Assembly: GCA_014904845.1 (NCBI GenBank)
Contig: MU119206.1
Coordinates: 186,001-250,000 of the forward strand
Length of the DNA stretch: 64,000 nt
Direction of reading: 5' to 3'
DNA from: Acephala macrosclerotiorum
Taxonomy: Eukaryota > Ascomycota > Leotiomycetes > Helotiales > Mollisiaceae
Position 1 is the stretch's first letter. Every line of letters begins with the position of its first letter. The notes beneath the pieces were generated by a model that worked only from the letters and a program-made list of their open reading frames with translations, searched no databases and was not told where the DNA came from. A program made the position numbers and the translations under genes. This document shows positions 1-64,000 of the stretch, in pieces.

Positions 1-1431
1 GACGGTCTCCCCTGCGGTGATGACTCCGTCTCGAGCGGCAGCGGTTTTGTTGGGCCACCATCTATTCAAGATTAGTTAAAAGCCATTACATCTAAGTTCT
101 AAGGACACTCACTCTCCGGGTTTAAAGCCTGTTCCTCCCACAGTCCGGGCTCTTCTCGCCGCCAATGTTGTAATAGGAGCGGAGAAAATGGGACCGGTTC
201 CCGCCTCATTCACGCCAATACTCATTCCCCTGAGCATGCCTCCGCGCTCATCCTCTCCCAAGTAATGTCCCTCAGAGAAGCCAATATCTGTGAAAGTGCT
301 AGCAGCTTCTAGCATATCCTTCAACCTCATTTCGTCGATTCGGAACCATTTCTCTCCAAACATGTTCTGCCAGATGGGTTTCAACCGCCGAGCTTTGTCC
401 AAAAGCCCCTCAGAGTCCAGGTCATTGTAAGCATCGGCGTTAGCGATCATAGTATCAAGAAGTTTGTCCATATGGGAGTCGAAAGCATCGTATATTGTCA
501 TGGGGCAAACGTCCTGGATAATCGACATGAAGACCACCGACATCTCTGTAGCTCGTTCGGACGGAATTAGATTTCGATTCTATTAGAGTGTTAGCTTTCA
601 ATATCTCACCGGTTGCGGTACATTGAATTTGAGTAATCGGTACTGGCCTCTACGCATTCCCTAATGAAATCAGTCAAACCACGCAGCTTGAGATTGTTCC
701 AAGCATCATCGACAGTATATTTGTTTTCATATTCCGCTGATTCCGCAACAGAGACAGATCTCGCGGTAGCAGCTGCTGGAGAGCCAGTGGCAAATTGCAG
801 TAAAGCTTGTTCTTCAATCAGATAATGTCCTTTCGTCGATAGGACTTTTTAACTTACCAAATGCGGACGAAGAAGTAGCAAGTGCCTTGGAACCATCGCT
901 ACCACCATCGACAATTGTGTACAAGGGCACGAGGCTCGAAGCTGGCCCTTGCTCACTGTCCGGAGTCAAGACTGGGACACCCGTGTCACCCGAAGAGAGA
1001 CTGTCAGGTGGAGATATATTTTGGAGAGTGTTCTTGTTAGAAACAGAAGATGTTGTGACGGTGTTGCTGTCAACCTGTGAGGTATTGTATTGGAAATTGT
1101 CGCATTCCTCGAATCGTAGGCCCGTTTCGACTTCGAATTGGTCGATCATGTCTCTTTCTGGCGAGGGTGTACGAGAGCGACCAGTGTGGGAAGGATCGAA
1201 CTCAGGAAAGGATTCGGTAGGTGTGTTAACGTTTGTCATGTCTCTTTCTGGTGAAGGTGTGCGAGAGCTTCCGGTGTAGGATGGATCGAATTCAGGGAAG
1301 GGTTCGGTGGGCGTGTCGCCGGTGTCGGTGGAACTGGAGACGGAGGATGGGTCAGCGAGGGATCGATTGGGATCGCTGCCGTCCAAGAACAGGTTCTTGA
1401 AGCGACGTGCGAAATATTTGAGATCTCTCAT
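1..1431 (-). CDS. Unknown protein with two 30-residue repeats; 3' end beyond the window
   Basis: I do not recognise this protein. My model has four exons on the minus strand: 1431-858, 805-654, 579-113 and 61-1, continuing off the left edge. The phases agree across all junctions (418 codons so far). The Met at 1431 (MRDLKYF) is chosen as start, but the frame stays open upstream to 1746 and includes a hydrophobic stretch, so a longer N-terminus is possible. Residues about 40-105 contain two near-identical 30-residue units with the cores FPEFDPS and SRTPSPERDM, in a Ser/Thr/Pro-rich disordered region. The C-terminal half looks folded, with motifs such as WQNMFGEKWFRIDEMRLK and GHYLGEDERGG. The donor at 653 (GTAGAG) is weak; the stronger GTGAGA at 609 breaks the frame. 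Confidence 0.6.
1148..1316 (-). repeat. Direct tandem repeat, 90-bp period, inside the left-edge gene
   Basis: Two copies beginning catgtctctttctgg at 1148 and 1238 encode the duplicated FPEFDPS...RTPSPERDM units. The period is exactly 30 codons, so the duplication is in frame, and the copies differ by a few substitutions. Confidence 0.85.
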
Positions 1432-4400
1432 GATTCCGTCGTCCCGAGTATCGGGGGACAATGGGTGTGCGGTGTTTCGAAGGGATGTGTTGAAGCTTTC
1501 GCCTTGACTCTCGAGCGTCGAAAATATGCGTGTTTTTAATGCCCCTGATATCTGGGGACAGTGTAAGACTTGCTTTGTAAGGGTGATAATCCAAGCAGAT
1601 ATTCCAAGGCAAAGTATGCTTGTGATAACGTGTTGAGGTGCGAAGTCTGCGTTGTTCCCCGGGGATATTGGCTGGCCGAGCCAATTCACAGAAGGAAAGA
1701 GCAAGCAACAACGACCCCTCGATACGCTAAACCACGAACTCGTCACGTACGATCACGCCCAATCTAGAAAATATGAACGACGTGTTGTGTGAAATTTAAA
1801 ATCTGTTTCAAGGAATCATGTTCTTGTTTGGCAAAGAAGTTAGATCCGAATGCCATCATCAAAGAGTTTCACCACATCAAGCAGTCAAAAATTCCAACGC
1901 ATTAACGGCTATGTTAGATCAGTAACTTTAATAGCTCTATTTAATTTTGTCAACACAGCGCTACATCTCGTTCGCGGGCTTCGGCGGAAGTCAACCTCCA
2001 GAGGTGATGGTTTGCTGTGCTTTTGAGCTACCGCGAGACACTTCGAAATGATTATGTGAAACTCTAATGTCTAACTTCATTAATAAGACCAGTAAATGAG
2101 CCCGAACAAGCTAGAATACACTGCGTCTACAATTAAGTCTCCTCCTATTTGATTCTTCCAGTTGTTGCAAGTAAAGTCTGACAAAGGGGGGCGATTCGGT
2201 TCGCGGTTATACTTCGGTATGGACCCAAAAGCTGGAGAGTGTGTTGCACAGGAGGACGCTAGTGAATGCAAGCATGTTATTAGCACTTTAGATAAAAGAT
2301 ACGGGAGTTGGCCACCTTACCGGACGAAAGACTAGAAGGTGGGTGTTCGGAGGTGGCTATCTGTTAAGGCCAGCATCGCTGGTACCGGGCGTCTGCTGGT
2401 TAGACAAGTAAATTGTGGGTCAATTTACACCCATGCAGTTCTCAATGCCTGAGCCATAATTTGTTTCACACATACATGTCCTTTCAGCAATATATACCGC
2501 TTGTTACTAATTCTTTAATGACGAATTGAATAGGGAGGCAAAGAGCCTCGAGATGATGCAAACGGAAAGCGAGCAACACAAAGTTCCAAGTGCTGCTTAG
2601 AGAAAGCTTCCTTGGTACGCCAATATTTGTATGAGCTTCCTTATTGACTAGCATACGATCTGATACTCATAGTCTTTAGCTTTGCGATCAAAACATGGAA
2701 GTTAGCGAAGCCCTACAAGAGCACCAAACCCAAGGGCAGGGATTTCAAACCCAAAATGCAGGGTATACAGCCACCAACTAGACTTCGATAAGTCTAGACT
2801 AACTTGCTAAGCTCGACAATCTTCAAAAAAAAAAAAAATTTTGTGCCACTGATCCCAAAGTTCTTGGTTTTAGTAGGCTGAAGCAGGATTCAAGGCAATA
2901 TCAGGAGCTTTTGACTCAAAAGAGCCTCCCATTACAAGGGTCCCCACAATATCGAAAACAGTCCATAAAATCTGAATATATCTCTTAAGTCCTTTTTCTT
3001 TCCTTTCCTCTTGCCTTTATATTATGATTTTCTTAGACATTAAGCTCTAGCCCCTTCCTCTTTTTGTGACTTTTTACTAATTACTTTATAAATTTCGATC
3101 GAGACCGTTTTAATTTTACTACTCGATTCCTTTACTTATGAGCTTTTTTACATATAGATACACATACACATATACACAGCCCAGGCTCGAAAGACTCGGA
3201 TATTGCAAAGTTCGAAAAGTAGAAGACTCCAAGAATGGCAGTGAGGCGGTGAATAGAGTAATGGAGTGGACGATGGGGTAAATAGTGGTGGGGTAAGTAG
3301 AGGCTTTCTCAATATAGAATAGCTTTAATTAAGACGTCGCCACTCCCTTTGCAAGGATTGGGGGTTTGCTTCCCCTACAACCAAAATCTTTAGTTTTCAA
3401 ACCCAAAGTCGCTTAACCCCTGGTCTTTGGTATTGCTTTGGTTTTGGTGCTTTTGTAGGGAAGAAGTCCGTTCCAGAAAATGGGAAGTAGGAGAAATGCT
3501 TACCTCACGCTTGTTACGTTGATTTCCTGCTCAAAATGACTTTGGCTTTAGTCAAAATTTCAGGCAAGAAAGAGGTTTACCCATATGTATGCTGTACAAA
3601 ACTCTGAGCTTGAGTGACTCGACAGACCCCTGGCAATCCTAAACAAACCATTGGACAGGCTAACTTCTTGCCCAACTGCTCCCAAAGTCTTATTTCAGCT
3701 GTAGTTCAGGCTTCGCTATAGGAGGCTGCGTCCAAAGCCGCTACGCTTTGGTCACACTCACGGGTCTCGAGGGGGTTTCATGGTTTTCTGGGCCGACTCG
3801 GAGCCAACGAGTACTCCACATTCTTCGAGCTCTCAATATCAAACACTCTAATAAACTATAGAGCCAAACAGCAATTCCGTCAAATGAAACACGATCAATA
3901 TACCTTCAGAAGCCATGCGCATCGGGCCTGACTCGAACGAGACTTCTGCTGCTCAGGACCTCCGATTCTGCAAGTTTTGCAGGATTCCACAGAAGATGGC
4001 TGATGAAAACGAGTACGGAGACGGCCCCAAGTCAAAGACGTGATTAGCATTGACACGCACACATCGGCTTGAAGGGCTTCAATTTTCGAGAGTGGATCTG
4101 CACCGAAGGAAAGAAATAGCTCTACAATGCTCAGGTCGAGATTGGGGCAACCGATTCACACATGAAAAAGAAAGGTCGAGAACTACTCGGACCCAAAACA
4201 AAGAGCCAAAGCAAGTTAATTCAAGCACGTATAGCGGATCTCAAAGTTGGACATCAAAGCCTCCCAAGAGCTTGTACAAGATTTGCCGGTGATCATTCAT
4301 TTTCCACTATCTTAGGCAAGCATCTAGCCCGCCCGCCCAGCCAGCCAGCCGCCAACCTTGTATGCCCATAAAACCCTACGTTATAGCTCCAAAGAATCAT

Positions 4401-4555
4401 TCATTAAAGGGCTTAAAGTCTCGCTCTCATCATGCAATTCTCTACCTGCAACAATACTTTTGTACAATTGATGTTCTAGCTTGCCATCATAATCGATACA
4501 TCTCGCATGCTCTTCGTAGCTATCCCCCAGCCTCGTCTGCCGATTCGAAGTTCGA
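1432..4555. other. Gene-free interval with degenerate inverted repeats
   Basis: No convincing coding sequence on either strand; the reading frames are short and unsupported. The stretch holds a poly-A run near 2824, a hairpin-forming unit at 3369-3463, a related half-copy at 2711-2735, and a small stem (ccaaagc / gctttgg) at 3732-3751. A short frame at 3916 encodes CKFC-type residues but resembles no family I can name. Confidence 0.5.
3369..3463. repeat. MITE-like 95-bp imperfect inverted repeat
   Basis: The unit starts cttcccctacaa and ends ttgtagggaag, giving terminal inverted repeats of about 11 bp with one extra base. The interior arms are also roughly complementary (AACCAAAA-type against TTTTGGTT-type). 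A related sequence, ccctacaagagcaccaaa, occurs at 2711-2728. No clear target duplication is visible, so calling it a mobile element is inference. Confidence 0.35.
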
Positions 4556-5350
4556 TCAAGAGCTGTTCTTGGTGTACTTCGCTTTGCCGAATGAGAATGG
4601 TACGTAGCGGTATTTAATCATGTGTTGGATTTGTCTCCGCACTGTTTCTCAATGTTAGCATTAATTCCTTCAGTCCCACTCTCGTCGTCTTTCTTCTTTC
4701 CAATTCTCTAGAAATTGGGTGTACGTACTCGTCAACGCAAACAAAATCAACCAGTAAACCACCAACACAGGCCAGAAAACAGGAACATCGAAGATCGAGA
4801 ACCACGTGCAGACAAATCCGATAGCAATCGCCCTCGTAGCCGAATACCAAAACTTGAACTCAGGAAGACGACGAATGAACGGTCTGAACTCCTCATCCTG
4901 CTTCGTTGGAAGACCACCAGCGGAACCGTCCTCCATGTCATTATCTATAGCCTCGTTCGAAGGGTCAAATTTCGGCTGGAGGAAAGCGAGGAAGAGGTTT
5001 AGGAGGTAAATTCCGAGCGAGTAGGCCACTGTAATGACGTGTTAGACGTATATAGTATTGGAGAAAAAGAGAAGGTCGTACCGATGTACCATCCTTGCGC
5101 GACGAATATTCTTGTGAAGAAGATCAGGAGGAGGCCAACTGTCCCCAACCATCTATACGGTACATAAGGCGTCGATTTGTCCAGCCATGCTTGGTATTGC
5201 TATTTCTCGAGATGATTAGCAAATGTCTATCTCTCGTTTATCCCAAAGACTCTGACTGTCTGGAATTGTTGAAAGACTCACTCGTGATAGCCTCGAGGTA
5301 TGCGCAGACACGGCTGCGAAAGGGGTTTGTTCGGGTTCGATAGAATCCAT
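4556..5350 (-). CDS. rer1: Rer1, ER retrieval receptor of the early Golgi
   Basis: Rer1 is a small four-span membrane protein that returns escaped ER membrane proteins and unassembled subunits from the cis-Golgi to the ER through COPI. Four exons on the minus strand, 5350-5282, 5199-5082, 5028-4729 and 4641-4556, give 190 residues, the usual family length. Family hallmarks visible are YRWLGT, GWYI followed by [48 protein letters not shown], and the last-exon motif [16 protein letters not shown]. The introns are 82, 53 and 87 nt; the codon for the Met of MRRQIQ is split by the last one. It is transcribed divergently from the enoyl-CoA hydratase gene across about 420 bp. Identification is secure. 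Confidence 0.96.
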
Positions 5351-5773
5351 CTTTGTTGTCCAATTCTCCTATCCTTCTTTCAAACGGTATTCCAGCCTTC
5401 AGTATTGGATCTGGAGAGATGAAATGTCGTATTGACGGATGTTGGTTGTCGTTGCGCAAACGTCCAAGAAAGGACTCGTAATTCTAGATTCTGTTGAATC
5501 GACACCTGTTCGCGTCGTAATTTCGAAGCCGCAGAAGGCAAGAGCGGTCCGACTTTCTTCCGTAGTGGCATTGGCACTATCACGTGAAAAGCTATTTGCA
5601 TCGAAGCTTGGCGCCAGGGGTAGCTCGGCATATCGGGTGTTTTTGAATAACAGCTGGTGGGATGATTTCCTGATCGTCGTCAAGCTGGTCTTGAATCTTC
5701 TCCTTTGTTTAACAATTGATTCAGGACCGAATCTTCGCTTATCCATTGAAGGTTGATTCTAAGCCGTGCAAAG
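5351..5773. promoter_or_regulatory. Shared divergent promoter region, rer1 / enoyl-CoA hydratase
   Basis: The 423 bp between the two start codons have open frames on both strands (for example minus 5746-5399), but these do not continue into rer1 and show no family resemblance. I treat the segment as a bidirectional promoter plus 5' leaders. No specific binding site can be assigned. Confidence 0.5.
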
Positions 5774-6704
5774 ATGCTTTCACTCCGGAGTCTCAGGCCA
5801 ATTGCCTCTCAATTCAGAGCTTCTGCTCTCCCCGCCATAGCTCGCAGCTACTCCGCATGGCCAGTAAAGTCCTACGAATTTATCGAAACCACAGAACCAC
5901 GACCGGGCGTAGGACAAAGTAAGACCTCCGAAATCCATTCCTACCGACCAAACATCCAGCTAACAATTTCCAGTAACATTCAACCGCCCCAAAGCCCTCA
6001 ACGCCCTCTCCACCCCCCTCATAACAGAACTAAATCACGCCCTCTCCGCCTTTGACTCCTCCTCCCAAATCTCCACCATCGTCCTAACCGGCTCCGCAAA
6101 AGCCTTCGCCGCCGGCGCTGACATAAAAGAAATGTCCACCCTAACCTTTTCCGAAGCCTACACAACCTCCTTCATAGAATCCTGGTCTCTGCTCACCACC
6201 ACCATCAAAAAACCCATAATCGCCGCTGTATCGGGCCACGCCCTCGGCGGTGGATGCGAACTAGCATTGATGTGCGATATTCTGTACTGTACCGAGAATG
6301 CGAATTTTGGACAGCCGGAGATTAAGTTAGGGACTATACCTGGTGCGGGAGGAAGTCAGAGATTGACGAAGGCGATTGGGAAGAGTAGGGCGATGGAGTT
6401 GATTTTGACGGGGAAGAATTTTACAGGGAAGGAGGCAGGGGAGTGGGGGGTTGCGGCTAGGACGTTTGGGACGTGGGAGGAGTTGATTGAGGGGAGTTTG
6501 AAGACGGCTGAGACAATTGCAGGGTATAGTAAGGTGGCTGTTATGGCTGCGAAGGAGGTTGTGAATAAAAGTCAAGATCTGGGTGTTAGAGATGGTGTGG
6601 AGTATGAGAGGAGGGTTTTCCATAGCTTGTTTGGGAGTGAGGATCAGAAGGTTGGAATGAAAGCTTTTGCGGAGAAGAAGAAGCCGGAGTGGACGAATAA
6701 GTAA
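5774..6704 (+). CDS. Mitochondrial enoyl-CoA hydratase (crotonase family)
   Basis: Hydrates trans-2-enoyl-CoA to 3-hydroxyacyl-CoA in beta-oxidation and branched-chain amino acid breakdown. Two exons (5774-5918 and 5974-6704) separated by a 55-nt intron with a CTAAC branch point give 291 residues, matching ECHS1-type enzymes. The N-terminus is rich in Arg, Ser and Ala with no acidic residues (MLSLRSLRPIASQFRAS), as in a mitochondrial presequence. Crotonase signatures are FNRPKALNAL, the oxyanion-hole segment AFAAGADIKEM, and GHALGGGCELALMCD, whose Glu is one catalytic acid; the other lies in FGQPEIKLGTIPGAGG. The tail FHSLFGSEDQKVGMKAFAEKKKP is also typical. Both catalytic Glu residues are present, so it should be active. 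The start is fixed by the presequence. Confidence 0.95.
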
Positions 6705-6850
6705 AGCAATAAGATGGTATCAGAATTCATTCAATGCTGTGCTAGTATGCGCCTAATGCTACCTCCATACCTGATCCCGTTGTGTCCTGGGACAATATCC
6801 AAACGCCGAATCCACCTCCCAATGCCGAACTTTCTAAATCAATGTACATT

Positions 6851-8918
6851 CTAGATTTCTTCCTTCAATTCAGATCCCAGAGACCATTCTTTGCACCATC
6901 CAAACCAGCTTCTCCTGACACAATGAGACTCGTCAACATCGCCCGGGGGACTAGAGGTTGGAGTGGGAAAAGCTGGAGGGGAGGTGATAGCATGTGACTG
7001 AGTCGCAGTAGTTGTTTCGTCCTTGCAGCCCCAAATATAGCCAGGTGTCAAGCAGGTAGTAGTACTTGACGATGATGACGTTGTTTGATCATAGCATCCA
7101 TATACCCGCCCAGGGGTCTCGCATGTCGGAGATGGTGAAGGGCTTGACGATGTTGAAGTAGTTGGATCGTTGCACCCAAACCAGCCTGGTGTTTTACACG
7201 TCGATGTTGAGGTCGACGTTGTGGAAGTCGAAGTCTTTGTAGCCGTAGGTAGGCTCGATTTACTGCTCGTCGTGGTCTTCTCATCATTGCATCCAAACCA
7301 CCCAGGAGTCTTGCATGTTGAGGTCGATGTGGTTGTGACCGGGCTAGTAGTAGTTGCACCAGTCGTTGTGGTCTCGTCCAAACATCCCCACCAACCAGGC
7401 GTCTGACAGGTTTCCGTTCGAGTTCTGGTCTTCGTCTTCGATGAGGTTGAGATAGGCGTTGTCGCAGTTTTGCTGCTGTTGCCGGTGACCTCTTTCCAAA
7501 GTGGGCAGTCATAACATTCTGGTGTGAACTTGCAAGCTGGAGCAACAGTCCACTTCTTGATGACGTTCTCAATGACCCAAAGAATCTTATGAGTGATGAT
7601 AGACACTCTAGTACCGTTGGCGTTAACAACATCATAGATACACTCCCTTCCTGAATGGCAGGCACTCTCTAACGCATAACCTGCGTACGAGCAGGTGGCA
7701 GTTGCTCCATTGCATGTTCCCATATAAATAGGATCAGCATTTTGACCGAAATGGAATCCGCCGGTATACTCTCGCTGACCTGGTCTATCGGGATCTATCC
7801 CTGGAGGCACAGGGAGGCCAAGTCTGTTTGCTGGTAGGGCATCTGGAACGGCCTGAAACGTGACTGCAGGAACTCCATAGGTCAACCCAATCAAAGCACT
7901 GACCGCACCTCCCAAAGAATGCCCCGTCAACCAAACCTGAGATTCGGGATACATGGCTGTGACATTCTGGTAAAGGTACCGAGCTGCGGCGTAGTATCGA
8001 TTCTCTTTCGTCAAGCTCTTCTTAAGGCAAGTCAAGTTGCAGGTATATGTGCCCGTAGCACAGTCACAAACTTGACGGTAGAAAGTGCTCCCTTGCTGGC
8101 CACAGCAGCAGCTGAAGAAGAGGTTGTCGTTCTCCTTGTCATTCGTGGTAGTTCCGTCGCCATCCCAAATAGCCAGAGAAGTTCCTTTCACTCCTATCAC
8201 GATCGTAGAATTTGTCTCGTCGGCATAAAGGTATCCTCGCAGGCCGTCGCCCTCCCAGCCAAAGCCGTTATCGTCGGTTCTGTTGAATCCTCCTTCAGGA
8301 TCCGCCCAATCTCCGGTGTTTGGTGTTTCCACATAGGCATTTGCCGCCATGTGGGCAAAGGTCAAGACTGTGCCTACATCCGTAATATCTGGTCCGTTTA
8401 CATCGTCCGTTGTCCAATCATCTGCGGATGATTCCCATACTTGAGAGTACGATCGTGCTGCAGCCACTCTTGGATCTACCACAGACGGCCGCCTATCCTT
8501 TAATCGATGTATATTCATAGAGCTGCCTCGAGCAACGAGAGGTCTCTCAACCTCTTCCAACTTGGCATCATCTTGTTCCATCCATACCGCAGGTACATCT
8601 TTAGGTACATCGATTCTCAAATGTTTGGCGGGGCGGTTCAGATCGCCATGGTGGAAAACATGTCGTAAAGTCTAAATACTGGTCAGAGAAACATCTCTTT
8701 GTTAGGGACGAGATACTCACGAATACATGCTCGTTATTCCGAGCGCTCGGGAGTTGTGGTTGTGGCAGAAACGGCCCTACTATTGGTAGAACTGCTTGTT
8801 GACGTGCCGCATGGGAGGCAACAGTAGGTGTTGATAAGGCGAGGAACGATAGCAGCAGTTGAGCGGTGACTCTGCCCGCAGAAGTACATTCAGAATGTTG
8901 ATGCCGTCGGAAAGGCAT
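6851..8918 (-). CDS. atg15: Atg15, autophagic (Cvt) body lipase with CxTPGW repeats
   Basis: Atg15 is a phospholipase delivered through the MVB pathway to the vacuole, where it breaks down autophagic and Cvt bodies. Two exons (8918-8721 and 8671-6851) give 672 residues; the acceptor is the TTTAG after the first CAG, which restores the family segment TLRHVFHHGDLNRPAKHL. A single N-terminal signal-anchor helix lies at about residues 15-37. The lipase nucleophile motif GHSLGGA has its Ser near residue 318, with conserved neighbours VIGVKGTS and FHFGQNADPIYMGTC. After about residue 480 comes a Ser/Thr-rich tail with five units of the form CxTPGWxGCxDxTTT and a divergent final unit. Filamentous-fungal Atg15 proteins are often extended this way; the short yeast protein is not. 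It ends 146 bp from the convergent hydratase gene. Confidence 0.95.
7020..7430 (-). repeat. Cysteine-rich repeat region in the Atg15 tail
   Basis: Successive coding units read CQTPGWWGC, CKTPGWFGC, CKTPGWFGC, CETPGRVYGC and CLTPGYIWGC, separated by threonine/serine tracts. The two middle units are nearly identical, suggesting recent duplication. Each has two cysteines, which could form one disulfide per unit. Confidence 0.85.
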
Positions 8919-9502
8919 CTTGAAGGAAAGCGTAGATATTTCAAAGAAAGGATAGAGGAAAGAAAGGTAAAGGGAGGAGGTCAAAGTGGTGATGATGCAG
9001 TTGAGGAAGCCTCTCCGCATGCAAGCATAGGCGTGAATCACAAGGCCGAATTCGCGTGCAGGGGTCGGCCTCGGTGGGCTTCAGGCACTCGAGACATTGG
9101 CTGCCAGTGAGTGCTCAGATATTCGCAGCCATGACTTAAGATGCCCACCAGGATCCAGACCCATGATAACAAAGAACCGCGTCATATCTTCGACCATAGC
9201 ATTAACCTTACTCAGGCTCACTCGCATTGCTTCGGTATCGACGGATTGCTGAAAGCCACGACTTCGAATCAATCCCCTTCCTCGTGGATCTACCCTGACT
9301 GTGGAGATGTAATAGGCTTTCATATACATCTTTGTTTCCTTCTTCTCCGCAATTTCTCTTCCCTTTAATGCACCACATTCGTTTACCCTGACCTTATCCC
9401 GGCTTGATCAGAGTTTCAGACGTATACAATTCATGCAACACCACCACTGCTGACAGCTCAAAAGGTAGCACTCCTCCCTCAACTCTTTCATATCTTCCCA
9501 AA
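8919..9502. promoter_or_regulatory. Divergent promoter region, atg15 / VPS9-domain gene
   Basis: 584 bp between the two start codons. No coding sequence is supported; frames at 8859-9110 (+) and 9081-9329 (-) look like chance. It presumably contains both promoters and leaders. No specific operator can be assigned. Confidence 0.45.
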
Positions 9503-11879
9503 ATGCAGGCGATCACTGATAAGATGGTGTTCTCCCTGCCAGACTTTATGGCCAGCCCGGACAAGAAGAAGAGTGACAGCCAACGTCCTCGTCCGCTACA
9601 TTTATCCAAGTCCTTCTCCAGAGTCGAGCCGCCCAGTCCGGATCATTCAACACGGGTCAGTAGGGCCAGTACCATCCAGAATGGCGTAATACCAGAAGTC
9701 GTCATGGCAGACAAGACGAATGTAGTTATTCACAATGGGAAGGCCAAACGGCAGCCTGATGCATTTGAGAAGACGGCAGAGGAGGATGAGGAGGAAAACG
9801 AGACAGCTGATGAAGGCTCCGGGAAATTGCCAGATGACTTTGATGAACTTCCAATAGAGCTTGTCAGCTTGAGTGATAGGTAGGTAGTGGATATTTGTGT
9901 TCTCTATGCATACTAACACCATTCTAGCTTTATAGACTCGCTATCCGCCAAGGTCCACTCTACACCACCATCAGTCGACAAGCTCTCAGCACTCTTCCAG
10001 GACTTCTACACTGTCGCTGCAACTCACATCAGTACTCACATATCCACATTATCCTCCCGCCAGCATCGAGAAAGTTCACCAGTGCCCTCAGTAACAAGCC
10101 GGCTGAGGGCGAAGGCAGCTTCCATTGGAAACAAAGACCGACCGAAGATACCACCCGAAAGGAGAGACTCGGAGCAGATGCTTACAGTGGAGGAGATTGC
10201 AGAACGAAAGCGTGCACGAAAGGTTCTCGAACGCAAACGGATTGCCTTGGAGGAAGCTGTGGAGAGAAGAGTGACCGAAGGCATATACGATAGGATATGG
10301 AGGCACAGGAGTACACAAGATGAGGCCCAAGACGAGAAGCTACGGTCGAAGACTGCAGCATTGTCAGTGGTCGGAATTGGACTCACAGATCTGGGTATCG
10401 ACTTGGGGCAAAACCAGGATACCGAATCTAGCGAGGGCAAGGAGAAAGAGATCCGCGAATGGCTGGAAGATGCCAGGGAAGATCTCATTGCTATGAACGA
10501 CAAGAAGTACCCGCTGGGCAAGCTTCAGCATCTCAAAGCTGCTCACAAGAATATTGTCGAAACACTTTCCCATTTTCATCCATCTTCATCGGCAGACGAA
10601 ATCATGCCTATGCTGATATACACTTTAATCACATCTAGACCAGAAGGGATCGATGTTATCAGCAATCTGTACTTCATACAGAGATTCCGGAATGAGAGCA
10701 AGATTGACGGGGAAGCTGCATATTGCTTAACGAATCTAGAAGCAGCGATCACGTTTCTTGAAACTGTTGACCTTGCTTCGTTGAGAGAAGATGAAATTCC
10801 ATCTGGTCCACCAAAAGCTGTTACACCAAGAGTGGACAGTTTCGACCAAATGCAAGTCGGAATTAGTCCACCTTCAGCTGCCTCTGCACCAGAGGTTACA
10901 TCTGCGAATGCAAGCCCAACAATCTCGAAAGCCGAGTCGTCTCCAACGAGTACCCTCCGTCCACAGCTGCAAGTACACAACCGTCGTCTGAGCGATATGT
11001 TCCAACCGCCTGCCGTTTTGAATGATGCTAGTGACGCCGTGATGAAAACGGCCGATCAAAGCTTCAAGAGCATCGGCAACAGTCTAGGAGACAGCTACAA
11101 GTTCTTACTTGGTAAGCTCAAAGAACGACAGGATGACTCACCAGGTCACAAGCCTGACATTATCGTTCCGAAAACTCTCGATGATGCCCGCAAGCTGGTT
11201 AGCACACCCCCACCCGAGGATGCGGAGTCGGAAAGTGGTGCAAGCTCACTTCACACCCCCGATAAAAGCGAAAATCGGCAACGATCAGATTCGGGAGCCA
11301 AGGTTGACGATAAAATGCTTAGCATGATCAGTGGCCGCAAGCTGGCTCGAGACAGGAGCGCTGATAGTGCTAGAAGTTCTGGCAGTGGCAGCACTAGGAG
11401 AGTTACATTCAATGAGGAGGGAGAGAAGGCTCCTTCGCCACTTCACAACGCCGCTCCAGCACCATCGCCATCAGGTACTCCCGCTCTTGTGGATTCCATG
11501 AGAAATCTTGGAAATTCTCTAAATCCTATGACCAGGATTGCTGGGATGGGAATGATGCGTGGTTTTGGAAGGACAACACCGACGAGTCCTGTTCCTCCTC
11601 CTCCAGCGCCGAGCAAGGGTATTCCTGATGGTGGGGTTGCTGAACTGACGGCTGTAAGCCTCTCCCCGAATTTTATACCAGTTGACACTAATTTTAGAGC
11701 AGGCATTCCCAGATCTAGCACCATCTCTCCCACCAAAGGAGGTGCCCAAGATTGCACCACCCATCAAGCGATTCATGGAATTGCAAAATCCCGGTGATAT
11801 GAAACTTAACGAAGTTCTGGAATTATTGCGGGATTATAGGAGATTGGCGGGGGCGCTTAAGGATATGGGTGCCGTTTAG
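9503..11879 (+). CDS. VPS9-domain protein, probable Rab5-type guanine nucleotide exchange factor
   Basis: VPS9 domains activate Rab5/Vps21-family GTPases on endosomes. Three exons (9503-9879, 9928-11653, 11700-11879) give 760 residues. The ATG at 9503 has an AAA context; the open frame upstream has no Met. The VPS9 domain spans about residues 265-405 and includes ADEIMPMLIYTLITSRP and GEAAYCLTNLEAAITFLETVD, carrying the conserved Asp and Tyr. Before it is a charged helical segment (EEIAERKRARKVLERKR); after it a long Ser/Pro-rich region and a C-terminal helix (LNEVLELLRDYRRLAGALKD) on the last exon. That exon's acceptor (TTTTAGAG) was chosen because it alone keeps the frame. The architecture resembles yeast Muk1-type exchange factors more than Vps9, which has a CUE domain; this is inference. 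Confidence 0.87.
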
Positions 11880-12120
11880 GTCCCTTGGGGCATTTAAATC
11901 GTAGTTGTGCAACACTTGGGACATTTGCGGTCGTTCCTTATTGGGCTTGATTTTTCGGAATAGCATGGGACGGGCATTTGATGGCGTTTCATGGGTGGCA
12001 TGTTGAGACTGCTTGTCTCCAGCTAGGGGATCAACGCTCTCTTCTGATACACTAAAATGACGATGGCCAATTTCTTACATGACAACTCCCTGCCCGCCCC
12101 ATCATTGAATTCCATCATTG
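11880..12120. other. 3' flank of the VPS9-domain gene up to the transposon relic
   Basis: Normal-composition DNA, presumably 3' UTR and terminator, ending abruptly at the TA target site of the AT-rich element. No gene seen. Confidence 0.4.
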
Positions 12121-12122
12121 TA

Positions 12123-12158
12123 AGAGCTGGGGCCACCACACATGGTCCACTTAACCGA
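12123..12158 (+). repeat. Left terminal inverted repeat
   Basis: Begins agagctggggccaccaca and continues to the ttaaccga core. It pairs with 13430-13465 with a single mismatch (T here against C in the reverse complement of the right arm). A perfect 16-bp palindrome, aacgcgtcgacgcgtt, follows directly at 12158-12173. Confidence 0.92.
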
Positions 12159-13429
12159 ACGCGTCGACGCGTTCTCATTTTCAGCCCCCCCTTTTTAAAT
12201 TTTAATATCTCATCAATTAATACCTTTTTTTCTCTGCAATTCAAAATAGAAATACTTGTGATATTCAATTCTTTTCTCTAAAAAGACAAAAAAGAATAGT
12301 CTACTTTTGCTCGCGCAGTTATTCGCGGTTTACAAAAACAAAGAAAATCTCAACGAGAAATTCAAAAAGAGACTTTTGTGCCTAGAAAATCAATAAGACG
12401 CATTTTCAAGCAAAAACACAATCGCCGAATACGAGGAAAAAAACGCTCGAAACTACATATTATATCTATAAAAAACATTCGTCGATACATTCGCATAATC
12501 GCAAAAAATTAGTCTTTTTACAGAATAATTTTCGCTAGTCTTAAAACTTTATTATATTTTTCAATTTCTATTCGAACTATTCGCCGAGAATTGCGTCGCG
12601 CAAATTACTATCGTTGCATTACATACTTTCGATTTTATATATTACGACAACAAACTAAAAAGAGATTAGTATTTACTAAAAAGTATAAATAGTAAAAAAT
12701 ATTAGACTATACTACTTTTAGAGATAATAGTAAACAAAAGAGAGATTAGCGGAAAATTATATGATCAAATAAAACTATATTTAAGACTAAAAAAAATAGT
12801 AAAATTTGAGTAATACGAAGAATAAATAAGAAAAAGTGTTTTAATTGTATACGATCTATTTATCGATCTGAAAAAATTATAGTAATGATTTAAAGAGTTA
12901 TTAATTGAGATTATAAATTAGAATTAGTGTTTATAGAGAAGTTTTTAGATCGCAAAAGTATTTGCTTTAAAGTATATTTTTAATAGATTCTTCAATTTGT
13001 AGTCTTTTTTTTATTTGATACTTTGAATTCGAAATATATTTTCATAAAAGACGATTTAAAAGTGCATAAAAAGAAAGTTAGACTTTTTAAATTACAATAT
13101 GAAATTCGCGAATTCAATTAGTTTCTTTGTTTACTTGATTTGAATTCAATTAAAAAAATCTAGCGATAAATGAAAAAAGAACTGAAGAAACTATTTTATG
13201 TGCCGAAAAGTAGAGAAAATTTACACAAAAAGTTGCAAAAGCTGTAAAATCGAATAAATCCACGTGATTTTAGGCATTATATAGAACAATTGACTTGTAA
13301 GATTAAAAATGTTATTATAGTACGAGGTTTAGTTACTGTTTATTAATATATAATTTTAATTTCAAAACAAAAAATTGAATAGTGGATTAATCATAAAATT
13401 TAGAATTAAAAGAATTGATTTTATAGTTC

Positions 13430-13465
13430 TCGGTTAAGTGGGCCATGTGTGGTGGCCCCAGCTCT
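13430..13465 (-). repeat. Right terminal inverted repeat
   Basis: Reverse complement of the left arm with one mismatch; it ends ...ggccccagctct just before the flanking TA. The palindrome next to the left arm is absent here. Confidence 0.92.
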
Positions 13466-13662
13466 TACTTCGCCTCAAGCGAAGTCAAGTACAAATGTCC
13501 GTCCAAACTCTGGCCTATTCTGCTCGAGAATATCTTACATCTTGACGAACAATAAACCCTCCTCACCATTACTCGTATGCAGCGCACTTTCATGAACTCA
13601 ACTATGCATGAAAATTCCGCCGGGGGTCTACGTCCCGACAGCACGTTCACAGCGTTTCTCGC

Positions 13663-13887
13663 TCAGTCGGAATCTGAACCACCACCACCCTTACCAGGAC
13701 ACAAAGTACACTTCAAAAGCCCAAACACAATCCCTAGACAGATAATACCTCCCACTAAGATGCCAATAATGCATCCTAGTCCGCATCCGGTTCCTCCGTA
13801 TGGATCACTGCGGCTGAAGAGTTGCAGTGGAGTCGAGGTTGAGGGTTGGGTGAGCGTGCTCAGTAAGAAGAGTTGGAGGTTGTTCAT
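13663..13887 (-). CDS. Small Gly/Cys-rich single-span membrane protein
   Basis: A 74-residue frame starting MNNLQLFLLSTLTQPS. It has a strongly hydrophobic segment (CIIGILVGGIICLGIVFGLL, about residues 37-56) followed by a cysteine-containing, Gly/Ser/Asp-rich tail (KCTLCPGKGGGGSDSD). The frame extends upstream to 13941; the internal Met at 13887 is preferred because the sequence before it is not signal-like. The arrangement (short lumenal part, one span, short cytosolic Cys-rich tail) looks like a genuine small membrane protein, but I recognise no family. It lies about 200 bp from the transposon relic and downstream of the MFS gene on the same strand. Confidence 0.5.
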   Translation of the reverse strand: MNNLQLFLLSTLTQPSTSTPLQLFSRSDPYGGTGCGLGCIIGILVGGIICLGIVFGLLKCTLCPGKGGGGSDSD

Positions 13888-14206
13888 GTTGTGCAAATGT
13901 GTTGGGAGCTGTGATGTTTGAGATAGGCCTCTTATTACCATTCGTCTTGTGGGAATTTCTGGCTGCTTGTATTATCTATCGTCCGCTTGGAGGTCGTGGA
14001 GAGCAGGTGGGAGCGAGATTAGATATGCCTAGGTACCGACATTCGAGTGATTGTGGTTGTCGGTGAATGGACGGATCTTACGAAAGTATTCGATATCTAT
14101 CGCCACTCGACTCACAGACTCACAAAAGCAAGAAACATGTCATTAAAAGCTGCTGGAAACCTCATAAATTGGCAAGTCAGAAAACCAGCACCTCTACCTA
14201 GTCAAA
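13888..14206. other. Short intergenic segment
   Basis: 319 bp between the small membrane protein gene and the 3' end of the MFS gene. Nothing recognisable; presumably the MFS terminator and the promoter of the small gene. Confidence 0.35.
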
Positions 14207-15639
14207 CTACACCCAGCCCAACCTCTTCCCCAAGAACCCAATACCACCTACAGCAGCAGTAACACCCGTAAACACAACCAACCCACCATACCCACTCCCA
14301 TACGCAAACTCCCCCTCATGCCCCAACCCCCTCTTCACCAATGCCTCACTCAACGGCCCACTCCCAATCGCCCCAATTCCCCTCGCCGCACTAATAACCC
14401 CCAAAAGAATCCTAATATCAGCACCCCTATCATTCTGCTTAACCATCTTTATAACCCCCGCATTCGTACTCACGAACCCTCCTGCAAAGAATCCATACGC
14501 TACGCTGAATACGCAGAGCAACGGTAAGGCAGTACTTAGTCCCCAGAGGAGGAAGATAGAGATGGTTGTTCCGATGGTGGAGAGTAGAATTACGGTGGTG
14601 ACGTGGAATCGGTCGACTAGCATGCCGAACATGACGGTTGCGAAGACACCCGCTGCGTTTAGAAGTGCGACGAGGAGGGTGCCGATACTAGGTGAGAGAC
14701 CAAGAGAGCGGGCGAAGAGAGGGAGGTAGATTGATGGGATGAAGTAGCCTAGGGATTCCATTACGAGTCCCGCTTGTAAGACCCAGAGAGCGGAGGATTT
14801 CATGAATGAGAGTCCGTATCGAGGCGATTGAGAGGCTTGTGAGATGGGCAGACGGGGTCGGAGGAAGTAGACGAGAGGCATAGCTAGGATCACCAAGCTG
14901 ATTGCCCAGATTCGAAGGGTAGTGCGGAATCCATATCTTGAGAGTAGGGCGTTGAGGATGAATGGGATGGTGAGTCCGCCTACGCCTGTGCCGGCCCACA
15001 TAATGCCGTATGCCATGCCTTTACGTTGGATGAACCATTCGTCGATGTACATTAGAGTTGGGTAATATATCAAGGTACCTCCAACAGCGTAGATGACTCC
15101 TTGGGTGAGGATTAGATGGCCGACTTTTTGAGCGAAGGAGGCGCCGATGAGGCCTGCTGCCATGAGGGGAATGCCAGCCCATTTTGTGATGCTAGCAAGG
15201 TGAGGCCAGGCTTTGTAGGCTGGAAAGAGGGCAAGACCGATCATGTACATGATACCCTGTATTTGTCAGATTGAAGGGTAGAGTTTAGAATCGTGACTTA
15301 CAGTAGCAGTTGTTCCAACGACGGCAATACCAGAGGCATTGGATGAGAATGGCTCATGAGTACTATAGTATTCTTGGAAGACACCGAAGGAGAAGGGAAG
15401 ACCTGAAAACCGGTTAGCATTGTCGAGTTCTTGTGCTTTGAAAACGAGGACTGACCCCAAACCAATGCTTCAATCATGAATCCAGCCATCAAGAACAGCC
15501 ATGCATCTTTCCCTCCATCTGCTCGTGGCAGTGAGAACTCATTGTGTCCGGTCAAATCTTCCGATTCTTGGACTTCATTTTGGTTGTGGCCCAAGTAGTT
15601 GGACACGTCATTCAGAACGATATCATGTTGAGACTCCAT
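14207..15639 (-). CDS. MFS transporter, monocarboxylate-permease-like
   Basis: Three exons on the minus strand (15639-15456, 15402-15302, 15256-14207) give 444 residues. After a hydrophilic N-terminus, TM1 starts at DAWLFLMAGFMIEALVWG and is followed by the family motif LPFSFGVFQEYYSTHEPF. TM2 and its loop read GIAVVGTTATGIMYMIGLAL, and YPTLMYIDEWFIQRKGMAYGIMWAGTGVGG corresponds to TM4-5 of fungal monocarboxylate transporter-like MFS proteins. A central loop of about 20 residues follows LRPRLPISQ, and the second six-span half contains LLVALLNAAGVFATVMFGMLVDRF. Substrate is unknown; fungal members are mostly uncharacterised. Length is normal and no motif appears broken. Confidence 0.88.
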
Positions 15640-17081
15640 CAACTGTTGAATATGATCAAAAATATGAGATTCTTCGATGATTGTATTCGATAAATTGTGA
15701 AGAGAAGAGGACGAGGAATGAGGGGCAGAGATAAAGAGAAATTTCCACCCCACTATTGTTTAGTGAGGGAGTCACTATAAAAGCCCTGTAAATGGCGGCC
15801 GATGGCCCCAATGTCAGCGCTAGCAGGCTGAAAAGGTTGTGCGCTGGGACCTTCCGCTGCTTCACCGCACTTCTCCCTTCTCTTCCTTTTTCACACTCCG
15901 TACCCTAGATGAATTACTCTTTGCAGTCCTACACCTTCTCAAGCATTTCAGAACGAGTTCTCGATGACCAAGTAGCCATCACACACTCTTGTTCCTGCCT
16001 TTGCTGTACCAGATTGACTTAGACTATTCTTGCAGATGCTGCAGCATTTCATCCCGATTCAAGCGCATTTCGGCGATGATGACTTGCATATGATGACCAT
16101 AAAGTCAATGAGGGCGCAGAGCTCCCTCCCGTGCCTTTAAAATCAAGAGATACCATTGCAGTCTTTTGAAAACTTTATTCCTCAGCAATTGCCGTTCCAT
16201 CTGCCTATTGTACTACTCTCTGATGTTTGAATGTTTCGAATGTATTCTGAGGATATATTATATAAGATCTTACAACTCGACAGCAGTCGTAAGCCCGCAT
16301 CTGCTACTATAAAACTACAAGTATAACGCTAATTTGATAAATATTAGAAAATCTAAAAGGGACATACTCATTGTCATAAGGGATAAATCGAACTTCGTTG
16401 CTCGCTTCTTGTTGTTGTGAACTTTAACGGCAGAAGCGATTGAACACCACGCTAGCGAACCTCTCCTTGTAGATTTAAATAAGCACTTTTTTATTCCAAG
16501 GAACATGAAAGGCAGCCACTAGGCTTAGTGGTACAGGTCAAATTCTGTCTCCCGAGAAGGAAAAGTAACATACGCCTGGCCCGAGTAGTTAGCAATGTCT
16601 ACACACGCCATTACGGGGGACATTTCCTTACGCCAACGCGAATCGATTCGACAAGAGACGTAAAGCCGTCCGGTGGCCGAACTCTTTTGCTACTGAGTTC
16701 TATCAATCTTTTTTTTCCCTCGATTTTTTTGTCACCAATTTCGCATCTTGGGCAAGTGGCACTAGTTCACGATTCGAAAGCAGAAGGAGGGTGCCTGAGT
16801 TTCCTTCAGAACCTTTCCGGGATATGATAATCCATCACCTTTACACCTCTTTTGAGATTTCGACAACACTGCCGAGGGAATTTTGGAAAGCTCGTTATCC
16901 TGTTACGCGCTTGCAAGCAGCCTTTTACGATCTCCCTGGAGCTCGGGAACATTGAAAACAACTGGCGCCACTTATCCACAACAGCCTTCCCCGAAGTCTC
17001 GATCTCCAAAACACAACAACCCCCTCGAGACCCAATGACCCTACCGAGATCTCACCCTCACTGATATGGCCCACGCCGGTA
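15640..17081. other. Intergenic interval, no gene recognised
   Basis: 1.44 kb between divergent genes. It contains an AT-richer patch at about 16240-16380. Short frames (minus 16506-16315, plus 16528-16827) show no protein-like features. It probably holds the promoters of the MFS gene and of the gene at 17082. Confidence 0.4.
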
Positions 17082-18559
17082 ATGTCTGATCCAACAACTT
17101 CAAGTGTTTTCCATCCAGTAAGTTACCATAGATATGTTTCCCCATGCTCCTTCCTTTCTGCTCTAGCGCCTTTGTGGCATTGTTTACTGACTACGAGTTC
17201 CTTCCTCCAGGCCACGCAATACATTCGAGGACAGACACCTGTGAGCCCTCTATCAGAGGAGCTGTTTGGAGACATCTTGGACGCACCGCCTCGAACAACC
17301 CCTCTTCCTGCGGATCTCTGCTGGATTTTCGAGGATTCTGAAGAAGAAGAAGAACCCCCTACTAGATGCAAACCTCCTCAGCTTCATATTACGGATTCAG
17401 ATAGGTCACCAAGCCCACCACCAGTAGGGGAGGTACTCGCAATCATGTCCAGAGCTCTATCCGCCAGGCCATCGCTCTCTCCAGTTCCCTCCAAGTACCA
17501 AGCACCTACAGAGAAGGAGCGCGTAAATGGACTAGGCCATCCGCTTCAGCCAGACCTATCGCATGCGCCAACTCCCGTCCAGCTTCAGCAACCCCAAGAA
17601 ATGGAACAAATGTGCCAAGACAAATTAAGATCAATGTCTCCCATTCAAATATCTCAAGAATCCAACGAAAGCTCAGCCTCTCAGAGTCAAGTATCCGAAG
17701 TTCCTCTCGACAGATCCCCATTATTTTGTTCCCCATATCAACAGATCCTGACGTACGGAGGCCCTCCAGGAGAAGCAATCGATCCCCAAAGCTTCATCTC
17801 ACAATTCATGGAACACATGGCACTGGTTCCGATTCAGCCAACCTTCCCCAGCGCTTCGCTATACAATACATGGGCTCCTTCTGCATATCTGGATCATGAC
17901 AAATTCGCCCTTTTCAATGTCTCACAGCCCCAGGGACATCTGAAAAGTCAAATATCTACCTCCCATACCGAACCTGTTTTCGAAGCACTTTCCAAAGCTC
18001 CATATGTCTTCGAGGTGGAAATGTACGCAATCGCCTACATCAAGAAGGACATTGACGGCCGCAGAATCATGGAAAGGAGAGAGGTTGAGCTATCAAGATA
18101 TTTCTTGCCAATGAAGCATGGGTATCTGGAGATTCATGCGAAGGATGTCTGCGCTGGTCTGAATCCGGTGCGCGAGAGACTGGTAAGTCAAGCTACTCCT
18201 GTTTTGAAACGTCCTAATCGAATGTCCCATGAGACTTAGGACATTCGAAATGCCCTCAAAAGTGCAAGACAGCGGTATGCTAACTTTCAACTTTCCAGGG
18301 CCAGATGGATGGCATCTCTCCATTCCTTGTGTATGGTTGCAAATGTCCTAGAGAAGTCGAGATCAATATCAAGACCGGGACTTCGGACGAATGCCACACC
18401 AGTAAGAGAACAGTTTTTCTTCTGAAGAACCGCCTGATCCGAGGTACATTTGGAGGACGTCGTGCGAGGGTTGTTACAGGGGAATGGCTTGTTGGAGGCG
18501 TTAACAAGCAGTGGGGAATGTTACTGAATGACGCCAAGGAGATTTGGGCGGTGATGTAG
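17082..18559 (+). CDS. Unknown Pro/Ser-rich protein with conserved-looking C-terminal domain
   Basis: Three exons (17082-17117, 17211-18182, 18299-18559) give 422 residues. The first exon codes for only 12 residues; GTAAGT at 17118 and CTCCAG before 17211 support removing the hydrophobic stretch that read-through would add. The N-terminal two thirds are disordered and acidic/Ser/Pro-rich (EDSEEEEEPP, DSDRSPSPPP). Residues from about 290 to the end look folded: FEVEMYAIAYIKKDIDGRR, then CKCPREVEINIKTGTSDECH with three clustered cysteines, and TGEWLVGGVNKQWGMLLNDAKEIW. I cannot assign a family. A nuclear regulatory role is possible from composition alone, but that is a guess. Confidence 0.75.
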
Positions 18560-21500
18560 AGTTAGAGGCCCCAAAAGTCTCCTAAGTCTAAGGGCATTCA
18601 CGATACTTCGTATTGATGCATAGTAGACTTTGAAGGAGGCTAAAGAGCTTCGGTCAAGGATGTAAAATAGATACCCCTAAAGTGTGGAAACTCAAGACAC
18701 ATTCACGACAGACGAAAACAATGATATGGTCTCTTGAGGAATTTAGCTTGATTTGGATGTGATTATATGAGATAGCTGCTCGAGTACTGTAGTAATATTG
18801 TTATACATTGCCCCAATTATCCTGGTTTGCCACGCGGCGTGCCAAATGAGCGACGCATCAAAGTACTAGAATACCTGGGACTCGCAGCGGGAGGCTACCA
18901 ATAAGCTTTCCTTGCATCCTCAAGGAGCTGCGTCTCCAAAGACGTGCACCCTCGAAGATTAAATAAAGCAAAATGGATAAGAGTAGGACCTGATGGACTA
19001 TTCCTAGGTGCCCGCAATTTGGTCACCGTGCGTCAAACTCAATGCCCCTCTTCACTCCTGGACATTCAAGTGATGGAACACTCGCTCGCTTGTAACGTGG
19101 AAGAAGACTGTGTGACTTGGAATCTTGTTCTTCGCTAGAAGACAGGATTTATTTGTAAATTTGTATTGTTCTCGCCATCGCTACCACAATAATGCTAAAG
19201 CTCTTCTTAAAATGTGATTTACCATTCAAACCACCTGAAATGCAAAGTTGCGCGCTGACCGAGTTAGTGAAGCCGTTTTAATTCGAGGCAGTAGCATCGT
19301 GGCGATACGTTTCTCCCAGAAAGTCTCTTCAACGTTTTTGGAACTTGCCAAAATGCTACTCAGAGATAGAAGAGAAGAGGAGACTGGCAATGAGACTTCG
19401 GGCCAAGGAATCAACACTACATCATATCTGATCCTGCTTTCAAAGCCAACGCTCGCTGTAGGGTCCTCGGTGATAAAGAAAGAAGGACGGAAGGTGGGTT
19501 GAAAGTCCCAAACAGGAAAATAAAAGCCCGAAGCTCGACAACCTGCGAGATCTGCCATCACCATGCATTCCCGCTGCACACTTACACAAACACATCCCCC
19601 CTCTGCATGACTTCACGCAGGTACCAACCGGAAAATTTCAACTCCACCACTCTCCTTCCCTCCATCTCTTTCCCACCTCTCCACTTTCCTCTCCACCAGT
19701 CATCAATTCTCCTACCCATGGTGCCGGTACTCATCATCATAATACATGTCTCCCGCTCCTCGCTAGTGGATCCAAGTCACCACTTTGATGTTCTTGAAGA
19801 GGGACAGTAAGCATCGTGCATAGAAGCCGCACAGAACGTGTACAGAAGGATGGGAAATAGGGCCGATGCCCCGCTGAATGTGCGCTTTCGAAACTCTGTC
19901 TTCTTTGGGAATGTGTCTTTGACAGCCGTTTTCGGGAATCTGCAGCTTGGGACGGGTAGTGACGTTACATTTGAGGATTTTCCGCGGGGTTTCTAAGTTT
20001 TGAGAAGGTTTTGTTGCATGTCTGGATGATGTCAGGCTTCAGATGTTCTCAGTCGCGAGAATTACGATGGATTTGAGGAGGATGGGTGTTTTTTTCCGAA
20101 GTAGAGGTTCCGTCGCAGGTCGTCGCCGGGAGTTTCGTCCGAATTGTCGGGAAAAGCTTCCGATGAACGTGACTTTACTGCCAAGGATACCGGGCTTTTG
20201 GCTGTTCAGATTCTTTTTGTTGCATGTCGCTCGGTAATTGGTCCGAACGTTTGTAATGATATTGATTGACGTTTCGCCGGATTAAAATAGTAGATAGGGG
20301 AGATATGAATGAGGCATCGGAAGCTTGAGCCGAAACCGTCGGAATGAAAGTCCACCAATGTTCGATTATTCCAGCACTTTGTTCATCTCGTCTCTTCTTA
20401 TGTAAAAGGCATTTACTAGAAGAATTGCAATTGTTACGGACGCAGACTCTGGAGGAAATAATCTCAGATACTATGGAGTGTAGTCGTAGATCCTTTCGAC
20501 GATTCACAAAGCCGTGCGGCGACTAAAACATAATTTCCCCATCAGCCTCGAACTCATAGCTTCAAACAAATAGGGTCTTTGATTCGTCTTGTCGCCGGAA
20601 CGTGTGTCTGCCATAGTCCTTGGATGTTGTTTGTCTCGGCACCTATTCCGCAGCTTGTCCATGAGGTTCAGATTCCATCTGAAGAGTCTGACCAGACTTT
20701 GAAGCTTTGTTGCGTGTCGTAATCAATGCCGGAACCGTTCCGAGACCTTTTCCGCGTCTCGGTTTTCTTTTGTGATATATTTATGCTTTTGCTTCTTCAG
20801 ATCGTAGATTTCGGGACTCCCAGCATCTTGCTCTTTGGCGTGGTTTCCCTTGTCGCTCAAACCCCGTACATATTTCGGTCCTGGCGATGAGCCCGACGAA
20901 CGCGGGAGTAAGTTTCGCTTTGTCTTCCTCTCCAACGGCGTAACAGTACGTGCTATACCTGCTTCTTGGCCTCTTAAAGAAGTCGCCGAGTGATTCGGTC
21001 ACGTGCTATACTTGGTTTCAAATCTGTACCCTCTGTTGTTTCGAATTGCGCAATGCGCCATCCATGCAAAAAGGGAGTCAAAAGCATGCAAATCGCAGGT
21101 CAAAATATACAAGAGTATAACTTCATCAGAGGACCGTGAATTCAACATCCTGCTTTTGATATGAATAGCGCTTAGAGAAGCACTCCTCAGCTCAACAAAC
21201 ATTGCAACAAGATACTGAAGCAATAAACCTAAGAAAACCGCAAGCTATAGACCATCACAGATACGGCCGCAACTAATGTTCCCTCTACAAGCACTCGCTT
21301 CCTATTCCTCTGTTTCAACAAATCTCGCAGCCATCCTGCTGCACGTCGTCGTTCCTCCCGAAGCGCTATCCCCCCCAAACAAGTGCCAACATGCAATGCA
21401 ATGCACTCCTTCATCCCACAGGATAAACTTCTCACAGGCACAACAGCCTATGCAAGAAATAGCCTGAAACTCCTGCTCCTTCCCGTCCCTCGAGGTCACT

Positions 21501-24500
21501 AGCATCAGGGGGAAAAGCTTCATCGCCGAATCAAAATAGGCCGAAGAAAGAATTGCCCGATGAGGTACTGAAGAAAATACAAAATATTCAGAAAATGAGA
21601 AATTCAGACTGCCACAAACCTATTTGGTGCTTCCCCAGGATTTTGAATGTTCCTGGGACTGTGGGGGATTGGGTCGAGGTTGGGGATGTTGCCCCTTTCG
21701 ATGCGGTACCTGGCACGTGATATCGATTCTCTCTCGTAGCGCTTTGGGTTGTCGCAAAACGATCGCCGTTTCAATTTGATTTTCCCTGACCTAATGGGAG
21801 CTTAATTTTTCGTGGATCGGCGACAATCGTTGATGTGCCTTTTGCAGGGGTCTCGTTTTGGCTGCTGATCTGGACTGCGATGTTTCTCGGATGGCACTAC
21901 TGCTTCTTCAAAGACGACTATCGAACTTTACTCATCTCAATAAAATCTGATGGAAGGTTCAACTCCAAGCAGCTTCGAGCCCAGTTGATACGACATTAGA
22001 TTCGATACCACGAAGCCTCAAATCCCGAAGTGAATCATTTCGGTACTTGACATAAAATCCAAAATAGAGCCTTTCGAGCAGCGTCGGCCGATCGAATTGG
22101 AACATAGCCTTCTTATGCTCACAAGGCTACCCAACATCGACTTCCAGCCTCTTATGTCAGAGATCAGCACTCAGCCTCGATTACCATATCTGGCAGCTTG
22201 AGAGTCCAACTATCGAAACAAGTCAGCGAAATTGGATCAAAGCGTTCAAATCACCAGGCCAAGGGAAGTAGATCTCCGTCCAGCGCAGGATACATCCGCA
22301 TTGAGAACCAAGATTAACCTTACGTCAGAGCTATATCCGACGAACTATGTCCGACCCGAACATTGACCAGTTTGGGCGGGGATGGCGACTTTTAAATGGA
22401 AGTCGAGCACAAATGGAATTATTCAGCGCTGCGTCACAACACGCACAGTCAGCATTCGCATACGGTTCCATCCAAAGCCCGTAGATGTAACTCCGCCGTT
22501 GAAAGTCAACGAGTCATCATGCAGAGCCATGCGGTTGTCGTAGAACCAGCCAATAGGCAACCACTCGCACCCACGGTCTTTCCTAAAGTCCTGCCAAACT
22601 CTAAAGACCAAAACCGTGGGGTTCTCGCTCCCGAGTTGTCTTTCCGATTACTCATGGGAGCCGTCGTAGCGATCAGCCAATCGCTGGTTATCGTTGCCCC
22701 TGATCGGACTTTCGGATGCTTAACTTTCCCCAGATTCGAGCTCAATGTAGCCCATTGCGCGAACCAGTGGTATCAAAGCTTCATGAGGTTCACGATTCTT
22801 TCCGACTTTCTGGCAGATGATCGTCACCTGCCGTGCGGATTTCGTGGCTACTGCGGATGCGAATGCTTGTGACCTGGATATTCGCGATGAGGGACATTAA
22901 ACATCGAGTTATTTTCTTAAAATCGGGGGGTTTAATCGTGGATTGAGGCAAAGATGCAGTTACGAAGAATCTACAAGGTTGTATGGGGGGTTTAGGAATT
23001 ATGATGGCAGTGAAGGCGCTCCGCAGCAACCCAAATTGGGCAATCTTCGAGAAGGTCAATCAGATGCACAGTGTCCAGACTGTACAACAGTACAGAAGGG
23101 ACCGCGTCCGGTCCACGGAGAAGAATTGTGTTGTTGGGACGCAACCTGATGACTCTACGGCGAAGAGGACCAAGGCAGGACAATTTAGAGCTCTCTTCGG
23201 GTACATGCGAATCCGATACTGGGGACGAGTCACTCAAATTCATTGCGTGGAGGTGCAGAAGAGCGGGATGTGGTGCCAAAAGTTGAATCGGATGACGCCT
23301 GACCTCATGCTCTGATACGTTACAACCTGCTTACGTGCGCGCCAGAGAAGGCTGCGGATGGCTTGGTTTCCAAATTCCACCGTCGCGCATCGAAAGGTCG
23401 CATTCGCAAACTGGCCTCGCTGGCGCACGGCATGCTCAATCAGGTATGTAGGCTGCTAGATTATGAGCTGGGCGATTCGTCACATCGTAGATGCGTCGCA
23501 AACATCACGACCTGCTGGCGTTGTCTCTCTTCTACCTGTAAATACGGGCCATCCGTGAATTCGACGCTGTGGAGGCTGTGTCTACTGTGTCCTCACCGTG
23601 TCCAAAGCGACGTGGAGGAATCGAATTGATGCTGGACAGATGAGTTGTGGAGTAGTGTGGGATGAGAGAAGCCTGGCAATAATGAGTTCCCCCGCATGCG
23701 CGTTCCAGACTGGAAGCCCCAAGGAGAGTAATCAGGCTCAACCGAGTTCCAAATCATCACAGATCTCCTTAGGGGGTTTGAAATAAATCATTGGAAGACA
23801 AAGCAGGAACTGGAATCACTGTCTTGTTAATCTGAATGGTGTCATGTTGATTGCTTTGTCAGTGAGACTCTGTCGAGTGCAGCAAATAAGGTCGTCTCAA
23901 GGGCTCGCTGGATGACAAACGAGCGACAGATGCACCAGATGGAGCTGGAGATTACAAAACGCCGGTTCGGTGGAAAGAAAAAGTGAAGCCTGAGCAGGCT
24001 ACGTCGCGACGCGACGCGCTACGAGTAGTACTGTACCTGGGAAATTGCCTAGAAGAGCAGGGCCGCACGAGTCACTTTCCCATACGGAGTTTCGCATTCG
24101 GAGGTAAGGCCTCGTTGTTGGCAGCCAGGTAAACTAAACGAGAAGCGGCTGGGCTGCGTAGCTGGCTGAAGCGGAGTTTAGGAGAGCAACTTGAATTACC
24201 CGAAGCGGTTAGAGGCTCGCAGACTCGCAGACCGGTGTGTCCATCCAGCCGAATGCCATGGTGGCTGCTGAGAAACCAAGACCCCTGTAGATGACTCTCA
24301 TGGCCCTACGCACGACCCTCCCGCGCCGGCTCTGGTCGTAAGGGCCTTCGCGGAGCTGTCGGGCTTTAACATAAGCCTTGTCGGAGACGGTGTGTGGTTC
24401 GTTACGAACATCTCATCAGCTGGATACATAATAAACTCACCGGCCCTGAACAGAAGTCCCTTTCTCCCCATCAGCATCTTCACTCTACAACAACCAACAA

Positions 24501-24692
24501 CATTCACGGACTACAAGAAGATTCGCCATTCGCCATCACCAATAACAACATCCACCACCACGACTCAACTCACATTTGTGAACATCGACGCCTCGCTCCA
24601 AGGCTACCCGGTCCCTGCAGTCACCGATCCTCGGCCTCGCCAAAAAAGATAGTTGCCTTGAGTCATTCAGCAACCGGATCACAACATACAAA
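18560..24692. other. 6.1-kb gene desert
   Basis: No frame on either strand has family resemblance; the longest (22396-22872 plus, 19579-19226 minus) overlap other frames and look like chance. A pyrimidine-rich tract at about 19645-19705 and a CT/CA-rich segment at 24460-24690 resemble fungal promoter or leader sequence. GC is near the window average, so this is not an AT-rich RIP island. Confidence 0.45.
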
Positions 24693-25466
24693 ATGTCGAC
24701 TCAATCCAGATCACCACTTTCCTCATCCTCATCCTCAGTATCCCCATTGAAGAGAAAGGCAATGTCGGTCACCCAAACATACTACCTCGCCCATACTGCT
24801 CGGGGCAAGCTTTCTTCGGAGGCTGCTCGAGCTGACCACAACCTTCGACTTCTTGTCGGCCACGCCAACCTCCTCGACTCTTTGATGCTCGAACTCGCAG
24901 AGGCAGAGCAGGAACAAGAGAGCTGGTTCAACCAATCCGTCAAGAAGGCCACCAAGACACAAGAGGAGCCAAAGCACATCCAATGGGCGGACGCCATTGT
25001 CGAAGACCCTGAGGAGGACTGGCAAGCAGAAGACGCCGACTCCTCTGATTCAGACAGCGACTACGACTCTGACGACGACATGGAGATGGAAGCTGGTGTT
25101 GTCTCCCTCAACCGTGTACAGTCACACCCAGTCACATCCACGTCAATGGAAGTCGAGGAAGAATACGAGGATGATGGAGAGGAGGATTTCGAGGGCCTCC
25201 AATTACACCTCATACAATCACACTCCGCCAACCCACCAGAGCTTGACCACGATTCCGACTCCTCGGAAGACGAGTCAATGCCACCATCTCCACCATCAAC
25301 ATCCTTACCCACATTCTCCGAGAAGCAACAAATCGCAACCACATCCTTCTACTCCAAGTCCAACGCCTCGATACCAGAATCCGAACAACAAGCCTTCTTC
25401 GATGAGGGCTTCTACCTCCCACAACGGACAACGCCCGGTTTAATATCCGCTATCAGCGTCTATTAA
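24693..25466 (+). CDS. Acidic protein with an Ecm13-like N-terminal motif
   Basis: A single-exon 257-residue protein. Residues about 28-70 contain a conserved-looking helical block: TYYLAHTARGKLSSEAAR, then DHNLRLLVGHANLLDSLMLELAEAEQEQESWF. I associate this DHNLRxLVGHANLLDxLM pattern with a fungal family related to yeast Ecm13/YJR115W; that is from memory and moderately certain. The rest is highly acidic and disordered (DSSDSDSDYDSDDDMEMEAG; DHDSDSSEDES), ending in RTTPGLISAISVY. No signal peptide or membrane span. Biochemical function unknown. It is isolated, with 6.1 kb of gene-free sequence upstream and 3.7 kb downstream, which suggests elaborate transcriptional control. Confidence 0.82.
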   Translation: MSTQSRSPLSSSSSSVSPLKRKAMSVTQTYYLAHTARGKLSSEAARADHNLRLLVGHANLLDSLMLELAEAEQEQESWFNQSVKKATKTQEEPKHIQWADAIVEDPEEDWQAEDADSSDSDSDYDSDDDMEMEAGVVSLNRVQSHPVTSTSMEVEEEYEDDGEEDFEGLQLHLIQSHSANPPELDHDSDSSEDESMPPSPPSTSLPTFSEKQQIATTSFYSKSNASIPESEQQAFFDEGFYLPQRTTPGLISAISVY

Positions 25467-28400
25467 ATGTTGGGTTCACGGCATTGGTTAACGAGTCACG
25501 GTTATGGTCATCTTAGCGATTTGAGCGATCTCAGCGAGCATTGGGCAAGGCGTTTAGCAAAAATACCACTTTTTTTTCTTTCTACAACTGTATTTCATAT
25601 TTGAGAGGAGCAGTACAGTACAGTACACAGGGCGAAGAGGAGAAGGATTCGAGAAGACTGGCAGAAATGGTTCACACCACTCATGCAGAGCATTTGGGAG
25701 TTAAAGGGAGGATTTCAATTTCGCAGTCTTGGTCATGGAAGGAATTTGGGAGTGCTCCTTGCAATAGCAAGTTGAGCTACAAAGAATAGTTACAGTCACC
25801 TCTACAAAACAATTACCAAAAAATCTTGAAAAACATTCAAAAATCATTGTGCGCCTTCCATACATGCAATTGTGATTCCTCCTTCATGCATATGCATACT
25901 CGTGACTCATTCCCCATCTTTTACTGACTCTCCACAATTAAAACATCAAGCAAAAAAAGAAAAAGAAAATTTCATGATAGCTTCTAATCCAATCCACTCT
26001 TCGTCGGTTTGTTTCCTTCACCTTCCTCGGCTCACAAATCTTCGCGCCGAGAAATTCTCATCGCGAAACTTTCACACGATGAATCATCCACAAAAAACGT
26101 CTCCACTCTGATTCGCCCCTTCGCTCCTCTCTCTCGAAGCGAACACGGCGACTTTTTTTTTTGACAGCGAGCAGCAGAATTCCGCAGATGCCTGGCTGCA
26201 CAAAGAGTTCACCGCCTGCTCGGTAAGACGGATTTCGTGCGGACGGAAAAGAAGGAAGGGAAGGGGTATGGGTACGATAGGTGGGTCATGATTCGCGCAC
26301 ATCATGGAGATCCCTGCGGATGGGATGGATTGGGAATGGATGTCGCGGTGTTTGAGGAATACCGATTTCCCGAATTCGTTTACATCGTACTTTTCTCATA
26401 CGGGGGTACGAGGATCCTTGTCCTGTCTCCTCAAGCGAGAGAGGAAGGGTGGGAGAACTTGGAACGTGCACCTGGCTCCGATGTGCTGGGAGGACATGAC
26501 ATGTGCTGGGCGTCAGGTTGATTCCATAATCATGGAGAGGGGGCTTGATTTGTGAGCTGTGAGGGGTGGAAATTTGTTCATGATCTGGCATGGGAAGGGC
26601 GTGATTGGGTTTGCATCAAAAGGGCATTATTAAGCCTCAAGTCCCGAGGAGATAAAGGAGATGCGAGATCTAGATTTCGGGGTCTGAACTGAATGCGACA
26701 GACAGGCAGGGAGAACAAAAGTGGTGCCATGATGCGGTCATTGATGCGAAGACACGATGCTGTCGTGAACCTCGTGCGGTGTGCTGTAACATTACAACAA
26801 CAATTCACTACGCATCTGCGCTTGAGCACAAAATTAAAAGAAATCTAGACTTTTTGATTTAAATGATTCACACACCCACAATCAATGAATCACTGATGCA
26901 TTGAAATGTGTGGGGTTTCAAAACACCTGAGCTGCTGCATCCCAAGTCGGTGAGAGCGAGATGCGAGGCTTGCCCCTTTCCGCCTGAACGCTGAAGCCTG
27001 AGCAAAACGGTGCGCCCAACCCAACCCACTCACACCAACATAAAGAAGACAGCACGCCCTCCCGTAAGCCTCAGAACTCAAACACACCGCCGGATCGCAG
27101 GCATCGGACTTGTCCTTCCTCAAGTTTTGGTTTTCTGAATAACGCCAGAGGGTGAGCCAAGGTAGGGCTGAAATGTTCTGTGGGGCATGAAAGGGGACAA
27201 CTTCTCAGCGCGTCAGAGGCGAGCCTGCCACTGCGATGGAAACAGCATGCATCCAACACAGAGAGTAGAGATCCGCTCATGTCAGAAGTCTAGAGCCTCC
27301 ATTTTCAGCGAGCGCGCGCCGAAAGAGGAAATTTGATGCTGGGTCAGGACATTGGGTACCGGTTGTCCCATCGCATCCGAACAACGCAGACCCAACAGAT
27401 CGCTGATTTGATCTGATTTGAGATCAATTCAAATCGAGCCCCATGGACTTCTGTGCTGGCGACCCAATATTTGGGGGCTTACGTGGGTTTACTCCAGCCA
27501 GCAAACCCCATATCTGGATCCGCCGATGCACGGAGTCGATGATGATTCGATAAAAGGTGCGGAAATTCCTCTCCATGCTCACTCAAGCTCAAGCTCCCCA
27601 TAGCTTGGACCCCTATATCCTGAACCACACCCTATATCCAGTAATCTGCAGGCTGTCACAAGGTAAGATCTACGAGGTCATGACACTCATTGGTCTGCTC
27701 GCGCGCCGCTCGTAATATATGGGGGAACAGTGAGATTTCGTGTGAGATGAGACGAGACGAGAGCCGAACCTGAACGGCGAAGAACCGACCCCACGATTGA
27801 GACCTATTGCTACATTGGGAATACTGATTAGATTATTCTTGAATATTATTAGAGTTTTCGTCCCGCGGCGTTTCGCTGTTCCTTGTTGACGGGACGGTAC
27901 TTGAACGTATTCCGTGATGGGAAAGAGGAGACATCGGTCGTAAGAGAATACCGATGAGGGGCAGGATATCCATGAAAAGAGATGACAATACCATCTGATC
28001 ATTAATCATGAATCATGAATCAGCTTCTCTTTTCCTCCAAATGCTCACGCTTCTCACCCGCTGCCTAGACCTCGATATCTGAGCATGACTGAAACAATAA
28101 GATAGACATGTGAAGTCCTGTCTGATCATCATGATACGGTAGACAGAGCATGAGTGTCCATCATGTGCCTCTGATGCATGAGTCCTGAGTCTACGAAGTA
28201 AAGGGTCAAATAAATGTTAAATGACGCCACAGGATTTAACCAATTGGAGGCCAAAAAGAGATATCCTGACCAGGCGATTGGGCAGACCACTCGGATTTTC
28301 GACAGCATTTGGACTCGCTTAACAATTAAAACGCCCTGTACTTCGTAGGCATCTACTAGTAGTCTCGGAGGAGGACTTCGGTCAGCGAGATTTATGTCCG

Positions 28401-29172
28401 TGTGCGCTTCGAGCGGGTGAGATTGACGTGGGGTTTAAGGTTTGGTGATGGTGGGATGCGGGGGGTCAAGCAACTAGGGAGGCGAGGCGATGCAAAGGAC
28501 CCGTGACGAGGGATGCGAGGCTATGTGGGGGTCCCTGTTGAAGGATGGAGGAGCCGCAGCACGGGATGGATGCTGATGCTCGTCAAGTCGAGTGGCAGTG
28601 GCACAAAGTCACCGATGAAGTTCGGAGGTCTAAATGTGTTTGTTGGTTGGATTGTGCCTCGTTTTAGGAATTTGGAATACGTTCGTATAGAGAAAGGTAA
28701 CCATCCTGGCGGATGGACATGCATCCGAAGTGCAGGTACGCTGACGGGCATCACTTGGGATGAACTAGAAAGTGACAGCTGCTGGCGAGTATTCCTAGAA
28801 CACGTTCTTGACGCATATCACGTGTTTTGGCGTGTCAACGTTGTCATGAAATGAAGTCGGCCAAGATAGAATTCTGAAAACATGTAATATACGTAATTGT
28901 GAGTGAAACACAATCCGAAGGTAGATCGTGCACACTCCACCACATCCATTCTCCCAATAATTAGGCAGCTTGTAAAAAGAGAGAGATGATGGTATGCCTA
29001 CTGGCTTCGTTACTCCCGAATACACGGTCCTGGGAGATATTCTGTCGATGATACGCTTTCCGAGCATGGCTAGCGCCCTGTAAGCCGTGCTCCAAAGGAG
29101 GAAAACAACGTTTGAAAATTCAGACACCACACCACAACACCATGCTTGCAAACAAAGCCATACAACCAAACA
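25467..29172. other. 3.7-kb interval without recognisable genes
   Basis: Contains a short agtac tandem repeat at about 25613-25627, a T-run near 26153, and an aatcatg repeat at about 28011-28022. Frames such as 28513-28854 (+) and 29169-28795 (-) show no protein signature. The left part is probably the 3' region of the acidic protein gene. Confidence 0.4.
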
Positions 29173-30204
29173 TCAAAGCTCATCAACCTTCAAAACATAC
29201 AATCTATCTCTTTCAACTTTTCTTCCCCAGTCACTCTCCATCCTGGTGAGAAGCTCCTCGAGATCTCTCTCGGCATTAACGTACAACCCACTCAGAATCC
29301 TCGCCCGCGGTTCTGCGCAAAGTGTCAAGAAAGTACCGCTCGCGAGGCCTGCTGCCGGCCATGAAACTTGAACTGCCACATCTGCGAGAGATGCTTGCAA
29401 CTCAGGATCTCTGGCCCAGTGATTTGGATCGTTCTCTATTGGTAAGGCAGGATCATGGATATAGGAAGGAATTGGTCCAGGATTCACAGCGAATGACATG
29501 ATTCCTTTCGATCTCATCTCAAGTTCGAGGTGATGGTGGAATTTCAACAGTGCCGCCTTCGAGACACCTTGCTGAGACAGATATGGAAGTTGTAGATGTG
29601 CAGTTGACAAGACCGAGCTGATAATAATTCCACTTTGGCGTTCCACCATCGCCGGGATCACAGCTTGGATGAGGGAGATTGGGACTCGGAGAGCTGCTTC
29701 ATGATGCGGCCACCAGTCTTTCATAATATCAGACTCTTGAGCCAGTGGTCGTACATAGGTTGCAGGTGTGATGTTGATCAAAATGTCCACCGGTCCGCGA
29801 TACTTTGCCACGAGCCCCACAACTTGAGAAGGAGCGGAAGGCTGCAGAAGGTTGGCTGTCAAGGCCAGAGTTGGCGTGTTGAACTTCTCCTTTATCTCTT
29901 TGAGCAAGGGTTCCAAAGATTCAGCCGACGGTCCGATACAGCAAACTGAGGCTCCCGCCTGCGCGAACGCCACTGCAGTGGCTCGTCCGATACCTCGATG
30001 TGCCTCGGTGATCAGGACCACTTTGCCACTCAGTTGCTTCGCGAATCGAAAAGGGTCGATGAAAGGATATGTGTCCCGATGTTTTGTGATGCTTGATTTG
30101 TTCTCCCATTTTACTGAGGAACGAGATGCATGAAATTGGGGGCCTGCATCATATATTCCAGAACCAGACGTCATGTTGAACAGATTGAGGAGAAAAGGGT
30201 TCAT
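29173..30204 (-). CDS. Short-chain dehydrogenase/reductase-like protein lacking the catalytic Tyr
   Basis: A single exon of 343 residues with a Rossmann core: GKVVLITEAHRGIGRATAVAFAQAG (residues 60-84), VDILIN (139-144), the catalytic-Ser region IIISSVLST (193-201), SKAALLKFHHHLELEMRSKGI, and the PGPI turn. Three classic positions are altered. The cofactor motif TGxxxGxG reads TEAHRGIG, the NAG motif reads NIT, and the position four residues before the catalytic Lys216, normally Tyr, is Gln212; the nearest Tyr is at 208, out of register. The frame is intact without stops, so it is not an obvious pseudogene. It may bind nucleotide without normal catalysis or may use a shifted active site. No biosynthetic partner gene lies next to it. 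A second Met (residue 11) could be the true start. Confidence 0.85.
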   Translation of the reverse strand: MNPFLLNLFNMTSGSGIYDAGPQFHASRSSVKWENKSSITKHRDTYPFIDPFRFAKQLSGKVVLITEAHRGIGRATAVAFAQAGASVCCIGPSAESLEPLLKEIKEKFNTPTLALTANLLQPSAPSQVVGLVAKYRGPVDILINITPATYVRPLAQESDIMKDWWPHHEAALRVPISLIQAVIPAMVERQSGIIISSVLSTAHLQLPYLSQQGVSKAALLKFHHHLELEMRSKGIMSFAVNPGPIPSYIHDPALPIENDPNHWARDPELQASLADVAVQVSWPAAGLASGTFLTLCAEPRARILSGLYVNAERDLEELLTRMESDWGRKVERDRLYVLKVDEL

Positions 30205-31974
30205 TAACTTGAGAAAGCTGCAGATCTTTGTATAGAAGGCTTAAGGCCTCAAAGAATGTGCCGTGTGTAGATCTTGGCAGATGAGGCTCGGACTTTGCAT
30301 TTGTTTTAAGCTCCGGCACCGCAAACCTTATCGGGCACGTTAGTAGTCTGAAATTTGTAAGAGAACCAATAAACAAAACCTTAATTTCGCGTTCGGGATA
30401 TACTTAACAAGGCTGAAAGCCTTGGACTCGAACCGATCAACCCGATTTTTCCTTGATGCTCCTGGGCGTGTTGACCGCATTCGCGTATCCGCCTGACCTG
30501 GCTGGTAGGCTATGGAACGCTGCTGGGACTACCACCACAGTTGCTCTGACTGAGTAAACGGGCATTGTAGGGTCCAACGATCCTACGCTTGACAGGGATA
30601 TCCTAAGGTCTAGTCTATGGATGCATTGGACTGCCAAGAGTCGAATCTCTGCGCGTCTCGCAGCTGCTCCGAATTGTGAAAATTCAGCAAGATGAAGGAC
30701 GACACCCATGGGCATTGAAAGCATTCTCAGTGGTTCTTTCAATTAGGCCAAGACACAATAAGTGGCTCCAGAAAAGGCATACGGGAGACAGGGATAGGGC
30801 CCAAGGATTTGGTCGAAAGCCGTGCAAGGTGCCTTCGAGTTAGCCAAAGGCTCATTGATCTAGGATATCTTCGAGAGCACAATTTTCAAGAACTTTGCCA
30901 TGTTCTAGTCGCCTTCCATCGGAGAAGAAAATGTCTAGTGACCAGCTGCCACACAATACTCCGAACCCTGTCCATGGTTCATCCGAATATGCCGTTCAAG
31001 GATATGCTTCTGCTGAGGCACTTTTGCTACCGAGGAGCGGGAAACTCGAATTTGAGAACGAGCGCCTTGCTGTCGGGCGTGATCAATTAAGTCCTTGTGA
31101 CAGTCTCGGGGGAGATCGTAGCTTCTGGTATTTTCGAGATGAAGTTGTGGAGACGGCGAACAAAGATATTTGGGCAAGAGGCGACGTCGGCGAAAGTGAA
31201 GAGCGAGCGCCGACATTGGATTATGTAACAACACGTACTAAGGTGTGAATGCCTCCGAATGTTTTCCAAGCCGCACCATTCTCTTTCCAGTCTTGGAGCT
31301 TCATTTTGAAAATGCGTTAACGATGCTGAAAGTTTGGCGTATGCCGCTTTGGGCACTCAGCCACGGCAGCAAGAATATTTTGGTATTCTATAGGGCCATA
31401 GAGCCCCTCGCGCGATGGGCATATCTCTGCAGACATCGATGCAATTTAGACACTACACTGTCGTCGATACATCTCGATTGAGACACAAGTGCGTTCAACC
31501 TGCCTTTCTGAGCATTCAAATAGTTGTTGTGGAGGGTTTGAGAGGGTCCTTTGGTCTTTCCAATGCACTTGCACCATTTTCATACCGCAGTCATTCGCCG
31601 CCTCGTGCCCCAAGATCTCCACTCGAAGTTATACCTACAGGACAAACACGGGAAGAATTGTCCGAGAGAAGTCTGGACATTTAGTTCCAAGCACTCAGCG
31701 TTGCTCCCGGCCTTAAGAGTGTCGATCGCGTTGCTGATCTGTTTCTAGGTGACTTTCGGGGTCGGGAGGGGAAGCGGAAGGATTACCGGTGGGTTTCGGT
31801 GCTCAACATATGACGAGACAGCAGTTGACTACAACAAATTTCACAACTCATTTCTAGGTATGTGGTCAACGAGATCCTCTTTCTGTCAGGCAACCAAAAG
31901 CAAAGTCAAGAGCTTTTTTCAGCTGCATCAGTGCAATCCGGCTGGCACCGTCGATATCAGATCTCACGGTCACG
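30205..31974. other. Divergent intergenic interval
   Basis: 1.77 kb between the SDR gene and the gene at 31975. Many short overlapping frames, none convincing. A tRNA-like T-arm string near 30420 lacks a matching acceptor stem. Probably promoters and leaders only. Confidence 0.4.
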
Positions 31975-33276
31975 ATGAACTTGCCTATTGCAACACTACC
32001 GGGCTTCCCCTTCTTCTATGCCATACCTATAGATGGTCAGATTAGGGAGATCCCCAACCAGCCACAAATATGGGATGCAGAATTAGATGGCTTTGCTGAA
32101 GACGAGAATGACAACACTCTACTTCAGCTGCATCCTCCACCTTATTCCAAACCACCTCCAAAGCAACCACAGCAAGCAGCTTCGGGTCAACTACCAAGCG
32201 TTCAGGAGGTAGACGAAACAATAATCAATACTGGTCCTATATATCGCGGGCCTATCGTTCCAGATGAACCTGTCATATTAAGGAAGGTCCGGTCGAACAC
32301 AGAGTCAATGCCTACCTCCAGAACCAAAACCTTTCGTCGTAAAATACGATATCCATCTTTACCCATTGGAAGATGGGCACAGCCGTCATCTAGCAATGAT
32401 GAGCCACCAAAGGACATCAATGACTTCGGGAGAACGGTTCCCCAAACTTCAGAGATCATCCATAAGCGAAAGCTCCGCTGGCCATCACTCTCAACGCGAT
32501 CATCATGGGCCTCGTTCAGACCACCTGTCTCGAGCCCTCTGACAGCAGCGGTCGCTGCATCCAAATCCATGGTATCAATGGACCTTCCTCAAACCATCGA
32601 AATGCCTCATGAGCTCGATGCCATTCGACCTGTGAGCCCTATCAGTCCCTTCGGCGAACTCGATTCCACCCCCATCAGCGAATTATCATCTGAAAATCCA
32701 TCCGCCCTCCCGACGCCTCAATTGTGTTCCGAGGCTTCTTCTCGGACATCGACTCCTCCTCCTCCGCCAACTCGAGCACCGCCTGTTCCTGTCTTTGATC
32801 AATCACCATATCGATCTTGGTACCCGAACGACGATTCTGGAGAACTAGCGACTCGAGTCACGACCCCTCCACCACCTCACTCAGACGACGTCTCACCACC
32901 TCCGCACTCCTACTCACCCTCAAATTACTCCCCCCAACCCTCAACCGCGCCCTCCTTCAGCTCCAACTCCTCCCCTTCAATCTACTCCTCCAACCGCTCC
33001 TCAGGCTCATCCCAATGGTCTCAAGCCTCCTCAGATTTCCAAGGAGATATCAAAGAAACCATCCCAGATCTTTCCAATCTACCCCCAAGGCCGATGTCGA
33101 TACTACTCATGACGGAAGAGGAGGTGCAACAAGCAGAGTTGATCGAGGATATCTTTTTGATGCTGCATGATTTACAGCCTGGTTATTTACATCCTGCTCA
33201 TAGGCCACAACCGAACGTGGTGAGAACGAGCATGATTAGGCAGTATGCGACGCATATTACGAATACGGCGAGGTGA
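31975..33276 (+). CDS. Unknown disordered Pro/Ser-rich protein
   Basis: A single exon of 433 residues, starting MNLPIATLPGFPFFYAIPID. The sequence is mostly low-complexity: PPPYSKPPPKQPQQ, TSTPPPPPTRAPPVP, and a Ser-run between about residues 320 and 365. Two similar basic motifs, RRKIRYPSLPIGRW and KRKLRWPSLSTRSSW, are spaced about 48 residues apart and look like an internal repeat of a short linear motif. The C-terminus (LLMTEEEVQQAELIEDIFLML, then NVVRTSMIRQYATHITNTAR) is more helix-like. I recognise no domain. The composition suggests a scaffold or regulatory protein, an inference only. Confidence 0.75.
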   Translation: MNLPIATLPGFPFFYAIPIDGQIREIPNQPQIWDAELDGFAEDENDNTLLQLHPPPYSKPPPKQPQQAASGQLPSVQEVDETIINTGPIYRGPIVPDEPVILRKVRSNTESMPTSRTKTFRRKIRYPSLPIGRWAQPSSSNDEPPKDINDFGRTVPQTSEIIHKRKLRWPSLSTRSSWASFRPPVSSPLTAAVAASKSMVSMDLPQTIEMPHELDAIRPVSPISPFGELDSTPISELSSENPSALPTPQLCSEASSRTSTPPPPPTRAPPVPVFDQSPYRSWYPNDDSGELATRVTTPPPPHSDDVSPPPHSYSPSNYSPQPSTAPSFSSNSSPSIYSSNRSSGSSQWSQASSDFQGDIKETIPDLSNLPPRPMSILLMTEEEVQQAELIEDIFLMLHDLQPGYLHPAHRPQPNVVRTSMIRQYATHITNTAR

Positions 33277-34383
33277 GGGAGGCGATTTTCGAACAAAGGT
33301 CCAATTCGGCCATAATTTGAGATCTAGAGGCTTCAAATTGCATGGAGGGGTTTATCCTTTTTTGGCATTGCCGGAGTTCTTGCATTTCATTGTTTTCGCG
33401 AAGTTGTCACGACACCATAAACATTATCGGCTTCGGGGTTCTTTCTTGATTATATTTACTGGTACTACTACAACACCCTCATTTGTACATTTCCTTTGTT
33501 GGGCGGCTGGTCTAGTCTAATGAGGGCCGGGATACGCAGCCAAAGGCTGGAACTACACTGTACAACAATTTTGATATGACTGAGGTCACGATGAAGGCAG
33601 TTTGAAAGTGTGGAGAGCACTTCCCACCCTTTACTTAATGCAGATATCTCAAACCCAATTTTCTGCGCCTGTCTTCGTGCCGTCATCTTTCTGCTCTTCA
33701 TTCGAAGGTGTTGAGTCTGCCATGGATGTCCCACTAGATCTGGGACATTGAAGTGGGATTTGTCATAAGCACTTCTCGTAGAGTTTCTTGCTGATTTTGT
33801 GACCCACGCAGTGGGTCATTCTGTGCATGATTTTGATTTGGGCATCGGAGGTTTCCAAAGTGGCATCGGACATACCAGACCCAAATTGTGGCATTGACTG
33901 CAGGCTATATCTTTACAGTCATAACCTACCTCAGCATCCTTGCATCTTGAGCATGACTGGGAGATACGGTTCAATCTGACTTTCTCCTTGTTAATCCTCC
34001 TCGAACTAGCTCAAGCAACGAATGAGCGTAAGTATGCAGCAAGGGAATTATGACTTTACTTGTACAAAGCAGGAAGTAATCTCAACTTTCTTTCCTTTAC
34101 CTTCGACCCTTACCAAGTGACTTTCTATCAGATACCAGTCATGGTAGGGAATCACGTTGGGCCTCAGAAGAGACAATCTTGTCGATTCAAATATTATTCA
34201 AATAATACATTACTATTTAAGGAGTGTCTAATACCGCTGTTTTCTAAAAAGTCTTAAATCAAATTTCCCACGCCATCGAATATACTATACCCTGCTCAGC
34301 TCCATGCATTGTGTTCATTACCCACCCACTACTTCTCATGTGACTACACTCTAGTAAGTCTCAGTTCTAGTCGCTGCATGCAT
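33277..34383. other. Convergent intergenic interval
   Basis: 1.1 kb between the 3' ends of the gene at 31975 and the secreted precursor gene. No coding sequence seen. It should contain both terminators. Confidence 0.4.
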
Positions 34384-35206
34384 TTAAGCAGCAGCCTCGG
34401 CCTCGGCCTCTCTCTTATATGAGCCGTATTGTCCACTTAGAGGGAGTCAGTAATTGTCCGTCTTCATATATCTCGTGGTAAGTACTCACTAGCTACCATA
34501 TCCAGTCGACTCAGTCGGTGTAGCGCTGGGAGTCGCGCTCGTAGTAGTAGAAGGCTTAAAGCCATTACAAAGTCCATTGTTGCAAGTGTTAAAAGCACAC
34601 TGAGCGTCGCTCGAGCAGCTAGCTTGGAAGTTGCCACATCTGGTGATAAGCATGGAGTTCACAGCATAGCAGTTTGCACCACCAGCGCAGTCGGCTGAGG
34701 AGGAACATTGACCACCGAGAGCGACGGTTCCGGTCTGTGCTGGTGAGGTGGAGGTGGAGGAGGAGGTGGTGGTGGTGGTGGTTGATGTTGATACTACGGG
34801 GTAATTTTGATATGAGCCGTAGGAATCGCTGGAGATTGGGGGTTAGCCGTTGTTTATTCTAAAGGGGATTTATTTGCAAGAATATCGGTGAGAAGTGGCT
34901 TACTAGTTTCCGTAATCTTCCGGAGCCGGCTCAGGAGCAGCTTCACGTTTGTAAGATCCATAGCCTAGGTCTCAAAGTCAGCATTTTTGTTAATATTGTT
35001 CAAGCATTCGAGCTCAACTTACTTCCGTAGTTGCCATACCCTGTTGGTGCGGCACTTGGGGTAGTGCTCGTAGAGGTAGTTGATGGCTGGGGATAATCCT
35101 GGTAATCGCCATACGAACCATAGTTGCCATAGTCAGCTGGTGCCGGAGCAGCAGCGACGAAGCTTGCCGTGGCGGCAGCTAGGACAGTGAACTGAGAGAC
35201 ACGCAT
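34384..35206 (-). CDS. Secreted Kex2-processed repeat protein; candidate RiPP (dikaritin-type) precursor
   Basis: Four exons (35206-35023, 34964-34904, 34828-34490, 34435-34384) give 211 residues. A signal peptide (MRVSQFTVLAAATASFVAAAP) leads into two homologous modules. Module 1 has ADYGNYGSYGDYQDYP, a Ser/Thr linker, and TGYGNYGSYGSYKR. Module 2 has EDYGNYDSYGSYQNYP, a Ser/Thr linker, an 8-cysteine domain (spacing C5C5C10C6C5C4C), another linker, and TGYGSYGQYGSYKR. Each Lys-Arg is followed by Glu-Ala or Ala-Pro dipeptides (EAAPEP; EAEAEAAA), the layout cut by Kex2 and trimmed by Ste13-type peptidases. The YGSY motif occurs six times. In known dikaritins, Tyr-containing cores sit just before Lys-Arg, so YGSY tracts are plausible cores. 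The divergent neighbour is a UstYa-family gene, which supports this. Alternatives: a Tyr/Gly-rich wall protein or a Cys-rich effector. Confidence 0.85.
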
Positions 35207-36024
35207 TGCGAAAGTTGTTGAAATTGAAATGGGGGATATGCAGGAACAGTATTTTAGGATGTGCTGGGTGCTGATGAGTGATGGATGAGTTGATGATTCA
35301 ACCTTCTTTCGGGGAGATGCAATATATAATGAAATTGCAAACACAAGCTCCAAGCTATCAAAGAACAGTGACGTCCAAAAATGGCACCCGAGGCTCAGAT
35401 CGGCATTTGACAACTGTTTCTCCATCGTACCCAGCAATGAAACAATAGTGGGACCCAAGGCTGGCAACCGAAGTAGCGCTCATTTAATAGAATGCCAAGC
35501 CCGTATCTCTCATCTCTGGGAAACTTGGCATAGCATTCCGTACCCACGTCCACTTGCGTTGACCGAGATTTCCGGTTAGAAGCTCGAGGACGAAGGGACG
35601 GTAAGATCAGCACCATGCTACGTGACTTGGAAGCCGGCTTTGAGTAGCTTGACGGACATCATCTGGATGCTTGCTGCCTGCCCGAAATAGAGGGCTGTGA
35701 AATTTAAAGTTGTTGCGGAGTCTTCGCGTCTGCAGTCAACCCGTACGCTTGTCAAGCAAACAGCCCTCGACCTTGTCGATGATGCATGCTGAAAAGAGGA
35801 AATCAAGCTTAACGAGAACAAGGTTGGCTGATTGGAGCTCAAAGGCATCCCTTGATCAGTACCTTGCATGATAGGATCTGCTGAATGGCAAAGACCATAC
35901 ATAGCTGAAGGTGGTCATGGTAAGGTAGCATGGAGGTATGTCGTGCAGAGAAGCTGTGGCGATGTGTCAAGTTTGGTAGTGACGGCATTAACGGGTGCCC
36001 GGAATATTCCTATCTAGCGCTTTC

Positions 36025-36051
36025 AGGGTGTTTAGGGTGTTTAGGGTGTTC
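36025..36051. repeat. 9-bp tandem repeat, three copies
   Basis: Unit agggtgttt, with the third copy ending in c. It lies in the divergent promoter region about 600 bp upstream of the UstYa-like start codon. It resembles, but is not, the TTAGGG telomere repeat. Confidence 0.85.
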
Positions 36052-36448
36052 AGAGTCTCTGTGCTACGTCAGTCGCCAAAAACTTCTACGGGCGTTCCAT
36101 ACTACTACTAAGGAGGTTAAACCTCTGAGTCCGATGTCAACGTTGCTTCGGATGTTGATCTTGCCTCTAAATGTTTGACAACTCATCTTCCGTCGACAAG
36201 AGTCGCATTGTCAAGTGATATCAAAAACTTTCGTGACAATCAAATAAAGTTGTTCTATTTTTGTAAAATTGCGAACTGCGCCAATGAGATTTTGCATGGA
36301 AGGGATTCTTACATTATGCGGGTAAAGATCTCCTCGTATCGGCAACCATCCGATGTTTTCCCTAAACCCTGCAATTAGCCTCATATCAGCCACACGCTAT
36401 CATTCGTATTTACCTTGGCCGTTGTTCTTTGGTGCTGTTAAATGCTTC

Positions 36449-36476
36449 TACGGTTATCAATACGGTTATCAATACG
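36449..36476. repeat. 12-bp tandem repeat, two copies plus partial
   Basis: Unit tacggttatcaa, two perfect copies and a third partial tacg, about 175 bp upstream of the UstYa-like start codon. Its position suits a transcription factor site pair. Confidence 0.85.
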
Positions 36477-36648
36477 AGTGAAGTCTCACCGTACGTCATG
36501 CCAAGACAGAGAATTGTGAGATTTAGGGATGGACGCTGAGCCTCGGGACAATGCTTGATATTTGTCTTTTCCCTTTCCTTCTGTTCTAAGTTTGAGGTTC
36601 AAATTCGTTCATTCTCAAGTACTTCCAAACCGAACAGAAGTTATCACA

Positions 36649-37543
36649 ATGTCTTACGATCCTTTGCAAGACAAGCCTGAGCATGACTCTCAAAATGGAG
36701 AAGACTATGATCATCTCCTTCCGCAAGAAGAGTCCCTTCTGAGACGACCGCCTCGAATAATTCCAAGATGGATCTTCATAGTCGGAAGTCCGATCATTTC
36801 ACTCCTTCTCATCGGCTTCGGAGCATGGTTAGGAAGTCACTCGACATACAACTTCAACGCCAAATGCCTCGAACACGCTCAAAAGTGGTGTGAGTTCTTC
36901 AAGCCTCAACCACAGACAATGCACTAACAAAACCAAAGCTCCAATTCAAAGAGATGTGAATAACAATTACCACGAAGTCCTCTTCAACGGCTCCTTCATG
37001 AAACAAAATGCCTTCAGACTCGAAGCTAGCCCAGAAGTAGACGCGGCCTGGGACTCCCTCGGCATCAACTACCGCAGCATCAGAATCTCAACAGAAGACG
37101 CCGCACGAACCGGTCTCTCTCCCACACAAGTACAAATCAACCCCATCCACGGCGGCGGCTACCCCGCCAACGTCGAAGGCCTCCACCACCTGCACTGCCT
37201 AAACCTAGTCCGACAATCACTCTACTACAACATCGACTACTACCGCACCCAAGGCACCGGAGCATTCGTCAACGACGAACCGATTGTCCGACATCATGTA
37301 TCTCATTGCCTGGATATTGTGAGACAACAATTGATGTGTCAACCAGATACGGGGATGCTTGGGCAGGTGTGGTGGGATAAAGAGGAGCCGAAGGCGTTTG
37401 TGGATTTTAATACGAGACATCAGTGTAAGGATTTTGAGGGGATTAGGGCGTGGGCAGAGGAGAGGCAGATTGAGGAGGTGGTGCCAGGGGATTTTTTGAT
37501 GCCGCCGAGAAGTAGGGACAACGTGCTCGATGAGATTCCTTGA
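36649..37543 (+). CDS. UstYa family (DUF3328) protein, candidate peptide-cyclising oxidase
   Basis: UstYa proteins act in ustiloxin, asperipin, phomopsin and related pathways, where they catalyse oxidative macrocyclisation of Tyr-containing peptides made from Kex2-processed precursors. Two exons (36649-36889 and 36939-37543) with a 49-nt intron give 281 residues. A single N-terminal membrane helix (about residues 40-61, WIFIVGSPIISLLLIGFGAW) is followed by a lumenal domain. Both diagnostic metal-binding motifs are intact: HHLHC (163-167) and HVSHC (200-204), each HxxHC. The segment SPEVDAAWDSLG is also typical. The Ser codon at the intron (T/CT) matches the family's usual SPI continuation. 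It is divergent from the secreted YGSYKR protein gene 1.44 kb away, consistent with a precursor-enzyme pair. No second UstY, tyrosinase or peptidase gene is next to it. Confidence 0.9.
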
Positions 37544-37984
37544 ATGCTAGTTTAGGATGAATTGAAAGGATATCTGTGCGATATTGGACGAGAAGAGAGT
37601 GTCCGGTTAAAGTGAAGAGAAGGTCAAGATGGGGAGAGGAAGGACATGAGGGTTCAAAAGGTGGATGAGGCCAAAGGATCAAAGTGTCACAGCTTCTGAG
37701 GCTTTGAGCACGAGTGCAAGAAATACCGACCCTGAAAGCATTCAGACGAAACTCCATCACGAGTTGGGAGAAGAGACAAGAGTAAGACAATCAATGAAGG
37801 AGAATATCATCCATTCATAAAGTGAGCATAGCTCTCATCTGAACTAAAAAACCAACATCCGAATTGAAAGTTCCATCTCCACCAAGAATCGAGATGTACC
37901 ATCATATTCGTGTCCGTAATCAAAGAGCAAAGCAATCTATAACCCAAAACACAAAACAAAAAGAGCAGTCGTCCCGTTGTGAAA
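37544..37984. other. Convergent intergenic interval
   Basis: 441 bp between the UstYa-like gene and the small gene on the minus strand. No gene seen; presumably two terminators. Confidence 0.35.
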
Positions 37985-38254
37985 TCAAGCAACCCACAAC
38001 CAAGCATAGCTAACATCCTCATCCTTCACTCTCTCTGCCCACTTCTGCTCCATACGTTCAGCATACGAATCCTCAACCTCACTCTCAGTGGAAGAAGAGG
38101 ATTTAGATCGCTTGAGGAGGGATCGACGCATACTGAGACGGAGACTAGAGAATTCGGGGGAGAAAGCGGAAGAGGTGGAATTAGCCGCTGTACCAGGGGA
38201 CGACGCCTTCGTGTTCTTGCAAGGTGTCGCTTTCGTTTTTGTTGTGAGAAACAT
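37985..38254 (-). CDS. Small unknown protein (89 residues)
   Basis: A Met-initiated frame, MFLTTKTKATPCKNTKAS to SYAWLWVA. The N-terminal half is basic and Ser/Thr-rich (SSLRLSMRRSLLKRSKSSSS), and the end is a charged helix-like block (SYAERMEQKWAERVKDED) finishing in aromatic residues. No family recognised. A good intron is apparent just upstream (donor GTAAGT at 38482, branch GCTAAT, acceptor CATAG directly before the ATG; 228 nt), so the gene probably has a spliced 5' leader. That leader holds an upstream ATG at 38504 whose spliced frame overlaps this one. Confidence 0.5.
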   Translation of the reverse strand: MFLTTKTKATPCKNTKASSPGTAANSTSSAFSPEFSSLRLSMRRSLLKRSKSSSSTESEVEDSYAERMEQKWAERVKDEDVSYAWLWVA

Positions 38255-40903
38255 CTATGATGGGTATTAGCATAGTGTTGGTAGACAATAGGAGATATGG
38301 TAGATGGTGATAGGAGGAGACGTAATGAGGTATGGAGGAAGGGCGAAGGAAGCAAAAGAAGGTGAAGAGAGAGATGAAAATTTGGACGGAGACGGAGGTA
38401 CAAGTCGATGATTTGAGAAGACAAAAGAACACTACATTGAGAAGAGAGCAATTAGATAAGCAGGAAATAAAAGGGGACTTACATTCAAAAGTTGCACCAG
38501 GCATTTAATCTAGCTTCGTTCTTGACTTGCTGATTCTTGAAAGTGAAGTTAATACAAGGGCCGACCGGGCCAAAAACTCGAAAATTAAAAACGTAGGGTT
38601 CCGTAAGGACGCTCAGTGCTTGCTGTTGTAACAGGATCAAGGCCGACCAGGCCAAGAGGGGAAGCTGTGAGGGGTGGGGAAGTGGTGTGAGGGACAGAGT
38701 CTGCTCAGTACTTGGGTAAGTAGGAAGGGTTCAAGGCTGACCAAGCCGGATGGGAATTGTATGTATGGTTGTTGGAAATTGGTGTTCGAAAGGGATGTGA
38801 CGAGCTCGCTAGTAATCACTAGGGAACTGGCAACGATAAGGGGGGCTGAAAACGGTAGCCGAGAAGCGGGTAGCGAAGAAGGCTATAGCCGATGCAATGG
38901 GATGGCGAAGAGGAATCACGAGGAAGATGAGTTGCTGCGGAACGGACCGTCAGGAACGAGGCTGAGGTTTGGGACGTCGAAGTGTGATCTGTTTTGTGAC
39001 TGTCCGAAGGGTTCGGAGCTGATGTGGAAACGTTACTAGAAGTTCGGACGTAGATCAGTAAGGTTATCAATGAGCGAAAGGAAGTTTAAAAGTCACCTTT
39101 TGTGTGATGTTGGTGTTTGGTGAGAGGATGAGATTATTTTTGGGGCGAAAGAGATTTTAAAGGGGGGATATCGGCGGATTTCGGTAACCGAAGGGTGAGG
39201 AGGATGTTGTGCGGACGTCCGAGAGACATGGCGAAGGGGTTCATTTCGGCCAGTCAGTGATTCCAAAGGTGCAAAAATCGCCGGACAACAGATCTTGCGT
39301 GCGTTACGACCGAATTTATGTACTGGACGCACCTTGGAGAGCACCTTGAAGAGAGCGGGGAAGTTAAGGTGTTGAGGAAAGGCAAAACCCACGTTTCTGG
39401 ATGACTGCCACTGCGGAGGCAGTGCTAAGTCACCAATGAAAGTGAGCAGTCAATAGTGATTGAACATAAGAGCAATGCACTATCCGGTGTAGAGATTGTA
39501 ATTCTTCCTTGCCTTGCTTGCATGCTGCCCCGAGGCATGAATCACTTTCTGATGGCGAGAAAGAGATGTTTTGAGTGGGAAGCCAGAAGACACCAGCCAT
39601 TGCTAAGGGAAATATGACCATCAACACATCCAACTTAATATTATCATTATTGTAAAGTAAAGTGTTTATGCTATTGTCTGTGTGGAAATGATTCCCACGT
39701 TCATTCCCTCCACACATACCCATTTCTGTGGAAGAAATGCTTGAGCTCTGGGCATGGTGATAGGGAAACTCGAGGGCCAATGTCATCTAACTTCAACCCC
39801 GTACAAGTATGATAGCGGCCTGGAATTCAGCGACTGAAACCCTGCCCTGATGCCCGTAAGACTCTTCCGTGCAGATTTGCAGGCTTGCAGGCCGCTGTTC
39901 CGCGATATTTAGACGTGTCCTGACTTGCTTCCCACTTGAGACCACTTCCACACCTTAGAAGTTTCAACATCAAGTGCTGCGGAACGACGCTCTTATGATT
40001 GAAACTTCATTCACGTCCCACTGCAATGCTTCAGTTCAACTTGGCTGTATATTATACAGTGTAGTGGCAGACTTGTGTTGTGAGTGGAAGGTGCTTCGTC
40101 TTGGGAAGGAGTGGTGGCTGTCTGAAGCAGGTGATGGGCAGGCTTGGTCCATGATAGGAAGGGTTTGAGGAAGGTGGTGCGCGAGCTTGAAATGTCGTGG
40201 TCAGAAAGAGTGTAATAGGAAGGGACACTGAGAAGGGGGGATGAGAACTGCAGCACCAAATTCTTTGTACGAGCGCACCGAAAGCTGTTGAAACCAAGAC
40301 AATTAAGGAAACTCGGAAAGCAATGGAAAGACCTTCAATGGGTGACAAAATTTGAGAATACTTCGAAAGGCAGAAGAGTACAGACGTTGGATATAGAAGT
40401 TAAGCACATTTCGAAGCAAATCTACAAATGTCTCATCTTTTGTTCTGATTTTAGGCTTTTGTTGTGCATCGCAGAAGCTGCGGGACCTCTTCCTCCGCCC
40501 GCCTCACCCGCGACTGTAATTCTTGACTTCTAGTGGATCATTATGTTGATGAGCACTTGCTTCTGCAATTCGACCATTCGGTAAATCCGCGCGGTAGCGA
40601 GGGCGGATTAAGCTGGAAATCTCCACGCAAAGGCAGATGTTGCGAAGATATATGTATGTGCATCGTCGTCAGCTGTCCAAGTCAGCGTCCTACAAGGCCT
40701 ATAAAAAGTTACAATGCTCTCCTAATTCCAAGGTATCTGTGTGCTAGATGCTCCTCATGTCTTTTCGTCTCGTCTCTCATAAGAATGGAGTTTTCCTCAA
40801 CGCCTCATATTCCCTTCCCAACCAATGCACCAAATCACCGAATGCCACAATCCAAAAACTCCAACAAGAGAAGCAAGTCATGCCCATGCCTTATTCATAC
40901 ACA
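38255..40903. other. Intergenic interval with degenerate repeats
   Basis: 2.65 kb without convincing genes; the start includes the proposed leader of the small gene. Degenerate repeats lie at 38556-38750. Frames such as 39786-39430 (-) and 38674-39039 (+) have no protein-like features. Confidence 0.4.
38556..38750. repeat. Degenerate tandem repeat with ggccgaccnggcc core
   Basis: The cores gggccgaccgggcc (38558), aggccgaccaggcc (38640) and aggctgaccaagcc (38733) recur about 80-93 bp apart. The last two are each preceded by gctcagt(g/a)cttg. Differences between copies are mostly C/T and G/A transitions. Confidence 0.55.
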
Positions 40904-42541
40904 TCATGACCTCTTCTGCCCTAGCTCTATATCTCCCTCAAAGTCCCAATCATCCCAATCCCCTGGCCCCGCAACCTTCTTCCACACGAAGATCCCAGCC
41001 GCAGTTCCCAAACTCGAAACTAGAAACCACCCGTCAAACCATCGCTCCACAAATCCGGGTTCAAGTGGAGAGCCCAACGCCTCACTGACAACACTCTTCA
41101 TCTCGCTCGGCAGATTACTTCTCAGCAACAACGCACTGCTAATAACATACGTTGCTGAAATCTGGGCGATGATCAAGGCGAGGTTTGCTTGTGCCTGATA
41201 GAGAAGTGAAGGAGAAAGTTTAGTGAGCATGTGGAAAGTTTGAAGTACGCTGTTGAAAGAGGCGAGGAGGATTATACCGGATAGTAGGAATGAGATCTGG
41301 CGGGACCAGGCGAGTTGGTCGAGGGTAGGGTCGACGTGTTTTGCTAGGAGTGAGAGAACGCGATTGATGGGATCGGTGGTTGAGGATGTGAATAGGGACT
41401 CAGGAGAGGGGAAGAGAGCTTGGCGGATCGTAGTGAGAGTGACTGTTATGATTCGATATATGCAGTATAGGGCGAAGCCGTAGGCGAATGGTGTGAGAAA
41501 GATTTTCCCCATAGGAGAGGAAGCCCGTTGGCTGGAGGCGAGTCGGGCTTGGAGGAGGGAGAGGGAGCTTGAGAGACTGACGGCCATTGATTCCAGGCCG
41601 GAGATTTCGAGCTCGAGGGCTTTTATTTCTTGTGTATCTGCACTTCCACGAATAGTGCCAATAACCTTGGTCATAAATCCTTCTGCTGGTGTATCCTGCA
41701 CTTTCCGCTGTAAAGCACGTAGTCGACTACGCTTCGCGGCCAGCATATCGTTTGTAGCATTCAAGCCAGTCTGCTTTCGGTTCACATCTGCTTCCGTGAC
41801 TGGTTTCTGCTTTGCTCCAAACGTCTGCCATGGTGCCGAGACAGCTGCGAAGCCCGACAGGAGAGCCATGAGAGATATTCCAATAATACCAACACGCTCT
41901 AGACATGCTGAATTCAAGTCTTTTCCTGGCTGGGAAGCCATGGCGTGGATATACGTCCCTGGAACTCCCTTTCCCAACCACCAGAAGCCAGTCAACCATA
42001 TCGTGAATCCACAAGCTTGTAATGCCCATGTCGTCTTCGGTATCCTGCCATTATCTCTCTTGAATGACCATCCAGACCCAGAAACGATAGACTGTAATTC
42101 GAGGAAAGGAATCAGAACCACCAGGGTGAATAGCAGAGTCGGAACCACAATCTTTAATGCCAACGTCCTAGCTGCTGGATTCAACGTATTCGACAGCTCG
42201 CAGAGAATCAACTCAACCAGCACAGCCGCTAGAGCAATCGTGGCCGAGAATGTAACAGCAACAACTCTCCTCCTACTGGACTTCGCATTATGCTCTGCAT
42301 GCTTCTGTCGCAAACCAGGAGGCGCATCGCTGGGAAGATAATGCTCTTCGTCTTTCGAGGATTGTAGACTCGCTACTATGGGGAAGAGCTTCTGTAAAGC
42401 TATGACGCTGATGAGAAGAAACGTTGTGGCAAACGGAATAGTGGAGAAGGCGATTGTCGTCGCAGATGCGGCGCTGGTGGAACGAGCGTGGAAACCAGGG
42501 AAGACACAGGCATCGTCTTCGCATTTATCTGAGGGTAACAT
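40904..42541 (-). CDS. Golgi pH regulator / GTG-type multi-span membrane protein
   Basis: A single exon of 545 residues with about nine hydrophobic segments. It matches the GPHR / GTG (formerly ABA-GPCR) family. That family has an N-terminal group of spans, a central hydrophilic coiled region (here about residues 255-345, with NATNDMLAAKRSRLRALQRKV and a second helix around EIKALELEISGLESM), and a C-terminal domain with LTPFAYGFALYCIYRI, SRQISFLLSGIILLASFNSVLQTF and SATYVISSALLLRSNLP. The animal homologue is a Golgi anion channel needed for lumen acidification; plant homologues were proposed as GTPase-linked receptors. The fungal role is not settled. Start Met at 42541 (MLPSDKCEDDACV); no intron is needed. 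Confidence 0.88.
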   Translation of the reverse strand: MLPSDKCEDDACVFPGFHARSTSAASATTIAFSTIPFATTFLLISVIALQKLFPIVASLQSSKDEEHYLPSDAPPGLRQKHAEHNAKSSRRRVVAVTFSATIALAAVLVELILCELSNTLNPAARTLALKIVVPTLLFTLVVLIPFLELQSIVSGSGWSFKRDNGRIPKTTWALQACGFTIWLTGFWWLGKGVPGTYIHAMASQPGKDLNSACLERVGIIGISLMALLSGFAAVSAPWQTFGAKQKPVTEADVNRKQTGLNATNDMLAAKRSRLRALQRKVQDTPAEGFMTKVIGTIRGSADTQEIKALELEISGLESMAVSLSSSLSLLQARLASSQRASSPMGKIFLTPFAYGFALYCIYRIITVTLTTIRQALFPSPESLFTSSTTDPINRVLSLLAKHVDPTLDQLAWSRQISFLLSGIILLASFNSVLQTFHMLTKLSPSLLYQAQANLALIIAQISATYVISSALLLRSNLPSEMKSVVSEALGSPLEPGFVERWFDGWFLVSSLGTAAGIFVWKKVAGPGDWDDWDFEGDIELGQKRS

Positions 42542-43175
42542 TGAAGAGAATTAGCAGGCCCAAGTCGATGAGCTGAGATCACATTGTATTTGATGGTCAG
42601 AGAGTTGCGAGGGATCGTTCTAGGGAATCAAGGTGAGGTCGTATGGGTGAAACCGTGTCACTCTCGTCAGCCTCGCTGCCCTTATCCGCGGTGGGTCTGC
42701 AGGGATTTCGGTGATCGACACGCCGTTACCCTAAACTCGGCGCTCTTGGTGGTAAAGCATCACTGCACAGAAATACATACTTCTTTGTTCATGGCACCAA
42801 AGCCATATCTCTATTCTGGTCTCCTATCAACAGTCTCCCAGACCTTTAACATCTACTTCTTCACCCTGATGAATGCATCTACAAGCATTACTATCCCTTT
42901 GCCCAAGGCAAGCCCGCCGGAAACTTCAAATGCAATTTTTTTTGGGTATCCGGAGCTTGCAAAGACCAATACCAACAATTGCGGGGTATCTGCAAATGAC
43001 TACCACCACGTATCGATGATGAGAACTCCCTCCAACGCCAGACTGAGACAATCCTTGAGCCCAAGGAGAACGGAACATCAAGTAAGAAAAATCGTAATAA
43101 TTACACAAACCACGCTCAGAGTCCTGCCAGGCCGAACCGCTGCTTTTCCGATAGTAGGCTACCCAACGAGCTCAT
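42542..43175. other. Intergenic interval between two minus-strand genes
   Basis: 634 bp. A plus-strand frame at 42584-43198 exists but has no recognisable protein character and overlaps the end of the Nrd1-like gene. Probably the promoter of the membrane protein gene and the terminator of the RNA-binding protein gene. Confidence 0.4.
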
Positions 43176-44963
43176 TCAGACGACGAGGCCAGCCTTAAGA
43201 ACTGAAGATAGAGTGATTCCACTAGTATCAATCTCGTCTTCATCCTCTAGGGACTCGTTCTCGTCATCGTCCATATTTAAGAGTTGGAAACGATTCACCG
43301 GAGCCGTATCCTTCTTCTTCTTCTTAGCTGGGAGATTCTCTCTGCGAGTTTGCAATGGTCGTTCCAGAGGTGCAGCACACTCATCATTGTCCCATTCAAT
43401 CTTCGAACCCTTGTAGATCCTGGAACATGTTAGTCATGGAGCAGCCTATGAGCTTGATTTGACTTACGAGCGACTCATCATGCAAGTGCGAGCGAACATA
43501 GCGTTATGAACGGAGTTAGTAGAAATGTAGCAATTTTGGCCGTTGAATTTGACCCTGATGACAACCAGATTGTGAATGTGCTCTAAGTCCTCCCGAATGC
43601 GTTCTTCCGTGTGCTTAGGGCTGCAGTTGTAGATGACCAGGTTTCGAGTTGCTCCAATAGAGATCTTGTTGGCTACATGACCAGGAAGAATGAATTGGCG
43701 ATCGTTCCATCGGATCTCGACCTAGATGAAGTAAGTTTCTGCAGATAATGGGGAAGGTTTCGCCGTACCCTCTTTCCCTTGATGTAGAGATCGTGACGCT
43801 TGACGTGGGAGAAGAAATCTTGTGCTGCTCCCTCTTCTAAGAAGGAAATGCTCGCAGTGCGGTCATGGGTACGAAGGTAGAGATCAAGCAACATTCCTCC
43901 TCTCACTGCATCTGCGAGATCTGTATGAGTGGTGTTCTCTGGAAGATTTGCAAGTAGCACTGTTCTCTTTGCAAACTTGTCGTATTGCCCACGTTGACGG
44001 CGAGGCTGAGAGTCGTTGTTTCCACTTCCCTCGTCATAGAAGCCATCAGCTCCATCTGCCGTGAAACCATAATCATCATTCATGTGCGAATGGTTGCGGA
44101 AGCCATTGCCACTACCATTGCTGTTGCCGTTGCCGTTGCCATTATAATTGCCATTGGTATTGTTCTCTCGAGGCCGGAAGTCGCTTCGCGGAGTGTAATT
44201 GGCATTTCGTCCGAAGGTGTAGTCTTGAGTTTCTGCTCCTGAGTTCAAAGATGTAGATTGTTGCGTAAAGAAGGGGCCGCCCTCCAAGTTTTCATCCCCC
44301 GTGGTAGTGTTGCCGCTATTTTCGACAGCTGGAGCATCGTCTTTGATCAAGATCTGTGTCGCGTGTTAGCATGTCATCCTGTGAAGATATGGTGAAATGG
44401 AGATAATCTTACAGCGAGAGTCTCTTCAGCAATGCCACCTCTGTATAGATTGCGTCGTAAGTTTGCTACAGGATTTAGTATGCTATCCAACCACTATCCA
44501 GAATGACCCCGCGGAGCAGGGAGAGTACATACCATACTGACGAGCAGAGCTCAGCAAGTTGTCATGGTCAGTTTTGGGAATAGTAACAGTCGGAATATGA
44601 AGAGGGGTAGAAAAATCGACTCCGCCGGTATGGAATTGAGCCCTGTTTGAAGAGAAGAAAGGTTGTTAGCTTTCCGCGCCGGATTGTAGCATGCGTACAA
44701 AGAGCTGGGTTTCTTGCTATGAAATCGTCCTTACTTGCGCATTAACGTCTCGAAATATGCCTAGAGTACAAGATCTTTGGGTTAGCAACCCTCTTTAGAA
44801 TTTGTGTGAGGAAATACAAACTCCATTGGGATTGGGGTTAGTGCATACAGGCCTGGTGGCCCATGTCTCAGCGCAAGGAATGGCAGAGAGAAGGCAATCT
44901 CCCCAGAGATCAGAGACATACCTTATCGAGGGTGACAGTCCCCATGGTGCCCATATCGTCCAT
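43176..44963 (-). CDS. Nrd1-type RRM RNA-binding protein
   Basis: Resembles the fungal 'negative regulator of differentiation 1' (S. pombe Nrd1) RRM family, which binds and stabilises mRNAs. Seven exons (44963-44922, 44760-44735, 44642-44533, 44465-44413, 44353-43769, 43721-43468, 43419-43176) total 1314 nt, giving 437 residues with all phases consistent. Exon 2 is only 26 nt. The N-terminus (MDDMGTMGTVTLDKAYFETL) leads to an Asn/Gly-rich linker with an NGNGN tract. Two RRMs follow: RTVLLANLPENTTHTDLADAV with ASISFLEEGAAQDFF, and RNLVIYNCSPKHTEERIRED with NCYISTNSVHNAMFA. Between them is RWNDRQFILPGHVANKI. S. pombe Nrd1 has four RRMs; only two are evident here. The tail is basic then acidic (AKKKKKDTA; DDDENESLEDEDE). 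Confidence 0.9.
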
Positions 44964-47820
44964 TACACAATGGTAGGTAAGCAAAAGTGGTATCAGCTAG
45001 CTCACAAAATGTTGGTAGTCGAGTGTTTCTGGCGATCAAGGTTTCGAGCTAATGCAACCTTATTTAAAGTGGACCCGAACCTCTGCCGGTCACCACGATT
45101 CTTTTCATTCTTCTAGACATTCTTTCAAAATGGTTCTTTAAATGATCTTATCCAGGCCATCTGAAAAAACTCGGATATCTTCCCCCGTTTTCCATTCTCC
45201 CTTCTGCATTTCTAGTTCCAATCCCTCTTGTGCTCGGAGATTACCCATTGTGGCACAGATGAGCATAGTCCAGACTGTCGCAAAGAGACTCAAGTCTGGA
45301 GCAATGGCTGGTCACGTTACTGAGGTATCATCGCTTTCGTTTCGTGGGTCAGTGTCTGCAAGCCAAGTTGACTTGCGCTTGTGTTCCTTAGATGTGTTCT
45401 AGGCAATTGTCTAAGAAACAACGCCCCTTGAGTTGCAAGATTCCTTTAGTGTTTCAACACCGGTTCATCCAATGATTTGACAGAGAAAGCTTGTTATTCG
45501 AGGGAGCGATTCCATTTGGTTTGCTTGTACCTATTGCACTTTTGTAGGTCTTCAACAGCGGAAATACTGGTGATGATCGTTTGTTGCGGGGAAATCTGCT
45601 ACGATGGTAGTAGAAGAGTTGTTCTACGGCAGGTGTCGATCCCTTGGAGAAGATTTGGTTCAAGGAGGGGTTGCACATAGTGTACCAGTACAGTACCATT
45701 TCAACAGTCTTCTCATTTTCCACCCTTTCTTCCGATCACTGGGGTCCATGTTCTCGAAGATTGCCTGTAGATCGAAGACTGTGTCTTGTTTGACGGTTAG
45801 ATGGAGTTGTCTGTGCCGCCTATCGAATCACGGTAGGGTTTCCAATGAACTTAGTTGTTTTGCGGAAATTCTATTAAGTTATAGTGGCTGCTTGGCGTAC
45901 ACCATATCGCCTCGGCTGATGGATGATGTGATTATTCTCTTAGGGTCAGATAATCTTCCCTCGTTCCTTCATGGATGTGTTTCTCCCATATCAAGATCCA
46001 ATGGCGAAGCTGATCTCACCGTGAGCATTACCTCAGAGATATCCAGTGAAGAATTCGATTGCGATCATGTGATCAGCATTCGGGATGGGCAACGACATTT
46101 CCTGTCTCGACTCGAGGTTGTGCAACCAAGGAAACGGCTTTGCAGGGTTTGAGATAAAGATACAGATGCAGATGACTTTAAGTCGATGCGCTTCATCCGT
46201 TTCATCAATCTGTTAATATGAGAAGAGAGCTGCAGTGTGGGACTAACACAACGGCCGCATGTCGGAGGATTTTCTTGCAGAACTCCTCCCGAATTCTCGT
46301 CAAAGACATACCGTCATTGGTCTTTGAATCTTTACCATCTCCCCTGAATCGGACCCGAGGCGCTGACTTGCCATCAGGAATCAAGTATCCAAAGATCGCT
46401 CAATGGATGAAAATCATGACAGAACGCGTGTAAAAGGGGGCGGAGCCGCAATTATAGAACGGGAGAGGCTTCCATGAGGTGAAGATATTGGTCGACAAGA
46501 TTCAAGCTAGTATGAAGAAAAATCCAAAATACCCAGATGGAGGATACTCAACAGAGGAGGCGTGTTTCAAGAGGAAAACTGACGTACTACAACACTATCT
46601 AGAGAGGAGAGAGGTCCGAAAACGTTCTGACCTGCCAAATATGCATGATCTTTAGTCGATGGTTGGCCGACGACAGCCATCAATCTAGATGACAGCAATA
46701 GTCCCTTGTCAAATGTAGTAATATCTGTTTGGCGGCTGACAATCCCGAAGCTTCTCATTGGGCACTCGATCGTAGAGGCAGCTATCGCGAAAAAGGTACG
46801 GACGATTGCGTGGAGTGAAGACGGGAGAGAATGTCACTCAACGCAGTTGATATGTTTTCCTCGAATCCTGACGTGAGCGTTTTGCGAATGATCAGCTCAT
46901 GGACTGTCGTCGTTTTAGCGTGGTCTGGATCGAGGTGGAGACTTCGCGCGGCACTACTCCCCCGCCACTTTAAGGTTACACTAGGTTTTCAAAAGCTATT
47001 CTCAATGCGGACCCGCCTTCTTCTTCAGGACACAGATCCAACTCCTCACCGTTCTGAGTGCCGCAACCGTCAGCCCAACAGCCACCCGGAGCGATCAAAC
47101 TCAATGGAAACTCTGATTACGATCTGCAATTATGTGAAACGATGCCCATGAAGTCAACCTGCAGGACCTCAGGAGCTTCTGTTCGGGCAGGTGGGGGTGA
47201 TGTCTCCAGCTCGATCCACGACCCATCGCACTACCGGTACCGTCAACCTAGAATCAACATCCGAGGCTTGGAAAAATACACGCAGTGGCCCGCAAGCCTC
47301 ATTGTCGCAACGATTTCTATCGCCCTTGAAGAAGATTTCTGGGCGTAGGTAATTGAGCATTGTAGAAGTGTTTGAGACCGCGCGGCCCTTCTTGCTTTTC
47401 ATTGTGACACAAGGTGTATGGGTTTCGTCTACACAAGGATCGGTCCTTTTATGCCAAGTATAACTCTTAGCACCTGAATACCACCTCATCCAATCCTTTC
47501 CGATGCCGTGGTAAAGTAGCTCGGGATGGTGCCTTTAGTGATGGCAGTTATTCCCCGATCAAATTTGTGTTAAAACTGCAATTAATCTCTATTCATGTCC
47601 CGAAAAGTCTTGGGCTACCATGGTTCACGCGGATTATCCACTATCTCCAGCCCACTTGCAGCGCCTGGTCCTGATCCCAGATGTCGATACATTTGGGTGA
47701 ACATGGTTTCTAGACCTAGCTCTTGGTGACGGGAGTACTTGATAGTCGACTGCCCCTCTGCACGTTTGACCAGTTGTTTAACGCTCAATTGATATTGTTT
47801 GCTCATCAAGTCCATCAAAC
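44964..47820. other. 2.9-kb interval, no gene recognised
   Basis: The longest frame (45604-46152 plus, about 180 residues) has a Cys/Ser-rich composition, no motifs and overlapping antisense frames, so I do not call it. The interval separates two divergent genes and likely contains long leaders or unannotated noncoding RNA, for which I have no direct evidence. Confidence 0.4.
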
Positions 47821-49234
47821 ATGCATTTTTCGTCTTTCTTAGGAGCCCTGGCTTTGGGTATGTATCCCGAGCTTCTGTTATGTTCTCCTTTACTGATTGG
47901 GAACAGCTTCTTCCGTACTTGCCCAAAATGTGACCTACTGCCCTTCCGGCGGCGTTTGCTATGCAGTCAACGTTCCAGCTACCACTGCCTCGAGTGGATC
48001 TGGAGATATATACTTCCAAATCACTGGCCCTTCAACAATGTCTTGGATTGGCCTAGGTCAGGGAACATCGATGACCGGAGCGAATATCTTCATAATCTAT
48101 GCCAACGCTGCGGAGAACAATGTTACACTTTCACCTCGCCTTGGTTCTGGAAACAGTCAACCTAAATCAGACACCACAGCAGAGGTAACGTTGCTCGGAG
48201 GGTCGGGGATCTCAAACAACATTATGACTGCCAATGTCAGATGTAAGGCAACTTATCCTATCTATCAATGCCGTCAACTGACACCCACAGGCTCGAACTG
48301 CAACAGTTGGTCCGGAGGCTCTATGAGCCTCACTGATACTGCATCTAATTGGATTTGGGCATACAAGTCTGGATCCGCCATCTCATCTGACGATGTTTCC
48401 GCCAATCTTGCTCAACACAGTAGTTACGGTGATACAACCTTCAATCTTCAGAATGCTGCAGGTGGTAGCAGTTCCAACCCCTTCTTGACGACCACAGCAA
48501 CATCAACCTCCTCATCAGGAAGCAGCTCGGGCTCATCATCCTCAGACTCATCTGGTAGTGAGGAACCTCAGATATCAGCAGACTTGGCAAATGTGAGGAT
48601 GGCTCATGCAATTATGGCCCCCATTAGTTTTGTGCTGTTTTTCCCCATTGGAGCCATGGGCATCCGAATTTTGTCTTTCCCTGGGCTTGTGTGGATTCAT
48701 GCAGGCTGGATGACCTTCACATATGTCATCGTCCTTGCCAGTATGGGTATGGGTGTTTGGATTGCAGTCGTCTCTCAACAGCTTGACGAAGTACACTCCA
48801 TAATTGGACTTGTGGTTGTAGGAGCTTTGCTTCTCCAGCCTATCTCTGGTTTCACACATCACCTACTGTACAAGCGAGTTGGTCGACCGAACGTTGCCAC
48901 ATATCCCCACGTCTGGTGGGGTCGGGCTGTTGTGACCCTTGGTATCATCAACGGCGGTCTTGGGCTTCGGCTTTCTGGCAATACTGTCAAGGGTGAGATC
49001 GCATATGGTATCGTCGCAGCCGTCATGTGGTCGTTGTGGATGATTGTCATCGTTCTTGCTTTTATCAAGAGCAGGAACAAGCCCGAGGGAGAGGCTGGCG
49101 AAGCTATCTTCATCGACAAGCAACATGACAGCACTGAGATGATGAGACGATCTGTTTCTTACCAGAACGGGAGTTCTCTTAATCTATCATTCTCCCGCGA
49201 AAATGTCGCTGCACCAAAGCCAATGTATGCATGA
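47821..49234 (+). CDS. DOMON-cytochrome b561 (CYBDOM) iron-reductase-type membrane protein
   Basis: Three exons (47821-47857, 47907-48242, 48291-49234) give 438 residues. The second intron is 48 nt and in frame; I remove it because it has GTAAGG / CTGAC / CACAG signals and splicing yields NVRCSNCNSWSGGS, the family pattern. A signal peptide (MHFSSFLGALALASSVLAQ) precedes a CDH-cytochrome-like DOMON domain (about 20-195: VTYCPSGGVCYAV, WIGLGQGTSMTGANIFIIYA) with a candidate heme-ligand Met. A Ser-rich linker follows, then a cytochrome b561 core with His residues in RMAHAIMAP, LVWIHAGWM, DEVHSIIGL and YPHVWWGR, which supply the usual heme ligands. Such proteins pass electrons across membranes, for example ascorbate-type ferric reduction; the fungal substrate is unknown. 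Confidence 0.92.
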
Positions 49235-49953
49235 AGGACTTTTAGATATCGGGTTTGGGAATGGGACGCTGGTTTTTGTTTTCTAGAAACAATATCCAGG
49301 GTTAGATGTTATGCTTCACGACGCACATAATTTTTCTTCTTCTGTGTTTATTGGTAATAACTTTTGCTAGCCAGATAGTTCTTCCTTCTTGAGCAACGGC
49401 AAGCCGTGCCTCTCCATCTTGGAAATTGACAAATCACACGCCGATAAAAATGCTAAACATATCCATGACATATAAAATGAATCGTGAGGTCTTATTTTAA
49501 CCAAGAACATTATTTTGGATCCTTTAAATAATTTAAAAATATTGTCAATTGCTTTGCATTTTTTATAATATAAAATTCTATTTTTAATTTGAGCTTCTAT
49601 GAATAATATTCTAGAATTAAGTAGAGTTGCTTTGGGGAACTAACAAGCGTACGATTAGAATGTAGAATATGTTGGGTCACGTGAGTATGCTTCTGGGGCG
49701 TTCGAAGAATTTAAGCTTTTCTCTGGGCTCATCAGAAGGTTCACAAAAATAACGATTTCCAACAAATGTTTGATTTGATGCCCTACTTTGATTGGTAAAA
49801 GGGTTCATTCACGGTTCGAATTTACGTGCAAGTTTCCGACACCACCAAAAAGAGACACACAAAAAATAACCGAATTTTTGAGACTTTCGACAATCTAACC
49901 CCTCCATCGTCCATCACCTCGACTCGTCGCGACAGATCAATAAAGAACACGAA
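49235..49953. other. Intergenic interval with an AT-rich patch
   Basis: 719 bp between two genes on the same strand. About 49490-49620 is strongly AT-rich with almost no CpA or CpG, and may be a small decayed insertion. No terminal repeats were found. The rest is terminator and promoter. Confidence 0.4.
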
Positions 49954-51483
49954 ATGAGTACCTTCCAGAACGGCGGTGCTCCGGCGCGAACCATGGACGA
50001 CGACTCTGATGTCGAGGAGGAGGCTCTCGCCGCGGATTATCATGAACAAATTCAGTATGAGGGGATGGAAGAATTGGAGCAGGTCAACTCGATGAGCATG
50101 GCACAACAGACCGATGATATTCAGTCAAGACTTGCGGCGGCGGCGCAACCTCTCGACTTCTCAGCTCCTCTCGAGGTCAAGTTTGCCAGTTACGACAATT
50201 ACTGCAGCTTGTTCCACTTCATCTTGAACTCTGACGGACCGGTCGACTTGGAACCTCCTTCTGTGCGTATCCCGTAGACCCTTGCATTGTATCTTCACTG
50301 ACCTTGAAAATAGTACTACTGGGCCTGGGATGTTATCGACGAATTTATCTACCAGTTCAACTCGTTCTGCTCGTACCGAAACCGCGTCGCGCGTCAGGGC
50401 AATAATGAAGAAGAAATTACGATCCTCCGCGAAGCGCCGAATACCTGGGGATGCTACAGCGTTCTCAACGTCCTCTACTCCCTCATCCAACGATCTCAGA
50501 TCAACGAACAACTGGCTGCGATGAAGCGCAATGAGGAACCCATGGCTGTGGCTGGTGACTACGGTTCCAAGTCGCTGTACCGAATGCTTGGATACTTCTC
50601 CATCATTGGTCTGCTGAGAGTTCACTGTTTGTTGGGAGACTTCAGCCTTGCACTGAAGACTCTTGATGATATTGAGCTCAACAAGAAGGCTATGTTCGCC
50701 CGAGTCATGGCCGCACACTTCACAACCTACTACTATGTGGGATTTTCCTACATGATGATGCGCCGATACGCAGATGCCATCCGCATGTTCAGCCACATCC
50801 TCATCTACGTCTCCCGAACCAAGAACTTCCAGAAAAACGCCCAGTACGACTCTATCTCGAAGAAGAACGACCAGATGTACGCTTTGATCGCTATCTGCGT
50901 GGCTTTCCACCCTACTAGGCTCGATGATACGATCCACACTGCTCTCCGTGAAAAGTATGGCGACCAGCTCTTGAAATTGCAACGTGGTGGACCAGAGTCT
51001 CTTCCAATCTTCGAGGAGCTTTTCCGTTCTTCTTGCCCTAAGTTCATTTCTCCAACACCTCCCGACTTCGACAACCCAGAGCTTAATGTCGACCCTCTTG
51101 AGCACCACTTGGCTATCTTCATGGATGAAGTCAAGACGAATATGTGGAGCCCAACTGTCAAGTCCTACCTTCGTCTCTATACCACCATGGATTTAAAAAA
51201 GTTGGCGGGATTCCTTGAGGTTGAGCCAGAGAAATTGAGAGGATGGTTATTGGTTAACAAGCAGAGAAGCCGACAGATCAGATGGACCGATAACGGCCTT
51301 CTAGATGGTGAGGTTGTCAACTCCAATGATCTTGATTACGCCATGCAAGGAGTAAGTATTGCACCATCCATCAGGAATACCACTTGCTAACACGTACCCC
51401 AGGATTTGATCCACATATCCGAGGCAAAGGTCGGTCGCAAGCTGGTCGATTGGTACCTCCGAAATCTCGCCCGAACATACTAG
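49954..51483 (+). CDS. Eukaryotic translation initiation factor 3 subunit L
   Basis: eIF3l is a PCI-domain subunit of the eIF3 complex, which recruits mRNA and Met-tRNAi to the 40S ribosome. Three exons (49954-50262, 50314-51351, 51403-51483) give 475 residues. Family signatures: VKFASYDNYCSLFHFILN, YYWAWDVIDEFIYQFNSFC, NTWGCYSVLNVLYSLIQRSQI, YFSIIGLLRVHCLLGDF, YYVGFSYMMMRRYADAI, and the PCI part TVKSYLRLYTTMDLKKLAGFL with KQRSRQIRWTDNGLLDGE. The last exon supplies the conserved end DLIHISEAKVGRKLVDWYLR; without splicing the frame would end in a short unrelated tail. Both introns fall in phase 0. eIF3l is present in filamentous fungi and absent from S. cerevisiae. Confidence 0.96.
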
Positions 51484-52136
51484 ATAATGAAGCAACATTT
51501 TCTTTTATCCTGGGGTTTAGGCCTTTGCATGGTAATGGCGTACGGGGGAAAGCGGTCTTCGGACTCCGTGATAAAGGAAAGCATCGAGATGATGGCTTAC
51601 GTTAAGTACAGTATCTTGAGATACATAGACGAATGAAACATGAATGCGAAACCCCAAGGTCTTTTGTTTTCAAGAAATATGCACCACATCATATAATTTT
51701 GTCCCATGTGAGATTCCCTAATCTACAGTAAATGACAAGGCTGGGAAAGCAGCGCGCGGCTGAGCTTTGTCGCCAAGCTTGGGCACTTAATTGCCTCTGC
51801 ATGGGATTTAATCGACACACCGATTACTGCATCAAAACTTCCTACATCAACAGGCCTTCATCTCTGTTAACATTTCTTGTTCCTTGCGTCGGATCGTCGT
51901 TGATTTGATAAGCACCTTACGGTGGTGTTGGTGTGACAAAGCCACCGCCTTCCGATATCAATGAGCTCAGCACGGCTAATATTTGAAGGTAAGGTTTCTT
52001 AAAAATTCGTCCCCATTCCAACCCAAAACACGGTCAGCCAAAGTCGATGTTGTTCCATCAATCTCAATCATCCGCAGTCTTACGAGGCTCGAGCTTGAGA
52101 AGGCGAACGCGTTTGAAAGGTTAAGAGCTAGTCACG
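51484..52136. other. Intergenic interval
   Basis: 653 bp; no gene seen. The right half should hold the promoter and leader of the universal-stress-domain gene. Confidence 0.4.
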
Positions 52137-54091
52137 ATGTCGTCGGACGAGTCGCCGTGTCAATCTCCCAACTCTAGCCCTCCTGTTGCGCGTGCTGCTT
52201 CAGAACCGTCGCCGCCCATCTCACCACTGACGCTTCCCGGAACCAACGGATCGTCGACCAGCTTCGCATCAGCTCGTCTTGATCCCATCATCGAGCATGT
52301 CAAAGCAGATCATGTCCGGCCAAGAACACTCAGCCTTCATCATTCATCATCCAGCGTCTCCTTCAAAACCAATAGTGTTCCAACCAGTTCTACCAAGGCA
52401 AAGCCTCCATCCCGGGTTCGAGACCGCTCTCCTCCCGCAGGGCCGTAAGTCTCTCCTTTCTCTTCTCCTTCTTCTTCTTCTTCCTCTCCTCTTGCTGGTT
52501 TTGCGATCAAAAAGAAAATGCTCCGGCTTCTGGGGCTCGGTTTAATTTATACCGGCGGGAGCTACCAAATCAACCGCACTCGCTACTGCGATTCAGCCTT
52601 GAGGTCGCTTATACCGGAGGGACGGCCAAAATGAACAACGCGGGTGACCAACTACCCCACCTTCGTGCCTTCCACTTCTGCTCGCATGTGGGGAGCTGTG
52701 CGCGTGCTTGGTTTTCCTATTTATGTCCTTGCTCTACAACTAATCTATATGGACTATGGCACTGACTAAAGGTTCGGACAATAGTAGGTTCCAAAGTCAT
52801 GTATCGTTCGACAACTTTGCCGGTGGCGAGCCGACAGAGAAAAACATAATCTCCTTCACTCTCAATGTCAAGCACAAGGGCTACCAGTTCAAGAGACGTT
52901 CTCGCACGTTCATGGTTGGCATAGACGAGAATGAGTACTCCGACATCGCACTGTCATGGTTGCTGGAGGAATTGGTAGACGACGGGGACGAAGTTATTTG
53001 CCTCAGAGTGGTCGATAAGGATAACAAAAATGTCCAGGATCGGAATGTCGAGCGCAGGGAATACCAGAAGGATGCAAAGAAGATCATGGCAGAGATCCAG
53101 AAACGTAGTGATGTGAACAAGGCAATCAGCATTGTCCTGGAATATGCTGTGGGCAAGCTTTCGACGACGTTTGGGAAAATGGTATGCACACCTATTCATG
53201 ACTAGCTTAGGGAAGGAAACTCTGCTAACTTTAATTCACTGCAGATTGCTCTCTACGAACCTGCCATGCTGATCGTCGGTACCAAAGGGCGAAGTCTAGG
53301 AGGATTTGCTGGCCTTGTCAACCAACGAAATTCCTTCTCGAAATGGTGCTTACAGTACTCCCCAATTCCTGTTGTTGTAGTAAGACCTACCGAAAAGAGA
53401 CTGAAGAAAAAGGAGAAGAGAGGAGCGGACCCAGCCCGACAAGACTATGCCAGGATATTGAAGGAAAGCGGTATCGACGAGCATGAGACGGCGGTCAGTT
53501 CGAGGAGTAACAGCGTCTTTGAGACATCAAACGAGCCAGATGTTGAAGCACATGAAGTTGCAGCAGGTAAGATCACTATCCTTCAACGACGTTCCTTGAT
53601 TCGTTAAACAAAGACTGACTCCCAATTTTCTAGCCCTCGGACTACCAGCTCATTTCGACCCAACCCTCAAACCGTACGTGCCAGAAGGCGAGCGTAGGAG
53701 ACTAAGCAAAATCGACTCAGCAAAGAGCGAAGCAACCACCGGCAGTCTTTCACCGGATTCGAGACCTTCGAGTCCAAGTACGGTAATGAAGAGTCCCAAA
53801 ATCAAGCTTGACAACTCTGCATTGAGTGCAGATGAGAGTAGCGAAGGCGAGGAGGACGAAGAAGAAGGCGAGTTCGATGTCGTTCCAGGTCATATGCTAC
53901 TTGGCAACGAGGATGAAAAAACAGAAATCGAAAGGAAGAAGAAGCTTCATGAAATGGAGGTTGGCGAGGCTGCTGCTTTGGCTCGGGGCAGAAAAGCCTC
54001 AACTGGAAGTGCGGACAGCTCTGGCTCTGTACCTGGAGGAGTTCCTATTGACGACGATGCGGATGGCGATGCTGATGATGATCTGGCATAG
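52137..54091 (+). CDS. Universal stress protein (UspA) domain protein with disordered flanks
   Basis: Four exons (52137-52444, 52788-53181, 53245-53566, 53634-54091) give 493 residues. The first intron is long for this window (343 nt); its acceptor TAG at 52787 was chosen because it keeps the frame into FQSHVSFDNFAGGE. The Usp domain lies at about residues 128-285. It starts RTFMVGIDENEYSDIALSWL, runs through DGDEVICLRVVD and AISIVLEYAVGK, and ends with the nucleotide-binding signature IVGTKGRSLGGFAG followed by SFSKWCLQYSPIPVVVVRP. The G-2x-G...S/T pattern is intact, so ATP binding is likely. The N-terminus is Ser/Pro-rich and the C-terminus acidic (SSEGEEDEEEGEFD), both probable phosphorylation regions. 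Fungal proteins of this layout are conserved but poorly characterised. Confidence 0.9.
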
Positions 54092-55750
54092 AAGCGACAT
54101 TCATTCCGAGCGTTTGGAGTGTGAGAGATACCATTTTTGCGGGCGTGCAGGGTCTTTGCATGGTTGGTGGGAAAATTGTCTTCTGGGAGAAGAAATGGTG
54201 TTGATATTGCGGTGTTGCTAGAGCGATTTTGCTACGTTGTCACTCCGACATGATCAAGACGGTGGGATCTGGCGTTTACTTTTTTGATGGAGCTTAGCAT
54301 TAAATGCTCAAGTCTTCTCTTACGAATCCAAAGGCCCAAATCAAAAATGTTCTGTATCCTTCTCTATTTCTCAATTTCTTGATGCACTGTTTCATTGAGT
54401 GATGGACAAAGATGGAAGTATATTGATTCATAGCGTTCATTTCGGAAGACCTACGATTGGTGGCATATTCTTCTCACCACTTGGAGCAAGTCAAGTCTCT
54501 TTCATTGAGGTGTCTTGTCTCTCAGGCCAGCATGGTCCTATATACTACCAACAATTCCCGTTTTCCTTCGTCTTGTCTCTGCTTCCCACTTCAAAGATAT
54601 CGCCTTACGTCTTCCACATGTGCATAATCCACCGAATCAAATACGCCTGCGATCACGAGAAGTAAGTCAAAATCGAGAAAGGGAGGTGGTGCTGGAGCGA
54701 TGCATTTGGTCTATGCCGGCTGGGCTGGCGTGTTAGATATCATGCACCGCCTGGCGGACGGGGTGTGAAATGTGCGGCTTGCAGGAAGAAAGATTCGAAG
54801 CAGGCGAGGGAAGCGAGTTGTGGAGGGAGAGATGGAAGGAGGGGAGGACAGCTGAGAGCTGAGGCTCGAGGCTGAGGCTGACGACGCTCTGGGATAGTGG
54901 GCATGTCACCTGATACTGAGCCGGACTTGCTCAAAGGAGCAGCGAGTCTATGCGGACTTTAATTCAAGGTATTTCCGAGGACTGGAGCAGAATAATTACT
55001 ATTATCCATGACGCTGGTTTCGGAGCCTCGAGATTTATGCATCTTCACGCGAGAAGGAAATCCCCGACTCGGGATCAACAGGTTCTTGACGAGGAACCCC
55101 TGAGTTCAATGTTGGAGTTGAAGTTAGAAATTTCCTGTCTGTGCCTTCCTTTAACGTTGGTGCCCGCAATATGCAAACCATCTTCAAGACATTCAAGTAT
55201 GCATCACGAAAATAAGAAAGCCTGTGGATCTCTCGGTCTCGGCACGCACAAAAACCCCGGAGAGGCAAACTTGCTATTTTAAGCGCATTTTTAGCTCGCT
55301 TGGCTCAGAACACGAGAAAGGCCAACCCCTGCACTAAAACCTTAGATCATGGTGGTCCATGATCTCCTCTTTCTCTCATTTCCTTGCATCATTATCACGA
55401 CCTCTACTCAATCGTTTCTTCCCAATACTCAAATACTCTCGTTATTTCCAGGCCTCACTCGTTCGGCCATTACAAGACTGTGAAGAGGAGAGAAGTTAAG
55501 GTTTCAAGGTGCGTTGGGGTACATTGGTGGTGGCGTTGCTTGGTCGACAGGGGCTGCGCTGGTCTTCGATTCTAACATCCTGAAGGAACGAACCTGACAT
55601 CTCGAGCCTGTCATACCTTGCGTCGAATACCTTTTTCCCACCGTCAATCGTGAATAAGCGATATTTTGGAAGGAAATAAGTCGCAAATACTCGAGTTGGA
55701 AGAGATTGGCACGAATTGAAGGGGTCCGTCAACAAACCAACAACTTCACG
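54092..55750. other. Intergenic interval
   Basis: 1.66 kb between two plus-strand genes. Small frames (54399-54665, 54950-55282) show no protein features. A palindromic gatcatggtggtccatgatc lies at about 55347-55366. Confidence 0.4.
55347..55366. repeat. 20-bp near-perfect palindrome
   Basis: gatcatgg followed by tggt and then ccatgatc gives 8-bp perfect arms around a 4-base centre, about 385 bp upstream of the DUF7137-like start codon. It could be a dimeric transcription factor site or a chance hairpin. Confidence 0.6.
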
Positions 55751-56647
55751 ATGCGAGCCTCACAATCTTTCCAATTATACTCGATCCTCCTTCTATACCT
55801 CTCTGCATATGCTGCAGCATGGCCAATATGGCCCAGATGGTTACCAGAACTCGATTCCATCATTGTACGACGACAAAATAGCAATAGTGAGTTGTTTCCC
55901 AACGAAAATTCTGCCCGCCGCTTGGAGTCTCGAGACTGACAACAAATCTAAGACACAACGACAGCAACCGCAACGGGATCCAGCTCAGCGGTAGCAACAG
56001 GCACTGCCTCGAATTCTGGCGGCGGAACAACGACGTTTTCGATGACGGGATCTGCTTCAGCTACAGGCAGTGGTACAAACAAAACCTCGTCAGCAACCCA
56101 TACCTCCTACGATGCTCGTCTCCCAGCCGGAGGCGTCTCTATGATTACCCCCTCCGTCGCTGCAGGAGAACAATATTACAAGATCGGAGACTACGTCACA
56201 TTCGCCTGGAATTATACCTCTCTCTCCGCAACTCCTACCGCCATCAACGTCATGGCTAGCTGCTCCGCGAACTCCGAGTTGTACACTATTTCCATGAACC
56301 AAACGGTTTCGAACAGCACGGGAGCAGTGACTTGGGATACGGGCAGCTACCAAGCTACCGCGGTGCAGAACCCATTGCTGACGGAAACGTATACACTAGT
56401 TATTTACGACGCAGCAAGTGGAATCAGTGCTACAGCCGAAGCCGGATATCTAGCCGTCTACGACTCCTATACCTTCGGCATGTACACACCACAACCTTAC
56501 ACCCCGCTAGCAGATTTTCAATGCGCGACTTGCAGTGGAGCATTGAGCGACATGGAGAAGAGAGCTCTAGGAATGATGTTTGGGATGGCTTGTTTGACTG
56601 TGTTGAGCTTTACGTGGTTTGTGAGCGGGACGGGAATTATTTGGTGA
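55751..56647 (+). CDS. Secreted / wall-anchored protein, DUF7137-like
   Basis: Two exons (55751-55886 and 55953-56647) give 276 residues. The signal peptide (MRASQSFQLYSILLLYLSAYAAAWP) is followed by a Thr/Ser/Gly-rich stalk and a conserved domain from about residue 100: GVSMITPSVAAGEQYYKIGD, VTFAWNYTSL, INVMASCS, WDTGSYQATA, LLTETYTLVIYDA and YDSYTFGMYTPQPYTPLADF, then CATCSGALSDMEKRA. It ends in a hydrophobic helix (MMFGMACLTVLSFTWFV) with almost no tail, consistent with a membrane anchor or GPI signal. I place it with the fungal DUF7137 group from the FGMYxPQPYTPL pattern; function unknown, probably cell wall or plasma membrane. Confidence 0.85.
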
Positions 56648-57186
56648 GAAGGCAGATCGTATGATGAGATGAGATTTTGAATCGAAAGTCGTATATGGGA
56701 TGGGACTTAGTATATTTGATCGGCAGATCTTTACGTTTACTTACGCTCCTTTTGAATGGGGTTGGGAATATGGCGTTTGAAGGTTCATGGTTATATTATG
56801 ACACTTTTTGGATATGCATAGTTAGCGGAGATAAGTCAATAGTAATGGGTGGAAATGAAAGATATTGGAAAGATTGAAAGCTGTTTGGATGTTTGTGTAC
56901 GTGCTTGTATTTGCTATCACAGAGCTCTATATTACTACAAACACTCTAGCTATAACCTATTTAGCTGAGTGTCTCGGAACCAGATCCATGACCAAGGCTC
57001 TTTCTTCATCAGATCTCCTTAGATGCTCCCAATGATGTTTAACAACCTAACGAGTCTGTCTAAAAGATGCCTCCTAGGTAGCTTGCTTCTTGGATATGTT
57101 CCAACCATGCTTAGACATTTTTGAAAATGCCCATGTACCGCCAAGTCTTATTGGCAGTACAGATTTCCCGCCTACTAAGTTGAATC
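56648..57186. other. Convergent intergenic interval
   Basis: 539 bp between two 3' ends; no gene seen. Should hold both terminators. Confidence 0.35.
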
Positions 57187-58662
57187 CTATATCAACTTCA
57201 ACGAAAACCCACCCCCCTTCTCCTCATCCTCCCTCCCCGTAAAAATACCGCTAAAATCCTGCGCCCCAATCTCCGGCACTCCTCCTCTAACCGGCGCATT
57301 CGGCGTTCCCCTCCTCCTCCTCTTCTCCTGTCCCGCCTTACTTGGAAACGTAGGAAACATCTCCGCGCTCTTCATCCTCGGCTCTTCCTTAAAAAACGCA
57401 TGTCCCAACACCTCATTCGCACTCGGCCTCTTCGCTGGATTTAAGGATAAGAGGTCGATGAGGAGTTGAGAGCCGGCTTTTGTTAAGAAAGGGAATTTGG
57501 CGCGGAGGACGGAGCCTTGGGAGACGGGGTTCTTGGGGAGGCGGAGAGAGCGCGCGTTGGGGAGACGTTTAAAGCCTGGCCAAGACTCTTCGGTTGGTAT
57601 ACCGCATAATTCGAAGATTTTGGATAGTTCGTCGACTTCGTTTTTTCCTTGTAATAGAGGTTCTTTGGTCAATAGTTCTCCGAATATACAGCCGATGGAC
57701 CACATGTCCACCGCTGTCCCATACCGTTCTGTGCCGAGTAATAGTTCGGGAGCTCGATACCAGAGGGTTACAACTAGTTGTGTCATTTTGGGGGAGGGGT
57801 CGCCGTAGTAGCGGGCCATGCCAAAATCTGCGATTTTGAGGACGCCGCGGTTGTTGAGGAGGAGATTAGAGGTTTTGAGGTCGCGGTGGAGAATCCAGTT
57901 GTTGTGGAGGTAGGAGACGCCGGAGGTTAGTTGATGAAGGAGGGTCTTGATTTCTGAGGTGAGGAAGGGTTCGGACATATCTTCGAGGAGGGTTTTAAGG
58001 TCGTGTTCGAGGAAGTCGAGGACGAGGAAGATGCTGGGTCTCTGTTAGTACATACTCCTCTTGAAAGCATAGAATAGAGGGACATTGGGGGCATACTTCT
58101 CAATCTTACTCGTATCCTCCCCAACCACCACCTCTTGCAAAGCAACAATATTCGGATGCTCACAATCCATCAAAGTCTGTATCTCTCTCAACCCAGTAAC
58201 AGGTATCCCATCACTCGCATTCTCCATCTTCAACCTCTTCAGCGCAACCACCTTCCCCGTCCTCGTATCCTTCGCTCTAGAAACCCACCCATAAGCACCC
58301 TCCTCGATATCATTCAATTTTTCATAATCCTCTACACTGCGACATTTCTTCCACTCTGGCGCAGGAAACCTCAATAGCTTCGCCGGCGGCAATTCTTCCT
58401 TCTCGCCCTCAATCCCCGGTGATAATTTCCGCCGTTTTGCAGGCCGTGAGCTAAGCTCTGCATTGTTCCTTTGGGAGTCTGCGACAGAGACAGCTTCTTG
58501 CTTGGAGGCTTGGGCTTGGAGGGCAGCTTGGGCAACTTCGTCAGCGCGACGCTGCTTCTCTGCTTTGAGGCGCTTCTTTTCTTCTTTTTCGCGCTTTCGT
58601 TGAGCTTCGAGAGCCGCGTCTCCTTCGTCGTCTGCCCAGCGGGATTTCATTTTTGTGCTCAT
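57187..58662 (-). CDS. Cyclin-dependent kinase, CDK10/11 (PITSLRE / Ppk23-like) type
   Basis: Two exons (58662-58097 and 58039-57187) give 472 residues. The acceptor CAGAG at 58041-58040 was chosen to restore the beta-strand after the intron, PSIFLVLDFLEHDLKTLL. An N-terminal Lys/Glu/Arg-rich coiled coil (EAQRKREKEEKKRLKAEKQ) precedes the kinase domain. The glycine loop is NDIEEGAYGWVSRAKD, the catalytic Lys is in VALKRLKME, the cyclin-binding helix reads PVTGLRE (PITSLRE in animal CDK11), the catalytic loop HRDLKTSN, then ADFGMAR and an activation segment ending LWYRAPELLLG. All catalytic residues are present. CDK11 kinases act in transcription and splicing; fission yeast Ppk23 associates with Mediator. 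It is divergent from the NDUFAF7 gene over 157 bp. Confidence 0.93.
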
Positions 58663-58819
58663 CGTTGGGTGATAAATGTTTGGTGGTGATGTCTTGTTTT
58701 CGGGGTTCCGTCATTGAAGATCCGAGATATTTTTTGAGCTTGGGGGAACCGAGCTTCAGCTTTTTGGGGGAACGACACGAAAGTCTGAAATGAAACTGTA
58801 ACATTCCGAGAAGGCCAAA
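58663..58819. promoter_or_regulatory. Compact bidirectional promoter, CDK11-like / NDUFAF7
   Basis: Only 157 bp separate the two start codons, the tightest divergent pair in the window; both promoters must overlap. It contains a T-rich stretch near 58725 and no obvious TATA box. Confidence 0.6.
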
Positions 58820-60475
58820 ATGAGGTCCATTATTTCGAGGCAGGCAAGAACTGCTTTACGCAGCGCGCCGCGGTGGAATTGTAAAGCTGTGGGTGCCGGG
58901 GCGAGATGGTCTTCATCGGAAGCTCGAGAATGGTCTACGCCCCTTGCGAAACAGCTCTCTGAAGCTATTACAGTACCTATAACCAATTCTTCTGAATTAA
59001 ACTTGCACTAACCAAGAATTTTACAGGCTACAGGACCAATCCCATTGGCATCATTCATGCGAATGTGCTTGACCTCCGATTTGGGTGGCTATTACATGTC
59101 CAGCCAGGAAGGACGAGATCAATTTGGGCAAAAAGGAGATTTCATTACATCGCCCGAGATATCTCAAATTTTTGGAGAGCTGATTGGAGTTTGGTTCGTA
59201 GCGGAATGGATGGCTCAGGGCAGAAAGAGCAAGGGTGTCGAGCTGGTAGAGATAGGTCCTGGGAGAGGAACTTTGATGGACGATATGTTACGGGTATGGT
59301 TGTTACTCGGAATATATGGAGAATTTTTGCTGATAGAATTGATAGACAATAAAAAATTTCAAACCAATGGCCTCCAGTATTGAAGCTGTCTACTTGGTAG
59401 AAGCAAGTCCATCTCTAAGGGAATCTCAGAAAAAGCTCTTATGTGGAGACAATCCTATGACAGAAACATTTATCGGATATCAAAGTATAAGCAAATATGC
59501 CAAAATTCCTGTCATATGGACAGAAAACATAAAATTCGTACCATCAGGTCAGTCACCTTTCCCTTTTTTTTTTTCCAGGACATTTCTCACGTGCCTTCAG
59601 ATCAAGACAAGACTCCGTTCATCGTGGCCCACGAGTTCTTCGATGCTCTCCCAATCCATGCTTTCCAATCCATTTCGCCGTCAGATTCGGCTCAAGAAAC
59701 CATCCAGACGCCAACGGGAGAACACAAACTCGTACCTGAAGCTCGACGACCTAAAGGTCCTCAATGGCGGGAGATGGTCGTCTCTCCAACTCCTCCAGGA
59801 TCAACACACACCAGTCTCCATACTCCCAAATCTCAACAATCCGCCAACCCACCTCCCGAATTCCAGCTCACCCTCTCGAAAGCATCAACACCACATAGTC
59901 TCTACCTCCCAGAGATCTCACCCCGCTATCGAGCCCTCAAATCTATCCCGGACTCTCTAATCGAAGTTTCGCCCGAGTCTCATGCCTATGCCCAAGAGTT
60001 CGCTAGAAGAATAGGGGGCTCGAAAGAGCAACCGAAACAGAATCCATCAGGAGCGGCTATCATCCTCGACTATGGGCCCAGCAGCACGATTCCCACGAAT
60101 TCATTACGAGGAATTAGACAGCATAAGCGGGTCTCTCCACTCAGCTTACCAGGTCTCGTCGATCTCTCAGCAGATGTAGACTTCACTGCCTTAGCAGAAG
60201 CAGCGCTTGGAGCAAGTCCAGGTGTTGAGATCCACGGCCCCGTAGAACAAGGCATGTTTCTTCAAGCTATGGGAATCAAGGAAAGAGCGGAGATGCTGAT
60301 GAAGGGCTTAATCAAGGATGAAGAGAAGACGAGGATCGAGGGTGCTTGGAAGAGGTTGGTGGACAGAGGAGGCAGTGGCATGGGGAAAGTATATAAAGCT
60401 ATGGCCATTATACCCGAGACTGGAGGAAGGAGGAGACCAGTTGGATTCGGTGGGGATGTTGATGCTGGTGCTTAA
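58820..60475 (+). CDS. ndufaf7: NDUFAF7 (MidA), mitochondrial arginine methyltransferase for complex I assembly
   Basis: NDUFAF7 symmetrically dimethylates an Arg of the NDUFS2 (49-kDa) subunit early in complex I assembly. Four exons (58820-58972, 59027-59293, 59346-59547, 59601-60475) give 498 residues. The N-terminus ([19 protein letters not shown]) is a mitochondrial presequence. Family motifs: [41 protein letters not shown], the SAM-binding [46 protein letters not shown], and WREMVV. The third intron has a T-rich branch region and acceptor CCTTCAG; the GAT codon is split across it. The C-terminal half includes DYGPS and [16 protein letters not shown], also typical. Presence of this gene implies the fungus has respiratory complex I. 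Confidence 0.94.
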
Positions 60476-62389
60476 TAAGAATGGTCACTTGTACAAATTA
60501 TATTGTAACATATATGTACGCCATGTTCGAAACTTCAAATGTCCCAATGTCCCACCCTCTACTAAGACAACTTGGAGGAAAACAGAAGAAGTTTATTGGG
60601 AGCTCGGCACGGACATGCAGGAATGGATGCTTGGGTAAAAGGGTGAAAGAGTCCAGATGATAGCATATGTAAAAACTGACTTTCAAAGTCCTACGAACTC
60701 TGGGACTTTGATAACTCGGAACAGGGTCACCCTGAACCAACACCATAAGTTAGCATGAATGAAATCAAGTACCAAACCCCCCCCCAAAAAAAGTGTTGAA
60801 TACAGAGACAACTGGGTTTGTGCCGTAACAATGAGAAGTTATTGCTTACTGCCCGGTTCGGGGACTATTGCTCGTCCCTGCAACAAGATCAGTACGTTGG
60901 CCGCAAGGTTAGTGCGACTTCGAACAATTATAATACAAGGTAATAATGTACAGAACACTGCTCCAGTAGTCTGGGTGCTGGATCCCTACTAACCATAACC
61001 TCACTCTGTTTGCTGTTAGTATGTAGCCTTAGCAAAGTGCTGAAATGAGAAAGGCAGAGGGGGTTGTCTCTGCGTTCTGATTCGTGGAAAACTTTTGCCT
61101 ATATATACAGACCTTAGGCAAGGTATGATAGAATTTGCCATCTGGCTTCCGCGTCGATAATACGGCAAATGTAGACATTAGGGTAGACATTAGAAAGATT
61201 TCACTAAAACATGATTCGCGGAAGTCCCTTTTCAAAATCCCTGCTCTATAGGAACATTCAGTCTGCGTCTCCTGATACTTATCTTGTACGCTAACTGGGT
61301 GTACTTTACCCCGACTCAGAGTCAAGAGCAAGTCACCATGTGTCTGTTGCGAAATAAGTTCACTAAACGACGACAATAAAAGTGGAGCTGATCTCTTGTC
61401 TTGACCTCTTGCTCCATAACAACACGTTCCCATCTCTTGCTTTCGTCTTGGACACGTTCATCCGGCTCACCACGAGAGTCGGGATACGCAGACGAGGTTG
61501 TGTCAACACGGAGCGAGGTCCTTTTAGCCCTTAAGAATTTTCTACATCTAGATTTTTTCTTGTGGACAAAAAGGAAGCAAACAGATTCCTACCTACGAAC
61601 TACACAACAACAGAACTTCTCCTTGTTGGTTTCGTCTTGAACAGGCTCATCCTGTTAAATACAAGGCGGATCAGGGAAGCAAGGTATGTTTATTTTAGAG
61701 CGAGACCTTGAGACTTTTCCACGTGTAGATTCTCTCTCTTACTAACAGGAAGGGAACGAACAGATTTTGACTTGCGAACTACATAACGAAACTGTTCGCC
61801 GCGTTCGTTCCGTCTTAGATATTCCTCCTGGTGAATACAAGGGTCGTATCTGGCAGAAAAGGTACGTGTCATACCAAAGCAACTCGTTTCTTGTCCTTGC
61901 GACTTTTTCACTTGTGAATTTCCTCTTGCTGACAACAAGAGGACAAACAGGACCCAACTCTACATAGTCACGAAATCTCTACTTTGGTCTCATTTTAGAC
62001 ACACTCGTCGCGCTGAAAAAGAGGTAAACAGGGTACGTTTCCCTCCAAAGAAACTCGTCCCTTTGCTTTGAGCTTTGTCACTTGCGACTTTTCACCTGCT
62101 CATGATCACAACAGGACCATATTCCGCGCAGCAAGCTCTTACGTGACAACACCTCCTTTAAGCCGTCTATCTTGAGTATCCCGTGCTCAAGCTACTCCGA
62201 TAAGCAGCGAAGAACAACGATAGCCTCGATTCACACAGCACTGTCCTGTACAACCTCACGCAGCCTTTGACTCATTTGGCAATACTACTCGACGTCAAGG
62301 CTTGTCCTTGTGAATCACCAAAGTCCACAGCCTCGACATACAGAGCATTACGTTGGCACCGTAGCACTTGGAACCACAACAAACTCGCC
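60476..62389. other. Intergenic interval; leader-like degenerate repeats on the right
   Basis: The left part (60476-61330) shows nothing recognisable apart from a C-run followed by an A-run near 60778-60791. From about 61370 to 62120 there are degenerate repeats with splice-like signals, described separately. The segment 62120-62389 is probably the proximal leader of the gene at 62390. Confidence 0.45.
61370..62120 (+). repeat. Four degenerate repeats of about 175-190 bp with splice-like signals
   Basis: Related units recur with anchors ttcgtcttg (near 61442), ttcgtcttg (61631), ccgtctta (61810) and tggtctca (61985). Units 2-4 share a segment like aaacagat...gaactaca and end with a strong donor-like site: AAG/GTATGT at 61683, AAG/GTACGT at 61862 and CAGG/GTACGT at 62034. 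Each is followed by a branch-acceptor pair: TACTAACAG (61740-61748), TGCTGACAACAAG (61928-61940) and ATCACAACAG (to 62114). Reading frames are not conserved between units, so this looks like noncoding leader exons and introns made by duplication. Confidence 0.6.
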
Positions 62390-63707
62390 ATGGATATCTG
62401 GGCCTTCTTCGCACTCTTCTTCTGGTTGAGCCAAGCCTCGCTTGTTGTTGGAATTAGTACCGTCACTGTTGTGACTACCAGCAGCAGCGCCACTGCCGTA
62501 GATCGCAGGGCCGATACCGTTGTCACAGAAGCATCATGGATTACTTCAGCCATTATTTACCCTATCACAGAAGTGATTGAAATATGGTCTACGAACGGAG
62601 TTAACAAGACAACTTCCTTTCCAACGTCGAATACTTTCTCAACACGGTGGACAACAATCGAGACTATGTAAGTTGGCAGCACCTTAGCACACCTGCGCTC
62701 TCAATGACGCTTGTTAATTCTCTCAAAGGGTAGTTGTCACGTCTTCTGTTTTGAATACAGCTCCACCGACTCCAACCCCAACCCCAGCCCCTACAACTAG
62801 TACAAGCATGACCACCTTCGCGACTCAGCCAACTCAAACTACGAGCGCAACTCCTCCAGCGAATGTCACCATCACTCAAGAAGCAGCTAGCAACACGCCC
62901 ACTATTATTGGAGAGGCGATCGGTGCTGTTTTTGGTGCCGTCTTCGTCGCTATTCTTATCTGGATCTTCTGCAGAAAGAAGCGATACCATCAAGAAGACA
63001 ATGAGCATCAAGGCAGAATGCGCCGAATTAAGGAGAGCTGGTTGCCAAAAGTGTTCCAATCATCTCAAGCACAATCGAGCGCCCATCCAATTCAGATATC
63101 AACGCCGATACCCATGATGGCACAGAAGACTCCACCTCGACCGGGGCGTCCAGCATCTTTGACGGAATCAACAGTCCACGCGATGAGCTCTAGCCCAGTC
63201 TCTTACGGTCGTAACACGTCTGAGAATATGCCTATGCCCAATGACTACTATGGCACCGGACGTGGGGACCAGCCTCGGAGTGCGCCAGATGCTGCTCGGT
63301 ATCAAACGCCACCTCCAAGAGTACCACGCCCTGCCTCTTCGATGTATTCGCAGCAGCCATACTCAGGCCCCCGATTTAGGGGCAACAATGATCACCCAAC
63401 AGACATTGGTTATGCCATCGATGAAACTATCGATAGCATCCGTGGCTCCGCTGGTCCTTCTTCACCTCGCCCGTACAGAGAGTCCGTAGGTTCCCTCGAA
63501 CTGGATTATGATAGCGAGTACGAGGAATCCCCACACCGCCCAAGAGTTGCTCATGAACAGCGGTACACCGCCTTTGCACTACCGCCTGTTCCGGCTTTTC
63601 GTCGCGATGAAGATGAGCAAGACCAGGATAAAGTTCGCCGAGAGCGACAGCGAGCAATGGAGCAACTCGAAGGTAGAAGAGGCCCACAGTACTACTACAA
63701 TGGTTGA
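62390..63707 (+). CDS. Single-pass surface protein, Mid2/WSC-sensor-like layout
   Basis: Two exons (62390-62667 and 62729-63707) give 418 residues. A signal peptide (MDIWAFFALFFWLSQASLVV) is followed by a Ser/Thr/Pro-rich extracellular region (TPTPTPAPTTSTSMTTF), one membrane span (TIIGEAIGAVFGAVFVAIL, about residues 173-195), a basic stop-transfer sequence (CRKKRYHQ), and a long cytosolic tail rich in Pro/Ser with charged repeats (DEDEQDQDKVRRERQRA). This is the layout of fungal wall-stress sensors (Mid2, Wsc), but no WSC cysteine domain is present and I find no specific family signature. The KKR-rich juxtamembrane and Tyr/Pro motifs of the tail could bind partners; this is inference. The ATG has a good context (gccATGG). 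Confidence 0.82.
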
Positions 63708-64000
63708 AGAGCCTGCAGCAGGTCGTCTTTCTAGTACCATCTTTTGAGCGTTCGAGACTCGAGTTCTCAAGAATTGAGCTCCCCCTTTCGGCTGAATCCA
63801 TTCGCTCAGACTTTGTTGGAGCGTCCGCTAGGATGACAGCGTGCATGAAGAGCTCTCTAATTCAAAGGAGACGTGTTTGATAATCCAAGGATTGCGCAAA
63901 TTCGACGGAAGACAATAACGAATACAAGCACGATTGCGATCGTTATTTATGTATAGAGTAGATTTCTTTGCACGCGTGGAGTTTCGAGAGTTCGAGTACA
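63708..64000. other. 3' flank at the right edge
   Basis: 293 bp after the stop codon; no gene seen. Probably 3' UTR and terminator. Confidence 0.35.

Follow-up and report, generated by a model that had tools for sequence, protein, structure and literature searches.

The closest described counterparts of the locus reported here are fungal systems in which a precursor gene accompanies an enzyme of the UstYa (DUF3328) family. In the asperipin-2a system of Aspergillus flavus (aprA, aprY, aprR and aprT), the available text of PMC6514808 describes AprY as essential and the product as bearing tyrosine ether links, no tyrosinase being present. Our locus shares with this system a precursor gene and a single UstYa-family enzyme; however, the core of asperipin-2a is a hexapeptide, FYYTGY, and its locus includes a reductase and a transporter, whereas here the tyrosines form Tyr-Gly-x ladders within long modules and no such genes are adjacent. 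The ustiloxin and phomopsin systems resemble it in the signal-type N terminus, the Lys-Arg (KR) sites and the presence of a DUF3328 gene with the precursor (available text of PMC6514808 and PMC7329392). They differ in that their precursors contain 16 or 8 short repeats and that they include a tyrosinase as well as additional tailoring enzymes (PMC6514808), none of which was found at the present locus. KEPs, in the available text of PMC7329392, are likewise secreted-type proteins with dibasic cut sites; they possess at least three repeats by definition, unlike most of the precursors considered here, which contain one or two Tyr-Gly (YG) modules. On the enzyme side, CctR is a copper-dependent DUF3328 hydroxylase with binuclear copper, and enzymes of this family carry an HxxHC(x)nHxxHC signature on paired helices (available text of PMC12435403). 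The enzyme of our locus resembles CctR in its one predicted membrane helix and, by model, in the placement of its HxxHC motifs on paired helices; CctR, however, acts on a non-ribosomal cyclic peptide, whereas the substrate of the present enzyme is presumed to be ribosomal. The UstYa substrates named in the available parts of reviews are short, toxin-like cores.

The window, a stretch of 64,000 nucleotides, corresponds to C5:186001-250000 of the 69.66-Mb Acephala macrosclerotiorum assembly. It contains a divergent gene pair, consisting of a YG-ladder precursor gene on the minus strand and a UstYa gene on the plus strand, whose start codons at 35206 (-) and 36649 (+) are separated by an intergenic region of 1,442 bp (35207..36648). 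The precursor gene (34384..35206, minus strand), rebuilt from the DNA, encodes 211 residues in four exons (35023-35206, 34904-34964, 34490-34828 and 34384-34435, stop included), which corrects the gene model of the initial annotation. The UstYa gene (36649..37543, plus strand) encodes 281 residues in exons 36649-36889 and 36939-37543 (stop included). Both rebuilt proteins match deposited ones at 100% identity over their full length (P0001/BDZ45DRAFT_683811 for the precursor and P0067/BDZ45DRAFT_375658 for the enzyme), thereby bearing out the initial description of a secreted-type, two-module YG protein located 1.44 kb from a divergent and intact UstYa gene.

The precursor starts with a signal-type N terminus, MRVSQFTVLAAATASFVAA, as judged by eye. 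Module 1 reads APAPADYGNYGSYGDYQDYP-(Ser/Thr/Pro linker)-GYGNYGSYGSYKR; module 2 begins with EAAPEPAPEDYGNYDSYGSYQNYP and closes with GYGSYGQYGSYKR, after which come EAEAEAAA and the stop codon. Both modules end in a YGSYKR site, the first at 34946..34962 (C5:220946-220962, minus strand), where EA follows, and the second at 34412..34428 (C5:220412-220428, minus strand), directly before the EAEAEAAA terminus, and the Tyr-containing repeats are therefore flanked by Kex2-type KR sites (two YGSYKREA). The 11 YGxY and two YGSYKREA are more than expected by chance, as shuffles of the protein's own letters gave at most three YGxY (20,000 shuffles) and never YGSYKREA (0/100,000). The spacing between tyrosines is exactly three residues in 14 of 18 cases. 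Cleavage by Kex2 is predicted to yield fragments of about 47 and 133 residues, within which the YG tracts form Tyr-Gly-x ladders. For the 47-residue peptide of module 1 (APAPAD...YGSY, assuming the predicted signal cut), the monoisotopic mass without modification is calculated as 4867.03 Da.

The partner had been described initially as a UstYa (DUF3328) protein with one transmembrane segment and the motifs HHLHC and HVSHC, and the family match and both motifs are recovered, the transmembrane segment being represented by a predicted helix. Pfam PF11807 matches it at 196.4 bits (cut-off 25), and it displays the two HxxHC motifs of UstYa/DUF3328 oxidases, HHLHC (residues 163-167; 37184..37198, plus strand) on model helix 160-185 and HVSHC (residues 200-204; 37295..37309, plus strand) on model helix 194-213. 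Over 48 aligned proteins, H163, H166, C167 and H200 are invariant, and H203 and C204 are conserved in at least 90%. The AlphaFold2 model (mean pLDDT 80.8) shows one N-terminal helix (residues 40-64; 36766..36840, plus strand), which its hydrophobic letters, read by eye, suggest to be a membrane helix. A sequence search of the PDB (A2 profile) returned a flagellin as its sole match (E 0.72), and a fold search returned 39 matches at E ≤10, none of them at 0.001.

The pair is surrounded by genes of ordinary families. The window contains 45 stop-to-stop open reading frames (ORFs) of at least 140 residues, two of which belong to the pair, and a Pfam scan of the other 43 revealed no PKS, NRPS, tyrosinase or peptidase, in line with the initial remark that the window holds no PKS or NRPS and that no tailoring genes adjoin. 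The matches comprise GPHR/ABA_GPCR, Paf67, VPS9, protein kinase, enoyl-CoA hydratase, short-chain dehydrogenase, CDH-cyt, lipase, MFS, Usp, DUF7137 and Methyltransf_28; the MFS-type ORF lies ~19 kb from the pair, and the Methyltransf_28 ORF, the sole methyltransferase-type match, ~22 kb from it. A larger cluster including two UstYa matches at C5:251474-254039, ~28 kb off, was considered and rejected, as these show 31-34% identity and no frame was flagged there.

These data bear on the class to which the locus was first assigned, namely a dikaritin-type locus with YGSY cores. The linkage of a UstYa gene to the precursor expected of dikaritin loci is present (1,442 bp, divergent and recurrent, see below), but multiple short repeated cores are absent, as are further tailoring genes among the 43 other ORFs of at least 140 residues. 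A classical dikaritin, in which short YGSY cores are cyclised to a small mycotoxin-like peptide and the tailoring genes lie elsewhere, would fit the KR-flanked Tyr tracts and the adjoining HxxHC...HxxHC enzyme, and asperipin-2a requires one UstY only (available text of PMC6514808). Set against this are the number of modules (two, rather than three or more repeats), the length of the predicted fragments, the ladder-type repeats inside them and the lack of a tyrosinase or peptidase among those 43 ORFs, and we consider this assignment very improbable. Most likely, the YG-ladder pair represents a variant on the known UstYa-precursor theme; its core is unusual and its distribution apparently wide.

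A single pairing of this type would be unremarkable in a genome where PF11807 has at least 59 matches, which a 400-bp merging rule reduces to 45 loci (genome-wide match counts are lower bounds). The sequence motif alone is no evidence either, since YGxYKR is found at at least 24 genome sites when read forward and 39 when read backwards, and YGxYxxYG at at least 19 and 30, respectively. All 24 YGxYKR sites were read: four of them fall within YG-ladder proteins with a secretion-type start, encoded by three genes, which are the window precursor and two siblings at C29:342313 (81 residues) and C18:207411 (113 residues). Each of the four sites has a UstYa match at a distance of 1.4-2.5 kb. The contigs that carry the other 20 contain no UstYa match, and none of these 20 sites belongs to a secreted YG protein. 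The same three genes account for 5 of the 19 YGxYxxYG sites, and the remaining 14, once read, include no YG precursor. Precursor and UstYa genes are divergent at all three loci (3/3 such precursor genes found). Regions within 2.5 kb of UstYa (45 merged loci) make up 0.32% of the genome, a figure that serves only as a rough yardstick because the pattern was chosen after the window gene had been seen. The partner enzymes at C29 and C18 share 60% and 51-55% identity with the window UstYa, every other match listed being at 40% or less, and among the matches listed the three precursor-linked enzymes make up one subfamily, to which no other match in the genome belongs. When 16 loci near UstYa matches were scanned, 10 frames were flagged and the C18 gene was the sole YG precursor; the C29 precursor, which is split by an intron and falls below the filter of that scan, was found by pattern. 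UstYa surroundings were covered at 10 kb for six regions and, for some others, as short loci. A multicopper oxidase adjoins the C29 pair and an M28 peptidase the C18 pair (nine flanking ORFs scanned); these are not common to the loci, and the recurrent unit seen thus consists of two genes. No promoter words of 9 to 11 letters common to the three divergent regions exceed Markov expectation (within ~1.3 s.d.).

Relatives of the precursor occur well outside this genome. A profile built from eight YG precursors identified at least 51 proteins at E ≤1e-5 among 7,996 candidates scored, a capped number (as were the 7,981 of an earlier precursor search), with the reservation that six of the 51 had served to build the profile and that a composition rich in Tyr and Gly may inflate the E-values. 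At least four YGxY are present in 51/51 of these listed relatives, and the species named belong to the Leotiomycetes, Eurotiomycetes, Dothideomycetes, Geoglossomycetes and Sordariomycetes. A Tyr-Lys/Arg-Arg sequence is found in 37 and absent from 14, three of which have no dibasic site at all past residue 18. A search with the UstYa protein gave 586 matches at E ≤1e-20, the best 120 of which were examined. Conservation of the pair across related genomes had been put forward with the initial annotation as a check, and both of the other named species that appear in the two protein lists (2/2) are consistent with linkage, as indicated by contigs of equal size and, in Endocarpon, by consecutive locus tags. 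In Amylocarpus encephaloides, precursor P0060 and UstYa P0092 are both on 72,057-bp contigs; in Endocarpon pusillum, UstYa GJ744_000525 (P0128) and precursor GJ744_000526 (P0210) are both on 107,020-bp contigs. Nine further named precursor species (Exophiala sideris and representatives of Glarea, Geoglossum, Cladosporium, Rachicladosporium, Aureobasidium, Fusarium, Zymoseptoria and Truncatella) stand outside this count because the comparison covers the best 120 of the 586 UstYa matches, and most species among those 120 have no precursor match. The linked Endocarpon precursor ends in YGSYAR and has no KR at the tract end, which, together with the relatives that contain no dibasic site, indicates that not every precursor is released by Kex2 at the end of the tract.

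The precursor-enzyme pair proposed initially is well supported by the divergent arrangement of all three Acephala precursor genes with enzymes of one subfamily and by the apparent linkage in two other species, and we regard it as highly probable that the two genes are functionally paired. The same observations weigh against the alternative that Kex2 cleavage of the precursor gives a secreted signalling or effector peptide that undergoes no modification, UstYa being a mere linked neighbour. UstYa genes are indeed many (45 merged loci), and the Glu-Ala spacers recall those of linear alpha-type pheromones; however, linkage to a single UstYa subfamily in 3/3 cases in the genome and in 2/2 comparable species outside it makes this alternative improbable.

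A tree of 57 UstYa proteins (53 from the best 120 of 586, the C18 and C29 partners and two outgroup pieces) places the window enzyme in a Helotiales clade with Phialocephala and the powdery mildews Blumeria, Podosphaera, Golovinomyces and Erysiphe. The precursor-linked enzymes are scattered over the tree: those of the window and of Amylocarpus lie in this larger Helotiales/powdery-mildew clade, the C29 enzyme lies near Pseudogymnoascus (weakly placed), and those of Endocarpon and C18 are at or near the base. As no more than 24 of the 54 internal branches carry a star and a very long branch leads to the outgroup, our claim from this sequence comparison is limited to linkage extending beyond one young clade, although the spread of linked enzymes over the subfamily makes the pairing look old. 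Powdery mildews have few secondary-metabolite genes. Our searches found no YG precursor in them, and short genes may be unannotated there.

In 53 precursors (the 51 listed together with C18 and C29), the spacing between consecutive tyrosines is exactly three in 596 of 801 cases, counts that are approximate as some metagenome rows look mis-spliced; Gly directly follows the first Tyr in 477 of these 596 cases, and runs reach up to eight Tyr. With a period of three, the tyrosines would all point to the same side of a polyproline-II-like strand. One or two YG modules are present in 45/53 precursors and three or more in 8/53, and the window and C18 precursors (two YG fragments each) and the C29 precursor (one) fall short of the three repeats of a KEP. 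In their available text, the KEP surveys PMC7329392 and PMC6339444 require at least three repeats, and PMC7329392 reports DUF3328 genes within 15 genes of 1,758/7,878 (22%) Kex2-processed repeat proteins. Such surveys would probably miss most YG precursors, and this rule would explain the absence of the YG motif from their text, the YGx ladder not being among the conserved motifs named in the text of PMC6339444, logos and supplements aside. Our literature search, which covered titles and the starts of abstracts, found no paper on YG-ladder precursors, and YGSYKR, YGTYKR, YGAYKR, YGNYKR, YGSYGSYK and YGKYGSY are not mentioned in the literature searched, which comprised running text outside figures, supplements and subscription papers.

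The window precursor contains an additional element that was overlooked at first, an 8-cysteine EB-like module (residues 114-171; 34561..34734, minus strand) inserted into module 2, in its linker rich in Ser and Thr. All eight Cys of the protein sit within these residues, whose match to Pfam EB is weak (E 0.0058; 17.1 bits, under the cut-off of 24.3). The module shares up to 90% identity with modules found elsewhere in fungal proteins, most of which consist of Cys modules and lack YG tracts, and is related to a three-module gene at contig C218. Among the other 50 YG precursors listed, none has six Cys or more, and the C18 and C29 precursors have no Cys. Its location within one exon and between Ser/Thr-rich stretches suggests recombination between linkers as its likely origin.

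As the pairs recur in the genome and apparently in other fungi, the two genes probably cooperate on a modified secreted peptide. Our observations extend to the two genes, their motifs, the period of the repeats and the linkage that recurs, whereas processing, copper use, cross-linking, secretion and the role of the pair are inferred. The precursor would enter the secretory pathway, where Kex2 would cut it behind every YGSYKR; the Glu-Ala/Pro spacers may then be trimmed off by a Ste13-like activity (XA or XP after Kex2 sites is used as a Ste13 signature in the available text of PMC6339444). In the Golgi, the membrane-anchored, copper-type UstYa would oxidise Tyr side chains of the (Tyr-Gly-x)n ladders. 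Links would most likely form between tyrosines three residues apart, or would join a Tyr to a nearby carbon of the backbone or of a side chain. The product would be a secreted Tyr-ladder peptide, and in Acephala one large fragment would also carry the 8-cysteine module. Analogy with CctR and asperipin-2a, by which the window enzyme would link or oxidise ladder tyrosines, makes oxidative modification of Tyr by UstYa reasonably probable. We hold with similar, measured confidence that the pair constitutes a two-gene RiPP-like unit whose UstYa enzyme would act on the Tyr ladders in the Golgi by oxidation or cross-linking.

Several features would also suit a role in the cell wall, in which UstYa prepares or cross-links the Tyr ladders for insolubilisation in the wall or extracellular matrix, no small diffusible cyclic peptide is made and the 8-cysteine module acts as cargo or anchor. 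The ladders are long and have a period of three, the linkers are Pro-rich or Ser/Thr-rich, relatives of the enzyme occur in many orders including powdery mildews, the neighbours are ordinary, and a multicopper oxidase stands beside the C29 pair, at this one locus only. This role appears rather unlikely to us, as the KR and Glu-Ala signals argue for released peptides and the oxidase is not common to the sibling loci. As a broader reading of the two-gene unit, we tentatively propose an ancient system of filamentous ascomycetes, a possibility rather than an expectation, in which a dedicated UstYa subfamily would convert the ladders into secreted rods held by multiple cross-links. Such rods would serve in development or at the surface and not as toxins, and one Acephala ladder peptide would have captured a disulfide-rich module. 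Every Tyr of a ladder would line one face of a three-residue-per-turn helix, and in Acephala the cross-linked ladders would flank a folded domain.

With two genes, the system is small enough for a direct test of DUF3328 enzyme chemistry. Were the proposed function true, thresholds on repeat number would prove to conceal a family of precursors. Tyr ladders coupled with one UstYa subfamily both in an endophyte of the Helotiales and in a lichen-forming species, together with related enzymes in powdery mildews, would then suggest that oxidative modification of ribosomal peptides also serves something basic in fungal life.

The last intron of the window precursor gene (34436-34489) has a 3′ end of AAG, instead of the usual CAG or TAG, and the same departure is seen in the last intron of the C29 precursor (L043, near C29:342554-342607), which belongs to one of two sibling divergent UstYa-precursor loci in this genome. 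In both genes, the AAG lies immediately 5′ of the final YGSYKR tract. The C29 pair is adjoined by a multicopper oxidase (L043:1397-3109) and the second sibling pair, on contig C18, by an M28-family peptidase (L044:7201-8398). Just beyond the window end, ~28 kb from the window pair, lie two more UstYa matches (G000:C5:251474-254039; locus L017) of a subfamily different from that of the window UstYa. Several other UstYa matches, crowded together into a span of 7 kb at G000:C331:46191-52859, possibly constitute a biosynthetic cluster.

The annotation of P0218, a partial precursor-like protein from Aureobasidium melanogenum, fuses a YG-ladder N-terminus to a long, unrelated-looking protein and is perhaps a mis-joined gene model. 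Kin of the eight-cysteine module of the window precursor occur three in tandem in a gene-like stretch at G000:C218:34107-34751 (L015), within which no YG tracts were seen. The first of these modules carries in-frame stops at positions held by Arg and Gln in its relatives, a pattern that C-to-T mutation would give.
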